Assembly (NCBI RefSeq): GCF_005490985.1
Contig: NZ_CP027869.1
Location: 1,860,001 to 1,924,000, forward strand
Direction of reading: 5' to 3'
DNA from: Curtobacterium sp. SGAir0471
Lineage (GTDB): Bacteria; Actinomycetota; Actinomycetes; Actinomycetales; Microbacteriaceae
Length of the DNA: 64,000 bases
Shown here: positions 1-64,000 of the stretch, in pieces
Layout: each line of letters begins with the position of its first letter
How positions within the stretch are numbered: the first letter of the stretch is position 1
The notes under the pieces: model-generated
Databases searched by the model: none
Told to the model about the DNA's origin: nothing
What the model saw: only the letters and a program-made list of their open reading frames with translations
Program-made: the position numbers and the translations under genes

Positions 1-704
1 AGATCCGCGTCGGGAGCGACGCGGGGGCGAGCGAGGTCATCGTCCTCCGTGCCTACGGCGAGACCGCGACCGACGAGGAGAGCCTGGTCACGGGCCTCCT
101 GCTGTCGGACGCGCCCGTGGTCGCGTGGTGGCCGCAGGCCGCTCCCGAGCAGCCGGCGGCGTCCGCGCTGGGCCGGATCGCGCAGCGTCGCATCACCGAC
201 GCCGCCGCGCAGAAGGACCCGAACCGCGCCATCGAGGCGCTCGGGAAGTCCTACGTCCCCGGCGACACCGACTTCGCGTGGACCCGCCTGACGCTGTGGC
301 GGAACCAGCTCGCCGCGGCGCTCGACCAGCCGCCGTACGAGCCCGTCACGGGTGTCGAGGTCTCCGGCGCGAGCGACAGCCCGTCGACGGTCCTGCTCGC
401 CGCCTGGCTGCAGCTGCGGCTCGAGGTGCCGGTGTCCGTCGTGACCTCGCCGCGGGCCACCGGCTCCAGCGGCATCCACGGGGTCAAGCTCCACCGCGCC
501 TCGGGCACGATCGACCTCGAGCGCTCGCTCGTCGACGTCGCGACCCTGTCGATGCCCGGCCAACCGACGCACGACCTGTCGCTGCCGCGGCGGAACCTGC
601 GTGACTGCCTCGCAGAGGAACTCCGTAGACTCGACCCCGACGTCCTCTTCGGAGACGTCGTCAAGCACGGGGTGCCCCAGCTGCGCGAGACCATCGCCGG
701 CTGA
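1..704 (+). CDS. opcA: Glucose-6-phosphate dehydrogenase assembly protein OpcA (3' part)
   Basis: The gene enters from outside the window; the reading frame starts at base 3 and about 233 C-terminal residues are visible. OpcA is the actinobacterial partner needed for assembly and activity of glucose-6-phosphate dehydrogenase, the first enzyme of the oxidative pentose phosphate pathway. The visible part carries the family-like stretch SDAPVVAWWP near its start and ends with ELRRLDPDVLFGDVVKHG. pgl follows on the same strand after a 107-bp gap, which matches the usual zwf-opcA-pgl order, so zwf should lie just upstream. The identification rests on recalled family sequence plus this context. Only the N-terminal part is missing. 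Confidence 0.88.
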   Translation, partial: IRVGSDAGASEVIVLRAYGETATDEESLVTGLLLSDAPVVAWWPQAAPEQPAASALGRIAQRRITDAAAQKDPNRAIEALGKSYVPGDTDFAWTRLTLWRNQLAAALDQPPYEPVTGVEVSGASDSPSTVLLAAWLQLRLEVPVSVVTSPRATGSSGIHGVKLHRASGTIDLERSLVDVATLSMPGQPTHDLSLPRRNLRDCLAEELRRLDPDVLFGDVVKHGVPQLRETIAG

Positions 705-811
705 GCGCCCCACACGACCGGGTCCCGGGTGGTGGTCGACACGACTCCCACCCGGGCCCGGCCGGACCGAAGGCGGTCGCACCGGTCGGCCGCCACGAAC
801 ACGGGAGACAC

Positions 812-1582
812 GTGACCAACGAACGACGGGTGCTGGTGCACCCGGACAAGCAGTCCCTCGGCGCGTCGGTCGCCGCCCGCTTCATCACGAAGATCATCGA
901 CGTGCTGGACGAGCAGGAGCGCGCCGACATCGCGATCAGTGGCGGCTCCGTGTCGACCCTGGTCCTCGCGGCGATCGGGCAGTCGCCCGCGCGCGAGAGC
1001 GTGGACTGGTCGAAGGTGCACGTCTGGTGGGTCGACGAGCGCTGGGTCGCCGAGGGTGACGCGGACCGCAACGTCACCGGCACGCAGTCCGACTTCTTCG
1101 CGCACGTCGACATCCCCGAGACGAACATCCACCCGATGGCGCCGTCCGACGCGGGACTGACCATCGAGGAGGCCGCCGCGCAGTACGAGCGCGAGATGCA
1201 GGACGCCGCTCCCGAGGGTGCGGTCGCACCGCGCTTCGACATCACGCTGCTCGGCGTCGGCCCGGACGGCCACACGGCGTCGCTCTTCCCCGAGTTCCCG
1301 CAGCTCGCGGTCACCGACCGTGCCGTGCTGACGGTCGACGACTCCCCCAAGCCGCCGGCGCAGCGCCTGACGCTGTCGTTCCCGGTGATCAACGCCTCGC
1401 AGCGTGTGTGGGTGATCCTGTCCGGCGCCGAGAAGGCGTCCGTGCTCGGCCTCGCGCTCGCGGGTGCCGCGGTGGACGAGGTCCCCGTCGGCGGCGTGCA
1501 GGGCCGGAAGCGCACCGTGTTCTTCGTCGACCAGGACGCCGCGCGCGACGTCCCGGAGAACCTGATCGCCTCGACGTACTAG
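812..1582 (+). CDS. pgl: 6-phosphogluconolactonase
   Basis: This 256-residue cytoplasmic enzyme hydrolyses 6-phosphogluconolactone to 6-phosphogluconate, the step after glucose-6-phosphate dehydrogenase. Family features are visible: the ISGGSVSTL phosphate-binding loop near residue 45, VHVWWVDERWV near 70, and LLGVGPDGHTASLFP near 150. The GTG start at 812 is chosen because GGGAGA lies about 5 bases upstream and the protein then begins directly with the expected VLVHPD region. The length is normal for the family. The gene is probably the last cistron of a zwf-opcA-pgl operon, because a strong hairpin follows the stop codon and the next gene is convergent. Confidence 0.94.
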   Translation: MTNERRVLVHPDKQSLGASVAARFITKIIDVLDEQERADIAISGGSVSTLVLAAIGQSPARESVDWSKVHVWWVDERWVAEGDADRNVTGTQSDFFAHVDIPETNIHPMAPSDAGLTIEEAAAQYEREMQDAAPEGAVAPRFDITLLGVGPDGHTASLFPEFPQLAVTDRAVLTVDDSPKPPAQRLTLSFPVINASQRVWVILSGAEKASVLGLALAGAAVDEVPVGGVQGRKRTVFFVDQDAARDVPENLIASTY

Positions 1583-1598
1583 ACGCAGCCCCCTGACG

Positions 1599-1638
1599 GA
1601 CGGGAGGCGCAGTGCCGGCTGGCACCGCGCCTCCCGTC
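1599..1638 (+). terminator. Palindromic repeat (family A) acting as pgl terminator
   Basis: Arms GACGGGAGGCGC (1599-1610) and GCGCCTCCCGTC (1627-1638) pair perfectly. One A/C mismatch and a further 5 bp (GTGCC/GGCAC) around a GGCT tetraloop complete the hairpin. It lies 16 bases after the pgl stop. The same arm recurs at several other places in the window, so it is both a likely terminator and a member of a repeat family. Confidence 0.75.
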
Positions 1639-1660
1639 TGTCTGTCTGTCTGTCTGTCTG
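1637..1660 (+). repeat. TCTG tetranucleotide microsatellite, six copies
   Basis: Six uninterrupted copies of TCTG begin inside the right arm of the pgl terminator hairpin and run away from it. The tract is a candidate slippage site. No gene reads through it. The rest of the 1583-1884 gap holds only this tract, the two terminators and unremarkable sequence. Confidence 0.9.
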
Positions 1661-1838
1661 ACGGCTGTCCCGCCGTGGTGGGCTTCTGGTCGCAGGACTT
1701 GCCGCTCACCTTCGCCGCCGACGGCATGCCGTGCGACCTGAACGGCAGCGGGCGGCACGTCGTGCAACCCGAGAGCCCGGCACCGGGAGTTCGCTCGTCG
1801 ACTGCCGACCTCGGCACCAGGACGTCCAGGGACGCCGA

Positions 1839-1869
1839 AGGCCCCCGCACCGGGTCGGTGCGGGGGCCT
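1839..1869 (-). terminator. Terminator of the secG-rbpA unit
   Basis: A perfect 13-bp stem (1839-1851 with 1857-1869) closes a 5-base loop, 15 bases beyond the rbpA stop on the minus strand. It faces the pgl terminator across a convergent gap. There is no long U tract, as is usual in GC-rich actinobacteria. Confidence 0.75.
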
Positions 1870-1884
1870 CAGTGATGTCTGGTG

Positions 1885-2244
1885 CTACTTCGCGGTACCG
1901 CGACGCTGCCGGAGCTGCTGCAGCGCGTCCTCGAGGAGCTGCGCTGCCTCTTCCTCGGTGCGGCGCTCCTTCACGTACGCGAGGTGCGTCTTGTAGGGCT
2001 CGGTCTTCGCGACGACGGGAGGGTTCTCCTTGTCACGCCCGGCCGGGAGACCCGTGGAGGGCGAGTCGACCGTCTCCGGGATCTCGTCCTCCGGCAGGGT
2101 CGCCGAGAAGTACCGCACGACCTCGTTGCCGAGGGCATCCCAGTACGAGACCGCCACGCGCTCCGCCTGGACGCCGCGGTCCTGCTCCCCCATCGGGCCC
2201 GCGCCGACGCGCGACCCTCGGATTGCACTGCCTCCGGTTGCCAT
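1885..2244 (-). CDS. rbpA: RNA polymerase-binding protein RbpA
   Basis: This 119-residue actinobacterial transcription factor binds RNA polymerase and the principal sigma factor and stabilises the promoter open complex. The sequence matches the family: GSAIRGSRVGAGPMGE near the N-terminus, ERVAVSYWDALGNEVVRYFS in the core, and a sigma-interacting C-terminal helix region (HLAYVKERRTEEEAAQLLEDAL). The usual zinc-site cysteines of the core domain are absent, which is also known in some RbpA lineages. It starts 3 bases after the secG stop, so the two are probably cotranscribed. A strong hairpin follows its stop codon. Confidence 0.93.
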   Translation of the reverse strand: MATGGSAIRGSRVGAGPMGEQDRGVQAERVAVSYWDALGNEVVRYFSATLPEDEIPETVDSPSTGLPAGRDKENPPVVAKTEPYKTHLAYVKERRTEEEAAQLLEDALQQLRQRRGTAK

Positions 2245-2247
2245 GGA

Positions 2248-2499
2248 TCAGCTCCCCGCCGTGAACTTGTTGATGAGACCGAGCACGATGATGGACACGA
2301 TCCAGACCAGACCGAGGATCACCGTGATGCGGTTGAGGTTGCGCTCGGCGACGCCGGACGCCCCGAGGTTGCTCGTCACGCCGCCGCCGAACATGTCGGA
2401 GAGACCGCCACCGCGGCCCTTGTGCAGGAGGATGAGGAGCGTGAGCAGGAGGCTCGTGATCGCGAGCAGGACCTGCAGCACGACGGAGAGTATCGCCAC
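2248..2499 (-). CDS. secG: Preprotein translocase subunit SecG
   Basis: SecG is a small inner-membrane subunit of the SecYEG translocon. The chosen GTG start at 2499 gives 83 residues, the usual size. It follows GAAAGG at a spacing of 6, and an upstream extension to 2562 would add only non-family residues. Two transmembrane segments are visible, one N-terminal (VVLQVLLAITSLLLTLLILL) and one C-terminal (ITVILGLVWIVSIIVLGLI). They flank the conserved cytoplasmic loop KGRGGGLSDMFGGG. tpiA lies upstream behind a terminator hairpin, and rbpA follows immediately. Confidence 0.93.
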   Translation of the reverse strand: MAILSVVLQVLLAITSLLLTLLILLHKGRGGGLSDMFGGGVTSNLGASGVAERNLNRITVILGLVWIVSIIVLGLINKFTAGS

Positions 2500-2530
2500 G
2501 ACGTACCTTTCGTGTGAAGTCAGCCCTGCA

Positions 2531-2536
2531 AGTGTA
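2531..2536 (-). promoter_or_regulatory. Candidate -10 element (TACACT) for secG-rbpA
   Basis: TACACT on the minus strand lies 31 bases upstream of the secG GTG, between the tpiA terminator and the gene. It fits the actinobacterial TANNNT pattern. No good -35 hexamer is seen. Confidence 0.5.
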
Positions 2537-2575
2537 CCGGGCTGCGCGAGCAGCCAGGACACCGGGCAGGGCGTG

Positions 2576-2611
2576 GCTCAGGCCGGCCACGCGGACGTGA
2601 CCGGCCTGAGC
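2576..2611 (-). terminator. Terminator of the gap-pgk-tpiA operon
   Basis: An 11-bp outer stem (2576-2586 with 2601-2611) continues into an inner CACG/CGTG stem with a CGGA tetraloop. It sits 8 bases after the tpiA stop codon on the minus strand. Confidence 0.75.
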
Positions 2612-2619
2612 GAGGTGGA

Positions 2620-3395
2620 TCAGAGTCCGACGTGCTGCCGGAAACGTGCGATGGCCGCGAACTCCTGCACGTCGAGCGAGGCGCCACCGACGAGCGCGCC
2701 GTCGATGTCGGGCTCGCGGAGGAAGCCGGCGATGTTGCCCGACTTCACCGAACCGCCGTAGAGCACGCGGGTGCTCGCGGCGAGGTCGTCGCCCCAGGCC
2801 TCGGCGATCCCGCGGCGCAGGGCGGCGCAGTCCTCCTGGGCCTGTTCCGGGGTGGCTGCCTGGCCGGAGCCGATCGCCCACACCGGCTCGTACGCGACGA
2901 CGATCTCGGACGGCTTGACGGCGTCGAGGACGACCTTCAGCTGCTCGACCGGCACGACACCGGCGCCTCGCTGCTCGCGCTCCTCGCCGGTCTCGCCGAC
3001 GCAGACGACCGGTACCAGACCGTGCTTGACGGCGGCGGCGGTCTTCGCGGCCACGACCTCGTCGGTCTCCCCGTGCACCGTGCGACGCTCGGAGTGCCCG
3101 ACGATGACGTACTTCGCGTCGAGGGCCGCGAGGAACGCACCCGAGACGTCGCCGGTGTAGGCACCGGAGTCGTACTGCGAGAGGTCCTGCGCGCCGAACT
3201 CGATCGCGAGCTTGTCGGCCGAGATGAGCGTCTGCACGCTCCGCAGGTCCGTGAAGGGCGGGAACACCGCGACCTCGACGTCGTCGTGGTCGTGGCGCGC
3301 GTCCTTCAGCGTCCACGCGAGCTTCTGCACGGTGGCGATCGCCTGGAGGTGGTCCAGGTTCATCTTCCAGTTCCCGGCGATGAAGGGCGTGCGGG

Positions 3396-3399
<4 letters not shown>
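2620..3399 (-). CDS. tpiA: Triosephosphate isomerase
   Basis: This 259-residue cytoplasmic TIM-barrel enzyme interconverts dihydroxyacetone phosphate and glyceraldehyde 3-phosphate. Catalytic signatures are present: the lysine in AGNWKMN (residues 7-13), the histidine in [10 protein letters not shown], and the glutamate in [13 protein letters not shown]. The ATG at 3399 overlaps the pgk stop as ATGA, which decides this start over an upstream in-frame one at 3408. It is the last gene of gap-pgk-tpiA and is followed by a hairpin terminator. Confidence 0.96.
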
Positions 3400-5872
<2,473 letters not shown>

Positions 5873-5879
5873 TCAGGGG

Positions 5880-6860
5880 CTACGCCCCCTCGAGCTCCTC
5901 CGGCACGCTGGCCTCGGTCCCCGGGATCCCCAGGTCCGACGCCTTCTTGTCGGCCATCGCGAGCAGGCGGCGGATGCGGCCGGCGATCGCGTCCTTCGTC
6001 ATCGGCGGCTCGGCGTGCTGGCCGAGCTCGTCGAGCGACGCGTCCCGGTGCTGCAGGCGCAGCGAGCCGGCGTACTTGAGGTGGTCCGGCACCTCGTCGC
6101 CGAGGATCTCGAGCGCACGCTCGACGCGGGCGCACGCGGCGACGGCGGCCTGCGCCGAGCGGCGGAGGTTCGCGTCGTCGAAGTTCACCAGGCGGTTGGC
6201 GGTGGCGCGGACCTCGCGGCGCTGGCGCATCTCCTCCCATTCCGCGGTCGTGCGGGCGGCTCCCATGACGGTGAGCATCTGGCCGATCGCCTCGCCGTCG
6301 CGGATGACCACGCGGTGGACGCCACGGACCTCGCGGCCCTTCGCGGCGATGCCGAGGCGCGACGCGGCGCCGACCAGGGCCATCGCTGCCTCGTTGCCCG
6401 GGCAGGTCACCTCGAGGGCGGCGGCGCGACCCGGGTCGGTCAGCGTGCCGGAGGCCAGGAACGCACCGCGCCAGATGGCGGCGAGGTCCTCGCGGTTGCC
6501 GGTCGTGAGCCGGTTCGGCAGGCCGCGCACCGGACGACGGCGGGCGTCCATGAGCCCGGTCTGGCGGGCGAGCGTCTCCCCCGCCTCGAGCACGCGGACC
6601 AGGTAGCGGGTGCCACGGCGGGAGGAGGCGGACGACCCCACCGACGCCTCGCTCCGCACGCCGTACAGCTCCGCCAGGTCCTTTCGCACGCGGTGGACGA
6701 TGATCCGGGTGTCGAGCTCGACCTCGACCGCGATCCTGCCCGAGATGACGTGCAGGCCACCCGCGAACCGCAGGATGGTCGCGAGTTCGGCGGCGCGGAC
6801 CGTGTTGCGGTTCACGACGACCCTGGCCAGTTCGTCCTTGACCTCGGCAGTCAACGGCAC
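5880..6860 (-). CDS. whiA: Sporulation/cell-division transcriptional regulator WhiA
   Basis: WhiA is a 326-residue DNA-binding protein with an N-terminal LAGLIDADG-like fold and a C-terminal helix-turn-helix. In Streptomyces it acts with WhiB to control septation genes; its role in non-sporulating actinobacteria is less clear. Visible markers are [12 protein letters not shown] at the N-terminus, [15 protein letters not shown] in the middle, and [17 protein letters not shown] before the HTH ([32 protein letters not shown]). The GTG start at 6860 has AGGAA about 9 bases upstream. It follows rapZ after 75 bases; the yvcK gene often found between them is absent. Confidence 0.95.
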
Positions 6861-6935
6861 AGCATCATTCCTAACGTTTTCTCTGGTGGGGTCCGCGGGT
6901 CCGGCGCACGTGGTGTGGAGCGGCCGGAGGAACGG

Positions 6936-7847
6936 TCACTCCCGGCCGAGATCTCGGTTCTTCACACGCACGGCGACGTCGGACATCCCGCGGAGGAGGT
7001 TCGCCAACTCGGCGACGACGGCGACCGAGCGGTGCTTGCCGCCGGTACAGCCGATGGCGATCGTAGCGTGTCTTTTGTTCTCGCGTTGGTATCCCGCGAG
7101 CACGGGCTCGAGCACGGCGGCGTAGCGCTCGACGAACGAGCGGGCTCCCGGCTGCGACAGGACGTACTCGGACACGGGGGCGTCGAGGCCGGTGTGCGGG
7201 CGGAGTTCCGGCACCCAGTAGGGGTTCGGGATGAACCGCACGTCGGCCACCATGTCGGCGTCGGCGGGCAGCCCGTACTTGAACCCGAAGCTCATCAGCG
7301 TGACCTGCACGCCGACGAAGTGGTCGTCGGCGAACCGCTCCGTCACGGCGTTCGCGAGCTGGTGGATGTTGAGGTCCGACGTGTCGATGACCACGTCGGC
7401 CGCCTCGCGCAGCGCGGACAGCCGCGACCGCTCGAGCCCGATGCCGTCGAGCAGCGTCCCGTCGCCCTGCAGCGGGTGCGGGCGCCGGACCTGCTCGAAC
7501 CGGCGAACGAGCACGGCGTCGGTCGCCTCGAGGAAGAGCACCCGGACCCTTGCGGAGCTGCCCGCCCGGACCTGCTCGACGGCGTGCTCCGGGTCCGTGA
7601 AGAACCGGCCCCCGCGGACGTCGACGACGGTCGCGATCTTCGGGATCTTCTCCCCGGCGCGGTCGGCGAGCTCCGTCAGCGGGCCGAGCATCTGCGTCGG
7701 GAGGTTGTCGACCACGTACCAGCCGAGGTCCTCGAGCGCCTTGCCGACGGTCGAGCGTCCGGCTCCGGACATGCCGGTGACGATGAGGATGTCGTGCTGC
7801 TGCGACGCGGACGTCGGGGCGGGTCGGTCGTCGCTCGTGTCGCTCAT
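6936..7847 (-). CDS. rapZ: RNase adapter protein RapZ (P-loop nucleotide-binding protein)
   Basis: This 303-residue member of the RapZ/YvcJ family binds nucleotides. In E. coli RapZ feeds the small RNA GlmZ to RNase E to tune glucosamine-6-phosphate synthesis; the target in actinobacteria is unknown. The Walker A loop is GMSGAGRST (near residue 25), with arginine in place of the usual lysine, as is common in actinobacterial members. The C-terminal region carries the conserved [18 protein letters not shown]. It lies between uvrC and whiA, the standard actinobacterial order. Confidence 0.93.
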
Positions 7848-7872
7848 GTGTGGGAGGGCTCCGTCGTGGCGG

Positions 7873-7929
7873 CCCGGGCCACGGCCCGGGGAGGTCTCGG
7901 CTGCGGGTGCCGGCTGCTCGTCCAGGCTA
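7873..7929 (-). promoter_or_regulatory. Candidate rapZ promoter and leader hairpin
   Basis: A TAGCCT -10-like hexamer lies at 7924-7929 on the minus strand. Between it and the rapZ start, CCCGGGCC (7873-7880) and GGCCCGGG (7883-7890) form an 8-bp hairpin that would sit in a leader of about 70 bases. No -35 element was recognised. Confidence 0.35.
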
Positions 7930-7955
7930 CCGTCCCCCGTCCGGGGCGGCGCGGG

Positions 7956-10112
7956 TCACCGGGGGCGGGAGGGTCCGTCGTCGGAGACGGCGGGGACGCG
8001 GACGGGACCGGTCGGGACGGTCGGGACCGTCGGGACCGTCGGGACCGTCGGGACCGTCGGACGGGAGGCTCGGCTCGGCTCCGCCGCATCGGTCACCTCG
8101 TGCGCGTCCTGGTCGACGGCCGTGGCCCGCTCCGGCGTGCTGGAGTCGGGCTCGCTGGCGTCCCGTTCGCTCGCTTCCGGCGCGCTGGCGGCCGGTGCAC
8201 TCGCTTCCGGCGCGCTGCGCGGTGTCTGCGCGAGCTTCGTGACGACCGCTGCCGCCGTCGCCGCGCCGACGCCGTTCACCTCGGCGATCTGCTCCGCCGT
8301 CGCCTCCCGCAGGCGCGCCACCGACCCGAAGTGCTTGAGCAGGGCGTTGACCCGTGTCGGACCGAGCCCGGGGATCTCGGACAGCTGCGACCGGACGTCG
8401 CGCTTCCGCCGGGTCCGCTGGTGGGTGATCGCGAACCGGTGCGCCTCGTCACGGATCCGCTGGATCAGGAAGAGCGCCTCGGAGTTGCGCGGCATGATCA
8501 CCGGGAAGTCGTCGTCGGGCAGCCAGAGCTCCTCGAGACGCTTCGCGATGCCGACCAGCGCGATGTCGTGCACGCCTGCCTCGTCCATCGCCCGCTTCGC
8601 CGCCTGCACCTGCGGCTGCCCGCCGTCGACGATGAGCAGCTGCGGTCGGTAGGCGAAGCGCTTCGTCGGCTTCGTGCCCTCGACGACCTCGTCGCTGGTG
8701 GCGTCCGGGACGTCCGGCACCGCGGCGTCCTCGTCGAGGCGCGCCAGACGGCGGGACAGCACCTGGTACATGCTGTCCGTGTCGTCGGTCGTCTCGGCGA
8801 TCGTGTACCGGCGGTACTGGTCCTTCCGCGGCAGCCCGTCCTCGAACACCACCATCGACGCGACGACGTTCGTGCCCTGCAGGTGCGAGATGTCGTAGCA
8901 CTCCATGCGCAGGGGGGCCTCGGTCATGCCGAGGGCGTCCTGGATGTCCGCGAGGGCGGCCGACCGGGTCGTGTAGTCGGCGCTCCGCTTCGTCTTGTAG
9001 AGCATGAGCGCCTGCGCGGCGTTCTGAGCCGCCGTGCGGGCCAGGCCCGCACGGTCGCCGCGCTGCGCGGTGCTGAGCTTCGTGCCGCGCCCACCGCGCC
9101 GTTCGCTGAGCCACTGCTGCAGCGCCTCGGCGTCCTCGGGGAGCTCGGGGACGACGACCTCACGCGGGACGTCGTCGCTCGTCGCGTACTGGCCCTGGAC
9201 GATCTGCTCGACGAGGTCACCGGTGCTGATGTCGAGCTCCTTGTCGACCACCCAGCCCCGGACACCGCGGATGCGCCCGCCTCGGACCGAGAAGAGCTGC
9301 ACGGCGGCCGCGAGCTCGTCCTCGGCGACGCCGAACAGGTCGAGGTCGACCGAGTCGCGGAGGACGACGGCCGACTTCTCGAGCACGGCCTCGAGGGCAC
9401 CGACCTGGTCGCGGTACTTCGCGGCCTGCTCGTAGTCCATCGCGTCGGCCGCCGCGGCCATGCGCTGCCGCAGGGTCGTGATCACCCGGCGGTCGTAGCT
9501 GCCCATGAAGCGGACGAACTCCTCGACGATCGCCCGGTGCTCCGCGATGGTGACCTTCTGCGAACAGGGGCCACCGCACTTGCCGATCTGCCCGGGGAAG
9601 CACGGCTTGCCGGTCTGCATCGCCTTCTTGTACGACGAGTCCGAGCAGGTGCGGATCGGGAAGACCTTGATCATCAGGTCGATGGTGTCGTGCACCGCCC
9701 AGATCTTCGGGTAGGGCCCGAAGTACTTCGCGCCCTTGATCTTCCGGTTGCGCGTCACCATCACCCGCGGCGACTCCTCGCCCAGGGTGATCGCCATGTA
9801 CGGGTACGACTTGTCGTCCCGGAACTTGACGTTGAAGGGCGGGTCGAACTCCTTGATCCAGGTGTACTCGAGCTGCAGGGCCTCGATCTCGGAGCCGACC
9901 GTGGTCCACTCGACGCTCCGCGCGGTGAGCACCATCCGCCGGGTGCGCTCGTGCAGGGTCGGCAGCGGGGCGAAGTAGTTGCTCAGCCGGGCGCGGAGGT
10001 TCTTCGCCTTGCCGACGTAGAGCACCCGGCCGGCCTCGTCACGCCACCGGTAGACGCCTGGGTCGGTCGGGATCTCCCCCGCCTTCGGCCGCCAGGAGAC
10101 GGTGTCCGCCAC
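7956..10112 (-). CDS. uvrC: Excinuclease ABC subunit C
   Basis: UvrC makes both incisions in nucleotide excision repair. The order of domains in this 718-residue protein is a GIY-YIG nuclease ([25 protein letters not shown] cluster near residue 20), a cysteine cluster ([13 protein letters not shown]), a UVR domain ([17 protein letters not shown]), the RNase H-like nuclease ([14 protein letters not shown]) and tandem helix-hairpin-helix motifs ([18 protein letters not shown]). The GTG start at 10112 abuts the uvrA stop with no spacer. From about residue 628 to the end there is an unusual low-complexity tail rich in Ala/Ser/Glu, then a VPT repeat; at DNA level this tail holds 9-bp tandem repeats and a fragment of the dispersed palindrome. 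Confidence 0.96.
8013..8069 (+). repeat. 9-bp tandem repeats plus family A arm inside the uvrC 3' end
   Basis: Five 9-bp units (CGGGACCGT, the first with one change) run from 8013 to 8057. They are followed directly by GGACGGGAGGC (8059-8069), the core of the dispersed palindrome arm. All of this is in frame inside uvrC and encodes the repeated VPT tail. Confidence 0.85.
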
Positions 10113-13100
10113 CTACCGAGCACCCGCCTTCTGCTTGCCCTGCTGCTTCGCGCCCTGGTGCGCCGCGGCCGGCTGCTTCGCGCCGTGCTGCGCGGTGCCC
10201 TGCTGCTTCTGGGTGGCCTGCCGCGCGCCGACGGCCTGCTCCTTGCCGACACGGGCGTCCTGCGCGTCGAAGATCTCGCGGAGGAAGACGCCGGTGTGGC
10301 TCTCGGGGACGTCGGCCACGTGCTCCGGGGTCCCGACGGCCAGGACCGTGCCACCGCCGGCGCCACCCTCTGGTCCCATGTCGACCAGCCAGTCCGCGGA
10401 CTTGATCACGTCGAGGTTGTGCTCGATCGTGATGACGGTGTTGCCCTTGTCGACCAGGCTCTGCAGCACGAGCAGCAGCTTCCGGACGTCCTCGAAGTGC
10501 AGACCGGTCGTCGGCTCGTCGAGCACGTACACGGTGCGGCCGTTCGAGCGGCGCTGGAGCTCCGTCGCCAGCTTGACGCGCTGGGCCTCGCCGCCGGAGA
10601 GCGTCGTGGCGCTCTGCCCGAGGCGCACGTACCCGAGGCCCACGTCGACGAGCGTCGCCATGTAGCGGTGGATCGCGGAGATCGGCTCGAAGAACTCGGC
10701 CGCCTCGCTGATCGGCATGTCGAGGACCTCGGAGATGTCCTTGCCCTTGTAGTGCACCTGGAGCGTCTCGCGGTTGTACCGCGCACCACCGCAGACCTCG
10801 CACGCGACGTAGACGTCGGGCAGGAAGTTCATCTCGATCTTGATCGTGCCGTCGCCGGAGCAGTTCTCGCAGCGGCCGCCCTTGACGTTGAAGCTGAACC
10901 GGCCGGGCTGGTAGCCGCGGGCCTTCGCTTCGGGCGTCTCAGCGAACAGCTGCCGGATGCGGTCGAACACGCCCGTGTAGGTCGCCGGGTTCGACCGCGG
11001 CGTGCGGCCGATCGGTGCCTGGTCGACGTGCACGACCTTGTCGAGCTGGTCGAGGCCCTTCACGCGGGTGTGCTTGCCGGCGATGTGCCGAGCCCCGTTG
11101 AGCTGGTTCGCGAGCACCTTGTACAGGATGTCGTTCACCAGGGTCGACTTGCCGGAACCGCTGACACCGGTGACCGCGGTGAAGACGCCGAGCGGGAAGT
11201 CGACGTCCACCTGCTTGAGGTTGTTCGCTCGGGCACCCTGGACGCTGATCACGCGCTTCGGGTTGACCTTCCGGCGCTCCGCCGGCACCTCGATCGCACG
11301 ACGGCCGGCGAGGTAGTCCCCCGTCACCGACTCGCGGTTCTCGATGATGCCCTCGTACGAGCCGGAGTGCACGACCTTGCCGCCGTTCACGCCGGCGCCC
11401 GGTCCGATGTCGACGACCCAGTCGGCCGTGCGGATGGTGTCCTCGTCGTGCTCGACGACGATGAGCGTGTTGCCGAGGTCCTTGAGCTTGACGAGCGTGT
11501 CGATGAGTCGACGGTTGTCGCGCTGGTGCAGACCGATGCTCGGCTCGTCGAGCACGTAGAGCACGCCGGTCAGGCCCGAGCCGATCTGCGTCGCGAGCCG
11601 GATGCGCTGCGCCTCGCCGCCGGAGAGGCCGCCGGCCCCGCGCGCGAGGGTGAGGTAGTTGAGGCCGACCTCGAGCAGGAACTCGAGGCGCGCCCGGATC
11701 TCACGGAGCACCGCGGCGGCGATGTGCGCCTCGCGCTCGGTGAGCGTGAGCTCCTCCATGAAGCCGTAGGCCTGGTCGAGCGACATGTCGGTCACGTCAG
11801 CGATGCTGCGGCCGTCGACCGTCACCGCGAGGACCTCGGGCTTGAGGCGCGTGCCGTCGCACACCGGGCAGGGCACCTCGCGCAGGTAGCCCTGGAAGCG
11901 CTGCCGCTGCGAGTCGGACTCGGCCTCGGCGAACTTGCGCTCGATGTAGGGCATGACGCCCTCGAAGCCGCTCGTGTACCGCATCTCGCGGCCGAAGCGG
12001 TTCTTCCACGACACCGAGACCTGGAAGTCCTTGCCGGTCAGGATCGCGGCCTGCACGGTGGGGTCGAGCTGGTTCCACGGGGTGTCGAGGCTGAACCCGA
12101 GGTCCTTGCCGAGGCCGGCGAGGAGCTTCTCGAAGTACGAGTACAGCCCGCTCGTACCGGTCCAGGGCAGCAGGACGCCGTCACGCAGCGACGCCTCGGG
12201 GTCGCCGAGCACCAGGTCCGGGTCGACCGACATGCGCGTGCCGAGCCCCGAGCACACGGGGCAGGCACCGAAGGGGGCGTTGAACGAGAACGTGCGCGGC
12301 TCGATCTCGGTCAGCGCGAGCGGGTGGTTGTTCGGGCAGGAGAGGTTCTCGGAGTAGGTCCGGACCGCACCGGGCCCCTCGTGGTCGACCAGGTCGATCG
12401 CCACGGTACCGCCCGTGAGCCGCAGGGCGGTCTCGAGGGAGTCGGTGAGGCGGCCGAGGATGTCGTCGCTCGCGACGAGGCGGTCGACGATCACCGAGAT
12501 GTCGTGCTTGACCTGCTTCTTCAGCTTGGGCGGGTCGCTCAGCTGGACCCGCTCGCCGTCGACGATCGCGCGGGCGTACCCGGAGGCGGCGAGCTCCTGG
12601 AACAGGTCGACGAACTCGCCCTTCTTCTTCGAGACCACCGGCGCGAGCACCTGGAAGCGCGTGCCGGTCTCGAACTCCATGAGCTGGTCGGCGATCTGCT
12701 GCACGCTCTGCTTGCTGATCACCTCGCCGCAGACGGGGCAGTGCGGGACACCGATGCGCGCCCAGAGCAGGCGCATGTAGTCGTAGACCTCGGTGATCGT
12801 GCCGACGGTCGAGCGCGGGTTCCGGTTCGTCGACTTCTGGTCGATCGAGACCGCCGGGGAGAGCCCCTCGATGAAGTCGACGTCGGGGCGGTCCACCTGG
12901 CCGAGGAACTGGCGCGCGTACGCCGAGAGCGACTCCACGTAGCGACGCTGGCCCTCGGCGAAGATCGTGTCGAACGCGAGCGAGGACTTGCCGGACCCGG
13001 ACAGCCCCGTGAAGACGACGAGCGAGTCGCGCGGGATCTCGAGGTCGACGTCGCGCAGGTTGTGGACGCGAGCACCCCGGACGCTGAGCGTCGAGGTGCT

Positions 13101-13196
13101 GTGCGGCGCCGTCCCGCCGGGGATGTGGAGGTCTGCGGGCTCGCCGAAGGCGTTCCGGCCCGGGGTCGCGGTTCCGCGGTCAGAGGTGATGGTCAT
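10113..13196 (-). CDS. uvrA: Excinuclease ABC subunit A
   Basis: UvrA is the damage-recognition ATPase of nucleotide excision repair and loads UvrB. This 1027-residue copy has two ABC ATPase halves with Walker A loops [12 protein letters not shown] and [11 protein letters not shown] and signature motifs [12 protein letters not shown] and [12 protein letters not shown]. The zinc modules are visible (CPNNHP with CPVCSG; CENCSG with CEVCGG). The ATG at 13196 is preferred because a TAGAAT -10 element ends 8 bases before it. A Gln/Lys/Ala-rich tail of about 35 residues follows the second ATPase half. uvrC starts at the base after the uvrA stop, which implies cotranscription. Confidence 0.97.
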
Positions 13197-13204
13197 CGCA
13201 GACG

Positions 13205-13210
13205 ATTCTA
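13205..13210 (-). promoter_or_regulatory. -10 element (TAGAAT) of uvrA-uvrC
   Basis: TAGAAT ends 8 bases before the uvrA ATG, so transcription should begin at or 1-2 bases before the start codon. No SOS box of the GAAC-N4-GTTC type was noticed nearby. Confidence 0.6.
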
Positions 13211-13245
13211 CGAAGCAGCACCGACATCCGTCCGGGCGTGGCGGG

Positions 13246-14158
13246 CTACCCGAGTATGTCGAGAGCGAACGCGACCCCCGTCGCCCGCTCGCTGGCCGTC
13301 CACAGCCGCGCTGCGGCGGTCCGGTCGTGCGCGCGCGGTCGCGCGGGCACGAGGCTCGGCGGTCCGGCGAACTGGAGCGGACCGCCGGGCCCCCAGTACT
13401 CCCCCGAGCGGACACTCCCGCCCACCGCGGCGTGCACGAGCGGCCACGCCCCGGCGTCCTTGCCCTGCGCCACCCAGCCCGATCCCGCGCGCATCCACGC
13501 CGGCTCCGAGCGCGTCGGGGCGACGTCCGGGCGGGGCGGTGCGGCGGCGTCGAGTGCCAGTCCCGGGTGCGCGACGACGCTGCGCACCCGCGACCCCGCG
13601 TCGCCGAGCCGCTGCGCGAGCTCGAAGCCGAACAGCATCACCGCGAGCTTGCTCCTGCTGTACTGCCGGTGCCCCTCGTACCGCCCGACCGCGAGGGGAT
13701 CGGTGCGGTCGAGCGCGGCGAAGCGGTGCGCGATGGAACCGAGGTGCACGACCCGGCCGGTGTCCTGGTCGAGCGCGGGCAGCGCCAGGGCGGTCCAGGC
13801 GAAGTGCCCGAGGTGGTTCGTCCCGACCTGCAGCTCGAACCCCTGCGCCGTGCGCTGCGGCCGGGCGGACCCGACGACGCCGGCGTTGTTCAGGAGCGCG
13901 TGCACCGGCCCGAGTCCCGGCAGCTCGGAGGCCGCCTCGCGGACGCTGCCGAGGTCGGCGAGGTCGAGGTGCAGGTGCACCAGGTCGGCGTCGTCCACGT
14001 GCTTCCGGATGCTCCGCTCGGCGGCGGCGGCGCGGTCCGGGTTGCGCGTCGCGAGCACGACCCGGTGTCCCTGTGCCGCGAGCTGTTCCGCGGCGTGGTA
14101 CCCGAGCCCGGCACTGGCGCCCGTGACGACGACGGTGCGCCGCCCGGGCGCCGGGGTG

Positions 14159-14169
<11 letters not shown>
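13246..14169 (-). CDS. Short-chain dehydrogenase/reductase (SDR) family oxidoreductase
   Basis: This 307-residue NAD(P)-dependent SDR resembles the retinol dehydrogenase/protochlorophyllide reductase-like subgroup. Visible motifs are the TGASAGLG cofactor loop (residues 16-23), ATRNPDR (cofactor specificity region), LNNAGVV, the catalytic serine in HLGSIAH, and the YSRSK active-site Tyr/Lys. The substrate cannot be predicted. Its ATG overlaps the uvrB 3' end by 11 bases, so it is probably cotranscribed with uvrB. It breaks the uvrB-uvrA adjacency often seen in relatives. Confidence 0.88.
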
Positions 14170-16243
<2,074 letters not shown>

Positions 16244-16250
16244 GCCGTCA

Positions 16251-16256
16251 ACGGTA
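16251..16256 (-). promoter_or_regulatory. -10 element (TACCGT) of uvrB, leaderless type
   Basis: TACCGT ends 7 bases before the uvrB ATG. This spacing places the transcription start at or next to the A of the start codon. Confidence 0.5.
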
Positions 16257-16327
16257 GTCGCGACCCCTGACACGACGCGGCCCTGATCGCCCACAGCTGA
16301 GCGTGTGCGCGACGGCGCCGCACCACG

Positions 16328-16930
16328 TCACCCGGCGATGCGCTCCCACACCTCGTCCGCCGAACGGAGGGTGTCGGCGAGCGAACCGGTGGCGTCGACC
16401 ACGTGGTCCGCGAGGGCAAGTCGCTCCGCGTCGGACGCCTGTGCGGCCACCCGTCGCTCGGCCTCCGCACGGGGCAGGTCCCGGTGCGTGACGAGCCGCT
16501 CGACGCGCAGCGCCGCGGGGGCGTCGACGACGACGACCGCGTCGAACCGGATCGGCCGACTGCCCCGCGCCTCGGCGAGGAGCGGGACGTCGTACACGAC
16601 GACGGCGTCGGGGTCGGCGGCCTCGGCCTGGTCGAACGCCTGCTGCGCGAGGCGCCAGACCTCGGGGTGGGTGATCGCCTCGAGGTCCTTCCGGGCGGCG
16701 GCGTCGGCGAACACGATGCTGCCGAGGGCGGGACGGTCGAGCGAGCCGTCCGGCGCGAGCACGCCCGGCCCGAACCGATCCGCGACGCGGGCGAGCCCGG
16801 GGCTGCCCGGCGAAACCGCCTGCCGCGCGAGCTGGTCGGCGTCGACGACGACCGCGCCGTGCTCCGCCCAGCGCCGGGAGACCGTGGACTTGCCCGCGGC
16901 GATGCCGCCTGTCAGACCGATGATGCGCAC
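16328..16930 (-). CDS. coaE: Dephospho-CoA kinase
   Basis: CoaE phosphorylates dephospho-CoA, the last step of coenzyme A synthesis. This 200-residue P-loop kinase has GLTGGIAAGKSTVS at residues 5-18, DADQLAR in the substrate region, and YDVPLLAE with the lid following. The GTG start at 16930 lies 6 bases downstream of a TAGCCT -10 element, which suggests a leaderless mRNA. It is placed between rpsA and uvrB, the common actinobacterial order. Confidence 0.95.
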   Translation of the reverse strand: MRIIGLTGGIAAGKSTVSRRWAEHGAVVVDADQLARQAVSPGSPGLARVADRFGPGVLAPDGSLDRPALGSIVFADAAARKDLEAITHPEVWRLAQQAFDQAEAADPDAVVVYDVPLLAEARGSRPIRFDAVVVVDAPAALRVERLVTHRDLPRAEAERRVAAQASDAERLALADHVVDATGSLADTLRSADEVWERIAG

Positions 16931-16936
16931 CGCACC

Positions 16937-16942
16937 AGGCTA
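16937..16942 (-). promoter_or_regulatory. -10 element (TAGCCT) of coaE, leaderless type
   Basis: TAGCCT is followed by 6 bases and then the GTG start codon of coaE. It lies between the gene and the rpsA terminator. Confidence 0.55.
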
Positions 16943-16961
16943 CCCAGCACGTCGTGGGACG

Positions 16962-17001
16962 CCGGAAGCCCGGCACCCCATCAGGAGTGCCGGGCTTCCG
17001 G
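16962..17001 (-). terminator. Terminator of rpsA
   Basis: A perfect 15-bp stem (16962-16976 with 16987-17001) with a 10-base loop lies 18 bases beyond the rpsA stop. Its sequence differs from the dispersed family A palindrome. Confidence 0.85.
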
Positions 17002-17019
17002 GACGTGCGACCCGCTCGA

Positions 17020-18489
17020 TCAGTTGTTCGAGCTGAGCTTCTCGCGGAGCGCCGCGAGCGAGGCGTCGTCGGCCAGGGTGCCCTGACCGTTCGACTCGCT
17101 CGAGAAGGACGACGAGGACGAGCTCGACGCCGAGGCGGGGAGGTCGAAGCCACCCTTCTCCTCGTCGGCGATGGTCTTCGCGACCTGCGCCTTGTGGGCC
17201 TCCCAGCGCGACTGGGCGGCCGCGTACTGGGCCTCCCACTCGGTGCGCTGGGTGTCGTAGCCCTCGAGCCACTCGTTGGTCTCCGGGTCGAAGCCCTCGG
17301 GGTACTTGTAGTTGCCCTGGTCGTCGTACTCGGTCGGCATGCCGTAGAGCGCCGGGTCGAACTCGGTGCCCTCCGGGTCCACGCCCTCGTTCGCCTGCTT
17401 GAGGCTGAGCGAGATGCGGCGACGGTCGAGGTCGATGTCGATGATCTTGACGAAGACCTCGTCACCGACGGAGACGACCTGCTCGGCGAGCTCGACGTGC
17501 TTGTTCGAGAGCTCCGAGATGTGGACGAGACCCTCGATGCCGTCGGCGACGCGGACGAAGGCACCGAACGGCACGAGCTTCGTGACCTTGCCCGGCGCGA
17601 TCTGACCGATCGCGTGGGTGCGGGCGAAGACCTGCCACGGGTCCTCCTGCGTGGCCTTGAGCGAGAGCGACACGCGCTCGCGGTCCAGGTCCACCTCGAG
17701 GATCTCGACGGTGACTTCCTGACCGACCTCGACGACCTCGCTGGCGTGCTCGATGTGCTTCCAGGAGAGCTCGGAGACGTGGACGAGACCGTCGACGCCA
17801 CCCAGGTCGACGAACGCACCGAAGTTGACGATCGACGACACGATGCCCTTGCGGACCTGGCCCTTGTGGAGGTTGTTGAGGAAGGTGGTGCGCGACTCGG
17901 ACTGCGTCTGCTCGAGCAGGGCGCGGCGCGAGAGGACCACGTTGTTGCGGTTCTTGTCGAGCTCCAGGATCTTCGCCTCGAGCTCCTGGCCCAGGTACGG
18001 GGTCAGGTCGCGGACGCGACGCAGCTCGATGAGCGAGGCCGGGAGGAAGCCACGGAGGCCGATGTCGACGATGAGGCCGCCCTTGACGACCTCGATGACC
18101 GTGCCGGTGACGACACCGTCGGACTCCTTGATCTTCTCGACGTCGCCCCACGCACGCTCGTACTGCGCACGCTTCTTCGACAGGATGAGGCGACCTTCCT
18201 TGTCCTCCTTCTGGAGGACCAGGGCCTCGACCTCGTCGCCGACCTCGACGACCTCGTTGGGGTCGACGTCGTGCTTGATCGAGAGTTCGCGCGAGGGGAT
18301 GACACCCTCGGTCTTGTAACCGACGTCGAGGAGGACCTCGTCGCGGTCGATCTTCACGACGGTGCCGGAGATGAGGTCTCCGTCGTTGAAGAACTTCAGG
18401 GTCTTCTCGACCTCGGCCAGGAAGTCATCAGCCGAGCCGATGTCGTTGATGGCGACCTGCTTGGGAGCCTTGGTCGTGGTGGTTGTCAT
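17020..18489 (-). CDS. rpsA: 30S ribosomal protein S1
   Basis: S1 binds mRNA on the 30S subunit. This 489-residue actinobacterial form has four S1 (OB-fold) domains, starting near residues 35, 122, 207 and 292 (e.g. GTVVKIDRDEVLLDVGYKTEG; GIVSSIVNFGAFVDLGGVDG). An acidic/aromatic stretch and a Ser-rich tail ending in LAALREKLSSNN follow. The ATG at 18489 gives the usual N-terminus rich in Thr; the Shine-Dalgarno is weak. A strong promoter and a structured leader of about 120 bases lie upstream, and a long hairpin follows the gene. Confidence 0.97.
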   Translation of the reverse strand: MTTTTTKAPKQVAINDIGSADDFLAEVEKTLKFFNDGDLISGTVVKIDRDEVLLDVGYKTEGVIPSRELSIKHDVDPNEVVEVGDEVEALVLQKEDKEGRLILSKKRAQYERAWGDVEKIKESDGVVTGTVIEVVKGGLIVDIGLRGFLPASLIELRRVRDLTPYLGQELEAKILELDKNRNNVVLSRRALLEQTQSESRTTFLNNLHKGQVRKGIVSSIVNFGAFVDLGGVDGLVHVSELSWKHIEHASEVVEVGQEVTVEILEVDLDRERVSLSLKATQEDPWQVFARTHAIGQIAPGKVTKLVPFGAFVRVADGIEGLVHISELSNKHVELAEQVVSVGDEVFVKIIDIDLDRRRISLSLKQANEGVDPEGTEFDPALYGMPTEYDDQGNYKYPEGFDPETNEWLEGYDTQRTEWEAQYAAAQSRWEAHKAQVAKTIADEEKGGFDLPASASSSSSSSFSSESNGQGTLADDASLAALREKLSSNN

Positions 18490-18551
18490 GTAGAGATTGC
18501 TCCGAACGGACATGAGTCGGGCCGTGACGGCGAGGGAGCGACCCCCTGGTC

Positions 18552-18570
18552 CGCACCTGTCGCAGGTGCG
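18552..18570 (-). promoter_or_regulatory. Hairpin in the rpsA leader
   Basis: CGCACCTG (18552-18559) and CAGGTGCG (18563-18570) form an 8-bp stem with a 3-base loop. It lies 63-81 bases upstream of the rpsA start, inside the predicted 5' untranslated region. Autoregulatory leader structures are known for rpsA elsewhere; whether this is one is inference. Confidence 0.4.
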
Positions 18571-18616
18571 AGCCGCCGCAGCGGTGTGTGTGTGGTGGCG
18601 CGGATTGCGCCGCTCG

Positions 18617-18646
18617 AGTCTAACCGGTGCGCGTCCGCGGAGACAA
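18617..18646 (-). promoter_or_regulatory. rpsA promoter (TTGTCT-N18-TAGACT)
   Basis: On the minus strand the -35 TTGTCT (18641-18646) is separated by 18 bases from the -10 TAGACT (18617-18622). This is the best-formed sigma70-type promoter in the window and predicts a leader of about 120 bases, fitting a highly expressed ribosomal gene. Confidence 0.7.
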
Positions 18647-18679
18647 CCGGGCGTGTCGCCCGGTGACGCCCGACGGAAA

Positions 18680-18711
18680 GGAGGCACGTGGCGGGGCCGC
18701 CACGCGCCTCC
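18680..18711 (-). terminator. Degenerate family A palindrome, terminator of the DUF885 gene
   Basis: GGAGGC...GCCTCC arms extend to 15 bp, with one position that is a G-U wobble in minus-strand RNA. It sits 35 bases beyond the stop of the DUF885 gene. It keeps the GGAGGC core of the dispersed palindrome. Confidence 0.6.
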
Positions 18712-18745
18712 AGACCGGTGCACCGCTGACGGCGCCCGGGTCGGG

Positions 18746-20425
18746 TCAGCCGAGCAGCGCGCTCCGGAGCGTGTCGAGGCCGACGCCGCCGAGCGCGAGC
18801 GCGCGGTGGTGGAACGCCTTCAGGTCGAACGCGGCGCCCTCGCGGGCGGCGAGCTCGTCGCGGATCGACTCCCAGACGCGCTGCCCGACCTTGTACGACG
18901 GAGCCTGTCCCGGCCACCCGAAGTACCGGGCGACCTCGAACTGCACGAACTCCGGTGCCATGTTGACGTTCTGCCCCATGAAGTCGAGGGCGTACTCCCA
19001 CGTCCATCCGCCGCCGTCGGGGTTCGTCTTCTGCAGGTGAACACCGATGTCGAGCACCACACGGGCCGCCCGCATCCGCTGCCCGTCGAGCATGCCGAGG
19101 CGGTCGCCGTCGTCGTCGAGGAACCCGAGCTGCTCCATGAGTCGCTCGGCGTAGAGCGCCCAGCCCTCGACGTGTCCGGACGGGCCCGCGAGCTGGCGGC
19201 GCCAGGTGTTGAGCTCCCCGCGGTTGTAGACCGCCTGGCTGATCTGCAGGTGGTGTCCGGGGACGCCCTCGTGGTAGACCGTCGTCTTCTCGCGCCAGGT
19301 GCCGAACTCCGTGACGCCCTGCGGCACCGACCACCACATGCGTCCCGCACGCGAGAAGTCGTCCGACGGGCCGGTGTAGTAGATCCCGCCCTCCTGCGTC
19401 GGGGCGATCCGGCACTCCAGGCGCTTGATCGGGTCGGCGATGTCGAAGTACCTGCCGTCCATCGCCCGGATCGACGCGTCGCTCGTCTCCTGCATCCACC
19501 GCTGCAGGGCGTCCGTGCCGTGCAGGACCCGCGCGGGGTCGGCGTCGAGGACCTCGATCGCGCGCGCCACCGAGGCTCCGGACTCGATGCGGTCCGCGAT
19601 GCGCTCCTGCTCGTCACGCATGCGGGCGAGTTCCTCGATGCCCCACTCGTACGTCTCGTCGAGGTCGACGACCGCTCCGAGGAAGCGTCGGGAGTGCAGT
19701 TCGTAGTCCTCGCGCCCGACGGCGTCCACCGGGGTCGCGAGCGGCAGGAGCTCGTGCTCGAGGAAGCCGCCGAAGGACCGGTAGGCGGCGGCTGCGACCT
19801 CGGCGCCGCGGACCAGCTCGGCACGGAGCGCGTCCGGGATCGGCGCGCCGCCCTCGAGCGCGGCACCGTCGACGAGCTGCCGGAAGAAGCCGTCCGCGGC
19901 ACCGTTGCGCGCGGCCTGCTCGGCGATGAGCTCGATCTGGCGCTTCGCGGGCGTGACCTGCTCGCGCGTGCCCTGCAGCAGGGTCTCGCGGTAGCCCTCG
20001 AGGGCGTCGGGCAGCGCGTGGAGGCGCCCGGCGACGTCCTGCCAGTCGTCGGTCGTCGCGGTCGGCATCAGGTCGAGGACGTCGCGGAACTCCTGCGCGG
20101 GGCTCGCGATCACGTTGAGGTCCCGCAGGTGCAGCTTCCGCTCGTGCGACTCGACGACCAGGTCGAGCTCGGCGCCGAGGTCGGTCTTCGTCACGCGGTC
20201 CACGTCGTCCGTAGCCTCGGCGGCGTCGAGGGCGCGGCGGGCGGAGCGGGCGGCGTCGGCCATCGCGTCGGCACCGGCGGGCGAGGTGTCGCCGTACCCG
20301 TCGGTGCGCCCCGGGACACCGATGTAGGTGGCGACGGTGGGGTCGAGGTCGACGAGGGTGGACACCCAGTCCTCGGCGACGCGGTCGACGGCGGACGGCT
20401 GGCGGACGGGTCGGTCTTCGCTCAT
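18746..20425 (-). CDS. DUF885 family putative metallohydrolase
   Basis: This 559-residue protein belongs to the DUF885 family, which resembles M32-like zinc carboxypeptidases. The key motif is VYHEGVPGHHLQ (HExxPGHH, near residue 395), the expected zinc-binding site, followed by GWALYAERLMEQLG, whose glutamate is a likely third ligand. No signal peptide or membrane segment is seen, so it is probably cytoplasmic. The substrate is unknown; peptidase activity is inferred from the motif. The ATG at 20425 follows a TAGGGT -10 element by 6 bases. It lies between polA and rpsA. Confidence 0.88.
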   Translation of the reverse strand: MSEDRPVRQPSAVDRVAEDWVSTLVDLDPTVATYIGVPGRTDGYGDTSPAGADAMADAARSARRALDAAEATDDVDRVTKTDLGAELDLVVESHERKLHLRDLNVIASPAQEFRDVLDLMPTATTDDWQDVAGRLHALPDALEGYRETLLQGTREQVTPAKRQIELIAEQAARNGAADGFFRQLVDGAALEGGAPIPDALRAELVRGAEVAAAAYRSFGGFLEHELLPLATPVDAVGREDYELHSRRFLGAVVDLDETYEWGIEELARMRDEQERIADRIESGASVARAIEVLDADPARVLHGTDALQRWMQETSDASIRAMDGRYFDIADPIKRLECRIAPTQEGGIYYTGPSDDFSRAGRMWWSVPQGVTEFGTWREKTTVYHEGVPGHHLQISQAVYNRGELNTWRRQLAGPSGHVEGWALYAERLMEQLGFLDDDGDRLGMLDGQRMRAARVVLDIGVHLQKTNPDGGGWTWEYALDFMGQNVNMAPEFVQFEVARYFGWPGQAPSYKVGQRVWESIRDELAAREGAAFDLKAFHHRALALGGVGLDTLRSALLG

Positions 20426-20431
20426 GCCCCG

Positions 20432-20437
20432 ACCCTA
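20432..20437 (-). promoter_or_regulatory. -10 element (TAGGGT) of the DUF885 gene, leaderless type
   Basis: TAGGGT ends 6 bases before the ATG at 20425, the same arrangement as at polA, coaE and rpe. Confidence 0.55.
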
Positions 20438-20488
20438 CCGACCGGCGCGACGCAGGCCGAGGTCCTGCTCCTCGGACGCGGGCGCCGA

Positions 20489-20579
20489 CGCGAGACGCCG
20501 GCGTCGGGTCCGCGCCGTCGGGTCCGCGAGACGCCGGCGTCGGGTCCGCGCCGTCGGGTCCGCGAGACGCCGGCGTCGA
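20489..20579 (+). repeat. 36-bp tandem repeat, two full copies plus a partial
   Basis: Units begin CGCGAGACGCCGGCGTCGGG at 20489, 20525 and 20561, an exact 36-bp period. Each contains the small palindrome GAGACGCCGGCGTC. The tract forms the left flank of the GGATCC-centred palindrome at 20602-20629, in the 458-bp DUF885-polA gap. No gene is visible there. Confidence 0.85.
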
Positions 20580-20601
20580 GGCGGGACGCCCCCTTCTGAG
20601 C

Positions 20602-20716
20602 GGAACGCCGTCGGATCCGGCGGCGTCTCGGCGCCAGCACGGCGTCTCGGAGCCAGCACGGCGTCTCGGGGTCAATACGGCGTCTCGGGGTCAGTACGGC
20701 GTCTGGGCGCCAGCAT
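20602..20716 (+). repeat. GGATCC-centred palindrome followed by five 19-bp direct repeats
   Basis: A 28-bp imperfect palindrome centred on GGATCC (20602-20629) runs into five units of 19 bp (20622-20716). The consensus is GGCGTCTCGGNGNCANNAC, e.g. GGCGTCTCGGCGCCAGCAC. The repeats are contiguous, without spacers. A second locus with the same 19-bp period and the same palindrome lies at 31323-31481. Confidence 0.85.
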
Positions 20717-20732
20717 GGCGTGAAGTGACGGA

Positions 20733-20782
20733 CGACGGACGGGAGGCACGGTGCCGGCTGGCACCGTGCCTCCCGTCCGTCG
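20733..20782 (-). terminator. Palindromic repeat (family A), terminator of polA
   Basis: A perfect 23-bp stem (20733-20755 with 20760-20782) closes a GGCT tetraloop, about 100 bases beyond the polA stop. It is the longest copy of the dispersed palindrome. Confidence 0.75.
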
Positions 20783-20883
20783 CGTGGTCACGTCGCGACC
20801 CGCAGCGCTCAGGTCCGCAGCGCCCAGGTCCGCTGCGGTCAGGTCCGCTGCGCTCAGTTCCGCAGCGCGCGGTCCCGCGGCGC

Positions 20884-23556
20884 TCAGTGCGCCGCGGCCT
20901 CCCAGTTCGGGCCGACGCCGACGGAGACGTCGAGCGGGACGCTCAGCTCGGCGGCCGCCCCCATCCGCGTCCGCAGGATCTCCTCGACGCGCTCCTGTTC
21001 GCCGGGGGCGACCTCGAGGATCAGTTCGTCGTGCACCTGGAGCAGCAGGTGCGACTCGAGCGAGCCCTCGCGCAGGTCCTCGTCGACACCGAGCATCGCG
21101 ATCTTCATGATGTCGGCTGCCGAGCCCTGGATCGGCGCGTTCAACGCGGCGCGCTCGGCGTTCTCGCGCAGCACGCGGTTCGGGCTCTTCAGGTCGGGGA
21201 AGGGACGACGGCGACCGAAGATCGTCTCGGTGTAGCCGTCCTCGCGGGCCTGCTCGACGACGCCCCGGAGGTAGTCGCGCACGGCGCCGAACCGGGCGAA
21301 GTACTCGTTCATGAGCGTCCGGGCCTCGGACTGCTCGATGCGCAGCTGCTTCGACAGGCCGAACGGGCTGAGGCCGTACGCCAGGCCGTACGACATGGCC
21401 TTGACCTTGGTGCGCATCTCGGGCGTCACGTCGGCCGGCTCGACCGAGAAGACGCGGGCGCCGACGAAGCGGTGCAGGTCCTCGCCCTCGTTGAAGGCCT
21501 GGATGAGCCCGGGGTCGCCGGACAGGTGCGCCATGATGCGCATCTCGATCTGCGAGTAGTCGGCGGTGACGAGCGTCGTGTACGGCTCGGCGACCGCGAA
21601 GGCCGACCGGATGCGGCGCCCGACGGCGGTCTTCACCGGGATGTTCTGCAGGTTCGGGTCGGTCGACGAGACGCGGCCCGTGCTCGTGCCGGTCTGCTCG
21701 TAGCGGGTGTGGATGCGCCCGTCGACGACCGCGGCGTCGAGCGTGTCGACGATCTGCCGGAGCTTCGTCGCGTCTCGGTGCTGCAGCAGCAGGCCGAGGA
21801 ACGGGTGCGGGTGCTGCTCCTGCAGGTCCGCGAGGCTCGCGGCGTCGGTCGAGAAGCCCGTCTTCGTCTTGCGGGTCTTCGGCATCGCGAGCTCGGTGAA
21901 GAGGACCTCCTGCAGCTGCTTCGGCGAGCCGAGGTTCACCTCGTGCCCGATCTCGGCGAAGGCCTGCTGCGCGAGTTCGGCGGCCCGCTCCCCCAGGTCG
22001 TGCGACAGCCCGGTCAGCACGGGCCGGTCGATGCCGACGCCGATGGTCTCCATGCCCGCGAGCACCGGGACGAGCGGCAGCTCGATCGTGTCGAGCACAC
22101 GGAGCGAGGACTCGTCGACCCGTGAGCGCAGCGCGGTGTCGACGCGCAGGACGTACCAGGCGTGCACGCCGACGTTCACCGGCTCGGTCTCGGGGACGAG
22201 CTGGTTCGGGTCGGCAGTCGGCAGTTCCTCGCCGAGTTCCTGGTAGACGAGGTCGGCGAGCGGCTGCCCCTGCTTGCCCGGCTGTGCGATCCATCCGGTG
22301 ATCCGAGCGTCGCCGGCGATGCCGTTCACGGTGATGCCGACCGTGCCGAGGGCCTTGATCGCGGCCTTGGCGTCGTGGAAGTGCTTCGGGGCGTCGGAGG
22401 CGAACCACGCCGCGAGCTGCTCGTAGTCCTTCGCGCCGCTGCCACCGGGCACCAGGACGGCGTCGTCGTGGGTGGCGATGCCGATCGCGCTGAGCCGGCC
22501 GTCGATGACCTCGACCGCGACGCCGAACCCGTTCTCGGCGTCGTTCGCGCCCTTGCGCTCGAGCCAGTAGCCGAGCTCCTCGTCGATGACCGTCGTCACC
22601 TTCGGCGGGGTGGGGGCGCCGTTGTCGACCGAACCGGGGGCGTCGGCGGCCTCGCTCGGCTCGCCCGTGCCCGCCACCTTGAACACACGGTCGAGCAGGG
22701 TGCGGAACTGCAGCTTCGCGAAGAGGTCGCGCACCGCCTGCTCGTCGAGCGGTCGCAGCGCGACGTCGCCGGGGCCCACGGGCAGCTCGACGTCGTTCAC
22801 GAGCCGGTTGAGCCTGCGGTTCCGGATCGCCCGGTCCTTCTGCTCGCGCAGGTTGTTGCCGACGACGCCCTTGATCTCGTCGGCGTGCTCGAGCACCCCG
22901 TCGAGCGAACCGTACGCGGTGATCCACTTCACCGCGGTCTTCTCGCCGACCTTGTCGATGCCGATCAGGTTGTCGCTGGTCTCCCCCACGAGGGCGGCGA
23001 TGTCCGGGTACTGGTGCGGCTCGATGCCGTAGCGCTCGTACACCTTGTCGCGGTCGTAGCGGGTGAGCTCGGAGACGCCGCGCACCGAGGGGTAGAGCAG
23101 CGTCACGTCGTCGTTGACGAGCTGGATGGAGTCGCGGTCACCGGAGACGACGTAGACCTGGTAGCCCTGCTCGGACCCCTGGCGGGCGAGGGTCGCGAGG
23201 ATGTCGTCGGCCTCGTAGTCCTCCTTCGTGACCGTCGTGATGCCCATCGCCTCGAGCGCCTGCTGCAGGAGCGGGATCTGGCCCTTGAACTCCGGCGGGG
23301 TCTCGGATCGGGTGCCCTTGTAGTCCTCGTACTCACGCGTGCGGAAGGAGAACCGGGAGATGTCGAACGCGACCGCCAGGTGGGTCGGCTTCTCGCGCTG
23401 GAGGAGCATGAGCAGCATCGAGATGAAGCCGTGGATGGCGTTCGTGTGCTGCCCCTCGCGGTTCACGAAGCTGTCGACCGGGAGCGCGTAGAAGGCCCGG
23501 AAGGCGAGCGAGTGGCCGTCGATGACCATGAGGGTAGGCTTTGCGGAGTCCGACAC
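20884..23556 (-). CDS. polA: DNA polymerase I
   Basis: PolA fills gaps in repair and removes Okazaki primers. This 890-residue protein has the N-terminal 5' nuclease (LMVIDGHSLAFRAFYALP; EADDILATLARQG; SGDRDSIQLVNDDV), a central exonuclease-like domain, and the polymerase domain (VTADYSQIEMRIMAHLSGD; NEGEDLHRFVGARVF; LLQVHDELILEV). The central domain lacks a clear DxE exo I motif (it reads FGVAVEVIDG), so proofreading is probably lost, as in many actinobacteria. The GTG start at 23556 lies 6 bases after a TAGGCT -10 element. A family A hairpin follows the gene. Confidence 0.96.
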   Translation of the reverse strand: MSDSAKPTLMVIDGHSLAFRAFYALPVDSFVNREGQHTNAIHGFISMLLMLLQREKPTHLAVAFDISRFSFRTREYEDYKGTRSETPPEFKGQIPLLQQALEAMGITTVTKEDYEADDILATLARQGSEQGYQVYVVSGDRDSIQLVNDDVTLLYPSVRGVSELTRYDRDKVYERYGIEPHQYPDIAALVGETSDNLIGIDKVGEKTAVKWITAYGSLDGVLEHADEIKGVVGNNLREQKDRAIRNRRLNRLVNDVELPVGPGDVALRPLDEQAVRDLFAKLQFRTLLDRVFKVAGTGEPSEAADAPGSVDNGAPTPPKVTTVIDEELGYWLERKGANDAENGFGVAVEVIDGRLSAIGIATHDDAVLVPGGSGAKDYEQLAAWFASDAPKHFHDAKAAIKALGTVGITVNGIAGDARITGWIAQPGKQGQPLADLVYQELGEELPTADPNQLVPETEPVNVGVHAWYVLRVDTALRSRVDESSLRVLDTIELPLVPVLAGMETIGVGIDRPVLTGLSHDLGERAAELAQQAFAEIGHEVNLGSPKQLQEVLFTELAMPKTRKTKTGFSTDAASLADLQEQHPHPFLGLLLQHRDATKLRQIVDTLDAAVVDGRIHTRYEQTGTSTGRVSSTDPNLQNIPVKTAVGRRIRSAFAVAEPYTTLVTADYSQIEMRIMAHLSGDPGLIQAFNEGEDLHRFVGARVFSVEPADVTPEMRTKVKAMSYGLAYGLSPFGLSKQLRIEQSEARTLMNEYFARFGAVRDYLRGVVEQAREDGYTETIFGRRRPFPDLKSPNRVLRENAERAALNAPIQGSAADIMKIAMLGVDEDLREGSLESHLLLQVHDELILEVAPGEQERVEEILRTRMGAAAELSVPLDVSVGVGPNWEAAAH

Positions 23557-23562
23557 CCGGAC

Positions 23563-23568
23563 AGCCTA
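23563..23568 (-). promoter_or_regulatory. -10 element (TAGGCT) of polA, leaderless type
   Basis: TAGGCT, then 6 bases, then the polA GTG. The divergent thioesterase gene starts 32 bases away on the other side. Confidence 0.55.
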
Positions 23569-23600
23569 CCGACGCCATCCGACACGGGAGTCCTGCGCGC

Positions 23601-24026
23601 GTGACCGACGAAGCGACCACCACCGGAGCCGTCGACGGACGGCTCGCCGACCGCGGCATGGGCGAGCTCGCCACGAAGATGGGCATGGAGATCACCGAGC
23701 TCACGGCCGAGCGTGCCGTCGGGTCGATCCCCGTCGAGGGCAACCGCCAGCCGGTCGGTCTGCTGCACGGCGGCGCCTACGTCGTGCTCGCCGAGAGCCT
23801 CGGGTCGATGGCCGCGAACGTGCACGCCGGCCCTGGTCACTACGCCGTCGGCATCGAGCTGAGCGCGTCCCACTCGCGGAGCGCGACGAGCGGCCGTGTC
23901 ACCGGCACCTGCACCGCGATCCACCTCGGTGGCACCTTGACGACGCACGAGATCGTCCTGACCGACGACGAGGGGCGCCGCTGCTCCACCGTGCGGATCA
24001 CGAACATGATCCGCGAGCGGCGCTAG
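23601..24026 (+). CDS. Hotdog-fold acyl-CoA thioesterase (PaaI/MenI-like)
   Basis: This 141-residue single hotdog domain has GMGELATKMGMEITELTAER at the start, PVGLLHGGAYVVLAESLGSM (HGG motif with downstream catalytic Glu/Ser region), and HLGGTLTTHEIVLTDDEGR before the last strand. The family includes phenylacetyl-CoA and 1,4-dihydroxy-2-naphthoyl-CoA thioesterases; the substrate here is not decided by sequence. The GTG at 23601 is preferred, with GGGAG 10 bases upstream. It is divergent from polA and convergent with the GNAT gene. Confidence 0.88.
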   Translation: MTDEATTTGAVDGRLADRGMGELATKMGMEITELTAERAVGSIPVEGNRQPVGLLHGGAYVVLAESLGSMAANVHAGPGHYAVGIELSASHSRSATSGRVTGTCTAIHLGGTLTTHEIVLTDDEGRRCSTVRITNMIRERR

Positions 24027-24041
24027 GGTCGCCGACCGCGG

Positions 24042-24512
24042 TCAGTCCTCCGGGGGTCGCTGCAGCAGCAGGCGCGCGTCCCCGAACCCGAGCCGCCGGT
24101 AGAGCCGCTCGCCGACGACGCTCGAGTGCACCACGACGCGCTCCGCACCGGCTTCGTCCGCCACGTCGAGCAGCGCCGCGACGAGGTCGTTCGCCACGCC
24201 CCCGCCGCGCAGGTCCGGGTGCACGTAGACGCTCTGCAGCTCGGCCGCGACGCGTCCCCGCGGCCGGTGCGGCACCGGCGGACGGGCGTTCAGCGCGAGC
24301 CAGGCCATCCCCAGCACGACGCCGCCCCGCTCCGCGACGACGCACCGGTGCGAGTCGGCGTGCTCGTCGGCGAAGGCCGTCATCGCCTCGCGGTACTCCT
24401 CCGGAGTCACCGTCGGCGCGCGACCGTCCTCGTCGACGCTCCACCGCCACCGCAGGTCGGCGACCGCCGACATGTCCGCCGACCGGGAGGCTCGGATCAC
24501 CACGTCGTCCAT
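24042..24512 (-). CDS. GNAT family N-acetyltransferase
   Basis: This 156-residue GNAT domain has VVAERGGVVLGMAWLALN (beta strands 3-4), the acetyl-CoA loop region LQSVYVHPDLRGGGVANDLV (motif A, R/G-x-x-G-x-G/A type), and a C-terminal YRRLGF typical of the fold. The acceptor substrate is unknown. The ATG at 24512 follows a GGTGGGGG Shine-Dalgarno-like run. It is convergent with the thioesterase gene, with only 15 bases between stops. Confidence 0.85.
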   Translation of the reverse strand: MDDVVIRASRSADMSAVADLRWRWSVDEDGRAPTVTPEEYREAMTAFADEHADSHRCVVAERGGVVLGMAWLALNARPPVPHRPRGRVAAELQSVYVHPDLRGGGVANDLVAALLDVADEAGAERVVVHSSVVGERLYRRLGFGDARLLLQRPPED

Positions 24513-24554
24513 GCCCCCACCCTGCCACGTGGCGGCGCTGCGGCGGGGCCGACC

Positions 24555-24569
24555 CGCGCCTCCCGTCCG
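24555..24569 (+). repeat. Right arm fragment of the family A palindrome
   Basis: CGCGCCTCCCGTCCG matches the right arm of the dispersed palindrome, but no complementary left arm is found nearby. It is a half-copy upstream of the GNAT gene. Confidence 0.7.
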
Positions 24570-24600
24570 ACGCTCTGCCGCGCCGTCGGCGCCCCGTCTC

Positions 24601-24715
24601 CGACATCGCGCTCGTCGTTCGACGAGTGCGATGTCGCACGGTGCACCCGCATCCGATGCAAGCGCATCGTCCGACACCGCGCGCGTCGTTCGACCGGTGC
24701 GATGTCGCACGGTGC
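24601..24715 (+). repeat. Twin 36-bp palindromic elements with a shared 11-bp flank
   Basis: Copy 1 (24601-24636) is a 17-bp stem around a TT loop, with one G-T wobble; its outer arm is CGACATCGC/GCGATGTCG. Copy 2 (24672-24707) has the same layout with three unpaired positions. Both are followed by CACGGTGC. Their starts are 71 bp apart. They lie in the 293-bp GNAT-ANTAR gap, which holds no gene. Confidence 0.85.
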
Positions 24716-24747
24716 CCTTGCGCCGACGGTCGCCTCGGTCGGGACGC

Positions 24748-24784
24748 GGAGAGCGCCGCCGGACCGGGTCCGGCGGCGCTCTCC
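24748..24784 (-). terminator. Terminator of the ANTAR regulator gene
   Basis: A perfect 18-bp inverted repeat (24748-24765 with 24767-24784) of arm GGAGAGCGCCGCCGGACC lies 22 bases beyond the gene stop. It is unrelated in sequence to family A. Confidence 0.85.
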
Positions 24785-24805
24785 ACGTGAGCGAGTGGGG
24801 GCTCG

Positions 24806-25411
24806 TTACTTCTTGGCGCTGAGCTGCTCGATGATCGCCTTCGCGACGTCGTGCATGGTCAGGCGGCGGTCCATCGACGCCTTCTGGATCCAACGGAACG
24901 CCTCGGGCTCGGTGAGGCCCATCTTCTCGTTGAGCAGGCCCTTGGCGCGGTCGACGAGCTTGCGGGTCTCGAAGCGCTCGACGAGGTCGGCGACCTCGGC
25001 TTCGAGCGTGATGATCTGCTGGTGGCGCGAGAGGGCGATCTCGATCGCGGGCAGCAGGTCGTTCGGGGTGAAGGGCTTCACGACGTAGGCGAGGGCACCG
25101 GCCTCGGTCGCGCGCTCGACGAGGTCCTTCTGGCTGAACGCCGTGAGGAGGACCACCGGAGCGATGTGGTTCTTGGAGAGCTTCTCGGCAGCGGAGATGC
25201 CGTCGAGCTGCGGCATCTTGACGTCCATGACGACGAGGTCCGGGCGGAGGTCGGTCGCGAGCTGGACGGCGGTCTCGCCGTCGCCGGCCTCGCCGACCAC
25301 GTCGAACCCGTTGTCGCGGAGGATCTCGACGATGTCGAGACGGATGAGCGACTCGTCCTCGGCGACGACGACGCGACGCGGTGCTGCTGGGGTTGCTTCT
25401 GTGTCACTCAC
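24806..25411 (-). CDS. pdtaR: ANTAR-domain response regulator (PdtaR-like)
   Basis: This 201-residue protein has a receiver domain (residues 12-123) with acidic pocket AEDE, phosphoacceptor D63 in VVMDVKMPQLDG, T90 and K112. A short coiled coil (124-150) and a C-terminal ANTAR RNA-binding domain (151-201, RKLVDRAKGLLNEKMGLTE) follow. The best-known relative is mycobacterial PdtaR (Rv1626), which is phosphorylated by PdtaS and binds RNA to control translation or antitermination. No cognate kinase is adjacent, so it is an orphan here. The GTG start at 25411 follows a TAGGCT -10 by 7 bases. Upstream lies a 54-bp repeat array derived from tRNA-Leu. Confidence 0.93.
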   Translation of the reverse strand: MSDTEATPAAPRRVVVAEDESLIRLDIVEILRDNGFDVVGEAGDGETAVQLATDLRPDLVVMDVKMPQLDGISAAEKLSKNHIAPVVLLTAFSQKDLVERATEAGALAYVVKPFTPNDLLPAIEIALSRHQQIITLEAEVADLVERFETRKLVDRAKGLLNEKMGLTEPEAFRWIQKASMDRRLTMHDVAKAIIEQLSAKK

Positions 25412-25418
25412 GACCGAG

Positions 25419-25424
25419 AGCCTA
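25419..25424 (-). promoter_or_regulatory. -10 element (TAGGCT) of the ANTAR regulator, leaderless type
   Basis: TAGGCT ends 7 bases before the GTG at 25411. It sits between the gene and the tRNA-derived array, so the gene can be transcribed without the array; readthrough from the tRNA promoter remains possible. Confidence 0.5.
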
Positions 25425-25456
25425 CTAGACGGAGCGCGCGGCTTCCGTCAGCTGTG

Positions 25457-25726
25457 TACGAGTGGCGGGACGCTCCGTGTGCGCAGCCCCGCACGCCGTG
25501 AGCGACCTTGTACGAGTGGCGGGACGCTCCGTGTGCGCAGCCCCGCCCGCCGTGAGCGACCTTGTACGAGTGGCGGGACGCTCGGTGTGCGCAGCCCCGC
25601 ACGCCGTGAGCGACCTTGTACGAGTGGCAGGACGCTCCGTGTGCGCAGCCCCGCACGCCGTGAGCGACCGTGTACGAGTGGCGGGACGCTCCGTGTGCGC
25701 AGCCCCGCCCGCCGTGAGCGACCTTG
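25457..25726 (-). repeat. Five 54-bp tandem repeats derived from the tRNA-Leu 3' end
   Basis: Units begin at 25457, 25511, 25565, 25619 and 25673, an exact 54-bp period, and the tRNA itself continues the register at 25727. On the plus strand each unit keeps TACGAGTGGCGGGAC (acceptor 3' strand and T-stem) and CCCGCACGCCGTGAG (T-stem and variable arm), as in the tRNA. The T-loop part is replaced by about 16 other bases and CGACCTTG is added. Copies differ by only one or two bases, so the array is young or homogenised. There are no spacers, so it is not CRISPR. It fills the 315-bp tRNA-ANTAR gap. Confidence 0.95.
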
Positions 25727-25807
25727 TACGAGTGGCGGGACTCGAACCCGCACGCCGTGAGGCAGAGCATTTTGAGTGCCCCGTGTCTACCGTTCCACCA
25801 CACTCGC
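25727..25807 (-). tRNA. tRNA-Leu (anticodon CAA)
   Basis: The minus strand folds as a class II tRNA. The acceptor is GCGAGTG with CACTCGT and discriminator A; the D arm is TGGAACGGTAGACAC; the anticodon stem GGGCA/TGCTC encloses the 7-base loop CTCAAAA, giving anticodon CAA for UUG codons. A long variable arm (GCC/GGC stem) and T arm GCGGG-TTCGAGT-CCCGC follow. CCA is not encoded. The first acceptor pair would be G-U. Its 3' half is the source of the neighbouring 54-bp repeats. Confidence 0.93.
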
Positions 25808-25816
25808 GAGGGCACC

Positions 25817-25822
25817 AGGCTA
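25817..25822 (-). promoter_or_regulatory. Candidate -10 element (TAGCCT) of tRNA-Leu
   Basis: TAGCCT lies 9 bases upstream of the first tRNA base, in the 41-bp gap after the MOSC gene. No clear -35 was seen. Confidence 0.4.
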
Positions 25823-25848
25823 GCAGGACCGCCAGCCGGCCCCGGTCG

Positions 25849-26406
25849 TCACACCGGCTCCAGCGGCTGCGGCTCCCCCGCCGGCAGCTCGACGCGGACG
25901 GCGTCGCCGGCACGGACCACACCGCCCGTCACGACCACGCCCATCACACCGCCCTTGCGCTCCACGGTGCCGTCCTCGGCCCGACCGAGGACCGCGCGCA
26001 GCAGCCCGGGGTCGAAGTCGTTGATCTGCTGGCACGGGTTCCGGAGCCCCGTCACGCGGACGCACGCCTCGTCGCCGAGGTGGAGCAGCGTTCCCGTCGG
26101 CAGCCCGAGCAGGTCGACACCGCGCGTGGTGACGTTCTCGCCCATGTCCCCGGGGACGACCACGTGCCCGGCCGCTGCGACCTCGTCGAACACCTCGGCG
26201 TGCAGCAGGTGGACCTGCCGCAGGTTCGGCTGCGAGGGGTCGCGGGCGACGCGCGACCGGTGCTGGACGGTGGTGCCGGCGTGCGCGTCGCCCTCGACAC
26301 CCCACCCCGCGACCAGGGTGATCTCCTCGACGACGGGCTTGCTGAACCGGTGCTCGGTGTCGCGGGCCACCGCGACGATCCGACCGGGCTCCTGAATCGC
26401 GCTCAC
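25849..26406 (-). CDS. MOSC domain-containing protein
   Basis: This 185-residue protein is a stand-alone MOSC (molybdenum cofactor sulfurase C-terminal) domain of the YiiM-like type. Visible features are GWGVEGDAHAGTTVQHRS near residue 34, PGDMGENVTTRGVDLLGLP, and the conserved cysteine motif RNPCQQINDF. Such proteins bind molybdenum cofactor and take part in sulfur transfer or detoxifying reductions; the precise role is not predictable. Its GTG start at 26406 overlaps the histidine kinase TGA (GTGA), so it is the third gene of a two-component operon. Confidence 0.9.
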   Translation of the reverse strand: MSAIQEPGRIVAVARDTEHRFSKPVVEEITLVAGWGVEGDAHAGTTVQHRSRVARDPSQPNLRQVHLLHAEVFDEVAAAGHVVVPGDMGENVTTRGVDLLGLPTGTLLHLGDEACVRVTGLRNPCQQINDFDPGLLRAVLGRAEDGTVERKGGVMGVVVTGGVVRAGDAVRVELPAGEPQPLEPV

Positions 26407-27977
26407 GTCCCCATCGTGGCAGACGCGGGCGCCCGACCGACAGTCCGGTCCGCTCCCGGTACGGGGTCGACCGACCGGCCGGCGACCGGCAGGCGGAGCA
26501 CGAACCGCGCACCGCCGAGCGTGCCGTCGTCCCCGTGGACGAGGGTGCCGTCGTGGGCGGTCGCGATGCCGCGGGCGATCGGCAGACCGAGCCCGGCGCC
26601 GCCGGACCGGACGTCGCGGGAGCCCTCGAGCCTGACGAGCCGGTCGAACACCCGCTGCCGGTCCACGAGGGGGATCCCGGGTCCGTCGTCCTCCACCACG
26701 AGCACCGCCTCGCCGTCGTCCTCGTCGAGCGTCACGCGCACCGTCCCCGTCCCGCCGGTGGCGCGTGCAGCGTTGTCGACGAGGTTGCCGAGCACCTGGG
26801 CCAGCCGGTCCGGATCGACCTCGGCGACGACGGCGTCCGAGGGCAGCTCGGTGTGCAGGGCGATGCCCGGCAGCCGGAGCTCGAGCCGGTCGACCTCGGC
26901 ACGCAGCCACGGGACGAGGTCGGTCGTCCGTCGGTCGAGGGCGATGCCGCGGTCGAGCCGCGCCATCGTGAGCATGTCGTCGACGAGCCGGGCCGCCCGG
27001 TCCGCCTGGCGCACGACGTGCACGGCGAGCACCTCGGTCGTCGCCGGGTCGTCGCCGCCGCTCCGGACGAGGGTGTCCGCTGCTGCGCGGACCCCGGCGA
27101 CGGGGGTGCGCAGTTCGTGCGCGGCGTCGGACAGGAAGCCGCGCACTCGTTCCTCGGCGGCCACGGCCTGGGCCTCCGCGCCCTCGACGGCGTCGAGCAT
27201 CTCGTCGAACGCGACGGCCACGCGGCCGATCTCGGTGTCGGTCCGTGCGGGCCGGAGACGCCGACCACGGTCGCCGTCGGCGATGGACCGCGCCGTCGCG
27301 GTGACCTCGTCGAGCGGGCGCAGCGCCCGCCGGACGACCAGGACGACGCCGACGACGGCGACCCCGAGGAACGCCGCGGAGGCTCCGCCCATGACCCACG
27401 CGAGCTGCGCGAGGGTCTCCTGCACGTCGCGCGTCCCGGCGGTGAGGGTGATGCGGGTGCCGTCGTCGAGGACGGACCGGAGCGTGAGGACGCCGTCGTC
27501 GTAACGCACGCTGGACGACACGACCGACGCGCCCGACGTCGCCGCGCCGGACGCGGAGCCGGACGACCCGGCGGACGACGACCCGGCCGACGACGACCCG
27601 GGGCCCGTCGACCCGGAGGACCGCTCGCGCGCTGCCGGTCCCGGCAAGCCTCCGGGGTCCGGCGGCCCGGAGCGCAGCTGGTCCGGGGTCGGACCGGCCT
27701 CGACGGCGGCGCCGTCGGGCTGCACGATCCGCACCGAGAGCCCCTGCGCCGACAACCGGTCGGCGAGGTCGTCCGCGTCGAGCACCCCCACGAGCGCGGC
27801 GGCTGCGGCAGCCCGGTCCCGCAGGCGGTCCTCGACCTGGGCGCGGAGCCGTGCGCCGAGCACCGCCTCGACCGCGACGACGAGCCCGGCCAGCAGCACC
27901 GCGAGCAGCACGAGCACCGCCACGACGGTGCGGAGGCGCAGGGACGTGGTGCGCAGCCGACCGCCCGCGGGCATCAC
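26403..27977 (-). CDS. Two-component sensor histidine kinase
   Basis: This 524-residue membrane kinase has two transmembrane segments (about 17-40 and 194-216) flanking an extracytoplasmic region. A HAMP domain follows (217-270), then the HisKA domain with H287 in SDAAHELRTPV and the ATPase domain with N402 in LVDNAARATGG, DDGPGIP and GAGLGLPIARG. Residues about 120-157 of the sensor region are an unusual Ser/Gly/Ala-rich stretch. It starts at GTG 27977 (or ATG 27974), overlapping the stop of its partner regulator. The signal is unknown; a divergently encoded repeat-rich exported protein is a plausible target. Confidence 0.92.
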   Translation of the reverse strand: MMPAGGRLRTTSLRLRTVVAVLVLLAVLLAGLVVAVEAVLGARLRAQVEDRLRDRAAAAAALVGVLDADDLADRLSAQGLSVRIVQPDGAAVEAGPTPDQLRSGPPDPGGLPGPAARERSSGSTGPGSSSAGSSSAGSSGSASGAATSGASVVSSSVRYDDGVLTLRSVLDDGTRITLTAGTRDVQETLAQLAWVMGGASAAFLGVAVVGVVLVVRRALRPLDEVTATARSIADGDRGRRLRPARTDTEIGRVAVAFDEMLDAVEGAEAQAVAAEERVRGFLSDAAHELRTPVAGVRAAADTLVRSGGDDPATTEVLAVHVVRQADRAARLVDDMLTMARLDRGIALDRRTTDLVPWLRAEVDRLELRLPGIALHTELPSDAVVAEVDPDRLAQVLGNLVDNAARATGGTGTVRVTLDEDDGEAVLVVEDDGPGIPLVDRQRVFDRLVRLEGSRDVRSGGAGLGLPIARGIATAHDGTLVHGDDGTLGGARFVLRLPVAGRSVDPVPGADRTVGRAPASATMGT

Positions 27978-28633
27978 GCCGCACCCCGGTCCACGGCGAG
28001 CCGGTACCCGAGCCCCCGCACCGTGTGCACGAGTCGGGGGCCGTGCGCCTCCATCTTGCGCCGGAGCGCGCTGAGGTGGACCTCCACCAGGTTCGGCGCG
28101 ATGTCCTCGTACCCCCAGACCTGCGTCGTGATCTGCCCCTTCGAGACCGTCCGGCCCCGACTCTCGGCGAGGAATCGCAGCAGCCGGAACTCGGTGGCGG
28201 TCAGGTCGAGCAGGACCCCGCCGCGCCGCACGGTCGCGCCGTCGGGGTCGAGCACCAGGTCGCCGACCTCGATCACCGACGGCACCCTCCCGCGCCGCCG
28301 GAGCACCGCCGTGACACGGGCCACGAGCTCGGCCATCGCGAACGGCTTCACCACGTAGTCGTCGGCCCCCTCGGCGAACCCGCGCAGTCGGTCGTCGAGC
28401 TCGTCCCGCGCGGTCATCATCACGACGGCGGCGTCCGATCGGGTGCGGACCCGTGCGGCGAGCAGGATGCCGCTCGGGCCGGGCAGCATCCAGTCGAGCA
28501 GGACGAGGTCGGGGGCGGCACGGTCGAGGTCGTCAGCGATCGAGCGGCCGTCGGAGGCCTCGGTCACGACGAACCCCTCGGCGCGCAGGGTCGCGGCGAC
28601 GGCGGTGCGGAGGGAGTCGTCGTCCTCGACCAC
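27974..28633 (-). CDS. OmpR-family response regulator
   Basis: The receiver domain (VEDDDSLRTAVAATL at the start, phosphoacceptor D47 in LLDWMLPGPSG, MTARDELDDRLRGF, K in VVKPFAM) is followed by a winged-helix DNA-binding domain (LTATEFRLLRFLAESRGRTVSKGQI; VEVHLSALRRKM). The only in-frame start codon is GTG at 28633. The usual first beta strand (RVLV) is encoded just upstream in frame but cannot be reached from a standard start, because a TGA lies at 28652-28654. A GTG at 28655 would give a normal N-terminus if one base near 28640 were absent. The true N-terminus is therefore uncertain. Confidence 0.88.
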   Translation of the reverse strand: MVEDDDSLRTAVAATLRAEGFVVTEASDGRSIADDLDRAAPDLVLLDWMLPGPSGILLAARVRTRSDAAVVMMTARDELDDRLRGFAEGADDYVVKPFAMAELVARVTAVLRRRGRVPSVIEVGDLVLDPDGATVRRGGVLLDLTATEFRLLRFLAESRGRTVSKGQITTQVWGYEDIAPNLVEVHLSALRRKMEAHGPRLVHTVRGLGYRLAVDRGAA

Positions 28634-28691
28634 CAGGACACGTGCGTGCGTTCACGGCGGACACGGTAGGTGGGCACTGCCCGCAGGGAGC

Positions 28692-28734
28692 CTGGAGGAC
28701 GCTGGAGGATCCCTGTGCTTCAGTCCTGCTTCAG
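28692..28734. promoter_or_regulatory. Direct repeats in the divergent regulator/exported-protein promoter region
   Basis: CTGGAGGA occurs at 28692-28699 and 28702-28709 (10-bp period), and TGCTTCAG at 28716-28723 and 28727-28734 (11-bp period). OmpR-type regulators typically bind direct repeats one helical turn apart, so these are candidate sites for the adjacent regulator. A 7-bp hairpin (28762-28780) lies between them and the gene at 28805. Confidence 0.45.
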
Positions 28735-28804
28735 ATTCGAGCTCGACCGTCGTCCTGGTCGCCGGACCACCCCGGTCCGGTGACACCGACACGGAAGGCA
28801 CACC

Positions 28805-29350
28805 ATGCAGGACGAACGACACGACCAGCCCGTCACCACTTCCGACCGCCGTCGACGCACGCTGCGACGCGTGGGGATCGGATCCGCGGCCGCTGCGGCG
28901 CTGCTCCTCGGCGGACTCGGCGTGACCGCGGCCGTCGCCGACGGCTCGGGCGCACCGAGCGCACCGACGGGAGCGCCCAGCGGCGCTCCGAGCGGTGCAC
29001 CCAGTGGCGCTCCGGGCGGTGCGCCCAGCGGCGCTCCCGCGCCCGGCGCGAAGGGCGGCCCCGCCGCACCGGGTTCCGAGGGCACCGGGAAGGGCGCTGC
29101 TCCGGCTCCGGGCTGCGTGGCGGCACCGCCGGCAGCCGGCGACGCACCGAAGCCGAAGGACGGCGACGCCCCGAAGCCGCCGACGGGGTCCGACGCGCCG
29201 AAGTCGCCGACGGACGAGAAGGCTCCGAAGCCGAAGGACGGCGACGCCCCCACCCCGCCGACGGGGTCGGACGCCCCGAAGCCGCCGCAGCCGGACCAGG
29301 ACCGCGGCACGGACGGGTCCGCCACCCCCGCACCGACCTCGGGGTCCTGA
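28805..29350 (+). CDS. Repeat-rich, Pro/Ala-rich exported or membrane-anchored protein of unknown function
   Basis: This 181-residue protein has a basic N-terminus (DRRRRTLRRVG) followed by a hydrophobic segment (about 24-45, IGSAAAAALLLGGLGVTAAVA), which fits a signal peptide or signal anchor. The rest is low complexity: repeated GAPS tetrapeptides, then two copies of a block of about 23 residues (APKPKDGDAPKPPTGSDAP), with a single cysteine near 105. No known domain is recognised. The ATG follows GGAAGG by 6 bases. It is divergent from the two-component operon and is a candidate member of its regulon. Confidence 0.72.
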   Translation: MQDERHDQPVTTSDRRRRTLRRVGIGSAAAAALLLGGLGVTAAVADGSGAPSAPTGAPSGAPSGAPSGAPGGAPSGAPAPGAKGGPAAPGSEGTGKGAAPAPGCVAAPPAAGDAPKPKDGDAPKPPTGSDAPKSPTDEKAPKPKDGDAPTPPTGSDAPKPPQPDQDRGTDGSATPAPTSGS

Positions 29351-29366
29351 GCCGGACGGAGGGGCG

Positions 29367-29435
29367 CGGGAGGCGCACGTCGCCGGCCGATCGGACGACG
29401 CACGTCGCGCCTCCCGGCCCGACCGCGCCTCCCGG
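29367..29435 (+). repeat. Degenerate family A palindrome plus an extra arm
   Basis: CGGGAGGCGC (29367-29376) pairs with GCGCCTCCCG (29407-29416) around a large GC-rich loop; a second CGCGCCTCCCGG follows at about 29424-29435. It is placed 17 bases after the exported-protein gene and may act as its terminator. Confidence 0.6.
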
Positions 29436-29441
29436 CCCGAC

Positions 29442-29486
29442 CGGGGTGACCGCGGTGACCGCGGTGACCGGGGTGTCCGGGGTGTC
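29442..29486 (+). repeat. 9-bp tandem repeat, five copies
   Basis: Units of the type CGGGGTGAC / CGCGGTGAC / CGGGGTGTC repeat with a 9-bp period just after the family A palindrome and upstream of the HdeD-like gene. Nothing else is seen in the 212-bp gap apart from a TACCGT hexamer near 29523. Confidence 0.8.
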
Positions 29487-29562
29487 CGGGGCCGACCGCG
29501 GACGCCGACCACCGCCCACGGGTACCGTCGGGGTCCTCGCGGACCGAGCGGAAGGGGCACCC

Positions 29563-30102
29563 GTGGACTCTCGCGCCGTGCGCTCGTTCCGCGCGTTCGT
29601 CGTCGTCACGGCCGTCGTCGCGATCGTGCTCGGCATCGTCGCCGTGGTCTGGCCCGAGCCGTCCCTCGTCCTCGTCGCACTCGTGTTCGGGGTCTACCTG
29701 GTCGCGGCGGGGACGATGCGCGTCGTCGCAGCCGTGCGCGGACACGGCACGACCGCCGTCTGGCGCTGGACGTCGGGCATCGTCGGCGGCCTGGTCGGGG
29801 TCGCCGGCCTGGTGACCCTCGTCGACCCCGCGATCCCGCTGCTGGTCTACGCCGTGCTCGCCGGGGTGGCGTTCCTGCTCGAGGGCGTCGCCGCGCTGGT
29901 CGGCGCGTTCGTGGGGCACCCTGGATCCTCGCGGCTGCCGACCGCGGTGAGCGGACTGCTCTCGCTCATCGGCGGTGTGGTCGTGCTCGTCGCCCCCGGA
30001 CTGGCGCTGACGGTGTTCACGGTGTTCTCGGGCATCGCCCTGGTCGTCGTCGGCGCCGCGGCGCTCCTGCTGCTGCCGCCGCGCGCGGCTGCTCGCCGCT
30101 GA
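29563..30102 (+). CDS. HdeD-like (DUF308) integral membrane protein
   Basis: This 179-residue protein consists almost wholly of hydrophobic helices, about six by inspection, arranged in pairs as in the HdeD/DUF308 family. Examples are AFVVVTAVVAIVLGIVAVVW and LVLVALVFGVYLVAAGTMRV. HdeD is linked to acid resistance in E. coli, but actinobacterial members have no defined function. The GTG at 29563 follows GGAAGGGG by about 6 bases. It is convergent with the VIT1 family gene across a small hairpin. Confidence 0.85.
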   Translation: MDSRAVRSFRAFVVVTAVVAIVLGIVAVVWPEPSLVLVALVFGVYLVAAGTMRVVAAVRGHGTTAVWRWTSGIVGGLVGVAGLVTLVDPAIPLLVYAVLAGVAFLLEGVAALVGAFVGHPGSSRLPTAVSGLLSLIGGVVVLVAPGLALTVFTVFSGIALVVVGAAALLLLPPRAAARR

Positions 30103-30129
30103 GCCGCACCGACCGCAGCCTCGCACCGT

Positions 30130-30156
30130 CGAGGGCCACGACCGTCACAGCCCTCG
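30130..30156. terminator. Hairpin between convergent HdeD-like and VIT1 genes
   Basis: CGAGGGC (30130-30136) and GCCCTCG (30150-30156) form a 7-bp stem with a 13-base loop, placed between two convergent stop codons. Confidence 0.45.
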
Positions 30157-30162
30157 GCGGCG

Positions 30163-31239
30163 CTACGCGCTCCCGGTCCCGAACAGCAGCCCCAGCCCGT
30201 AGGTGACGACGGCCGCACCGAACCCGATCGCGAGCTGCCGAAGCGCGCGCTTGAGCGGCGAGGCCCCGCTCAGCACACCCACGACCGCGCCGGTGCCGAG
30301 GAGCGCGATGCCGACCAGCACCGCCGCGAGGACGATCGCCGGCCACCCCTCGAGCCCGAACAGGTACGGCAGCACCGGGATGATCGCGCCCGAGGCGAAG
30401 AAGCAGAAGCTCGACACCGCCGCGCTCGTGCCGCTCCCGACGGCCTCGTGCTCGTCAGTCGCGGCGGCCGCCGTCACGGTCCGACCGCCCAGGACCTCGG
30501 CCGCGTGCGCCTGCGCTGCGGCCTCGTCCATGCCCCGTGCACGGTAGACGAGGGCGAGCTCGTTCGCGTCGACGTCCAGGTCGGCGACCGCCCGCCCGGC
30601 CTCGGGGTGCGGTGCCGAGGCGTCGAGCAGCTCGCGCTGCGACCGCACCGAGACGTACTCCCCCGCTCCCATGGACAGCGCGCCGGCGAGCAACCCGGCG
30701 ATGCCGCTGAGCAGCACGAAGTGCCGGTCGGCCCCCGAGGCGCTGATGCCGATGATCAGCGCGAGGTTCGAGACGAGCCCGTCGTTGGCGCCGAAGACCG
30801 CCGCGCGGAACGTGCCCGACAGCCGCATCCGGCCGCGGTTCGCGAGACCGCGGACGACCTCGCCGTGGATCCGTTCGTCCGCCGCCATCCGCGCGGTCGC
30901 GTCGTCGTCGTCGGCGTACGGTGACCGGTCCTCGGCGCGCTGCATGAGCGCGAGGACGAACACCGAGCCGAAGCGCTTCGCGAGCGCGGCGAGCACCCGG
31001 GTGCGCAGGCTGCCGCGGAGCGGCCGTCCGACGTCGTCACCGAGCAGGTCGAGCCAGTGCTGTTCGTGCCGTCCCTCGGCGTCGGCCAGCGCCGCGAGGA
31101 TCTCGCGTTCCTCGCCGGAGCGGCGCGTCGACAGGTTCCGGTAGACCGCGGCCTCCGCGCGCTCGTCCGCCAGGTAGCGGCGCCAGCGGCGCACGTCCGC
31201 TGCGGTCGGTGCGGTGGGGCGGTCGTCCTGGAGGCTCAC
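30163..31239 (-). CDS. VIT1/CCC1 family transporter with N-terminal ferritin-like domain
   Basis: The N-terminal part of this 358-residue protein (about 15-140) is a rubrerythrin/ferritin-like helical domain with Glu/His positions typical of di-iron sites (YLADERAEAAVYRNL; EGRHEQHWLDLL; DERIHGEVV). The C-terminal part is a CCC1/VIT1 iron/manganese transporter with the signature FGANDGLVSNLALIIG and GAGEYVSVRSQREL plus further membrane helices. This architecture resembles membrane-bound ferritin (MbfA) proteins, which export iron, so iron or manganese efflux is a fair inference. The GTG start at 31239 gives the domain directly; there is no good Shine-Dalgarno. Confidence 0.88.
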   Translation of the reverse strand: MSLQDDRPTAPTAADVRRWRRYLADERAEAAVYRNLSTRRSGEEREILAALADAEGRHEQHWLDLLGDDVGRPLRGSLRTRVLAALAKRFGSVFVLALMQRAEDRSPYADDDDATARMAADERIHGEVVRGLANRGRMRLSGTFRAAVFGANDGLVSNLALIIGISASGADRHFVLLSGIAGLLAGALSMGAGEYVSVRSQRELLDASAPHPEAGRAVADLDVDANELALVYRARGMDEAAAQAHAAEVLGGRTVTAAAATDEHEAVGSGTSAAVSSFCFFASGAIIPVLPYLFGLEGWPAIVLAAVLVGIALLGTGAVVGVLSGASPLKRALRQLAIGFGAAVVTYGLGLLFGTGSA

Positions 31240-31322
31240 AGCACCGATCCTGCCCGCTCGCCCGGGCGGCTGGTCACGCCGCACCGCCGGTGGCCGATTC
31301 CGGCACGTCCCGGCCGCCGCCG

Positions 31323-31481
31323 GACGCCGCCGTCCCGGTGAGACACCGCCGTCTCAGTGCGACGCCGCCGTCCCGGTGAGACGCCGCCGTCCCGGTGAGA
31401 CACCGCCGTCCCGGTGAGACACCGCCGCCCCGGTGAGGCGCCGCCAATCCGACGAGACGGCGCCGGATCCGGCGGCGTCTC
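31323..31481 (+). repeat. Seven 19-bp direct repeats ending in a GGATCC-centred palindrome
   Basis: Seven contiguous 19-bp units (31323-31455; consensus GACRCCGCCGTCCCGGTGA) lead into a 28-bp palindrome centred on GGATCC (31454-31481, one mismatch). After it a degenerate unit GTGCGTCTCGGGGCCACGC resembles the units of the 20602-20716 locus. The tract lies in the 401-bp pyk-VIT1 gap, which shows no gene. The period and palindrome match the other locus, but the variable parts differ. Confidence 0.85.
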
Positions 31482-31563
31482 ACTCACTCCGGTGCGTCTC
31501 GGGGCCACGCCGGCGTGTCGAGACCGCCGCCGGCCGGGCGGGGCGTGCGGGGCAGGAACGCGA

Positions 31564-31622
31564 CAGGGCGCGCACCGGAGGCGGTGTGCGGAACCCGCAC
31601 CGTGCCTCCCGTCCGCGCCCTG
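31564..31622 (-). terminator. Composite hairpin (family A related), terminator of pyk
   Basis: The outer stem CAGGGCGCG/CGCGCCCTG (31564-31572 with 31614-31622) encloses GGAGGC/GCCTCC and GTGCGG/CCGCAC inner stems. The right half contains the family A arm (CACCGTGCCTCCCGTCCG). It lies 19 bases beyond the pyk stop. Confidence 0.65.
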
Positions 31623-31640
31623 CGGCGTGGTGATCCGGGG

Positions 31641-33086
31641 TCAGTCCCGCACGTAGGCGGGAGCCGCCTCGGCGTGCGCGTCGCCGACGCGGTGCACGCG
31701 CAGGTCGTTCGTCGAGCCCTCGAGTCCGGGAGGCGAACCCGCCGTCACGATGACCCGGTCGCCGGGGGCGGCGAGACCGTTCGCGAGCAGCACGTCGTCG
31801 ACCTGCGAGAACAGCTCGTCGGTGTGGGTCTTGCGCTCCACGAGGAACGAGCGGACACCCCAGGTGAGCGCCATGCGGCGACGCGTGGCCTCGTTCGGGG
31901 TGAAGGCGATGATCGGCAGGCCGTGGCGGAGGCGCGACATGCGACGCGCCGAGTCACCGGACTCGGTGAACACGCAGAGGTAGGACGCCTCGGTGAACTC
32001 CGCGATCTCGACCGCGGCGAGCGTGATCGCACCACCGAGCGTGCGCGGCTTCGTGCCGAGCGGGGCGATGCGCTCGAGGCCGTGGTCCTCGGTCGACTCG
32101 ACGATGCGGGCCATCGTGCGCACGGTCTGCACCGGGTACTCGCCGACGCTGGTCTCGCCGGAGAGCATGACCGCGTCCGCGCCGTCGAGCACGGCGTTCG
32201 CGACGTCGGAGGTCTCCGCACGGGTCGGGATCGGCGACGAGATCATCGACTCGAGCATCTGCGTCGCGACGATGACCGGCTTTGCCATGCGGCGGGAGAG
32301 CTCGACGGCGCGCTTCTGCACGATCGGGACGGCCTCGAGCGGGAGCTCGACGCCGAGGTCACCACGGGCGACCATGATGCTGTCAAAGGCGTCGATGATC
32401 TCCTCGAGCGCGTCGACGGCCTGCGGCTTCTCGACCTTGGCGATGATCGGGAGGCGCTTGCCCTCCTCGTCCATGATCTCGTGCGCGCGGTCGACGTCGG
32501 CGGCGTTGCGCACGAACGACAGCGCGATGAGGTCGGCGCCCTGGCGGATCGCCCAGCGGAGGTCGGCCTCGTCCTTCTCGCTCAGCGCGGGGACGTTGAC
32601 GGCGACGCCGGGCAGGTTGATGCCCTTGTTGTTCGAGACCGTGCCGGCGACGACGACCTCGGTGCGCACGCGCACGCCGTCGGTGTCGAGCACGCGCAGG
32701 CGGACTCGGCCGTCGTCGATGAGCAGCGGGTCGCCGGGCTTGACGTCCTGCGGCAGGCCCTTGAACGTCGTGCCGCAGATCTCCTTCGAGCCGGGGACGT
32801 CCTCGGTGGTGATCGTGAAGACGTCGCCGACGGCGAGCTCGTGCGGGCCGTCGGCGAACTTCGCGAGTCGGATCTTCGGGCCCTGCAGGTCGACGAGGAT
32901 CGCGACCGGCTTGCCGAGGTCCGCGGCGGCGCGACGGACGTTCTCGTAGTTCGCCTCGTGGACGCTGTAGTCACCGTGGCTGAGGTTGAGGCGGGCGACG
33001 TCGACGCCCGCTTCGATGATCTCCTTGACGGTCTCGTAGTCCGACGTAGCCGGACCGAGCGTCGAAACGATCTTTGCGCGTCTCAA
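31641..33086 (-). CDS. pyk: Pyruvate kinase
   Basis: Pyruvate kinase makes ATP and pyruvate from phosphoenolpyruvate. This 481-residue protein has the N-terminal RRAKIVSTLGPATS, substrate- and metal-site segments (ARLNLSHGDY; LVDLQGPKIR; IIAKVEKPQAVDALEEI; MVARGDLGVELPLE) and the C-terminal allosteric domain (FTESGDSARRMSRLR). The start is TTG at 33086 with AGGAA about 5 bases upstream; no ATG fits. It lies downstream of gltBD but is separated from it by a terminator and has its own -10 element. Confidence 0.96.
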   Translation of the reverse strand: MRRAKIVSTLGPATSDYETVKEIIEAGVDVARLNLSHGDYSVHEANYENVRRAAADLGKPVAILVDLQGPKIRLAKFADGPHELAVGDVFTITTEDVPGSKEICGTTFKGLPQDVKPGDPLLIDDGRVRLRVLDTDGVRVRTEVVVAGTVSNNKGINLPGVAVNVPALSEKDEADLRWAIRQGADLIALSFVRNAADVDRAHEIMDEEGKRLPIIAKVEKPQAVDALEEIIDAFDSIMVARGDLGVELPLEAVPIVQKRAVELSRRMAKPVIVATQMLESMISSPIPTRAETSDVANAVLDGADAVMLSGETSVGEYPVQTVRTMARIVESTEDHGLERIAPLGTKPRTLGGAITLAAVEIAEFTEASYLCVFTESGDSARRMSRLRHGLPIIAFTPNEATRRRMALTWGVRSFLVERKTHTDELFSQVDDVLLANGLAAPGDRVIVTAGSPPGLEGSTNDLRVHRVGDAHAEAAPAYVRD

Positions 33087-33147
33087 TGGGTTCCTTCGTG
33101 TGGTGGGTGGTGCCGGTTTCCGCGCTGTGGGGCCGCGCGGAACGAGA

Positions 33148-33185
33148 GCAGGCCACCAGCACCCTATCGAGTGCCGGTGGCCTGC
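33148..33185 (-). terminator. gltD terminator whose loop carries the pyk -10 element
   Basis: A 15-bp stem (33148-33162 with 33171-33185; one position is a G-U wobble in minus-strand RNA) encloses an 8-base loop. The minus-strand TAGGGT (33161-33166) straddles loop and stem and is the best -10 candidate for pyk, whose start is about 75 bases downstream. Terminator and promoter therefore overlap. Confidence 0.6.
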
Positions 33186-33225
33186 TGCTCATCGGTGGAC
33201 CGGTGTTCCGTGTGCGTTCACGGCG

Positions 33226-34683
33226 TCAGACCGTGAGTGCGCGGTCGGTCGCCTTGACGGGTGCCGGCAGGATCGTCGAGCCCTCGAGGTACGCGTCGAC
33301 CTTGGATGCGGCGGCGCGCCCCTCGGCGATGGCCCAGACGATGAGCGACTGACCGCGGCCGGCGTCGCCCGCCACGAACACGCCGGGCTCGTTCGTCGAG
33401 TAGTCCGCCTGGCGTGCGACTGCGCCGGACACCGTGGTCGGGAGTCCGAGCTGCGGCTCGATCGTGTCGGTCTCCGGGCCGGTGAAGCCCATCGCGATGA
33501 GCACCAGGTCCGCCGGGATCTCCCGCTCGGTACCGGCCTTCGGGACGCGACGGCCGTCGAGGTACTCGGTCTCGGCGACCCGCAGCGCACGGACCTCGCC
33601 CGCGGCGTTGCCGAGGAACTCGACCGTCGACGCCAGGAAGTGCCGCTCGCCGCCCTCCTCGTGGGCGCTCGTGACCTCGAACACCGTCGGGAACATCGGC
33701 CACGGCTGCTCGGACGGACGCTCGAGCGGCGGCTGCTTGCCGATCGCCAGGTTCGTCACGCTGAGGGCGCCCTGGCGGTGGGCCGTGCCGATGCAGTCCG
33801 CACCGGTGTCGCCGCCGCCGATGACGACGACGTGCTTGCCCTCGGCCGTGACCTGGTTGTCGACGGTCGTGCCGGCGTTCGCCTTGTTCTGCTGGACGAG
33901 GTACTCCATGGCGTAGTGCACGCCCGCGAGGTCGCGTCCCGGGATCGGGAGGTCGCGCGGCACCGTGGCGCCGGTGGCGACGACGACCGCGTCGTAGCGG
34001 GACTTCAGGTCGTCCCACGTGATGTCGACACCGATCTCGACGCCGGCGCGGAAGCGGGTGCCCTCAGCCTGCATCTGGGCGAGCCGCGCGTCGATCTGGC
34101 GCTTCTCCATCTTGAAGTCCGGGATGCCGTAGCGCAGCAGACCGCCGATGCGGTCGTCGCGCTCGTAGACGGCGACGGTGTGCCCCGCCCGCGTGAGCTG
34201 CTGGGCGGCGGCGAGGCCGGCGGGACCGGAGCCCACGACCGCGACGGTCTTGCCCGTCAGGCGCTCCGGCGGGTGCGGGGTCACCCAGCCGTTCTTGTAG
34301 GCCTCGTCGATGATCGAGACCTCGACCTGCTTGATGGTCACCGGCGGCTGGTTGATGCCGAGCACGCAGGACGCCTCGCACGGGGCCGGGCACAGCTTGC
34401 CGGTGAACTCCGGGAAGTTGTTCGTGGCGTGCAGCCGCTCGATCGCCTGGCGGCCCTCACCACGCCACGTCAGGTCGTTCCACTCCGGGATGAGGTTGCC
34501 CAGCGGGCAGCCCTGGTGGCAGAAGGGCACGCCGCAGTCCATGCAGCGACCGGCCTGCCGCTTCAGGGCGCCGGACTCCTGCTGCTCGTAGACCTCCTTC
34601 CAGTCCATGAGTCGCACGGGGACGGGTCGACGGGGCGGGAGCTCGCGCTCCTGCACCTTGAGGAAGCCCTTCGGGTCAGCCAC
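33226..34683 (-). CDS. gltD: Glutamate synthase small (beta) subunit
   Basis: GltD is the FAD/NADPH-binding subunit that delivers electrons to GltB for glutamate synthesis from glutamine and 2-oxoglutarate. This 485-residue protein shows N-terminal cysteine clusters for 4Fe-4S centres (CMDCGVPFCHQGCPLGN; CPAPCEASCVLG), the FAD motif VAVVGSGPAGLAAAQQL, and the NADPH motif VVIGGGDTGADCIG. The GTG start at 34683 has AGGAGG 6 bases upstream. It follows gltB after 59 bases and ends at a terminator. Confidence 0.96.
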   Translation of the reverse strand: MADPKGFLKVQERELPPRRPVPVRLMDWKEVYEQQESGALKRQAGRCMDCGVPFCHQGCPLGNLIPEWNDLTWRGEGRQAIERLHATNNFPEFTGKLCPAPCEASCVLGINQPPVTIKQVEVSIIDEAYKNGWVTPHPPERLTGKTVAVVGSGPAGLAAAQQLTRAGHTVAVYERDDRIGGLLRYGIPDFKMEKRQIDARLAQMQAEGTRFRAGVEIGVDITWDDLKSRYDAVVVATGATVPRDLPIPGRDLAGVHYAMEYLVQQNKANAGTTVDNQVTAEGKHVVVIGGGDTGADCIGTAHRQGALSVTNLAIGKQPPLERPSEQPWPMFPTVFEVTSAHEEGGERHFLASTVEFLGNAAGEVRALRVAETEYLDGRRVPKAGTEREIPADLVLIAMGFTGPETDTIEPQLGLPTTVSGAVARQADYSTNEPGVFVAGDAGRGQSLIVWAIAEGRAAASKVDAYLEGSTILPAPVKATDRALTV

Positions 34684-34742
34684 GGTTCGCCTCCTGCTCG
34701 TGCTGGGTGGTGCTGGGGATGGACGTTGGGGTCGCGGTGCGG

Positions 34743-37700
34743 TCAGCCACCGGTCACCTCCAGGATGCGGTTCCAGACGACCGTGCCGTCCGGGTCGAGG
34801 CCCTCGTCGACCGCCTGCTGACGGGTCGCGAGCACCGCGGCGTAGTCGCGCGGCAGCACCTTGACGAAGTCGCCCAGGTCACCGGACTCGAGCAGGTCGC
34901 CGGCGACGGTCGACCCGGTCTCCGCGAGGTGCTGCCGGAGCAGGTCGGTGACGATCTCGACGTCGGCGCTGTCGAGCTCCTCGAGCCGCAGCTCACCGGT
35001 CGCGAGCGCGTCGGCGTTCACGTGCTCCCGACGGAGCCCGCGCACGTACGCGGTGCCGCCGGACATGCCTGCGCCGAGGTTCCGACCGGTCTCGCCCAGG
35101 ATCAGCGCGAGCCCGCCGGTCATGTACTCGAGTGCGTGGTCGCCCACACCCTCGACGACCGCCGTGGCGCCAGAGTTCCGGACGAGGAAGCGCTCACCCA
35201 CGATGCCGCGGATGAACATGCTCCCCTGCGTCGCACCGTAGCCGATGACGTTGCCGGCGATGACGTTCTCCGACGGGTCGAAGCCGGACTCGGTGTCCGG
35301 GCGGACGACGATCGCGCCGCCGGACAGGCCCTTGCCGACGTAGTCGTTGCTGTCGCCGACCAGGCGGAGCGTGATGCCTGCGGGAAGGAACGCACCGAGC
35401 GACTGTCCGGCCGACCCGCGCAGCGTGACGTCGATCGACCCGGCGGGCAGGCCGTGCTCGCCGTGCCGCAGCGTGACCTCGTGGCCGAGCATGGTGCCGA
35501 CGGCCCGCTCGGTGTTGCGGATCGGCAGGTCGAGCGCGACGGAGCCGCCGTGCTCGAGGACGTCCGCCGTCTGCGCGATGAGCTGCACGTCGAAGTGCTC
35601 GTCGAGCTCGTGGTCCTGCTCGCGGACGTGCCGGCGGGGCTCGTCGCGGGCGAACTCCGGTCCGTGCAGCACGGGCGCGAGGTCGAGCCCGGAGGCCTTC
35701 CAGTGCTCGATCGCACGGTCGGTGTCGAGTGCGTCGACCTGCCCGATCGCCTCGTCGAGGGAGCGGAACCCGAGCTCGGCGAGGAGCTCTCGCACCTCTT
35801 GCGCGATGAACTCGAAGAAGTTCACGACGAACTCGGGCTTGCCCGTGAAGCGCTTGCGGAGTTCGGGGTTCTGCGTCGCGACCCCCACCGGGCACGTGTC
35901 CAGGTGGCAGACGCGCATCAGGATGCAGCCCTCGACGACGAGCGGAGCCGTCGCGAAGCCGTACTCCTCGGCGCCGAGCAGCGCCGCCACGACCACGTCG
36001 CGGCCGGTCTTCATCTGCCCGTCGACCTGCACGACCACGCGGTCGCGCATGCCGTTCAGCATGAGGGTCTGCTGGGTCTCGGCCAGGCCGATCTCCCACG
36101 GGGTGCCCGCGTGCTTGAGCGAGTTGAGCGGGGACGCCCCCGTCCCGCCGTCGTGGCCGGAGACGAGCACGACGTCGGCCAGGGCCTTCGTCACGCCGGC
36201 GGCGACCGCGCCGATGCCGGACTGGCTCACCAGCTTCACGTGGACGCGAGCGGACGGGTTCGCCCGCTTGACGTCGAAGATGAGCTGCTTGAGGTCCTCG
36301 ATCGAGTAGATGTCGTGGTGCGGCGGCGGCGAGATGAGCCCGACGCCGGCGGTCGCGTGTCGGGTCCGCGCGACCCAGGGGTAGACCTTCGTCGGGGGCA
36401 GTTGGCCGCCCTCGCCGGGCTTCGCGCCCTGCGCCATCTTCAGCTGGATGTCGGTGGCGTGCGTCAGGTACATGCTCGTGACGCCGAAGCGCCCGGAGGC
36501 GACCTGCTTGATCGCGCTGCGACGCTCGGGGTCGAGCAGCCGTTCGACGTCCTCGCCGCCCTCACCCGTGTTCGAGCGCGCGCCGAGGCGGTTCATCGCG
36601 ATCGCGAGCGTCTCGTGGGCCTCCTGCGAGATCGACCCGTAGGACATCGCGCCCGTGTTGAACCGCTTCACGATCGACTCGATCGGCTCGACCTCGTCGA
36701 GCGCGATCGGCTTCCGGACGCCGTGACGGAACCGGAACAGCCCGCGGAGCGTCATGAGCTCCTCGGACTGGTCGTCGACCGCCTGCGAGTACTCGCGGAA
36801 GATGTCGTACCGACGCGCACGCGTGGCGTGCTGCAGCCGGAAGACCGTGTCCGGGTTGAACAGGTGCGGCGGACCCTCGCGGCGCCACTGGTACTCGCCG
36901 CCGGTCTGCAGCCGCTCGTGCGACAGCACCGCACCATCCTGCGGGTACGCCTGGGCATGCCGCTCGGCGTTCTCCTTCGCGATCACCTCGATGCCGACAC
37001 CACCGAGGATCGACGAGGTCCCGGTGAAGTACCGGTCGACGAACTCCTGGCTGAGGCCGACCGCCTCGAACGCCTGGGCACCGGCGTAGCTGGACACCGT
37101 GGAGATGCCCATCTTCGACATGATCTTCAGGACGCCCTTGCCGAGCGCCTTGATGACGTTCTTCACGGCCTGCTCCGGCGTGATGCCGGTGATCATGCCC
37201 GAACGCACGAGGTTCTCGCACGTCTCCATCGCCAGGTACGGGTTGATCGCCGAGGCGCCGTACCCGATCAGGGTGGCGACGTGGTGGACCTCGCGCACGT
37301 CGCCGGCCTCGACGATGAGCCCGACCTTCATGCGCTGCTCGGTGCGGATGAGGTGGTGGTGCACGGCCGCGAGCAGCAGGAGGCTCGGGACGGGCGCCTG
37401 CTCGGCGTTGCCGTCACGGTCGGACAGCACGATGAACTGCTTGCCCGACTCGATCGCCTGGTCGACCTCGTCGCAGACCGCCGCGATGCGCTTCTGCATC
37501 GCCTTCTTGCCCGCGTCGACGCGGTACAGGCCCTTGATCGTCACCGTGAGGTGGCGACCGGACTCCGTCTCGAAGTGCTGGATCTTCGCCAGCTCGTCGT
37601 TGTCGATGACCGGGAAGTCGAGCACGATCTGCTTCGCGTGCTCGGGCCCGGCGCTCAGCAGGTTGCGCTCCGGCCCGAGGCCCATCCCCATCGAGGTGAT

Positions 37701-39350
37701 GACCTGTTCACGGATCGAGTCGAGCGGCGGGTTCGTCACCTGCGCGAACTGCTGCGTGAAGTAGTCGAACAGCAGACGGGGACGCTCGGAGAGCACGGCG
37801 ATCGGCGTGTCCGAACCCATGGCACCGAGCGGCTCCGCGCCGGTCTGCGCCATCGGGCGGAGCAGGATGCGCACTTCTTCCTCGGTGTAGCCGAAGGCAC
37901 GCTGGCGCCGGGTGACGGACGCCGGGGTGTGCACGATGTGCTCGCGCTCCGGGAGGTCGCTCAGGTTGATGCGGCCCTCGTCGAGCCACTGCGCCCAGGG
38001 CCCCGAGGTCGCCAGCTCGCGCTTGACCTCGTCGTCCTCGATGATCCGCCCGGCCTCGGTGTCCACGACGAACATCCGGCCGGGACGCAGGCGGCCCTTA
38101 CGCACGACCTTGGCCGGCGGGACGTCGATGACACCCGTCTCCGACCCCATCACGATGAGCCCGTCGTCGGTCACCAGGAAGCGCCCGGGGCGCAGGCCGT
38201 TGCGGTCGAGCGTCGCACCGACGACCGCTCCGTCGGTGAACGTGATCGCCGCCGGTCCGTCCCACGGCTCCATGAGCATCGAGTGGTACTCGTAGAACGC
38301 CCGGAGGTCCGGGTCCATCCCGACCTGGTTCTCCCAGGCCTCTGGCACCATCATCGACACCGCGTGCGGCAGCGAGCGGCCGGTCAGGGTGAGCAGCTCG
38401 AGGGTCTCGTCGAACGACGCCGAGTCGCTCGCGCCCGGGCTGACGATCGGCAGCAGCGGGGCGAGGTCGCCGAGGAGCTCGCTCTCGAGCTGCGACTGGC
38501 GCGCCCGCATCCAGTTGCGGTTGCCGCGGACGGTGTTGATCTCACCGTTGTGCGCGAGCGTGCGGAACGGCTGCGCCAACGGCCACGACGGGAACGTGTT
38601 CGTCGAGTACCGGGAGTGCACGATCGCGAGCTTCGACGCGAAGCGCTCGTCGCTGAGGTCCGGGTAGAACGGCTCGAGCTGGAGCGTCGTGACCATGCCC
38701 TTGTAGACCATCGTCCGGCTCGACAGCGACATGAAGTAGACCTCGACGCCGTGCTCCGCGCGCTTGCGCAGCCGGAACGCCTGCCGGTCGAGGGCGATCC
38801 CGCTCCACGCGGCACCGTGCACGTCGTGCCGGGTCGAGGCCACGAAGAGCTGCTCGAACGCCGGCATCGCCGCACGCGCGAGCGTGCCCAGCACGTCGGG
38901 TCGCACGGGCACCTCGCGCCAGCCGAGCACCTTGAGGCCCTCTTCGCGGGCGATGCGCTCGACGGCGCCCTTCACCGCGTGGCGCTCGTCCTCGTCGACG
39001 GGCAGGTACGCCGTGCCGACGGCGTACTCCCCCGCCGCGGGCAGGTCGAAGTCGACCTCGTCGCGGAGGAACGCGTCCGGCACCTGGCACAGGATGCCCG
39101 CACCGTCACCGGTGCCGGCGTCGGACCCGACGGCACCACGGTGCTCGAGGTTCCGGAGCGCGCCGAGCGCGGCGTCGACGATGTCGTGCCCGGCGGTGCC
39201 GCGGAGCGTCGCGACCATCGCCAGGCCGCAGGCGTCCTTCTCGTTCGCCGGGTCGTACGCACCCGTGGCCTCGGGCACGGCCGAGAAGCGTCGGTGCGCC
39301 TGCTGCAGGGAGCGCGTCGAACGGGGGGCAGGGTCTGGCTGGAGCGCCAT
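34743..39350 (-). CDS. gltB: Glutamate synthase large (alpha) subunit
   Basis: GltB is the 1535-residue catalytic subunit of NADPH-dependent glutamate synthase. The class II glutaminase nucleophile is C41 in [11 protein letters not shown], so the first 40 residues are a propeptide to be removed. The central and FMN-binding synthase domains follow ([34 protein letters not shown]), with the 3Fe-4S cysteines in [15 protein letters not shown] and the C-terminal GXGXG beta-helix domain ([13 protein letters not shown] region). It is the first gene of gltBD, downstream of lgt. The 214-bp gap upstream (39351-39564) holds no recognisable promoter, RNA motif or gene. Confidence 0.97.
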
Positions 39351-39564
39351 GGGGAACCGTCCTCACGAGGAAGTGGAACAGGGACGTCGGTGGCCCGGTG
39401 GTGCGTTCCGCCCGAGCGGGCGGGACTGGTGCCCGTGCGCGTCGCCGTGGAGGGTGCGCAGACGACGCGCGAGGTGGCGGGGCCACTCGTGGTGACCCGA
39501 CCGTGCGGAGGGTGCTCCGTGACCGGCGGGTGCCGTCCGCGGAGCGGTGCTGCCGGTCGCGGAG

Positions 39565-40560
39565 TTACCGCGCGCGGCCTGCTGCAGGGACCGGATCGGC
39601 GTCGACGTCGGTCGCCGGAGCGTCGTCGTCGTGTTCCGACCAGGTGTCGTCCGAGTCTACATCGGAGGTCCGACGCGGCTCGCGACCCGGCAGGTACGGG
39701 CTCGGCTCCGCACCGGTGTGCCGACGCGTCTGCACGAGGAAGATCACGATGCCGAGCAGGATCGCGGCGAAGGACATCCACACGTTGGTGCGGATCCCGA
39801 AGAAGGTCTCGCTCGTGTCGACGCGGATGGACTCGAGCACCGAACGGCCGGTGCCGTACCAGATCAGGTAGAGCGCCATGACCTTGCCCCACTGCAGCCG
39901 GAAGCGCTTGTCGAGCAGCAGGATCACGACGACGCCGACGACGTTCCAGATGATCTCGTAGAGGAAGGTCGGGTGGAAGAGCGTGCCCTCGGGCAGGCCC
40001 TTCGGGAACGCGGCGTTCGTCGACTCGATCTCGAGACCCCACGGCAGGCTCGTCGGCATGCCGAAGAGCTCGTGGTTGAAGTAGTTGCCGAGGCGGCCGA
40101 AGGCCTGGGCGAGCAGCACGCCCGGCGCGATGGCGTCGATCAGGGTCGAGAAGCGCAGGCCGACCTGGCGGCACCCGATGTACGCGCCGAGCGATCCGAG
40201 GATGAGCGCGCCGAAGATCGCCAGGCCGCCCTCCCACACGTAGAGGAACGACAGCGGGTCACGCCCGGGACCGAAGTAGTCGCTGACGTGCGTGAACACA
40301 TGGAAGAGCCGGCCGCCGATGATGCCCGCCGGCACCGCCCAGATCGCGATGTCGATGATGATCCAGCGCTCGACCCCGCGTGCGTTGAGCCGACGGTTCG
40401 CCAGCACGACGGCAGCGACGATGCCCAGCAGGATGCAGATGGCGTACGCGTGGATCCGGAAGTCGAGCGGCAGCGACAACCCGAAGACGTCGCGGACCCA
40501 GGCGGTCAGGTCGAAGTACTGCCACGCGGTGCTCGGGCTCGGGATGCTCAGGAGGGGCAT
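39565..40560 (-). CDS. lgt: Prolipoprotein diacylglyceryl transferase
   Basis: Lgt transfers diacylglyceryl from phosphatidylglycerol to the lipobox cysteine of prolipoproteins in the cytoplasmic membrane. This 331-residue protein has about seven transmembrane segments, IHAYAICILLGIVAAV near the start, the active-site region IIGGRLFHVFTH, the GG(L/M)AIFGA segment, and the Lgt signature GRLGNYFNHELFG. A hydrophilic acidic tail of about 50 residues is typical of actinobacteria. It lies downstream of trpA, behind a terminator and its own promoter, an arrangement common in actinobacteria. Confidence 0.95.
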   Translation of the reverse strand: MPLLSIPSPSTAWQYFDLTAWVRDVFGLSLPLDFRIHAYAICILLGIVAAVVLANRRLNARGVERWIIIDIAIWAVPAGIIGGRLFHVFTHVSDYFGPGRDPLSFLYVWEGGLAIFGALILGSLGAYIGCRQVGLRFSTLIDAIAPGVLLAQAFGRLGNYFNHELFGMPTSLPWGLEIESTNAAFPKGLPEGTLFHPTFLYEIIWNVVGVVVILLLDKRFRLQWGKVMALYLIWYGTGRSVLESIRVDTSETFFGIRTNVWMSFAAILLGIVIFLVQTRRHTGAEPSPYLPGREPRRTSDVDSDDTWSEHDDDAPATDVDADPVPAAGRAR

Positions 40561-40622
40561 GGAGGTGCTGTCGCCTTTCGGTGCTGGACGGCCGCGGTGC
40601 CGCTGGAGGGTCGGCCCCGCTC

Positions 40623-40651
40623 ACTGTAGCGCGGGAACCGCGCCCGTCAGG
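40623..40651 (-). promoter_or_regulatory. lgt promoter (CCTGAC-N17-TACAGT)
   Basis: On the minus strand the -35-like CCTGAC (40646-40651) and -10 TACAGT (40623-40628) are separated by 17 bases, 63 bases upstream of the lgt start and downstream of the trpA terminator. Confidence 0.6.
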
Positions 40652-40688
40652 AACCAGGGGGCCGGTCCTGTGGGAACCGTGATCAGGA

Positions 40689-40747
40689 CGGACGGGAGGC
40701 GCGGTACCGGTGAGCCGGTCGGCCCACCGCACCGCGCCTCCCGTCCG
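40689..40747 (-). terminator. Palindromic repeat (family A), terminator of trpA
   Basis: A 17-bp perfect outer stem (40689-40705 with 40731-40747) of the family arm encloses a second small stem CGGTG/CACCG. It lies 14 bases after the trpA stop and ends the his-trp unit. Confidence 0.75.
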
Positions 40748-40761
40748 CGGGGGTGGCTGCG

Positions 40762-41565
40762 TCAGCCGCGCACGGCGCCGCTGGTCAGGTCGGCCGCGCG
40801 GTCCGCGACCCCCTGGACGCCGAGGTCGGCGAGGGCACGCACGAAGGCGGAGCCGATGATCGCGCCGTCCGCGTACTCGAGGACCTCGCGCACCTGGTCG
40901 GCGGTGGAGATGCCGAGGCCGACGCACGTGCGCTCCACGCCGGCGTCACGGAGTCGTGAGACGACGGTGCGGGCGGCGGTGTCGACACCGACCCGTGCAC
41001 CGGTGACGCCCATCGTCGACACCGCGTAGACGAAGCCGCGACTCGAGTGGACCGCCTGCTCCATGCGGGCGTCCGTCGAGGACGGCGCCGCGAGGAACAC
41101 GCGGTCGAGCCCGGTGCGCTCGGACGCGTCGATCCAGGCGCGACCCTCGTCCGGGATGAGGTCCGGCGTGATCAGCCCGGACGCGCCGGCCGAGACCAGG
41201 TCGTCGGCGAAGCGGTCCACACCGTAGCGGAGCACCGGGTTCCAGTAGGTCATCACGAGCACGGGGACGTCGACCCGGTTCGTGATCTGGTCGACCGCGT
41301 CGAAGACCTGCGCGACGCGGAAGCCGTTCGCCAGGCTCTCCTCGGCGGCGCGCTGGATGACCGGGCCGTCCATCACGGGGTCGGAGTACGGCAGGCCGAG
41401 CTCGATGACGTCGACGCCGTTCTCGGCGAGGGCGACCGCGGCGTCCACGCTCGTCTGCAGGTCGGGGAAGCCGGCGGGCAGGTAGCCGACGACGGCTCCG
41501 GCGCGCTCGGCGTTGGCGGTGTCGATCGTCGTCGCGACCGACCGGTTCGTCTCGGTGTTCGTCAC
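40762..41565 (-). CDS. trpA: Tryptophan synthase alpha subunit
   Basis: TrpA cleaves indole-3-glycerol phosphate to indole inside the TrpAB complex. The catalytic residues of this 267-residue TIM barrel are visible: Glu in [19 protein letters not shown] and Asp in [10 protein letters not shown]. Phosphate-binding glycines lie in [10 protein letters not shown] and GAIIGSAFV. The GTG start at 41565 overlaps the trpB TGA (GTGA), so synthesis of the two subunits is coupled. Confidence 0.96.
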
Positions 41566-42776
41566 AGCTGCACCGCGTTCTCGTCGAGGATGCCGAAGTA
41601 ACGACTGGCGGACGCGACGTCCTTGTCACCACGTCCGGACAGGGACACCAGCACGACGCCGTCGGGACCGAGCTCCTTGCCGAGCGTGATCGCACCGGCG
41701 AGGGCGTGCGCCGACTCGATCGCCGGCAGGATGCCCTCGGTGCGGGCGAGCAGGCGGAAGGCCTCCATCGCTTCGGTGTCGGTGACCGGGCTGTACTGCG
41801 CACGGCCGATCGACGCCAGGTAGGCGTGCTCGGGGCCGACGCTCGGGTAGTCGAGCCCGGCGGAGATGCTGTGGCTCTCGATGGTCTGGCCGTCCTCGTC
41901 CTGCATGAGGTACGACATCGTGCCCTGGAGCACACCGGTGCGGCCGAGCGAGATGCTCGCCGCGTGCCGACCGGTCTCGATGCCGTCGCCGCCGGCCTCG
42001 AAGCCGTGCAGCCGGACGGACTCGTCGTCGAGGAACGCCTCGAAGATGCCCATCGCGTTCGACCCACCGCCGACGCACGCGGCGACGGCGTCCGGCAGGC
42101 GACCGACGCGATCCAGGACCTGCTGACGGGCCTCTTCCCCGATCACCTTGTGGAACTCGCGGACCATCTCCGGGAACGGGTGCGGTCCCGCGACCGTACC
42201 GAGCAGGTAGTGCGTCGAGTCGACGTTCGCCACCCAGTCGCGCAGGGCGTCGTTGATGGCGTCCTTCAGGGTGCGCGAACCGGTCTCGACCGGGATCACC
42301 TCGGCACCGAGGAGCCGCATGCGGGCGACGTTCAGCGCCTGGCGCTCGGTGTCGACCGCCCCCATGTAGACGACGCAGTCCATGCCGAACAGGGCCGCGG
42401 CCGTCGCGGTCGCGACGCCGTGCTGCCCGGCACCGGTCTCGGCGATCAGCCGGGTCTTGCCGAGCCGCTTGGCGACGAGGGCCTGACCGAGCACGTTGTT
42501 GATCTTGTGCGAACCGGTGTGGTTGAGGTCCTCGCGCTTGAGGATGATCCGGGCGCCACCGGCGTGCTGCGCGAACCGCGGCGCCTCGGTGATGATCGAC
42601 GGGCGACCGGTGTACTCGCGCTGCAGCGTGTCGAGCTCCGCGCGGAACGCCGGGTCCGCCCAGGCCTCGCGGAAGGCGGTCTCGAGCTCGTCGAGCGCGA
42701 GCACGAGCGACTCGGGGACGAAGCGTCCGCCGAAGTCGCCGAAGTACGGGCCCTGCAGGTCACGGAGTGAGGTCAC
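41562..42776 (-). CDS. trpB: Tryptophan synthase beta subunit
   Basis: TrpB condenses indole and serine with pyridoxal phosphate. This 404-residue protein has [16 protein letters not shown] at the N-terminus, the PLP lysine in [17 protein letters not shown], the substrate loop [14 protein letters not shown], and the phosphate loop [10 protein letters not shown]. The GTG at 42776 follows GGGAGA by about 6 bases and gives the standard N-terminus; an upstream in-frame GTG at 42803 would add nine residues. A small hairpin lies in the 62-bp gap after trpC. Confidence 0.96.
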
Positions 42777-42797
42777 GTTGGGTCTCCCGGGGTGTTC

Positions 42798-42822
42798 GGT
42801 CACCCCGACGTGCGGAGTGACC
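42798..42822 (-). promoter_or_regulatory. Hairpin in the trpC-trpB intercistronic gap
   Basis: A 9-bp stem (42798-42806 with 42814-42822; one G-U pair in minus-strand RNA) with a 7-base loop lies just upstream of trpB. There is no Trp-rich leader peptide or T-box-like sequence nearby. It may affect mRNA stability or act as a weak attenuator. Confidence 0.4.
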
Positions 42823-42838
42823 GGTGGGACGGTGTCGG

Positions 42839-43648
42839 TCAGGCGCGCGGGCGGCCGGAGCCGTCCGCTGCGGCGATGAACGACGCGAGGGTGGTGGCGG
42901 GGTCCGCGCCCGTGACGAGCGCCTCCCCCACCAGGACGACGTCGGCCCCCGCAGCGCGGTAGTGGGCGACATCGGCAGGACCGGCGACGGCCGACTCGGC
43001 GACGCGCACGACCCCGTCGGGGATGCGGTCGGCGAGCGAGCCGAACAGGTCGCGGTCCAGCGAGAAGTCGGTGAGGTCGCGCGCGTTCACGCCGAGGATC
43101 CGCGCACCTGCGTCGAGGCCGCGGGCGACCTCGTCCCCGGAGTGCGCCTCGACCAGGACGCGCATGCCGAGCTGCTCGGCGAGCTCGTGCAGTTCGACGA
43201 GCTGCCGCTGCTCCAGCGCCGCCACGATGAGCAGCACCAGGTCGGCGCCGGCCGCGCGGGCCTCGAGCACCTGGTACGGCTCCGCGATGAAGTCCTTGCG
43301 CAGCACCGGCAGCGACACGCGCGCCTTCACCGCTTCGAGGTCGGCGAGGCTGCCGAGGAACTTCCGTCCCTCGGTGAGGACGCTGATCGTCGACGCGCCG
43401 CCGCGCTCGTAGTCGGCGGCGAGGGCGGCCGGGTCCTCGATGGGCGCCATGGAGCCGCGCGAGGGGCTCGCGCGCTTGACCTCGGCGAGGATCTTGACCC
43501 GATCGCCGGGCGCCAGGAACGCGAGGGCGTCGAGGGGCGACGCCACCCGGTCGAGGTCACGTTCGACTTCGGCGGTCGGACGGTCGGCACGACGGGCGGC
43601 TGCGTCCTCGAGCGCGCCCGCGACGAGGGTCTCGAGCACGTTCGGCAC
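42839..43648 (-). CDS. trpC: Indole-3-glycerol phosphate synthase
   Basis: TrpC closes the indole ring from carboxyphenylaminodeoxyribulose phosphate. This 269-residue TIM barrel shows [14 protein letters not shown] (catalytic Lys and substrate phosphate region), [33 protein letters not shown] and [11 protein letters not shown]. It is not fused to TrpF. The GTG start at 43648 is 5 bases after the stop of the small membrane protein gene upstream. Confidence 0.96.
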
Positions 43649-43653
43649 GGTGA

Positions 43654-43893
43654 CTACTCCGAGTGGTGCTTGGGGACGAACTTCGGGCCGTTGACGCCGT
43701 AGCCCGCCTTCGCCATCACGGCGCCGACGACGAGACCGATCACCACGACGGCAGCGGAGGCCCAGACGCCCCAGGCCACGTCGAACCAGAAGAACAGCGT
43801 GCCTGCCGCGAAGCCGATCAGCATGATCACGACGGCGGTCCAGGCGGCGGGCGAGTGGCCTTCGCCGAGTTCTGCGGGCTCAGTGTTGCTCAC
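43654..43893 (-). CDS. Small membrane protein with HGxxPAAW-like motif, conserved in actinobacterial trp operons
   Basis: This 79-residue protein has GEGHSPAAWTAVVIM near residue 11, the motif that names this actinobacterial family, and two transmembrane segments (about 18-38 and 42-62). Its biochemical function is unknown. It consistently accompanies trp genes in related genomes (recalled), which suggests a link to tryptophan metabolism. Its GTG start overlaps the stop of the preceding membrane protein gene (GTGA). Confidence 0.85.
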   Translation of the reverse strand: MSNTEPAELGEGHSPAAWTAVVIMLIGFAAGTLFFWFDVAWGVWASAAVVVIGLVVGAVMAKAGYGVNGPKFVPKHHSE

Positions 43894-44690
43894 GGTGCTC
43901 CTCGTTCTGCTCCGGCGCCGTCGTCCGATCGGCGCCGCTCCGATCCTACCGTGTCGGTCGTGGGCGACTCCCCCACCGCGCCGACCCCGGGCGTCGCCGC
44001 GGTGGCGTCGCCACCGTGCCCGGCGGCGGGCGCAGCAGCCGGCGCGCCGGCCGTGCCGACACTCGGCTCGGCAGGTCCGGCGACGGGGCCGGCGGTCGGG
44101 TCGTCCCCGGCGCTCAGGTCGTCCCAGTCGGTGATCGCGTCGCGCTGGGTCGGAGCGGCGGCACGGGCGTCGGCAGCGGCGCCCGCGGTCGCGGCCGCGT
44201 ACTTCCGTGTCGGACCGGGCCAGTTCCGCTGCACGACGAACACGACGATGCCGAGCACCACGGCGAGCACACCGCCGGCGATGCCCACGGCGGGCCATGC
44301 GGTCACGTCCACCCGGTCGACGACCTGGCGCACGGCCGCGGTGTCGCTGACGCCGGCGACCTCGCCGACCGCGCCCTTCGAGGCGGCGACCGGGTCGGCG
44401 AGCGCACCGATGCCGGTCGCGACGACCGCGAGGCCGAGCAGCACCTCGACCGCCGCGAGCACGACACGGAGCACCCGGCCGGCGATCGTCAGTGCGAGGA
44501 ACAGCGCCAGACTCGCGATCGCCAGCGCCGTGTACTGCGGCACGACGGCGGCACCGTCGGCGACGACCCGAGGCACGACCGCGGTGCCGGCGTGCAGGTG
44601 CACCGTGAACCAGGTCTGGGTCCAGGCGAGCATCACGATCCCCGCGACGGCCAGGCCGGCGACGACGACGAGCGGGCGGGAGCGCTTCAC
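43890..44690 (-). CDS. Trp biosynthesis-associated membrane protein (Trp_oprn_chp family)
   Basis: This 266-residue protein has four hydrophobic segments (starting near residues 6, 52, 76 and 135 by inspection), the first containing VVVAGLAVAGIVMLAW followed by TQTWFTVHL. A long Ala/Pro/Gly-rich, charged cytoplasmic tail of about 100 residues follows. It matches the conserved hypothetical membrane protein found between trpE and trpC in actinobacteria. Function is unknown. It is coupled by GTGA overlaps on both sides (trpE stop and the small membrane protein start). Confidence 0.85.
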   Translation of the reverse strand: MKRSRPLVVVAGLAVAGIVMLAWTQTWFTVHLHAGTAVVPRVVADGAAVVPQYTALAIASLALFLALTIAGRVLRVVLAAVEVLLGLAVVATGIGALADPVAASKGAVGEVAGVSDTAAVRQVVDRVDVTAWPAVGIAGGVLAVVLGIVVFVVQRNWPGPTRKYAAATAGAAADARAAAPTQRDAITDWDDLSAGDDPTAGPVAGPAEPSVGTAGAPAAAPAAGHGGDATAATPGVGAVGESPTTDTVGSERRRSDDGAGAERGAP

Positions 44691-46231
44691 GAGCGGACCT
44701 CGCGCATGCGGTTCGCGGTCGCGACGGCACGCAGGGGCGCGGCGGCCTTGTTGACCGCCTCGACGTGCTCGGTGTGCGGGTCGGAGTCGGCGACGAGTCC
44801 GGCGCCGGCCTGGACACGCGCGACACCGTCCTTGATCAGGGCGGTGCGGATCGCGATCGCCAGGTCGGCGTCGCCGGCGAAGTCGAAGTAGCCGACGACC
44901 CCCGCGTAGGCGCCGCGCGTCGCCGGCTCGAGCTCGTCGATGATCTCGAGCGCACGCGGCTTCGGTGCGCCTGACAGCGTGCCGGCCGGGAAGGTCGCCC
45001 GGAAGACGTCGATCGCGGAGGCTCCCGGTCGCACCGACCCCTCGACGCTCGACACCAGGTGCATGATGTGGCTGAAGCGCTCGACGGTCATGAACTCGGT
45101 CACCGCGACGGTCCCCGGCTCGCACACCTTCTGCAGGTCGTTGCGGGCGAGGTCGACGAGCATCAGGTGCTCGGCGCGCTCCTTCGGGTCGGCGAGCAGC
45201 TCGTCGCCGAGGCGCACGTCCTCGACCGGGCTCGCCCCTCGGGGCCGGGAGCCGGCGATCGGGTGGGTGATCGCCCGACCGTCCTGCACCTTCACGAGGG
45301 CCTCCGGTGAGGCGCCGACGATCCAGAAGCGCTCGTCGTCGGTGTCCGCCAGCGCGAGGAAGTACATGTACGGGCTCGGGTTCAGGGTCCGCAGCACCCG
45401 GTAGACGTCGAGCGGGTCGGCCGTGACGTCGTGGTCGAACCGCTGCGAGATCACGACCTGGAAGACGTCGCCGTCGCGGATGAAGTCCTTCGACCGCTCG
45501 ACCGCGGCCATGTAGTCCTCGGGCGTCGTCCGGTGGCGCGGGGTCGGCTCGGCGATCTCGAACGCCTCGGCCACGGTCGCCGGGCTCGGCTGCACCAGGT
45601 CCGCCTGCATCCGGTCGAGCCGCACCTGGGCGTCCGACCACATCGTGTCGGCGTCGTCGGTCCCGTCGTTGAGGACGCTCGCGACCAGGAGCACGAGGCC
45701 CGTCCGGTGGTCGAGCGCCGCGAGCTCCGACACGAAGGCCAGCGCCTGGCCGGGGACCTCGAAGTCGGCCGGGGGGACGTCCGGCAGGTGCTCGAGCTGC
45801 CGGACGGCCTCCCACCCGATGAACCCGACGGTGCCGCCGACGAGCGGCGGGGTGCCCGGCACGCGCGGGGTCGCCCACCGGTCGTGCAGGCGCGCCAGGA
45901 CGTCGAGGGGCGCGCCGTCGAGCGAGTCCACGGCGCGGGACGCCGGGATGCCCGTGTCGATCCATGCGGCCCGGTCGCCGTCCTGGGTCAGGACGCCGAA
46001 GCTCCGGACCCCGACGAACGACCACCGCGACCACAGCCCGCCCTGGCCGGCGGACTCGAGCAGGAACGACCCGGGACGGCCGTCCGCGAGCTTGCGGTAG
46101 ACGCCGACGGGCGTCTCGCTGTCGGCGTACAGGGCGCGGACGACGGGGACGACGCGGTGGCCGTCGAGCAGCTCGTCGAAGGCCTGCCGGGAGGTCGTGC
46201 GCGGTTCCTCCGCGCCGGTGGCGGTGCTCAT
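44687..46231 (-). CDS. trpE: Anthranilate synthase component I
   Basis: TrpE converts chorismate to anthranilate using ammonia from the TrpG glutaminase. This 514-residue protein has the N-terminal domain (ADSETPVGVYRKLADGRPGSFLLES, where the LLES element contributes to tryptophan feedback binding) and the chorismate-utilising domain (NPSPYMYFLAL; GTLSGAPKPRALEIIDELEP; DGVARVQAGAGLVADSDP). trpG is not adjacent. Its ATG overlaps the hisI stop (ATGA), so trpE is cotranscribed with his genes. Confidence 0.96.
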   Translation of the reverse strand: MSTATGAEEPRTTSRQAFDELLDGHRVVPVVRALYADSETPVGVYRKLADGRPGSFLLESAGQGGLWSRWSFVGVRSFGVLTQDGDRAAWIDTGIPASRAVDSLDGAPLDVLARLHDRWATPRVPGTPPLVGGTVGFIGWEAVRQLEHLPDVPPADFEVPGQALAFVSELAALDHRTGLVLLVASVLNDGTDDADTMWSDAQVRLDRMQADLVQPSPATVAEAFEIAEPTPRHRTTPEDYMAAVERSKDFIRDGDVFQVVISQRFDHDVTADPLDVYRVLRTLNPSPYMYFLALADTDDERFWIVGASPEALVKVQDGRAITHPIAGSRPRGASPVEDVRLGDELLADPKERAEHLMLVDLARNDLQKVCEPGTVAVTEFMTVERFSHIMHLVSSVEGSVRPGASAIDVFRATFPAGTLSGAPKPRALEIIDELEPATRGAYAGVVGYFDFAGDADLAIAIRTALIKDGVARVQAGAGLVADSDPHTEHVEAVNKAAAPLRAVATANRMREVRS

Positions 46232-46653
46232 CGGGTCTCCTCCACGGCCGTGCTCACTCCGTGCGCGTCGGTCACGGCCCCGGCCGGCGCGGACGCCGTC
46301 ACCGGGTCGAGCGGATCGACCTCGAAGCAGCTGTGCGCACCGGTGTGGCACGCCGCCCCGACCTGCTGCACGGTGACGAGCAGGGTGTCGTCGTCGCAGT
46401 CGAGCGCCGCGGCCCGGACGTACTGCGCGTGCCCGGATGTGTCGCCCTTCCGCCAGTACTCCTGCCGCGACCGCGACCAGAAGGTCACGCGGCCCTCGGT
46501 GAGGGTGCGGCGGAGGGCTTCGCGGTCCATCCAGCCGAGCATGAGGACGTCCTTCGAGGACTCCTCCTGCACGACTGCGGGGAGCAGCCCGTCGTGTCCG
46601 AACCGTGCGCGGTCGAGGACCGCCTCCGTGCTGGTGCTGGTGCTGTCGGTCAT
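46228..46653 (-). CDS. hisI: Phosphoribosyl-AMP cyclohydrolase
   Basis: HisI opens the adenine ring of phosphoribosyl-AMP in histidine synthesis. This 141-residue monofunctional protein shows LMLGWMDREALRRTL, WSRSRQEYWRKGDTSGH and the metal-site residues in DCDDDTLL and CHTGAHSCF. A C-terminal tail of about 28 residues beyond the fold is Ala/Val-rich. The ATG at 46653 has AGGAG 5 bases upstream. A TAGGCT hexamer overlaps that region, so an internal promoter for hisI-trpE is possible. Confidence 0.94.
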   Translation of the reverse strand: MTDSTSTSTEAVLDRARFGHDGLLPAVVQEESSKDVLMLGWMDREALRRTLTEGRVTFWSRSRQEYWRKGDTSGHAQYVRAAALDCDDDTLLVTVQQVGAACHTGAHSCFEVDPLDPVTASAPAGAVTDAHGVSTAVEETR

Positions 46654-46662
46654 GGGACTCCT

Positions 46663-46668
46663 AGCCTA
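46663..46668 (-). promoter_or_regulatory. Candidate internal -10 (TAGGCT) upstream of hisI
   Basis: TAGGCT is followed by AGGAGTCCC and the hisI ATG. Because a good ribosome-binding site lies in the 9-base spacer, this copy may not be leaderless, or may not be a promoter at all. Confidence 0.35.
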
Positions 46669-46720
46669 CGGCGGGGTGCCGGCGGACGGATGCCGGCGGG
46701 CGGTCGTCCGCGGACGGGTG

Positions 46721-47542
46721 TCAGCGGACGGGGTGGCCGGCGGCGCGCAGCGCTGCCTTGACGTCCCCGATGGTCATCTCGCCGCGGTGGAAGACACTGG
46801 CGGCGAGGACGGCGTCCGCGCCCGACTCGACGGCCGGGGCGAAGTGCTCGACGCGACCAGCGCCTCCCGAACCGATGACCGGGACCGACGAGACCGCGCG
46901 CACCGCGGCGATGAGCTCGAGGTCGAAGCCGTTCTTCGTGCCGTCGGCGTCGATCGAGTTGACGAGCAGCTCGCCCGCGCCACGCTCGACGCCCTCACGG
47001 GCCCAGTCGATGGCGTCGAGGTCCGACTCGGTGCGACCGCCGTGCGTGGTGACGACGAAGCCGGACGGCATCCGGTCCGAGCGCTTCACGTCGAGCGACA
47101 GCACGACCGCTTGCGCGCCGAAGCGGTCCGCGATCTCGCCGACCAGCGCGGGTCGGGCGATCGCCGCGCTGTTCACGCCGATCTTGTCCGCGCCGCACTG
47201 CTGCAGGCGGGAGACGTCGTCGACGCTCCGGACGCCACCGCCGACGGTGAGCGGGATGAAGACCTGCTCGGCTGTCCGGGTCACGGTGTCGTACATCGTC
47301 GCCCGGTTCTCGACCGTGGCTCCGACGTCCAGGAAGGTCAGCTCGTCGGCTCCCTGCTCGTAGTAGCGGGCCGCGAGCTCGACCGGGTCACCGGCGTCCT
47401 GCAGGTCGAGGAAGTTCACGCCCTTGACGACGCGACCACCCTGCACGTCGAGGCACGGGATGACCCGGACCGACACCCCGCCGGCGACACCGGCGGCGCC
47501 GCTGTCCGACCCGGTGCCGTCCGGTTGCGCTGCCGCGTTCAC
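46721..47542 (-). CDS. hisF: Imidazole glycerol phosphate synthase subunit HisF
   Basis: HisF is the cyclase half of the HisH/HisF enzyme that makes imidazole glycerol phosphate and AICAR. In this 273-residue TIM barrel the catalytic aspartates are in [18 protein letters not shown] and [14 protein letters not shown], with phosphate loops LTVGGGVRS and [10 protein letters not shown]. The first 22 residues are an extension before the usual start; the GTG at 47542 is kept because it overlaps the hisG stop (GTGA). A GTG at [11 protein letters not shown] is an alternative. hisH and hisA are not in the window. Confidence 0.95.
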
Positions 47543-48378
47543 AGGCGTGCGGCGTGGATCGGGCTGACGAGGATGGCGCGCGCGCCGAGGTCGTAGAGCG
47601 CGTCCATGATGAGGTTCGCGTCCTCGCGCGGGATCATCACCCGGACCGCCGACCAGTCACGACCGTGCAGCGGCGAGACGGTGGGCGACTCGATGCCCGA
47701 CGCCACCGCGGTGGCCTGCTCGAGCAGGTCCGTCGGGATGTCGTAGTCGAGCATGACGTAGCCGCGCGCGACGAGCACGCCCTGCAGGCGACGACGGAGC
47801 ACGTCGATGCCCGGGATGGTCTCGTCGGTCGAGATGAGCAGTGCGGTCGACTCGAGGATGACCGGCCCGAAGATCTCGAGACCCGCGGCGCGCAGGGTGC
47901 TCCCGGTGGAGACGACGTCGGCCACGGCGTCCGCGACCCCCAGGCGCACCGCGCTCTCGACGGCCCCGTCGAGCTTCACGAGCGTCGCGGTCACCCCGTG
48001 CTGCGCGAGGAACTCGCCCACCAGCCCCGGGTAGCTCGTCGCGACCCGCACGCCGTCGAGGTCCTGCAGCTCGGTGAAGCGCCCCGGCGTGCCGGCGAAC
48101 CGGAACGTCGAGTCGGCGAACCCGAGCGCGTCGACCTCGTGCGCCGCAGACCCGGAGTCGAGCAGCAGGTCGCGGCCGGTGATGCCGACGTCGAGCGCGC
48201 CCGAGCCGACGTAGGTCGCGATGTCGCGCGGGCGGAGGAAGAAGAACTCGACGCCGTTGCGCTCGTCGAGCAGGTGGAGCGCCTTCGGGTCGCGGCGACC
48301 GGCGTACCCGGCCTCCCTGAGCATCTCGGAGGCGGTCTCGGACAGCGAGCCCTTGTTGGGCACGGCGATGCGGAGCAT
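47539..48378 (-). CDS. hisG: ATP phosphoribosyltransferase (long form)
   Basis: HisG commits ATP and PRPP to histidine synthesis and is feedback-inhibited by histidine. This 279-residue protein is the long, HisZ-independent form, with [14 protein letters not shown] at the N-terminus, the PRPP loop [16 protein letters not shown], and a C-terminal regulatory ACT-like domain ([25 protein letters not shown]). It lies 75 bases after hisE and is coupled to hisF. Confidence 0.96.
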
Positions 48379-48453
48379 CAGGGGGTCTGCTTTCTGCTGG
48401 AGGTCGGGACGACTGCGGGTCGCGGCTGCGCTCGGTCGGCGCGTCGCGGGTGC

Positions 48454-48717
48454 CTACAGATGTCGCCAGACGTCCGCCGGGGTGAGCCCCTTCGCGACCA
48501 TGAGCACCTGGAGGTGGTAGATCAGCTGCGAGATCTCCTCCGAGGTGCGCTCGTCGCCCTCGTACTCGGCCGCCATCCAGACCTCGGCGGCCTCTTCCAC
48601 GATCTTCTTGCCGATCTGGTGCACGCCGGCGTCCAGTTCGGCGACGGTGCCGGAGCCCTCGGGGCGCGTGCGCGCCTTCTCGGTCAGCTCCGCGAACAGG
48701 TCGTCGAACGTCTTCAC
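48454..48717 (-). CDS. hisE: Phosphoribosyl-ATP pyrophosphatase
   Basis: HisE hydrolyses phosphoribosyl-ATP, the second step of histidine synthesis. This 87-residue all-alpha protein is recognised by [33 protein letters not shown] (metal-binding EEAAE) and [19 protein letters not shown]. The GTG at 48717 is chosen because a TAGCCT -10 ends 7 bases before it. A longer in-frame start at 48834 that overlaps the rpe stop would add a 39-residue low-complexity extension encoded by repeat DNA. Confidence 0.92.
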
Positions 48718-48724
48718 GGGGTCC

Positions 48725-48730
48725 AGGCTA
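48725..48730 (-). promoter_or_regulatory. -10 element (TAGCCT) of the his-trp operon, leaderless type
   Basis: TAGCCT is followed by 7 bases and the hisE GTG. It would start the hisE-hisG-hisF-hisI-trp transcript. Confidence 0.55.
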
Positions 48731-48763
48731 CCGTCCTGCGCGGACACGGCCGACGCACCGTCC

Positions 48764-48815
48764 GGACGGGAGGCACCGGTCGCGTCCGTCTCGTCGGTCG
48801 CGTCCGCCGTCGCGC
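48764..48815 (+). repeat. Family A left arm with GGTCGCGTC-type repeats
   Basis: GGACGGGAGGCAC (48764-48776) is followed by CGGTCGCGTCCGTC and CGGTCGCGTCCGCC. The right arm of the palindrome is missing. The same arm-plus-GGTCGCGTC arrangement occurs inside rsmB at 50286-50370. Confidence 0.65.
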
Positions 48816-48830
48816 GGCCTGCGACGTCGG

Positions 48831-49490
48831 TCACGCGCCGACCGCCGCTGCCGCCTGACGCAGGTCGGCGATGCGCTGGGCGGGCTCGCCGCCGTACACG
48901 GCGGACCCGGCGACGAGCGTGTCGGCACCGCTGCGGACCGCCTCGGGCACCGTGTCCACCGCGATGCCGCCGTCGACCTCGAGCCACACGTCGAGCCCGG
49001 AGGCGTCGACCGCGGCACGGGCGTCGGCCAGCTTCGGCATCACGGACGGCATGAAGGACTGGCCGCCGAACCCGGGCTCGACCGTCATGAGCAGGATCAT
49101 GTCGTAGGCGTCGAGGTGGTGGAGCACCTGCGTGATCGGCGTGCCGGGCTTCACGGCGACGGCGGCGCGGGCCCCGTTCGACCGGATCGCCGCGGCGGTC
49201 GCCACCGGGTCGTCGGCGGCCTCGAAGTGGAACGTGACGCTCGAGGCGCCCGTCTCGGCGTACTTCGGCGCCTGCGTGTCGGCGTCGGTGATCATCAGGT
49301 GCACGTCGAGCGGCACCGGCGAGACCTCCTGCAGGCGCTGCACGATCGGCAGGCCGAGCGTGAGGTTCGGCACGAAGTGGTTGTCCATGACGTCGACGTG
49401 CACCATGTCGGCGCTCTCGATGCGGTGCAGCTCCCGCTCGAGGTTGGCGAAGTCGGCGGACAGGATGCTCGGCGAGATGCGGATCGTCAC
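48831..49490 (-). CDS. rpe: Ribulose-phosphate 3-epimerase
   Basis: Rpe interconverts ribulose 5-phosphate and xylulose 5-phosphate in the pentose phosphate pathway. This 219-residue TIM barrel has [33 protein letters not shown] (metal ligands), VDVHLMI-like [22 protein letters not shown] and LEVDGGI. The GTG start at 49490 follows a TAGGGT -10 by 6 bases, so it probably has its own leaderless transcript although rsmB ends only 28 bases upstream. Confidence 0.95.
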
Positions 49491-49496
49491 CGTGCA

Positions 49497-49502
49497 ACCC
49501 TA
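49497..49502 (-). promoter_or_regulatory. -10 element (TAGGGT) of rpe, leaderless type
   Basis: TAGGGT, 6 bases, then the rpe GTG, in the short rsmB-rpe gap. Confidence 0.55.
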
Positions 49503-49518
49503 CCGAGCACCGTCGGGG

Positions 49519-51054
49519 TCAGGGGCGACGGCGGAACAGCGCGACGAACATGGCGTCGGTGCCGATGCGGTGCGGCCACAGCTGCACCGTCGGGCCGTCG
49601 GCGACCTGCGGGTCCCGAGCGGCGACGGAGCGCACGACGCCGGCGGTGTCGAGCTGCTCGAGCACGTCGCCGTGCCGCGCGAGCAGCGCGTCGACCTGCC
49701 CGCGCGTCTCGGCCAGGTGCGGCGAGCACGTCACGTACGCCAGGGTCCCACCGGGCGCGAGCGCACGGACGGCCGCGTCGAGGAGCTCGGCCTGGAGCGC
49801 CGCGAGCTCGGGGACGTCCTCGGGCTGCTTCCGCCAACGGGCCTCGGGCCGACGGCGGAGCGCCCCGAGCCCGGTGCAGGGTGCGTCGAGCAGGATCCGG
49901 TCGAACGGCTCGTCGCCGGGCTTCCCGAAGCGTCGCCCGTCACCCTCGACGACGGTGACCGTGTCGTCGCCCGCGACCGTCGCCAGTGCCTTCCGCACGA
50001 GCCCGGCGCGTGCGGGCACGAGCTCGTTCGCCACGAGGGTCGCGCCGCCCTGCGCGGCCTCGGCGGCGAGGAGCGCAGCCTTGCCGCCCGGTCCTGCACA
50101 CATGTCGAGCCATCGCTCCCCCGGGCGGACGGCGGACGACCGTGTGAGGGCGAGGGCCGCCAGCTGCGACCCCTCGTCCTGCACCCGGAGACGACCGGCT
50201 GCGACGCCGGGGACCCGCGCGGGGTCGCCGGCGGTCCCGCGGATGCCGACCGGCGAGACCGGACCGGCGTCGGCGACGGGGATGCGGACGGGAGGCACGG
50301 CGCCGGTCGCGTCGTCGGTGCCGGTCGCGTCGTCGGTGCCGGTCACGTCGTCGGTGCCGGTCGCGTCCTCGGTCACTACGGGGCCGGCAGCCGCGGTGCG
50401 GACGTCCTCGTCGGTCGCGAGCCCCGGGAGCGCGACGAGCTGGACGCGCGGGGCCACGTTGTCGGCGGCGAGCAGCGCCGCGAGCTCGTCGCGCGAGCGC
50501 TCGGCGGCCAGCGCGTCACGGAGCGCGGCGACGACCCACGACGGGTGCGACCACCGGGTGGCGAGCAGCGCGTCGCCGCTCCGCCCCTCGGTGACCAGGG
50601 CGTCCCACTCGTCGTCGGTCCTCGCCGCGACCTTCCGCAGGACGGCGTTCACGAAGCCGGTCGCACGGCGGGCACCGACCTCGCGCGCGAGCTCGACGGT
50701 GGCCGAGACGGCGGCGTGCGTCGGGGTGCGCATACCGAGCAGCTGGTGCACCCCGAGGCGCATCACGTCGAGCACGTCGGACTCGATGTTGTCGACGCGA
50801 CGACCGGATGCGACCCCGACGATCGCGTCGTAGCGGCCGAGCATCCGGATCGACCCGTAGGTGAGCTCGGTGGCGAAGGCCGCATCGCGGGCGGAGAGCC
50901 CGGCGCGGCGGATGCGGGTCGGCAGGAGCAGGTTGGCGTAGGCGTCGTCGACCTGCACCGCGCGGAGGACGTCGAACGCGACCCGCCGTGCGCTGGTCGG
51001 ACGGGGTCGACGGTCGCCCTGAGCCCGCCGGGGCGTGGGCTGTGCGGGGCTCAC
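49519..51054 (-). CDS. rsmB: 16S rRNA (cytosine-967-C5)-methyltransferase family protein (RsmB/NOL1-NOP2-Sun)
   Basis: This 511-residue protein has an N-terminal NusB-like RNA-binding domain (AFDVLRAVQVDDAYANLLLP; TELTYGSIRMLGRYD) and a C-terminal SAM-dependent methyltransferase. The methyltransferase part carries MCAGPGGKAALLA, the motif IV cysteine in LLDAPCTGLGALRRRP, and the catalytic cysteine in YVTCSPHLAET. Between them, residues about 218-283 are an unusual insertion of DDATGT repeats followed by GAVPPVRIPV. At DNA level this is four 18-bp repeats plus a family A palindrome arm. The GTG start overlaps the fmt stop (GTGA). Confidence 0.93.
   Translation of the reverse strand: MSPAQPTPRRAQGDRRPRPTSARRVAFDVLRAVQVDDAYANLLLPTRIRRAGLSARDAAFATELTYGSIRMLGRYDAIVGVASGRRVDNIESDVLDVMRLGVHQLLGMRTPTHAAVSATVELAREVGARRATGFVNAVLRKVAARTDDEWDALVTEGRSGDALLATRWSHPSWVVAALRDALAAERSRDELAALLAADNVAPRVQLVALPGLATDEDVRTAAAGPVVTEDATGTDDVTGTDDATGTDDATGAVPPVRIPVADAGPVSPVGIRGTAGDPARVPGVAAGRLRVQDEGSQLAALALTRSSAVRPGERWLDMCAGPGGKAALLAAEAAQGGATLVANELVPARAGLVRKALATVAGDDTVTVVEGDGRRFGKPGDEPFDRILLDAPCTGLGALRRRPEARWRKQPEDVPELAALQAELLDAAVRALAPGGTLAYVTCSPHLAETRGQVDALLARHGDVLEQLDTAGVVRSVAARDPQVADGPTVQLWPHRIGTDAMFVALFRRRP
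50286..50370 (+). repeat. Family A arm and four 18-bp tandem repeats inside rsmB
   Basis: GGACGGGAGGCACGGCGCC (50286-50304) differs from the palindrome arm by one base. It runs into four units of GGTGCCGGTCGCGTCGTC type at 50299, 50317, 50335 and 50353 (18-bp period). All are in frame in rsmB and encode the interdomain DDATGT repeats. Confidence 0.88.
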
Positions 51055-51986
51055 GAGAGCACCACGCCCTCGAGGGAGCCGAGGCCGCGCGCCCAGGCCG
51101 CGCCGTCCATCGCCTTCTTGCCGGCCGGTTGCACCTCGGTGAGCACGAGCGGCCCGTCGGCCGTCCCGACCAGCAGACGCCCGTCGACCAGCGCGAGCGC
51201 GCCGGGCGCGAGGTGCGGGGCGGAGGAGGCCGAGCCTCCCGGCAGCAACGCGCTGCGGAGCAGCTTCACGCGCGTCTCGCCGAGGTGGGCGAACGCGCCG
51301 GGCTCGGGGGTCACGCCGCGGATCCGGGCGTGGACGGCGACGGCCGGCTCGTCGAACCGGAGGTGTGCGTCGTCGGCGGTGGGCTTCGGGGCGAGGGTCA
51401 CCGTCCCGGACTGCTCGGTGGCGACCGCGCTGCCGTCGGCCAGGGCGTCGACGACCCGCAGGACGGTGTCCGCCCCCGTCTCGGCCATCGCCGCGAGGAC
51501 GTCGCCGCTCGTGGCGTCGGGGTCGATGTCGAACGGGTCGGAGGCGTACACGGGGCCGGCGTCCAGCGCCTCGACGAGCTGGAAGACCGTTGCGGCGGTC
51601 CGGGTGTCGCCGGCCATCACGGCGCGCTGCACCGGCGCGGCCCCGCGGTACGCCGGCAGGTCGGAGAAGTGCAGGTTCACCCAGCCGAGACGAGGAGCGT
51701 CGAGGGCGGGGCGGCGGAGGAGCGCGCCGTAGGCGACGATGACGCCGAGGTCGGCCTGCAGCTCGACGAGCTGCGCGGTCACGGCGTCGTCCACTCGCGT
51801 GGCCTCGATGACGGGCAGCCCGAGCTCCGCGGCGACCTGCGCGACCGGCGTCGGCGTGCGGACGCGCTTCCGGCCCTGCGGGGTCGGGGGTCGGGTGAGG
51901 ACGGCCGCGATCTCGTGGTCGGAGGCGGCGAGACGTCGGAGGGTGGGGACGGCCGCAGCGGGGCTGCCGGCGACGACGAGACGCAT
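51051..51986 (-). CDS. fmt: Methionyl-tRNA formyltransferase
   Basis: Fmt formylates initiator Met-tRNA using 10-formyltetrahydrofolate. This 311-residue protein begins MRLVVAGSPAAAVPTLRRL and carries the catalytic Asn/His region VNLHFSDLPAYRGAAPVQRA and the C-terminal tRNA-binding domain (VHARIRGVTPEPGAF). In relatives fmt often follows priA directly; here the kbl-tdh block and a DUF4383 gene lie between. The ATG at 51986 has no strong Shine-Dalgarno. Confidence 0.95.
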   Translation of the reverse strand: MRLVVAGSPAAAVPTLRRLAASDHEIAAVLTRPPTPQGRKRVRTPTPVAQVAAELGLPVIEATRVDDAVTAQLVELQADLGVIVAYGALLRRPALDAPRLGWVNLHFSDLPAYRGAAPVQRAVMAGDTRTAATVFQLVEALDAGPVYASDPFDIDPDATSGDVLAAMAETGADTVLRVVDALADGSAVATEQSGTVTLAPKPTADDAHLRFDEPAVAVHARIRGVTPEPGAFAHLGETRVKLLRSALLPGGSASSAPHLAPGALALVDGRLLVGTADGPLVLTEVQPAGKKAMDGAAWARGLGSLEGVVLS

Positions 51987-52066
51987 GGGGTCAATCGTCC
52001 CACGCCCGACGGTGTCCGACGCGCGCGGAACGCCCCCGACCGGGAACGGACTGCGAGTCACCTGGG

Positions 52067-52072
52067 TAACGT
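52067..52072 (+). promoter_or_regulatory. -10 element (TAACGT) of the DUF4383 gene, leaderless type
   Basis: TAACGT ends 7 bases before the ATG at 52080 on the plus strand. Confidence 0.45.
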
Positions 52073-52079
52073 CCGGACC

Positions 52080-52535
52080 ATGAGTGACGTCACCACCTCC
52101 ACCAACCGCTACGCCGGCTCGTCGATCCAGAAGGTCGCGCTCGTCGTCGGCATCGTGTTCCTGCTCGTCGGGATCGCCGGGTTCGTGCCGGGGCTGACCT
52201 CCGGCGACCTCGGCGGCGCCGGCCACCACTCGATGGCGATGCTGCTCGGGATCTTCCAGGTGTCGGTCCTGCACAACATCGTGCACCTGCTGTTCGGCGT
52301 CGTCGGGCTGCTCGCGGCGAACCGTGCGACCGGGTCGCGGATGTACCTCGTGATCGGCGGGGTCGTCTACTTCGTGCTGTGGGTGTACGGCCTGATCACC
52401 GCGGGCACGGTGTCCGGTGCCAACTTCGTCCCGCTGAACTGGGCCGACAACTGGCTGCACCTCGTGCTCGCGATCGGCATGGTCGCCCTCGGCGTCGTGT
52501 TCCCGCGGGAGCGCCGCCGCCCCGTCGGCGCCTGA
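52080..52535 (+). CDS. DUF4383 integral membrane protein
   Basis: This 151-residue protein has four predicted membrane helices (about 18-38, 57-80, 88-112 and 124-142). It contains VSVLHNIVHLLFGVVGLLAA and NWADNWLHLVLAIGMVALG, whose paired histidine segments (HNIVHL, NWLHL) are characteristic of the DUF4383 family. The function is unknown. It is the only plus-strand gene in the right-hand third of the window and is convergent with kbl across a long bidirectional hairpin. Confidence 0.87.
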   Translation: MSDVTTSTNRYAGSSIQKVALVVGIVFLLVGIAGFVPGLTSGDLGGAGHHSMAMLLGIFQVSVLHNIVHLLFGVVGLLAANRATGSRMYLVIGGVVYFVLWVYGLITAGTVSGANFVPLNWADNWLHLVLAIGMVALGVVFPRERRRPVGA

Positions 52536-52556
52536 CCCCGGGCCGAACCCGCAAGA

Positions 52557-52614
52557 CGCAACGTCGGCGGCTCCTCGCGGCGGTACAGCCCTGCGAGGCA
52601 CCGCCGACGTTGCG
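52557..52614. terminator. Bidirectional terminator between DUF4383 gene and kbl
   Basis: A perfect 14-bp stem (52557-52570 with 52601-52614, arm CGCAACGTCGGCGG) encloses a second 6-bp stem (52573-52578 with 52593-52598). It is placed between two convergent stops. Confidence 0.8.
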
Positions 52615-52629
52615 CTCCGCGGAAGGTCG

Positions 52630-53810
<1,181 letters not shown>

Positions 53811-53811
<1 letters not shown>

Positions 53812-54863
53812 CAGGTCTCCGTCCAGTCGATGACGACCTTGCCGCCGTCCGCACTCGCCGCCGCGGCGAACGCTGCCTCCCAGTCGCGCGCCGGGTGGCA
53901 CGCCGACACGATCGAGCCGATGCGGTCACGGAGGACCGCACTCGTGGCCAGCATCGAGCTCATCGCCTGCCACGTCTCGAACATCTCGCGCCCGTAGATG
54001 CCCTTCACCGTGAGCATGTGCGTGACGACCTTGCCCCAGTCCACCGCGATCGGGCCGCTCGGCAGCCCGAGCATCGCGATGTGACCGCCGTGGTTCATGT
54101 TCTCGACCATCGCGGGCAGGGCGGCCGGCGCGCCGGACATCTCGAACCCGACGTCGAAGCCCTCGCGCATGCCGAGGCGCTCCTGCGCGGCGCGGACGGC
54201 CGCCGCCCCGTCACCGTGCACGTCGACGCCGAGGTCGGCGCCCATCGCCTCGGCCATGCGCAGTCGCTCGGGACTCACGTCGGTCCCGACGACGAAGCGC
54301 GCACCGGCGTGCCGTGCCACCGCGATCGCCATCAGGCCGATCGGCCCGCACCCGGTCACCAGCACGTCCTCGCCGACGAGCGGGAACGCGAGCGCGGTGT
54401 GCACGGCGTTGCCGAGCGGGTCGAACAGCGCGCCGACCTCGGGCGCGACGGGGCCGTGGTGCACCCACACGTTCGTGCCCGGCAGCGTCAGGTACTCTGC
54501 GAACGCGCCGTCGCGCTGCACGCCGAGGCCCTTCGTCCGGATGCACATCTGCCGCCGCCCCGCCCGGCAGTTCCGGCAGGTCCCGCAGACGATGTGCCCC
54601 TCGCCCGACACCAGGTCGCCGACGGCGACGTCCCGCACGGCGGCGCCGACCTCCACGACCTCGCCGGAGAACTCGTGGCCGGGGACGAGCGGCGCGGCCA
54701 CGGCCGACGCTGCCCAGTCGTCCCACCGTTGGATGTGCAGGTCGGTCCCGCAGATCCCGGTCCGCAGCACGCGGACGAGGACCTCGTCCTCGGTCGGGAC
54801 CGGCACCGGCCGGTCGGTCATGACCAGCCCCGGACCGGCGTCCGGCTTCCAGAGCGCTCGCAT
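53811..54863 (-). CDS. tdh: L-threonine 3-dehydrogenase
   Basis: Tdh oxidises threonine to 2-amino-3-ketobutyrate with NAD. This 350-residue zinc alcohol dehydrogenase-type protein has catalytic-zinc residues in [15 protein letters not shown] and [12 protein letters not shown], structural-zinc cysteines in [15 protein letters not shown], and the Rossmann motif [15 protein letters not shown]. The ATG at 54863 is preferred, with GAGGTG about 6 bases upstream, over GTG at 54872. Together with kbl it forms a threonine utilisation pair between priA and fmt. Confidence 0.95.
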
Positions 54864-54947
54864 CGGCGTCACCTCGTCACTTCGTCGTGCGTGTGGTGTG
54901 TTCGGCGGTGGCGCGTGGCCACCACCACCCAGCCTGGCACACCGTCC

Positions 54948-54969
54948 GGACGGACGGGAGGCACGGTGC
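54948..54969 (+). repeat. Left arm half-copy of the family A palindrome
   Basis: GGACGGACGGGAGGCACGGT lies upstream of tdh, with no right arm following; the downstream sequence is GCGCGTCCGGCGCG. The 194-bp priA-tdh gap otherwise shows no gene or clear hairpin. Confidence 0.75.
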
Positions 54970-55057
54970 GCGTCCGGCGCGTCGCCCCACCTCGGTCGCG
55001 TGGTCGCGGCGGTGGCCGTGGTGTCCGCGTTGCGACGGCTGCGGTGGCCGCTGCGGC

Positions 55058-57040
55058 TCAGACCTCGGTGAACGGCTCGACGTCGTCGAGCCGGACGCGC
55101 AGGGTCGGCGCCGCGCGACGGCGGTTCCCGCCCGGCAGCACCCGCCGGGTCGACGACCGGCGGATCACCTCGGCCTTGAGCGTCGCCGCGACCTCGGCCC
55201 CGTGCGCGTAGGGGAACCGCACGATCGCGCGCACCGTCCCCGGCACCGGGTCCTCCGGCACCGGCACCGGTCCGAGGACCGCTCCGACGACCGCGTCACC
55301 GAGGGCCTCGACCGCCGCGGTCACCGCCTCGTCCGTGCCGGTGAGGGTCGCGACCCGGACCGCCGGCGGGAAGTGCAGGGCCCGTCGGTCGACGAGCTCG
55401 TCGTGCGCCGGCCCGTCCAGCCGCCAGAGCGCCATCGCGGTGGCGAGCCTCCCGCCGATGCCGACGAGGTACACCTCGGCCCCGGGCGCGCCCTTCGCCG
55501 CGGCGTTCGTCCAGAACCGGAGCACGTCCTCCTGCACCCGGAGCCCCTCGCGGGCCAGGAGTCGTTCACCGTCGAGCAGCAGCACGCACGCGTAGCCGCC
55601 CGGCACGCTCGGCTCCGCGCCGCGGGTGGCGACGACCACCGCGGGACGCGCCGGGACCTCGTCGAGCGGACGAGAGCCGTCCGCGACGACGATCCGGGTG
55701 CCGGGGAACGCCCGGCCGAGCTCGTCGGCGGTGCGCTGCGCCCCCTGCCCGACGGGCTTGAGCCTCCCCCCGCCGCACGTCGGGCAGCGGAAGCCCACCG
55801 CGAGGGCGCCGCAGAACCGGCACTGCGGGGTCGCGTTCCGGTGCGGGCTGCCGAGGGGCCCGCCGCAGACCCGGCAGTGCGCGCGCTCCCCGCAGTCTGC
55901 GCAGACGAGGCCGGTGCCGAAGCCCGGGTTCGCGACCTGCACCAGGACCGGCCCGTGCTGACTGGCCTCGCGCGCGGCCCGCCAGGCCGTGCTCGGGATG
56001 CGTGCCTGGGCGGCGAAGCCCTCGGCACCCGCCTGCTGCGCGGTCGGGATCACCTTCGGCGTCGGCACCCGGTACGGCGCGAGCTCCTGCAGCCAGTGCA
56101 GCTCGACGAGTCGCTGGACGTCGGTCGACCGAGCGTGTCCCAGGAACAGCAGGGCGGCACCGGACTGGGCGGTGCGGACGAGGGCGACGTCGCGCGTGTG
56201 CACGTACGGGGCACGGGGCTCGACGAAGGAGGCGTCGCCGTCGTCCCACATCGCCACGAGCCCGAGCTCCGTCGCGGGTGCGAACGCCGCCGTCCGGTTG
56301 CCGATCGCGACGACGGCGTGCGTCCGCGCCTGCAGCAGCGCCTTCGCCCGCTGACCGTTCGTCTGCTTCGCGTCGAACCGGACGACGCGCTCGGGCGGGA
56401 GCACCGCGAGCAGCGCACGCTCCAGGTCGGTGACGTCGCGGAAGTCCGGGACGGCGAGCACGGCGGACTGCTCGCGGGCGACGACGTGCGATGCGGCCTG
56501 GGCGAGCGTGGCGGCCCATCCGGGGACCCAGACGGGGTCGTCGGCGGTCCCGACGTCGACGGGGTGGGGGACGGCGTCGACCGCAGCGCGCCCACGGTCG
56601 GCGAGCAGTGCCTCCAGGACGCCGTCGGCGTAGCCGGTGACCGGTGTCGGGTCGACCGACGGCGGGACCCACGCGGTGTCACGGTCGAGCCAGGCCTTCT
56701 CGGCGCGGACCTGGCGGGTCGGCACGGCGAGCCGCAGCACGTCGGAGGCGACACCGGCGGCGCGGTCGGCGACGGCGCGCGCGAGCGTCCAGATCTCCGG
56801 CGCGAGGACGGGCACCGGTGAGACGACCTGCTCCACCTGGCTCAGTTCGCCGGGCCAGTCGCCGTCGGAGACCACCTCGACGACGTAGGCGTCGGTCATC
56901 CGGGCGCCGGTGCGCAGCGGAACCTTCACGCGGACCCCCGGCACGCAGTCGTCCTCGAGCTCGGCCGGCACCCGGTAGTCGAACAGACGGTCCAACTGCG
57001 GGAGCGGCGAGTCGAGGACGACGCGCGCGACGGTGGTCAC
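55058..57040 (-). CDS. priA: Primosomal protein N' (PriA), actinobacterial type
   Basis: PriA restarts collapsed replication forks. This 660-residue protein has the N-terminal DNA-binding domain ([17 protein letters not shown]) and the zinc-binding cysteines ([34 protein letters not shown]). The canonical helicase Walker A (GxTGSGKT) and DEAH boxes are not seen; the regions read [17 protein letters not shown] and [11 protein letters not shown]. It is thus probably not an active helicase, as noted for other actinobacterial PriA proteins. The GTG start at 57040 lies 7 bases after the metK stop. Confidence 0.92.
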
Positions 57041-57047
57041 ACGGTGC

Positions 57048-58262
57048 CTAGACGGCGGCGGTGACGAGTCCTGCTGCGGCGCGGAGCTCCTCGACGCGGT
57101 CGAGCTGCTCCCAGGTGAAGCCGGGCAGCTCGCGGCCGAAGTGGCCGTACGCCGCGGTCTGGGCGTACCGCGGCTTGAGCAGGTCGAGGTCGCGGATGAT
57201 CGCGGCCGGACGCAGGTCGAACACCTCGGTGATCGCCGCCTCGATGGTGGCGTCGTCGACGTGCCCGGTGCCGAACGACTCGACGTACAGGCCGACCGGC
57301 TTCGCGCGGCCGATGGCGTAGGCCACCTGCACCTCGAGCCGGTCCGCGAGCCCCGCCGCGACGGCGTTCTTCGCGACCCAGCGCAGCGCGTACGCGGCCG
57401 AGCGGTCGACCTTCGACGGGTCCTTGCCGCTGAACGCACCACCGCCGTGCCGGGAGGCACCGCCGTACGTGTCGACGATGACCTTGCGCCCGGTGAGCCC
57501 GGCGTCGCCCTGCGGGCCACCGATCTCGAACCGGCCGGTCGGGTTCACGATGACGTCGACGTGGGACGAGTCGAGGTCGACCAGGTCGAGCACCGGGCGG
57601 ATCACGTGCTCGGTGATCTGTGCCGTGAGCTCGTCGAGCGTGACCGCGGGCGAGTGCTGCGTGGAGAGCACGACCGTCTCGACGGTCCTCGGCACGACGC
57701 CGTCGTAGCCGACCGTGACCTGCGTCTTGCCGTCCGGACGGAGGAAGTCGAGCACGCCGGTCTTGCGGACCTCGGCCAGGCGCTCCGCCAGGCGGTGCGC
57801 GAGCCAGATCGCGACGGGCATGTACTCGGGGGTCTCGTTCGTCGCGAAGCCGAACATGATGCCCTGGTCACCCGCACCCTGGCGGTCGAGCTCGTCGACA
57901 CCGGCGCCGGACCGGCTGTCGAGCGACTCGTCGACGCCCTGGGCGATGTCCGGCGACTGCGCGCCGATCGACACCTCGACACCGCAGGTCCGGCCGTCGA
58001 AGGAGACCTCGGACGAGTTGTACCCGATACCCGTGATGACGTCGCGGACCAGCTTCGGGATCTCGACGTAGCCCGAGGTCGTGACCTCGCCCGCCACGTG
58101 CACCAGCCCGGTGGTGACCATCGTCTCGACCGCGACCCGCGCGTGCGGGTCGACCGCGAGCAACGCGTCGAGGATCGTGTCCGAGATCTGGTCGCAGATC
58201 TTGTCGGGGTGCCCCTCCGTCACCGACTCGGACGTGAAGAGGCGCAGGTTCGTGCCGCTCAC
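57048..58262 (-). CDS. metK: S-adenosylmethionine synthetase
   Basis: MetK makes S-adenosylmethionine from methionine and ATP. This 404-residue protein shows [34 protein letters not shown] and the phosphate loop [19 protein letters not shown]. The GTG start at 58262 follows the rpoZ stop after 5 bases. No SAM riboswitch is visible upstream. In many actinobacteria coaBC lies between rpoZ and metK; it is absent here. Confidence 0.96.
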
Positions 58263-58267
58263 CGGGG

Positions 58268-58528
58268 TCAGTCGGTGGGCTGCTGCTTGGTGACGGTCAG
58301 CTTGTCCTCGTTGATCTCGTGCAGAGCGACGGACAGCGGCTTGTCGTCGATCGTCGAGTCGACGAGCGGGCCGACGTTGTCGAAGAGCGACCCCTCGTGC
58401 AGGTCGGCGTAGTAGTCGTTGATCTGGCGCGCGCGCTTCGAGGCGAAGATGACGAGCGCGTACTTCGACTCCACCTTGGCGAGCAGGTCGTCGATGGGCG
58501 GGTCGATGATGCCCTGGGGGTTGGCCAT
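58268..58528 (-). CDS. rpoZ: DNA-directed RNA polymerase omega subunit
   Basis: The omega subunit assists beta-prime folding and RNA polymerase assembly. This 86-residue protein begins [26 protein letters not shown], with the conserved [16 protein letters not shown] helix. The ATG at 58528 has AGGAGA about 5 bases upstream. It lies between gmk and metK, the standard position. Confidence 0.95.
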
Positions 58529-58567
58529 GGTGTCTCCTGTCGGCTGCGGATGCGTGGGGCGCGGGTC

Positions 58568-58587
58568 CGAGCGGATCGGACCGCTCG
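58568..58587 (-). promoter_or_regulatory. Hairpin in the gmk-rpoZ gap
   Basis: CGAGCGG (58568-58574) and CCGCTCG (58581-58587) pair around a 6-base loop, with GGT/ACC flanks. It is placed about 40-60 bases upstream of rpoZ; it may be a weak gmk terminator. Confidence 0.4.
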
Positions 58588-58643
58588 ACCGGGGTCGGGC
58601 TGCGCGGACGCGGCGCCCCGGGGGCACACGCGCGTGCGCCGTG

Positions 58644-59576
58644 TCAGGGCGCAGAGAACAAGTCTACGACCTCGCGTGCCGCGGTGCCGACATCCGAGTT
58701 CACGATGCGGACGTCGAACTCGTCCTGCGCGGCCAGCTCGACCTTCGCCGTCTCGAGTCGTCGGGCCTGTTCCTCCGCGGACTCGGTACCGCGGCCGATG
58801 AGCCGGCGGACGAGTTCCTCCCACGTCGGCGGCAGCAGGAAGACGAGGACGGCCTCGGGCATGGCGTCACGGACCTGCCGCGCGCCCTGCAGGTCGATCT
58901 CGAGCATCACCTTGTCGCCGGCGTCGAGCGCACGGTCGATCGGCGGCCGCGGCGTGCCGTACCGGTAGGAGTTGTGCACGACCGCCCACTCGAGCAGCTC
59001 GCGGTCGCGGATCATCCGGTCGAACTCGGCGTCGTCGACGAAGTAGTAGTGCACCCCGTCGACCTCGCCCGGGCGGGGCTTGCGGGTCGTCGCCGAGACG
59101 CTGAGGTTCACGTCCGGGAAGTGCTCGCGGATGTGCGCGCTCACGGTGCCCTTGCCGACCGCGGTGGGTCCGGCGAGCACGACGAGCTTCGACGCGCCGC
59201 GCTTCCGACCGCGCGCGGCGAGCCAGTCGGCCAGGGCGGTGCGCTGGCGGGTGCCGAGCCCGCCGAGCCGCTTCGACGGCGCGATGCGGAGCTCCCCCAT
59301 CACGGCTTCGGCGCGTGCCGGGCCGATGCCGGACATGCTCGTGAGGAGGTCCCGCACGCGCAGGGACTTCTCGGCGGGGAGGTCCGCGTCGGACCAGGCG
59401 GCACGAGCGACCTCGAGGGCGCTGCGCTCCCCCGACGCCACCTGCGCCTTCACCGCGGCCCGGGCGCGCCGCGCGGCGACGGCAGCCCGGGCGGCGGCGA
59501 CGCGGTCGACCTCCGGCGGGTTGCGGTGCGCGGGCAGCTCGCTGCGGTCGGGGGTCTCGGGCGTCTGGTCCGTCAC
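58644..59576 (-). CDS. gmk: Fusion of actinobacterial integration host factor (mIHF-like) and guanylate kinase
   Basis: At 310 residues this protein is about 120 longer than a normal guanylate kinase. The C-terminal part (about 128-310) is the kinase: P-loop GPTAVGKG at 136-143, [19 protein letters not shown], and [18 protein letters not shown]. It converts GMP to GDP. The N-terminal part (about 30-122) resembles mycobacterial integration host factor MihF: an Ala/Arg-rich helix, then [20 protein letters not shown] and [19 protein letters not shown] (helix-hairpin-helix-like DNA-binding core). In mycobacteria mihF and gmk are adjacent separate genes. The GTG start overlaps the pyrF stop (GTGA). 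Confidence 0.93.
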
Positions 59577-60453
59577 GCGGCGGCTCCGAGCGCGACGTGG
59601 ATGCGGTCGACGCGGTCCTGCACGAGGGCCGCGACGCCGTCGGGGCCGTCCGTCAGCAGACCGCGGGACTCGTTCACCAGGACCTGCTCGGCGCGCGCGC
59701 CGTACCGGGCGCGCAGGTCCTCGATGCGCGCGCCCTGGGCACCGAAGCCCGGAGCCAGCACCGGCGCGTTGCCGATGGTCTCCGCGTCGATGCCGAAGTC
59801 GTCGAGGTCGAGGGTGGCGCCGAGCACGAGCCCGACGTCCCCGAGCGGCTGCTCGCCGCCGGTCCGGTTGTCGTCTGCCACATCAAGGACGATACCGGCA
59901 GCGACGGACCGCCCGGCACGCGGTCCCTCGGCGAGCACCGCGGTCTGCAGCACGCGCGCCTCCGGGTTGCTCGTCGCGGCGAGCACGAACACCCCGGCGT
60001 CGTTCCGCCGGGCGACCTCGACGGTGCCGGCGAGCGAGCCGTAGCCGAGGTACGGCGACACGGTCATCGCGTCCGCCCGGAACGGGCCGTCCCGGTCGAG
60101 CCACGCGAGCGCGTAGTCGTCACCGGTCGAGCCGATGTCGCCCCGCTTCACGTCGGCGACGACCAGGAGGCCCGCATCACGCGCACGACGCAGGGTCGCG
60201 TCGAGCGCACGGTAGCCGGGCACCCCCGCCGCCTCGAAGAAGGCGATCTGCGGCTTCACGATCGCCGCACGACCGGCGGCCGCGTCGACCAGGGTCGCGC
60301 CGAAGGCGGTGAGACCCTGCTCGTCGCGGCCGAGCCCCCACGCCGCCAGGGTGGCGGCGTGGGGGTCGATGCCGACGCACAGGGGGGAACGCTCCCCGAT
60401 GGCGGCGGCGAGCCGGACGCCGAAGGAGGCCGGGCTTCCCGTCCGTCCGTCGC

Positions 60454-60457
<4 letters not shown>
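59573..60457 (-). CDS. pyrF: Orotidine 5'-phosphate decarboxylase (type 2)
   Basis: PyrF makes UMP from orotidine monophosphate. This 294-residue protein belongs to the longer type 2 group typical of actinobacteria: [18 protein letters not shown] at the N-terminus, the catalytic [30 protein letters not shown], and [11 protein letters not shown]. The GTG start at 60457 overlaps the carB stop (GTGA). The first codons ([10 protein letters not shown]) are encoded by a sequence resembling the family A arm (GACGGACGGGAAGCC). Confidence 0.95.
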
Positions 60458-63731
<3,274 letters not shown>

Positions 63732-63732
<1 letters not shown>

Positions 63733-64000
63733 CAGTTGCTGCTTTCGTTCTGCGCGGCCGACGCGCCGGCGTCGGTCGTCGGGTCGGCTGCGGGGGTCGT
63801 GGCGGTGGCGGTCGCCGCGTCGAGCGGCTCGCCGTCGCGTCGCGCACGGACCAGGTCCGCGAACCGGTCGAACAGGTACATGGAGTCGTGCGGACCGGCC
63901 GCCGCCTCGGGGTGGTACTGCACGCTGAACGCGGGCACGTCGAGCGCGCGGAGGCCCTCGACGACCTGGTCGTTCAGGGAGTAGTGCGAGACCTCGACCC
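63732..64000 (-). CDS. carA: Carbamoyl-phosphate synthase small subunit (C-terminal part)
   Basis: Only the last 89 or so codons lie in the window; the gene continues off the right edge. CarA is the glutaminase that feeds ammonia to CarB. The visible part contains the class I amidotransferase His-Glu pair in [16 protein letters not shown], then [15 protein letters not shown]. An Ala/Thr/Asp-rich tail of about 30 residues, longer than usual, ends at the TGATG overlap with carB. Confidence 0.93.

Follow-up and report, generated by a model that had tools for sequence, protein, structure and literature searches.

A genus-wide, fast-changing tandem repeat with conserved tRNA-like parts in the tail of tRNA-Leu(CAA) of Curtobacterium

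Minisatellite (VNTR) loci consist of head-to-tail copies that are homogeneous within a genome and variable in number. In Escherichia coli MG1655 RtT repeats stand behind tRNA-Tyr genes, one unit behind tyrT and three behind tyrV: the units end in CTTCCCCCACCACCA like tRNA-Tyr, their 5'-side T-stem strand is kept and the T-loop is replaced by a long insert. The 3' end of the annotated RttR RNA (171 nt; locus position 1567) coincides exactly with the tRNA-like CCA end of the unit, both being position 1435 in the turned coordinates of the locus. To our knowledge, the function of the E. coli RtT repeats is still unsettled. Passages of PMC4986893 describe RtT RNA as released from tRNA transcripts and link it to amino acid limitation. 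Fragments of tRNA genes are also known from another context: displaced ones at genomic islands are the subject of the Islander paper (PMC4383910), and partial tRNA genes that of PMC9897764.

The locus described here lies in a stretch of 64,000 nucleotides of Curtobacterium sp. SGAir0471 (the window; all positions are counted from its first letter). A first-pass annotation had reported five 54-bp tandem units after the 3' end of tRNA-Leu(CAA), which is borne out by TRF (period 54 bp, 5.3 copies, 25455-25741, 96% matches) and by the positions of the sequence blocks: five head-to-tail 54-bp units occupy 25456-25725 on the minus strand, directly 3' of the tRNA gene. The features are as follows.

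25726..25807, minus strand: tRNA-Leu(CAA) gene, parent of the repeat (tRNA call; Rfam 53.1 bits)
25672..25725, minus strand: unit 1, adjoining the tRNA (linker 25719-25725, 5' tRNA block 25704-25718, insert 25688-25703, 3' tRNA block 25672-25687)
25618..25671, minus strand: unit 2
25564..25617, minus strand: unit 3
25510..25563, minus strand: unit 4
25456..25509, minus strand: unit 5
25412..25455, minus strand: tail after the array, 44 nt, containing TCTAGTAGGCT; nearly the same form precedes the next gene in most relatives
24806..25411, minus strand: next downstream gene, encoding an ANTAR-domain response regulator; its GTG start follows the -10-like motif closely

In the tail, TCTAGTAGGCT resembles a -10 region and may serve the downstream gene as such, and by its look the ANTAR gene would be leaderless.

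The order within a unit is a 7-nt linker, the 5' tRNA block CTCACGGCGTGCGGG, a 16-nt insert and the 3' tRNA block GTCCCGCCACTCGTAC. As read from the tRNA, the 5' block comprises the variable arm from its loop through its 3' strand, followed by the 5' T-stem strand, and the 3' block begins with the final two T-loop bases, continues through the 3' strands of T-stem and acceptor and closes with the discriminator and one C; the tRNA gene itself encodes the discriminator A and one C, and CCA is not encoded. The replacement of the T-loop by about 16 new bases had been noticed at first sight, and indeed the insert takes the place of TTCGA of the tRNA, the GT preceding CCCGC being retained. The sequence TACGAGTGGCRGGAC starts at 25457, 25511, 25565, 25619 and 25673 and, within the tRNA, at 25727, every step being 54; CCCGCNCGCCGTGAG starts at 25488, 25542, 25596, 25650 and 25704 and, within the tRNA, at 25747, with a final step of 43. 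The exact 54-bp register with the tRNA that was claimed for both blocks therefore holds for the 3' block, and the 5' block lies 43 bp from its counterpart because the T-loop has 7 nt in the tRNA and 18 nt stand there in the unit. The five units differ from the commonest unit sequence at 1, 2, 1, 1 and 0 positions. The two exact 15-mers occur five and four times in the window (both strands), always within the array or the tRNA, and the array is present once in the 3.53-Mb one-contig genome; the likeness to the tRNA is thus not due to chance.

The same annotation named the tyrT/rtT repeats of E. coli as the nearest parallel, and the comparison holds as an analogy. Like RtT (Rfam RF00391), the Curtobacterium units lie directly 3' of a tRNA on the same strand, are arranged in tandem, end like the tRNA, and keep the T-stem strands and the 3' acceptor strand around an insert that replaces the T-loop. 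Unlike in Curtobacterium, where the units have 54 nt and a 16-nt insert, the E. coli units measure 178 nt (three) and 175 nt (one), contain a long insert, are predicted to fold with a 10-bp stem, and encode CCA, which the Curtobacterium units do not. The RF00391 model gave four matches in the E. coli locus, used as a control, and none in two Curtobacterium loci (L009 and L293) at E up to 10. Since the architecture is alike but the model finds no match, the Curtobacterium array is an analogue of RtT and not a member of RF00391. By this analogy, it may also work like RtT.

The locus is present in 65 of the 66 Curtobacterium genomes searched, and all 65 copies were extracted. Units are found in 26 of them and none in 39, so that copy number among relatives, a comparison that the first-pass annotation had proposed, varies from 0 to 7 with the tRNA intact: 14 genomes have one unit, four have two, four have three, one has four, two have five and one has seven. 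These counts rest on a threshold of 4 mismatches in the 16-nt 3' block and comprise 55 unit calls, decayed ones included; the seventh unit of G051 is a 17-nt fragment, and the single unit counted in G003 is too low a figure because its array spans a contig break, with one unit on one contig and at least two more on another. Read by eye, five of the 39 genomes scored as having none (G006, G009, G013, G019, G063) contain remnants of units. Because the units were picked by a block threshold, decayed copies are missed and the conservation of the blocks is somewhat inflated. The occurrence of the same kind of units at the orthologous place in 26 genomes makes an assembly artefact unlikely.

Presence of the array is scattered over the genus. 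A tree of the 65 genomes, in which the deep branches are weak and some branches long, requires at least 18 changes between presence and absence, and eight genomes with a shorter variable arm of the tRNA (CTCTGGCG instead of CTCACGGCG), which form a single clade, carry no units. Unit lengths in other species include 40, 46, 53, 55 and 56, and the insert in place of the T-loop has 15-18 nt among Curtobacterium units. A pattern scan of the species-genome collection returned 22 stretches, 16 of them from Curtobacterium; the other six (Streptomyces, Saccharothrix) were discarded as chance matches, there being no tRNA in those loci. Among the literature matches listed, which cover mostly open papers, there is no report of Curtobacterium arrays of this kind.

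Sequence comparison separates the tRNA-derived parts of the unit from the rest. For linker, 5' block, insert and 3' block, in this order, the mean pairwise p-distance between the first units of 23 genomes is 0.525, 0.091, 0.434 and 0.026; the corresponding values within arrays (46 units) are 0.081, 0.030, 0.064 and 0.019. These distances leave out nine of the 55 unit calls, in which the 5' block was unrecognisable or units were merged: the third unit of G023, three of G051, and all units of G024, G025 and G026. Column diversity of the blocks differs from that of the remaining columns with p of about 1e-8, and for the 5' block alone with p of about 1e-5; both values take columns as independent and are to be read with the choice of units by their blocks, shared ancestry and possible sharing in G039 in mind. 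Two insert columns are invariant too.

The T-loop is replaced in all 46 units that keep both blocks, and a search of the 460 nt downstream of the tRNA gave no canonical T-arm copy in any of the 65 genomes. In addition, the first base of the 5' block does not follow the genome's own tRNA in two cases: G061 has TTCAC in the tRNA and CTCAC in the unit, and G052 has CTCAC in the tRNA and TTCAC in the unit. An exchange through the 5' block would give one product with a spoiled tRNA and another with a canonical T-arm copy. We therefore read the 5' block as probably being under constraint. The 3' block, on the other hand, is one through which turnover may run, and it can thus be refreshed from the tRNA. 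In most multi-unit arrays the same sequence stands behind the tRNA and behind the units, and the units are nearly alike; by these matching flanks and small differences, the tRNA tail is the anchor of what behaves like a tandem repeat. A comparison of G015 (one unit) and G055 (none) illustrates this, as the flank after the unit equals the flank after the tRNA tail, which is what gain or loss of a unit through the 3' block would be expected to leave. Turnover appears fast: G053 and G059 have three and no units at a flank divergence of 3.9%, and copy number differs in 39 of 41 pairs that have a flank divergence below 0.08 and units in at least one member, although these pairs overlap, those with G017 rest on 606 columns, and they are far from 41 independent cases. 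The near-identity of the copies, from which a recent or homogenised array had been proposed, agrees with these data, and they support recent homogenisation together with an origin from the tRNA 3' end.

A second locus of this kind was found in the same genome. Three of its 48 tRNA genes have a downstream copy of their own last 14 bases; that of tRNA-Glu is merely the next tRNA-Glu gene, which leaves Leu(CAA) and Arg(CCT). The tRNA-Arg(CCT) gene (L132, G000:C1:3094528-3094702, outside the window) has two 50-bp tail units upstream of argG, in which the insertion is placed between the T-arm and the acceptor strand. By the T-loop-pair pattern such units (type A) occur in 16 of 66 genus genomes, among which G007 lacks the acceptor part; three further genus genomes match this pattern at tRNA-His, Lys and Leu-TAA. 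Type B units of 64-65 bp, which run from the anticodon arm on, are found in G001, G021, G024 and G036, and in G036 (L348, G036:C10:51729-52697) fourteen tandem 64-bp units combine the anticodon arm, T-arm and acceptor strand of tRNA-Arg(CCT). Acceptor-bearing Arg(CCT) copies thus exist in at least 19 genomes, namely this one and 18 other Curtobacterium. In the type A units the acceptor block has a diversity of 0.102, the linker of 0.378 and the insert of 0.284; that of the T-arm block is 0.000, a zero that is partly built in because the search itself used the T-arm (15 of the 16 type A candidates entered, the decayed G031 being dropped; G007 and G015 were left out). By these sequences, the Arg(CCT) locus repeats the Leu pattern of conserved tRNA parts and variable linker and insert.

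Outside the genus, in other Microbacteriaceae, where the first-pass annotation had suggested looking for the array, 81-bp units, two and one of them, stand behind tRNA-Leu(CAA) of G183 and G114 (L164, L165; both of genus code g50). In these units a small hairpin precedes the retained 3' two thirds of the tRNA. They were seen in two of 30 tRNA calls, the 30 family loci (two or three of them Curtobacterium) coming from 131 matching genomes among 160 searched. A family-wide T-loop-pair search matched 19 of 398 genomes, of which five are Curtobacterium. True 3' copies are present in five of the 14 non-Curtobacterium matches: at tRNA-Ser in G076 and G309, Ala in G446, Leu-TAA in G251 and Arg-TCT in G391, whose stretch holds Ns. 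Judged by its match and its tRNA-Ser, G154 probably has one as well, so that 5 to 6 of 388 other family genomes show true copies at these four kinds of tRNA. The other eight do not read as true copies: four have no tRNA at the match, one rests on a doubtful tRNA call and in three only a T-arm-like stretch follows the tRNA; G137 was likewise rejected as a family case, there being no tRNA in its locus. Partial 3' copies were seen directly behind tRNA-His, Lys, Leu(TAA), Ser, Ala and Arg(TCT) at L256, L266, L268, L318, L321, L322, L324 and L328.

The array is a real, genus-wide and fast-changing tRNA-tail repeat with conserved tRNA-like parts, and its RNA product is putative. The explanation that we tentatively favour, with slightly more doubt than trust, is an RtT-like tandem repeat anchored on the tRNA, with constrained tRNA-like parts, which grows and shrinks via its 3' blocks and is probably a processed trailer of the pre-tRNA. 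Slippage or unequal exchange at the identical 16-nt 3' blocks would add and remove units and leave the tRNA undamaged, and the 5' block, which exchange through the 3' block does not refresh, would be held by selection. Transcription past the tRNA would place the array in the 3' trailer of the pre-tRNA, where the enzymes of tRNA 3' maturation could cleave at every tRNA-like 3' end and set free short RNAs in the manner of E. coli RtT; RNase Z would be the enzyme to expect, given that the gene lacks an encoded CCA. We count against this RtT-like explanation that 39 of 65 genomes have no unit at all, together with the results of the structural tests. RNAalifold predicts for the unit the T-stem and a 4-bp outer helix, yet no compensatory changes were found in the predicted pairs; the covariation score of a possible second hairpin inside the insert was reached by 61 of 500 shuffles and so does not clearly exceed them, and the fold of the complete tRNA-plus-array sequence is no more stable than that of shuffles (z 0.30). 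In a comparison with 60 versions per unit whose linkers and inserts were shuffled, the acceptor strand showed no excess of pairing within the unit, neither for Leu (0.43 vs 0.51; none of 23 first units at p<0.05) nor for Arg (0.67 vs 0.74; none of 18 at p<0.05), and a mimic helix formed by re-pairing of the acceptor strand was therefore rejected. The structural tests are thus neutral or negative, and an RNA role of the units, including the competition for tRNA maturation enzymes suggested in the first-pass annotation, is putative.

One would argue that no function is needed at all, and it is indeed possible, short of likely, that an old partial duplication of the tRNA 3' end became a functionless minisatellite that expands and contracts, whose blocks would owe their apparent conservation only to rewriting by exchange or gene conversion with the tRNA and to decayed copies going unseen. 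Its number of head-to-tail copies varies between relatives as in other VNTR loci, and its patchy presence, the predicted structure lacking compensatory changes and folding like shuffles, and the uncommon AT before CCCGC that tRNA and unit 1 of G039 share are what such a repeat would produce. Exchange through the 5' block, however, should have left canonical T-arm copies, which were seen in none of the 65 genomes, and neither the units of G061 and G052 nor the two invariant insert columns suit this explanation; unlike a VNTR locus in general, the Leu array is anchored on a tRNA gene, and it is mainly the tRNA-derived parts that are conserved between species. That the array codes for a small repetitive protein, comparable to the tpr annotated in E. 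coli tyrV, can hardly be entertained: 54 is a multiple of 3 and several frames are open across the array, but the unit lengths in other species are not multiples of 3 and do not keep the frame. We also consider it very improbable that the array serves at the DNA level as a spacer, terminator or insulator between the transcribed tRNA and the promoter of the ANTAR regulator. It does fill exactly the interval from the tRNA end to the tail that bears the -10-like motif, as the Arg array sits between tRNA-Arg(CCT) and argG where argG follows, but 39 of 65 genomes have no unit, one of them (G054) with 34 nt from the tRNA tail to the next start codon, and no terminator-like site was found on the array strand in 24700-26600.

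Recombination scars at a tRNA integration site had been offered in the first-pass annotation as well, a reading that is not supported at the Leu locus. Such a scar would be a displaced tRNA 3' fragment (attR) of an integrative element that was later amplified in tandem, which we consider unlikely. Like the displaced fragments treated in PMC4383910 and PMC9897764, the unit holds a 3' part that ends at the tRNA end, and the partial copies elsewhere in Microbacteriaceae run from the anticodon arm or the T-arm to that end. Moreover, in G030 a large serine recombinase gene with Resolvase and Recombinase domains (L374:6253-7968) overlaps tRNA-Arg(CCT) with its 3' end from the opposite strand, and in G020 a serine recombinase gene with Recombinase and zinc ribbon domains only is located at the same tRNA; the other four of six Arg-locus proteins scanned have no serine recombinase domains. 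Curtobacterium thus uses tRNA ends as integration sites, as these genes reaching into tRNA-Arg(CCT) show, and integration scars may well account for the single partial copies at other tRNAs. At the Leu site, however, there is no island: no integrase or other element lies between the tRNA and the ANTAR gene in the 64 genomes with a complete interval, which spans at most 402 nt to the gene start, and the unit is not one continuous 3' fragment, as its T-loop is replaced, and is tandem, homogeneous and shared by the genus. Neither did any phage or plasmid record cover 80% of the tRNA-plus-array query, nor a viral pattern scan find the unit junction, nor was a displaced Arg(CCT) 3' end with fewer than 3 mismatches detected in seven genomes. 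A mobile element is nevertheless possible as the distant origin of the Leu array. Viral matches to the Leu tail pattern (45) were rejected, as 43 overlap tRNA-Leu, one tRNA-Gly and one no called tRNA, and so were three to the Arg tail pattern (two overlapping tRNA-Leu, one no called tRNA). The Curtobacterium plasmids H24 and H25 carry a tRNA-Leu-like stretch, 85% and 83% alike over about 80 bases, in which the match stops short of the array.

Returning to the RtT-like tandem repeat, we note that both tRNAs read codons that are rare in the window, UUG making up 0.9% of Leu codons and AGG 1.9% of Arg codons (26 likely genes). It is conceivable, though rather unlikely, that the rare-codon tRNAs of Curtobacterium, Leu-CAA and Arg-CCT, bear selected tail repeats that arose independently of E. 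coli RtT, and that small RNAs with tRNA-like 3' ends cut out of them titrate tRNA-binding enzymes or tRNA-cutting toxins, copy number setting the dose. The 26 genomes with and 39 without the Leu array, together with the second rare-codon locus, form a natural copy-number series for effects on tRNA maturation. They also suggest how a tRNA gene can seed a fast repeat undamaged, namely by turnover through a block identical to its own tail.

Other repeats are present in the window. Two 46-nt repeats (91% alike) lie inside a long imperfect inverted repeat at 24599-24788, and a 22-nt inverted repeat with 95% complementarity is found beside them. Further short minisatellites, with periods of 36, 19, 15 and 19 bp, are located at 20489-20887 and 31323-31465.
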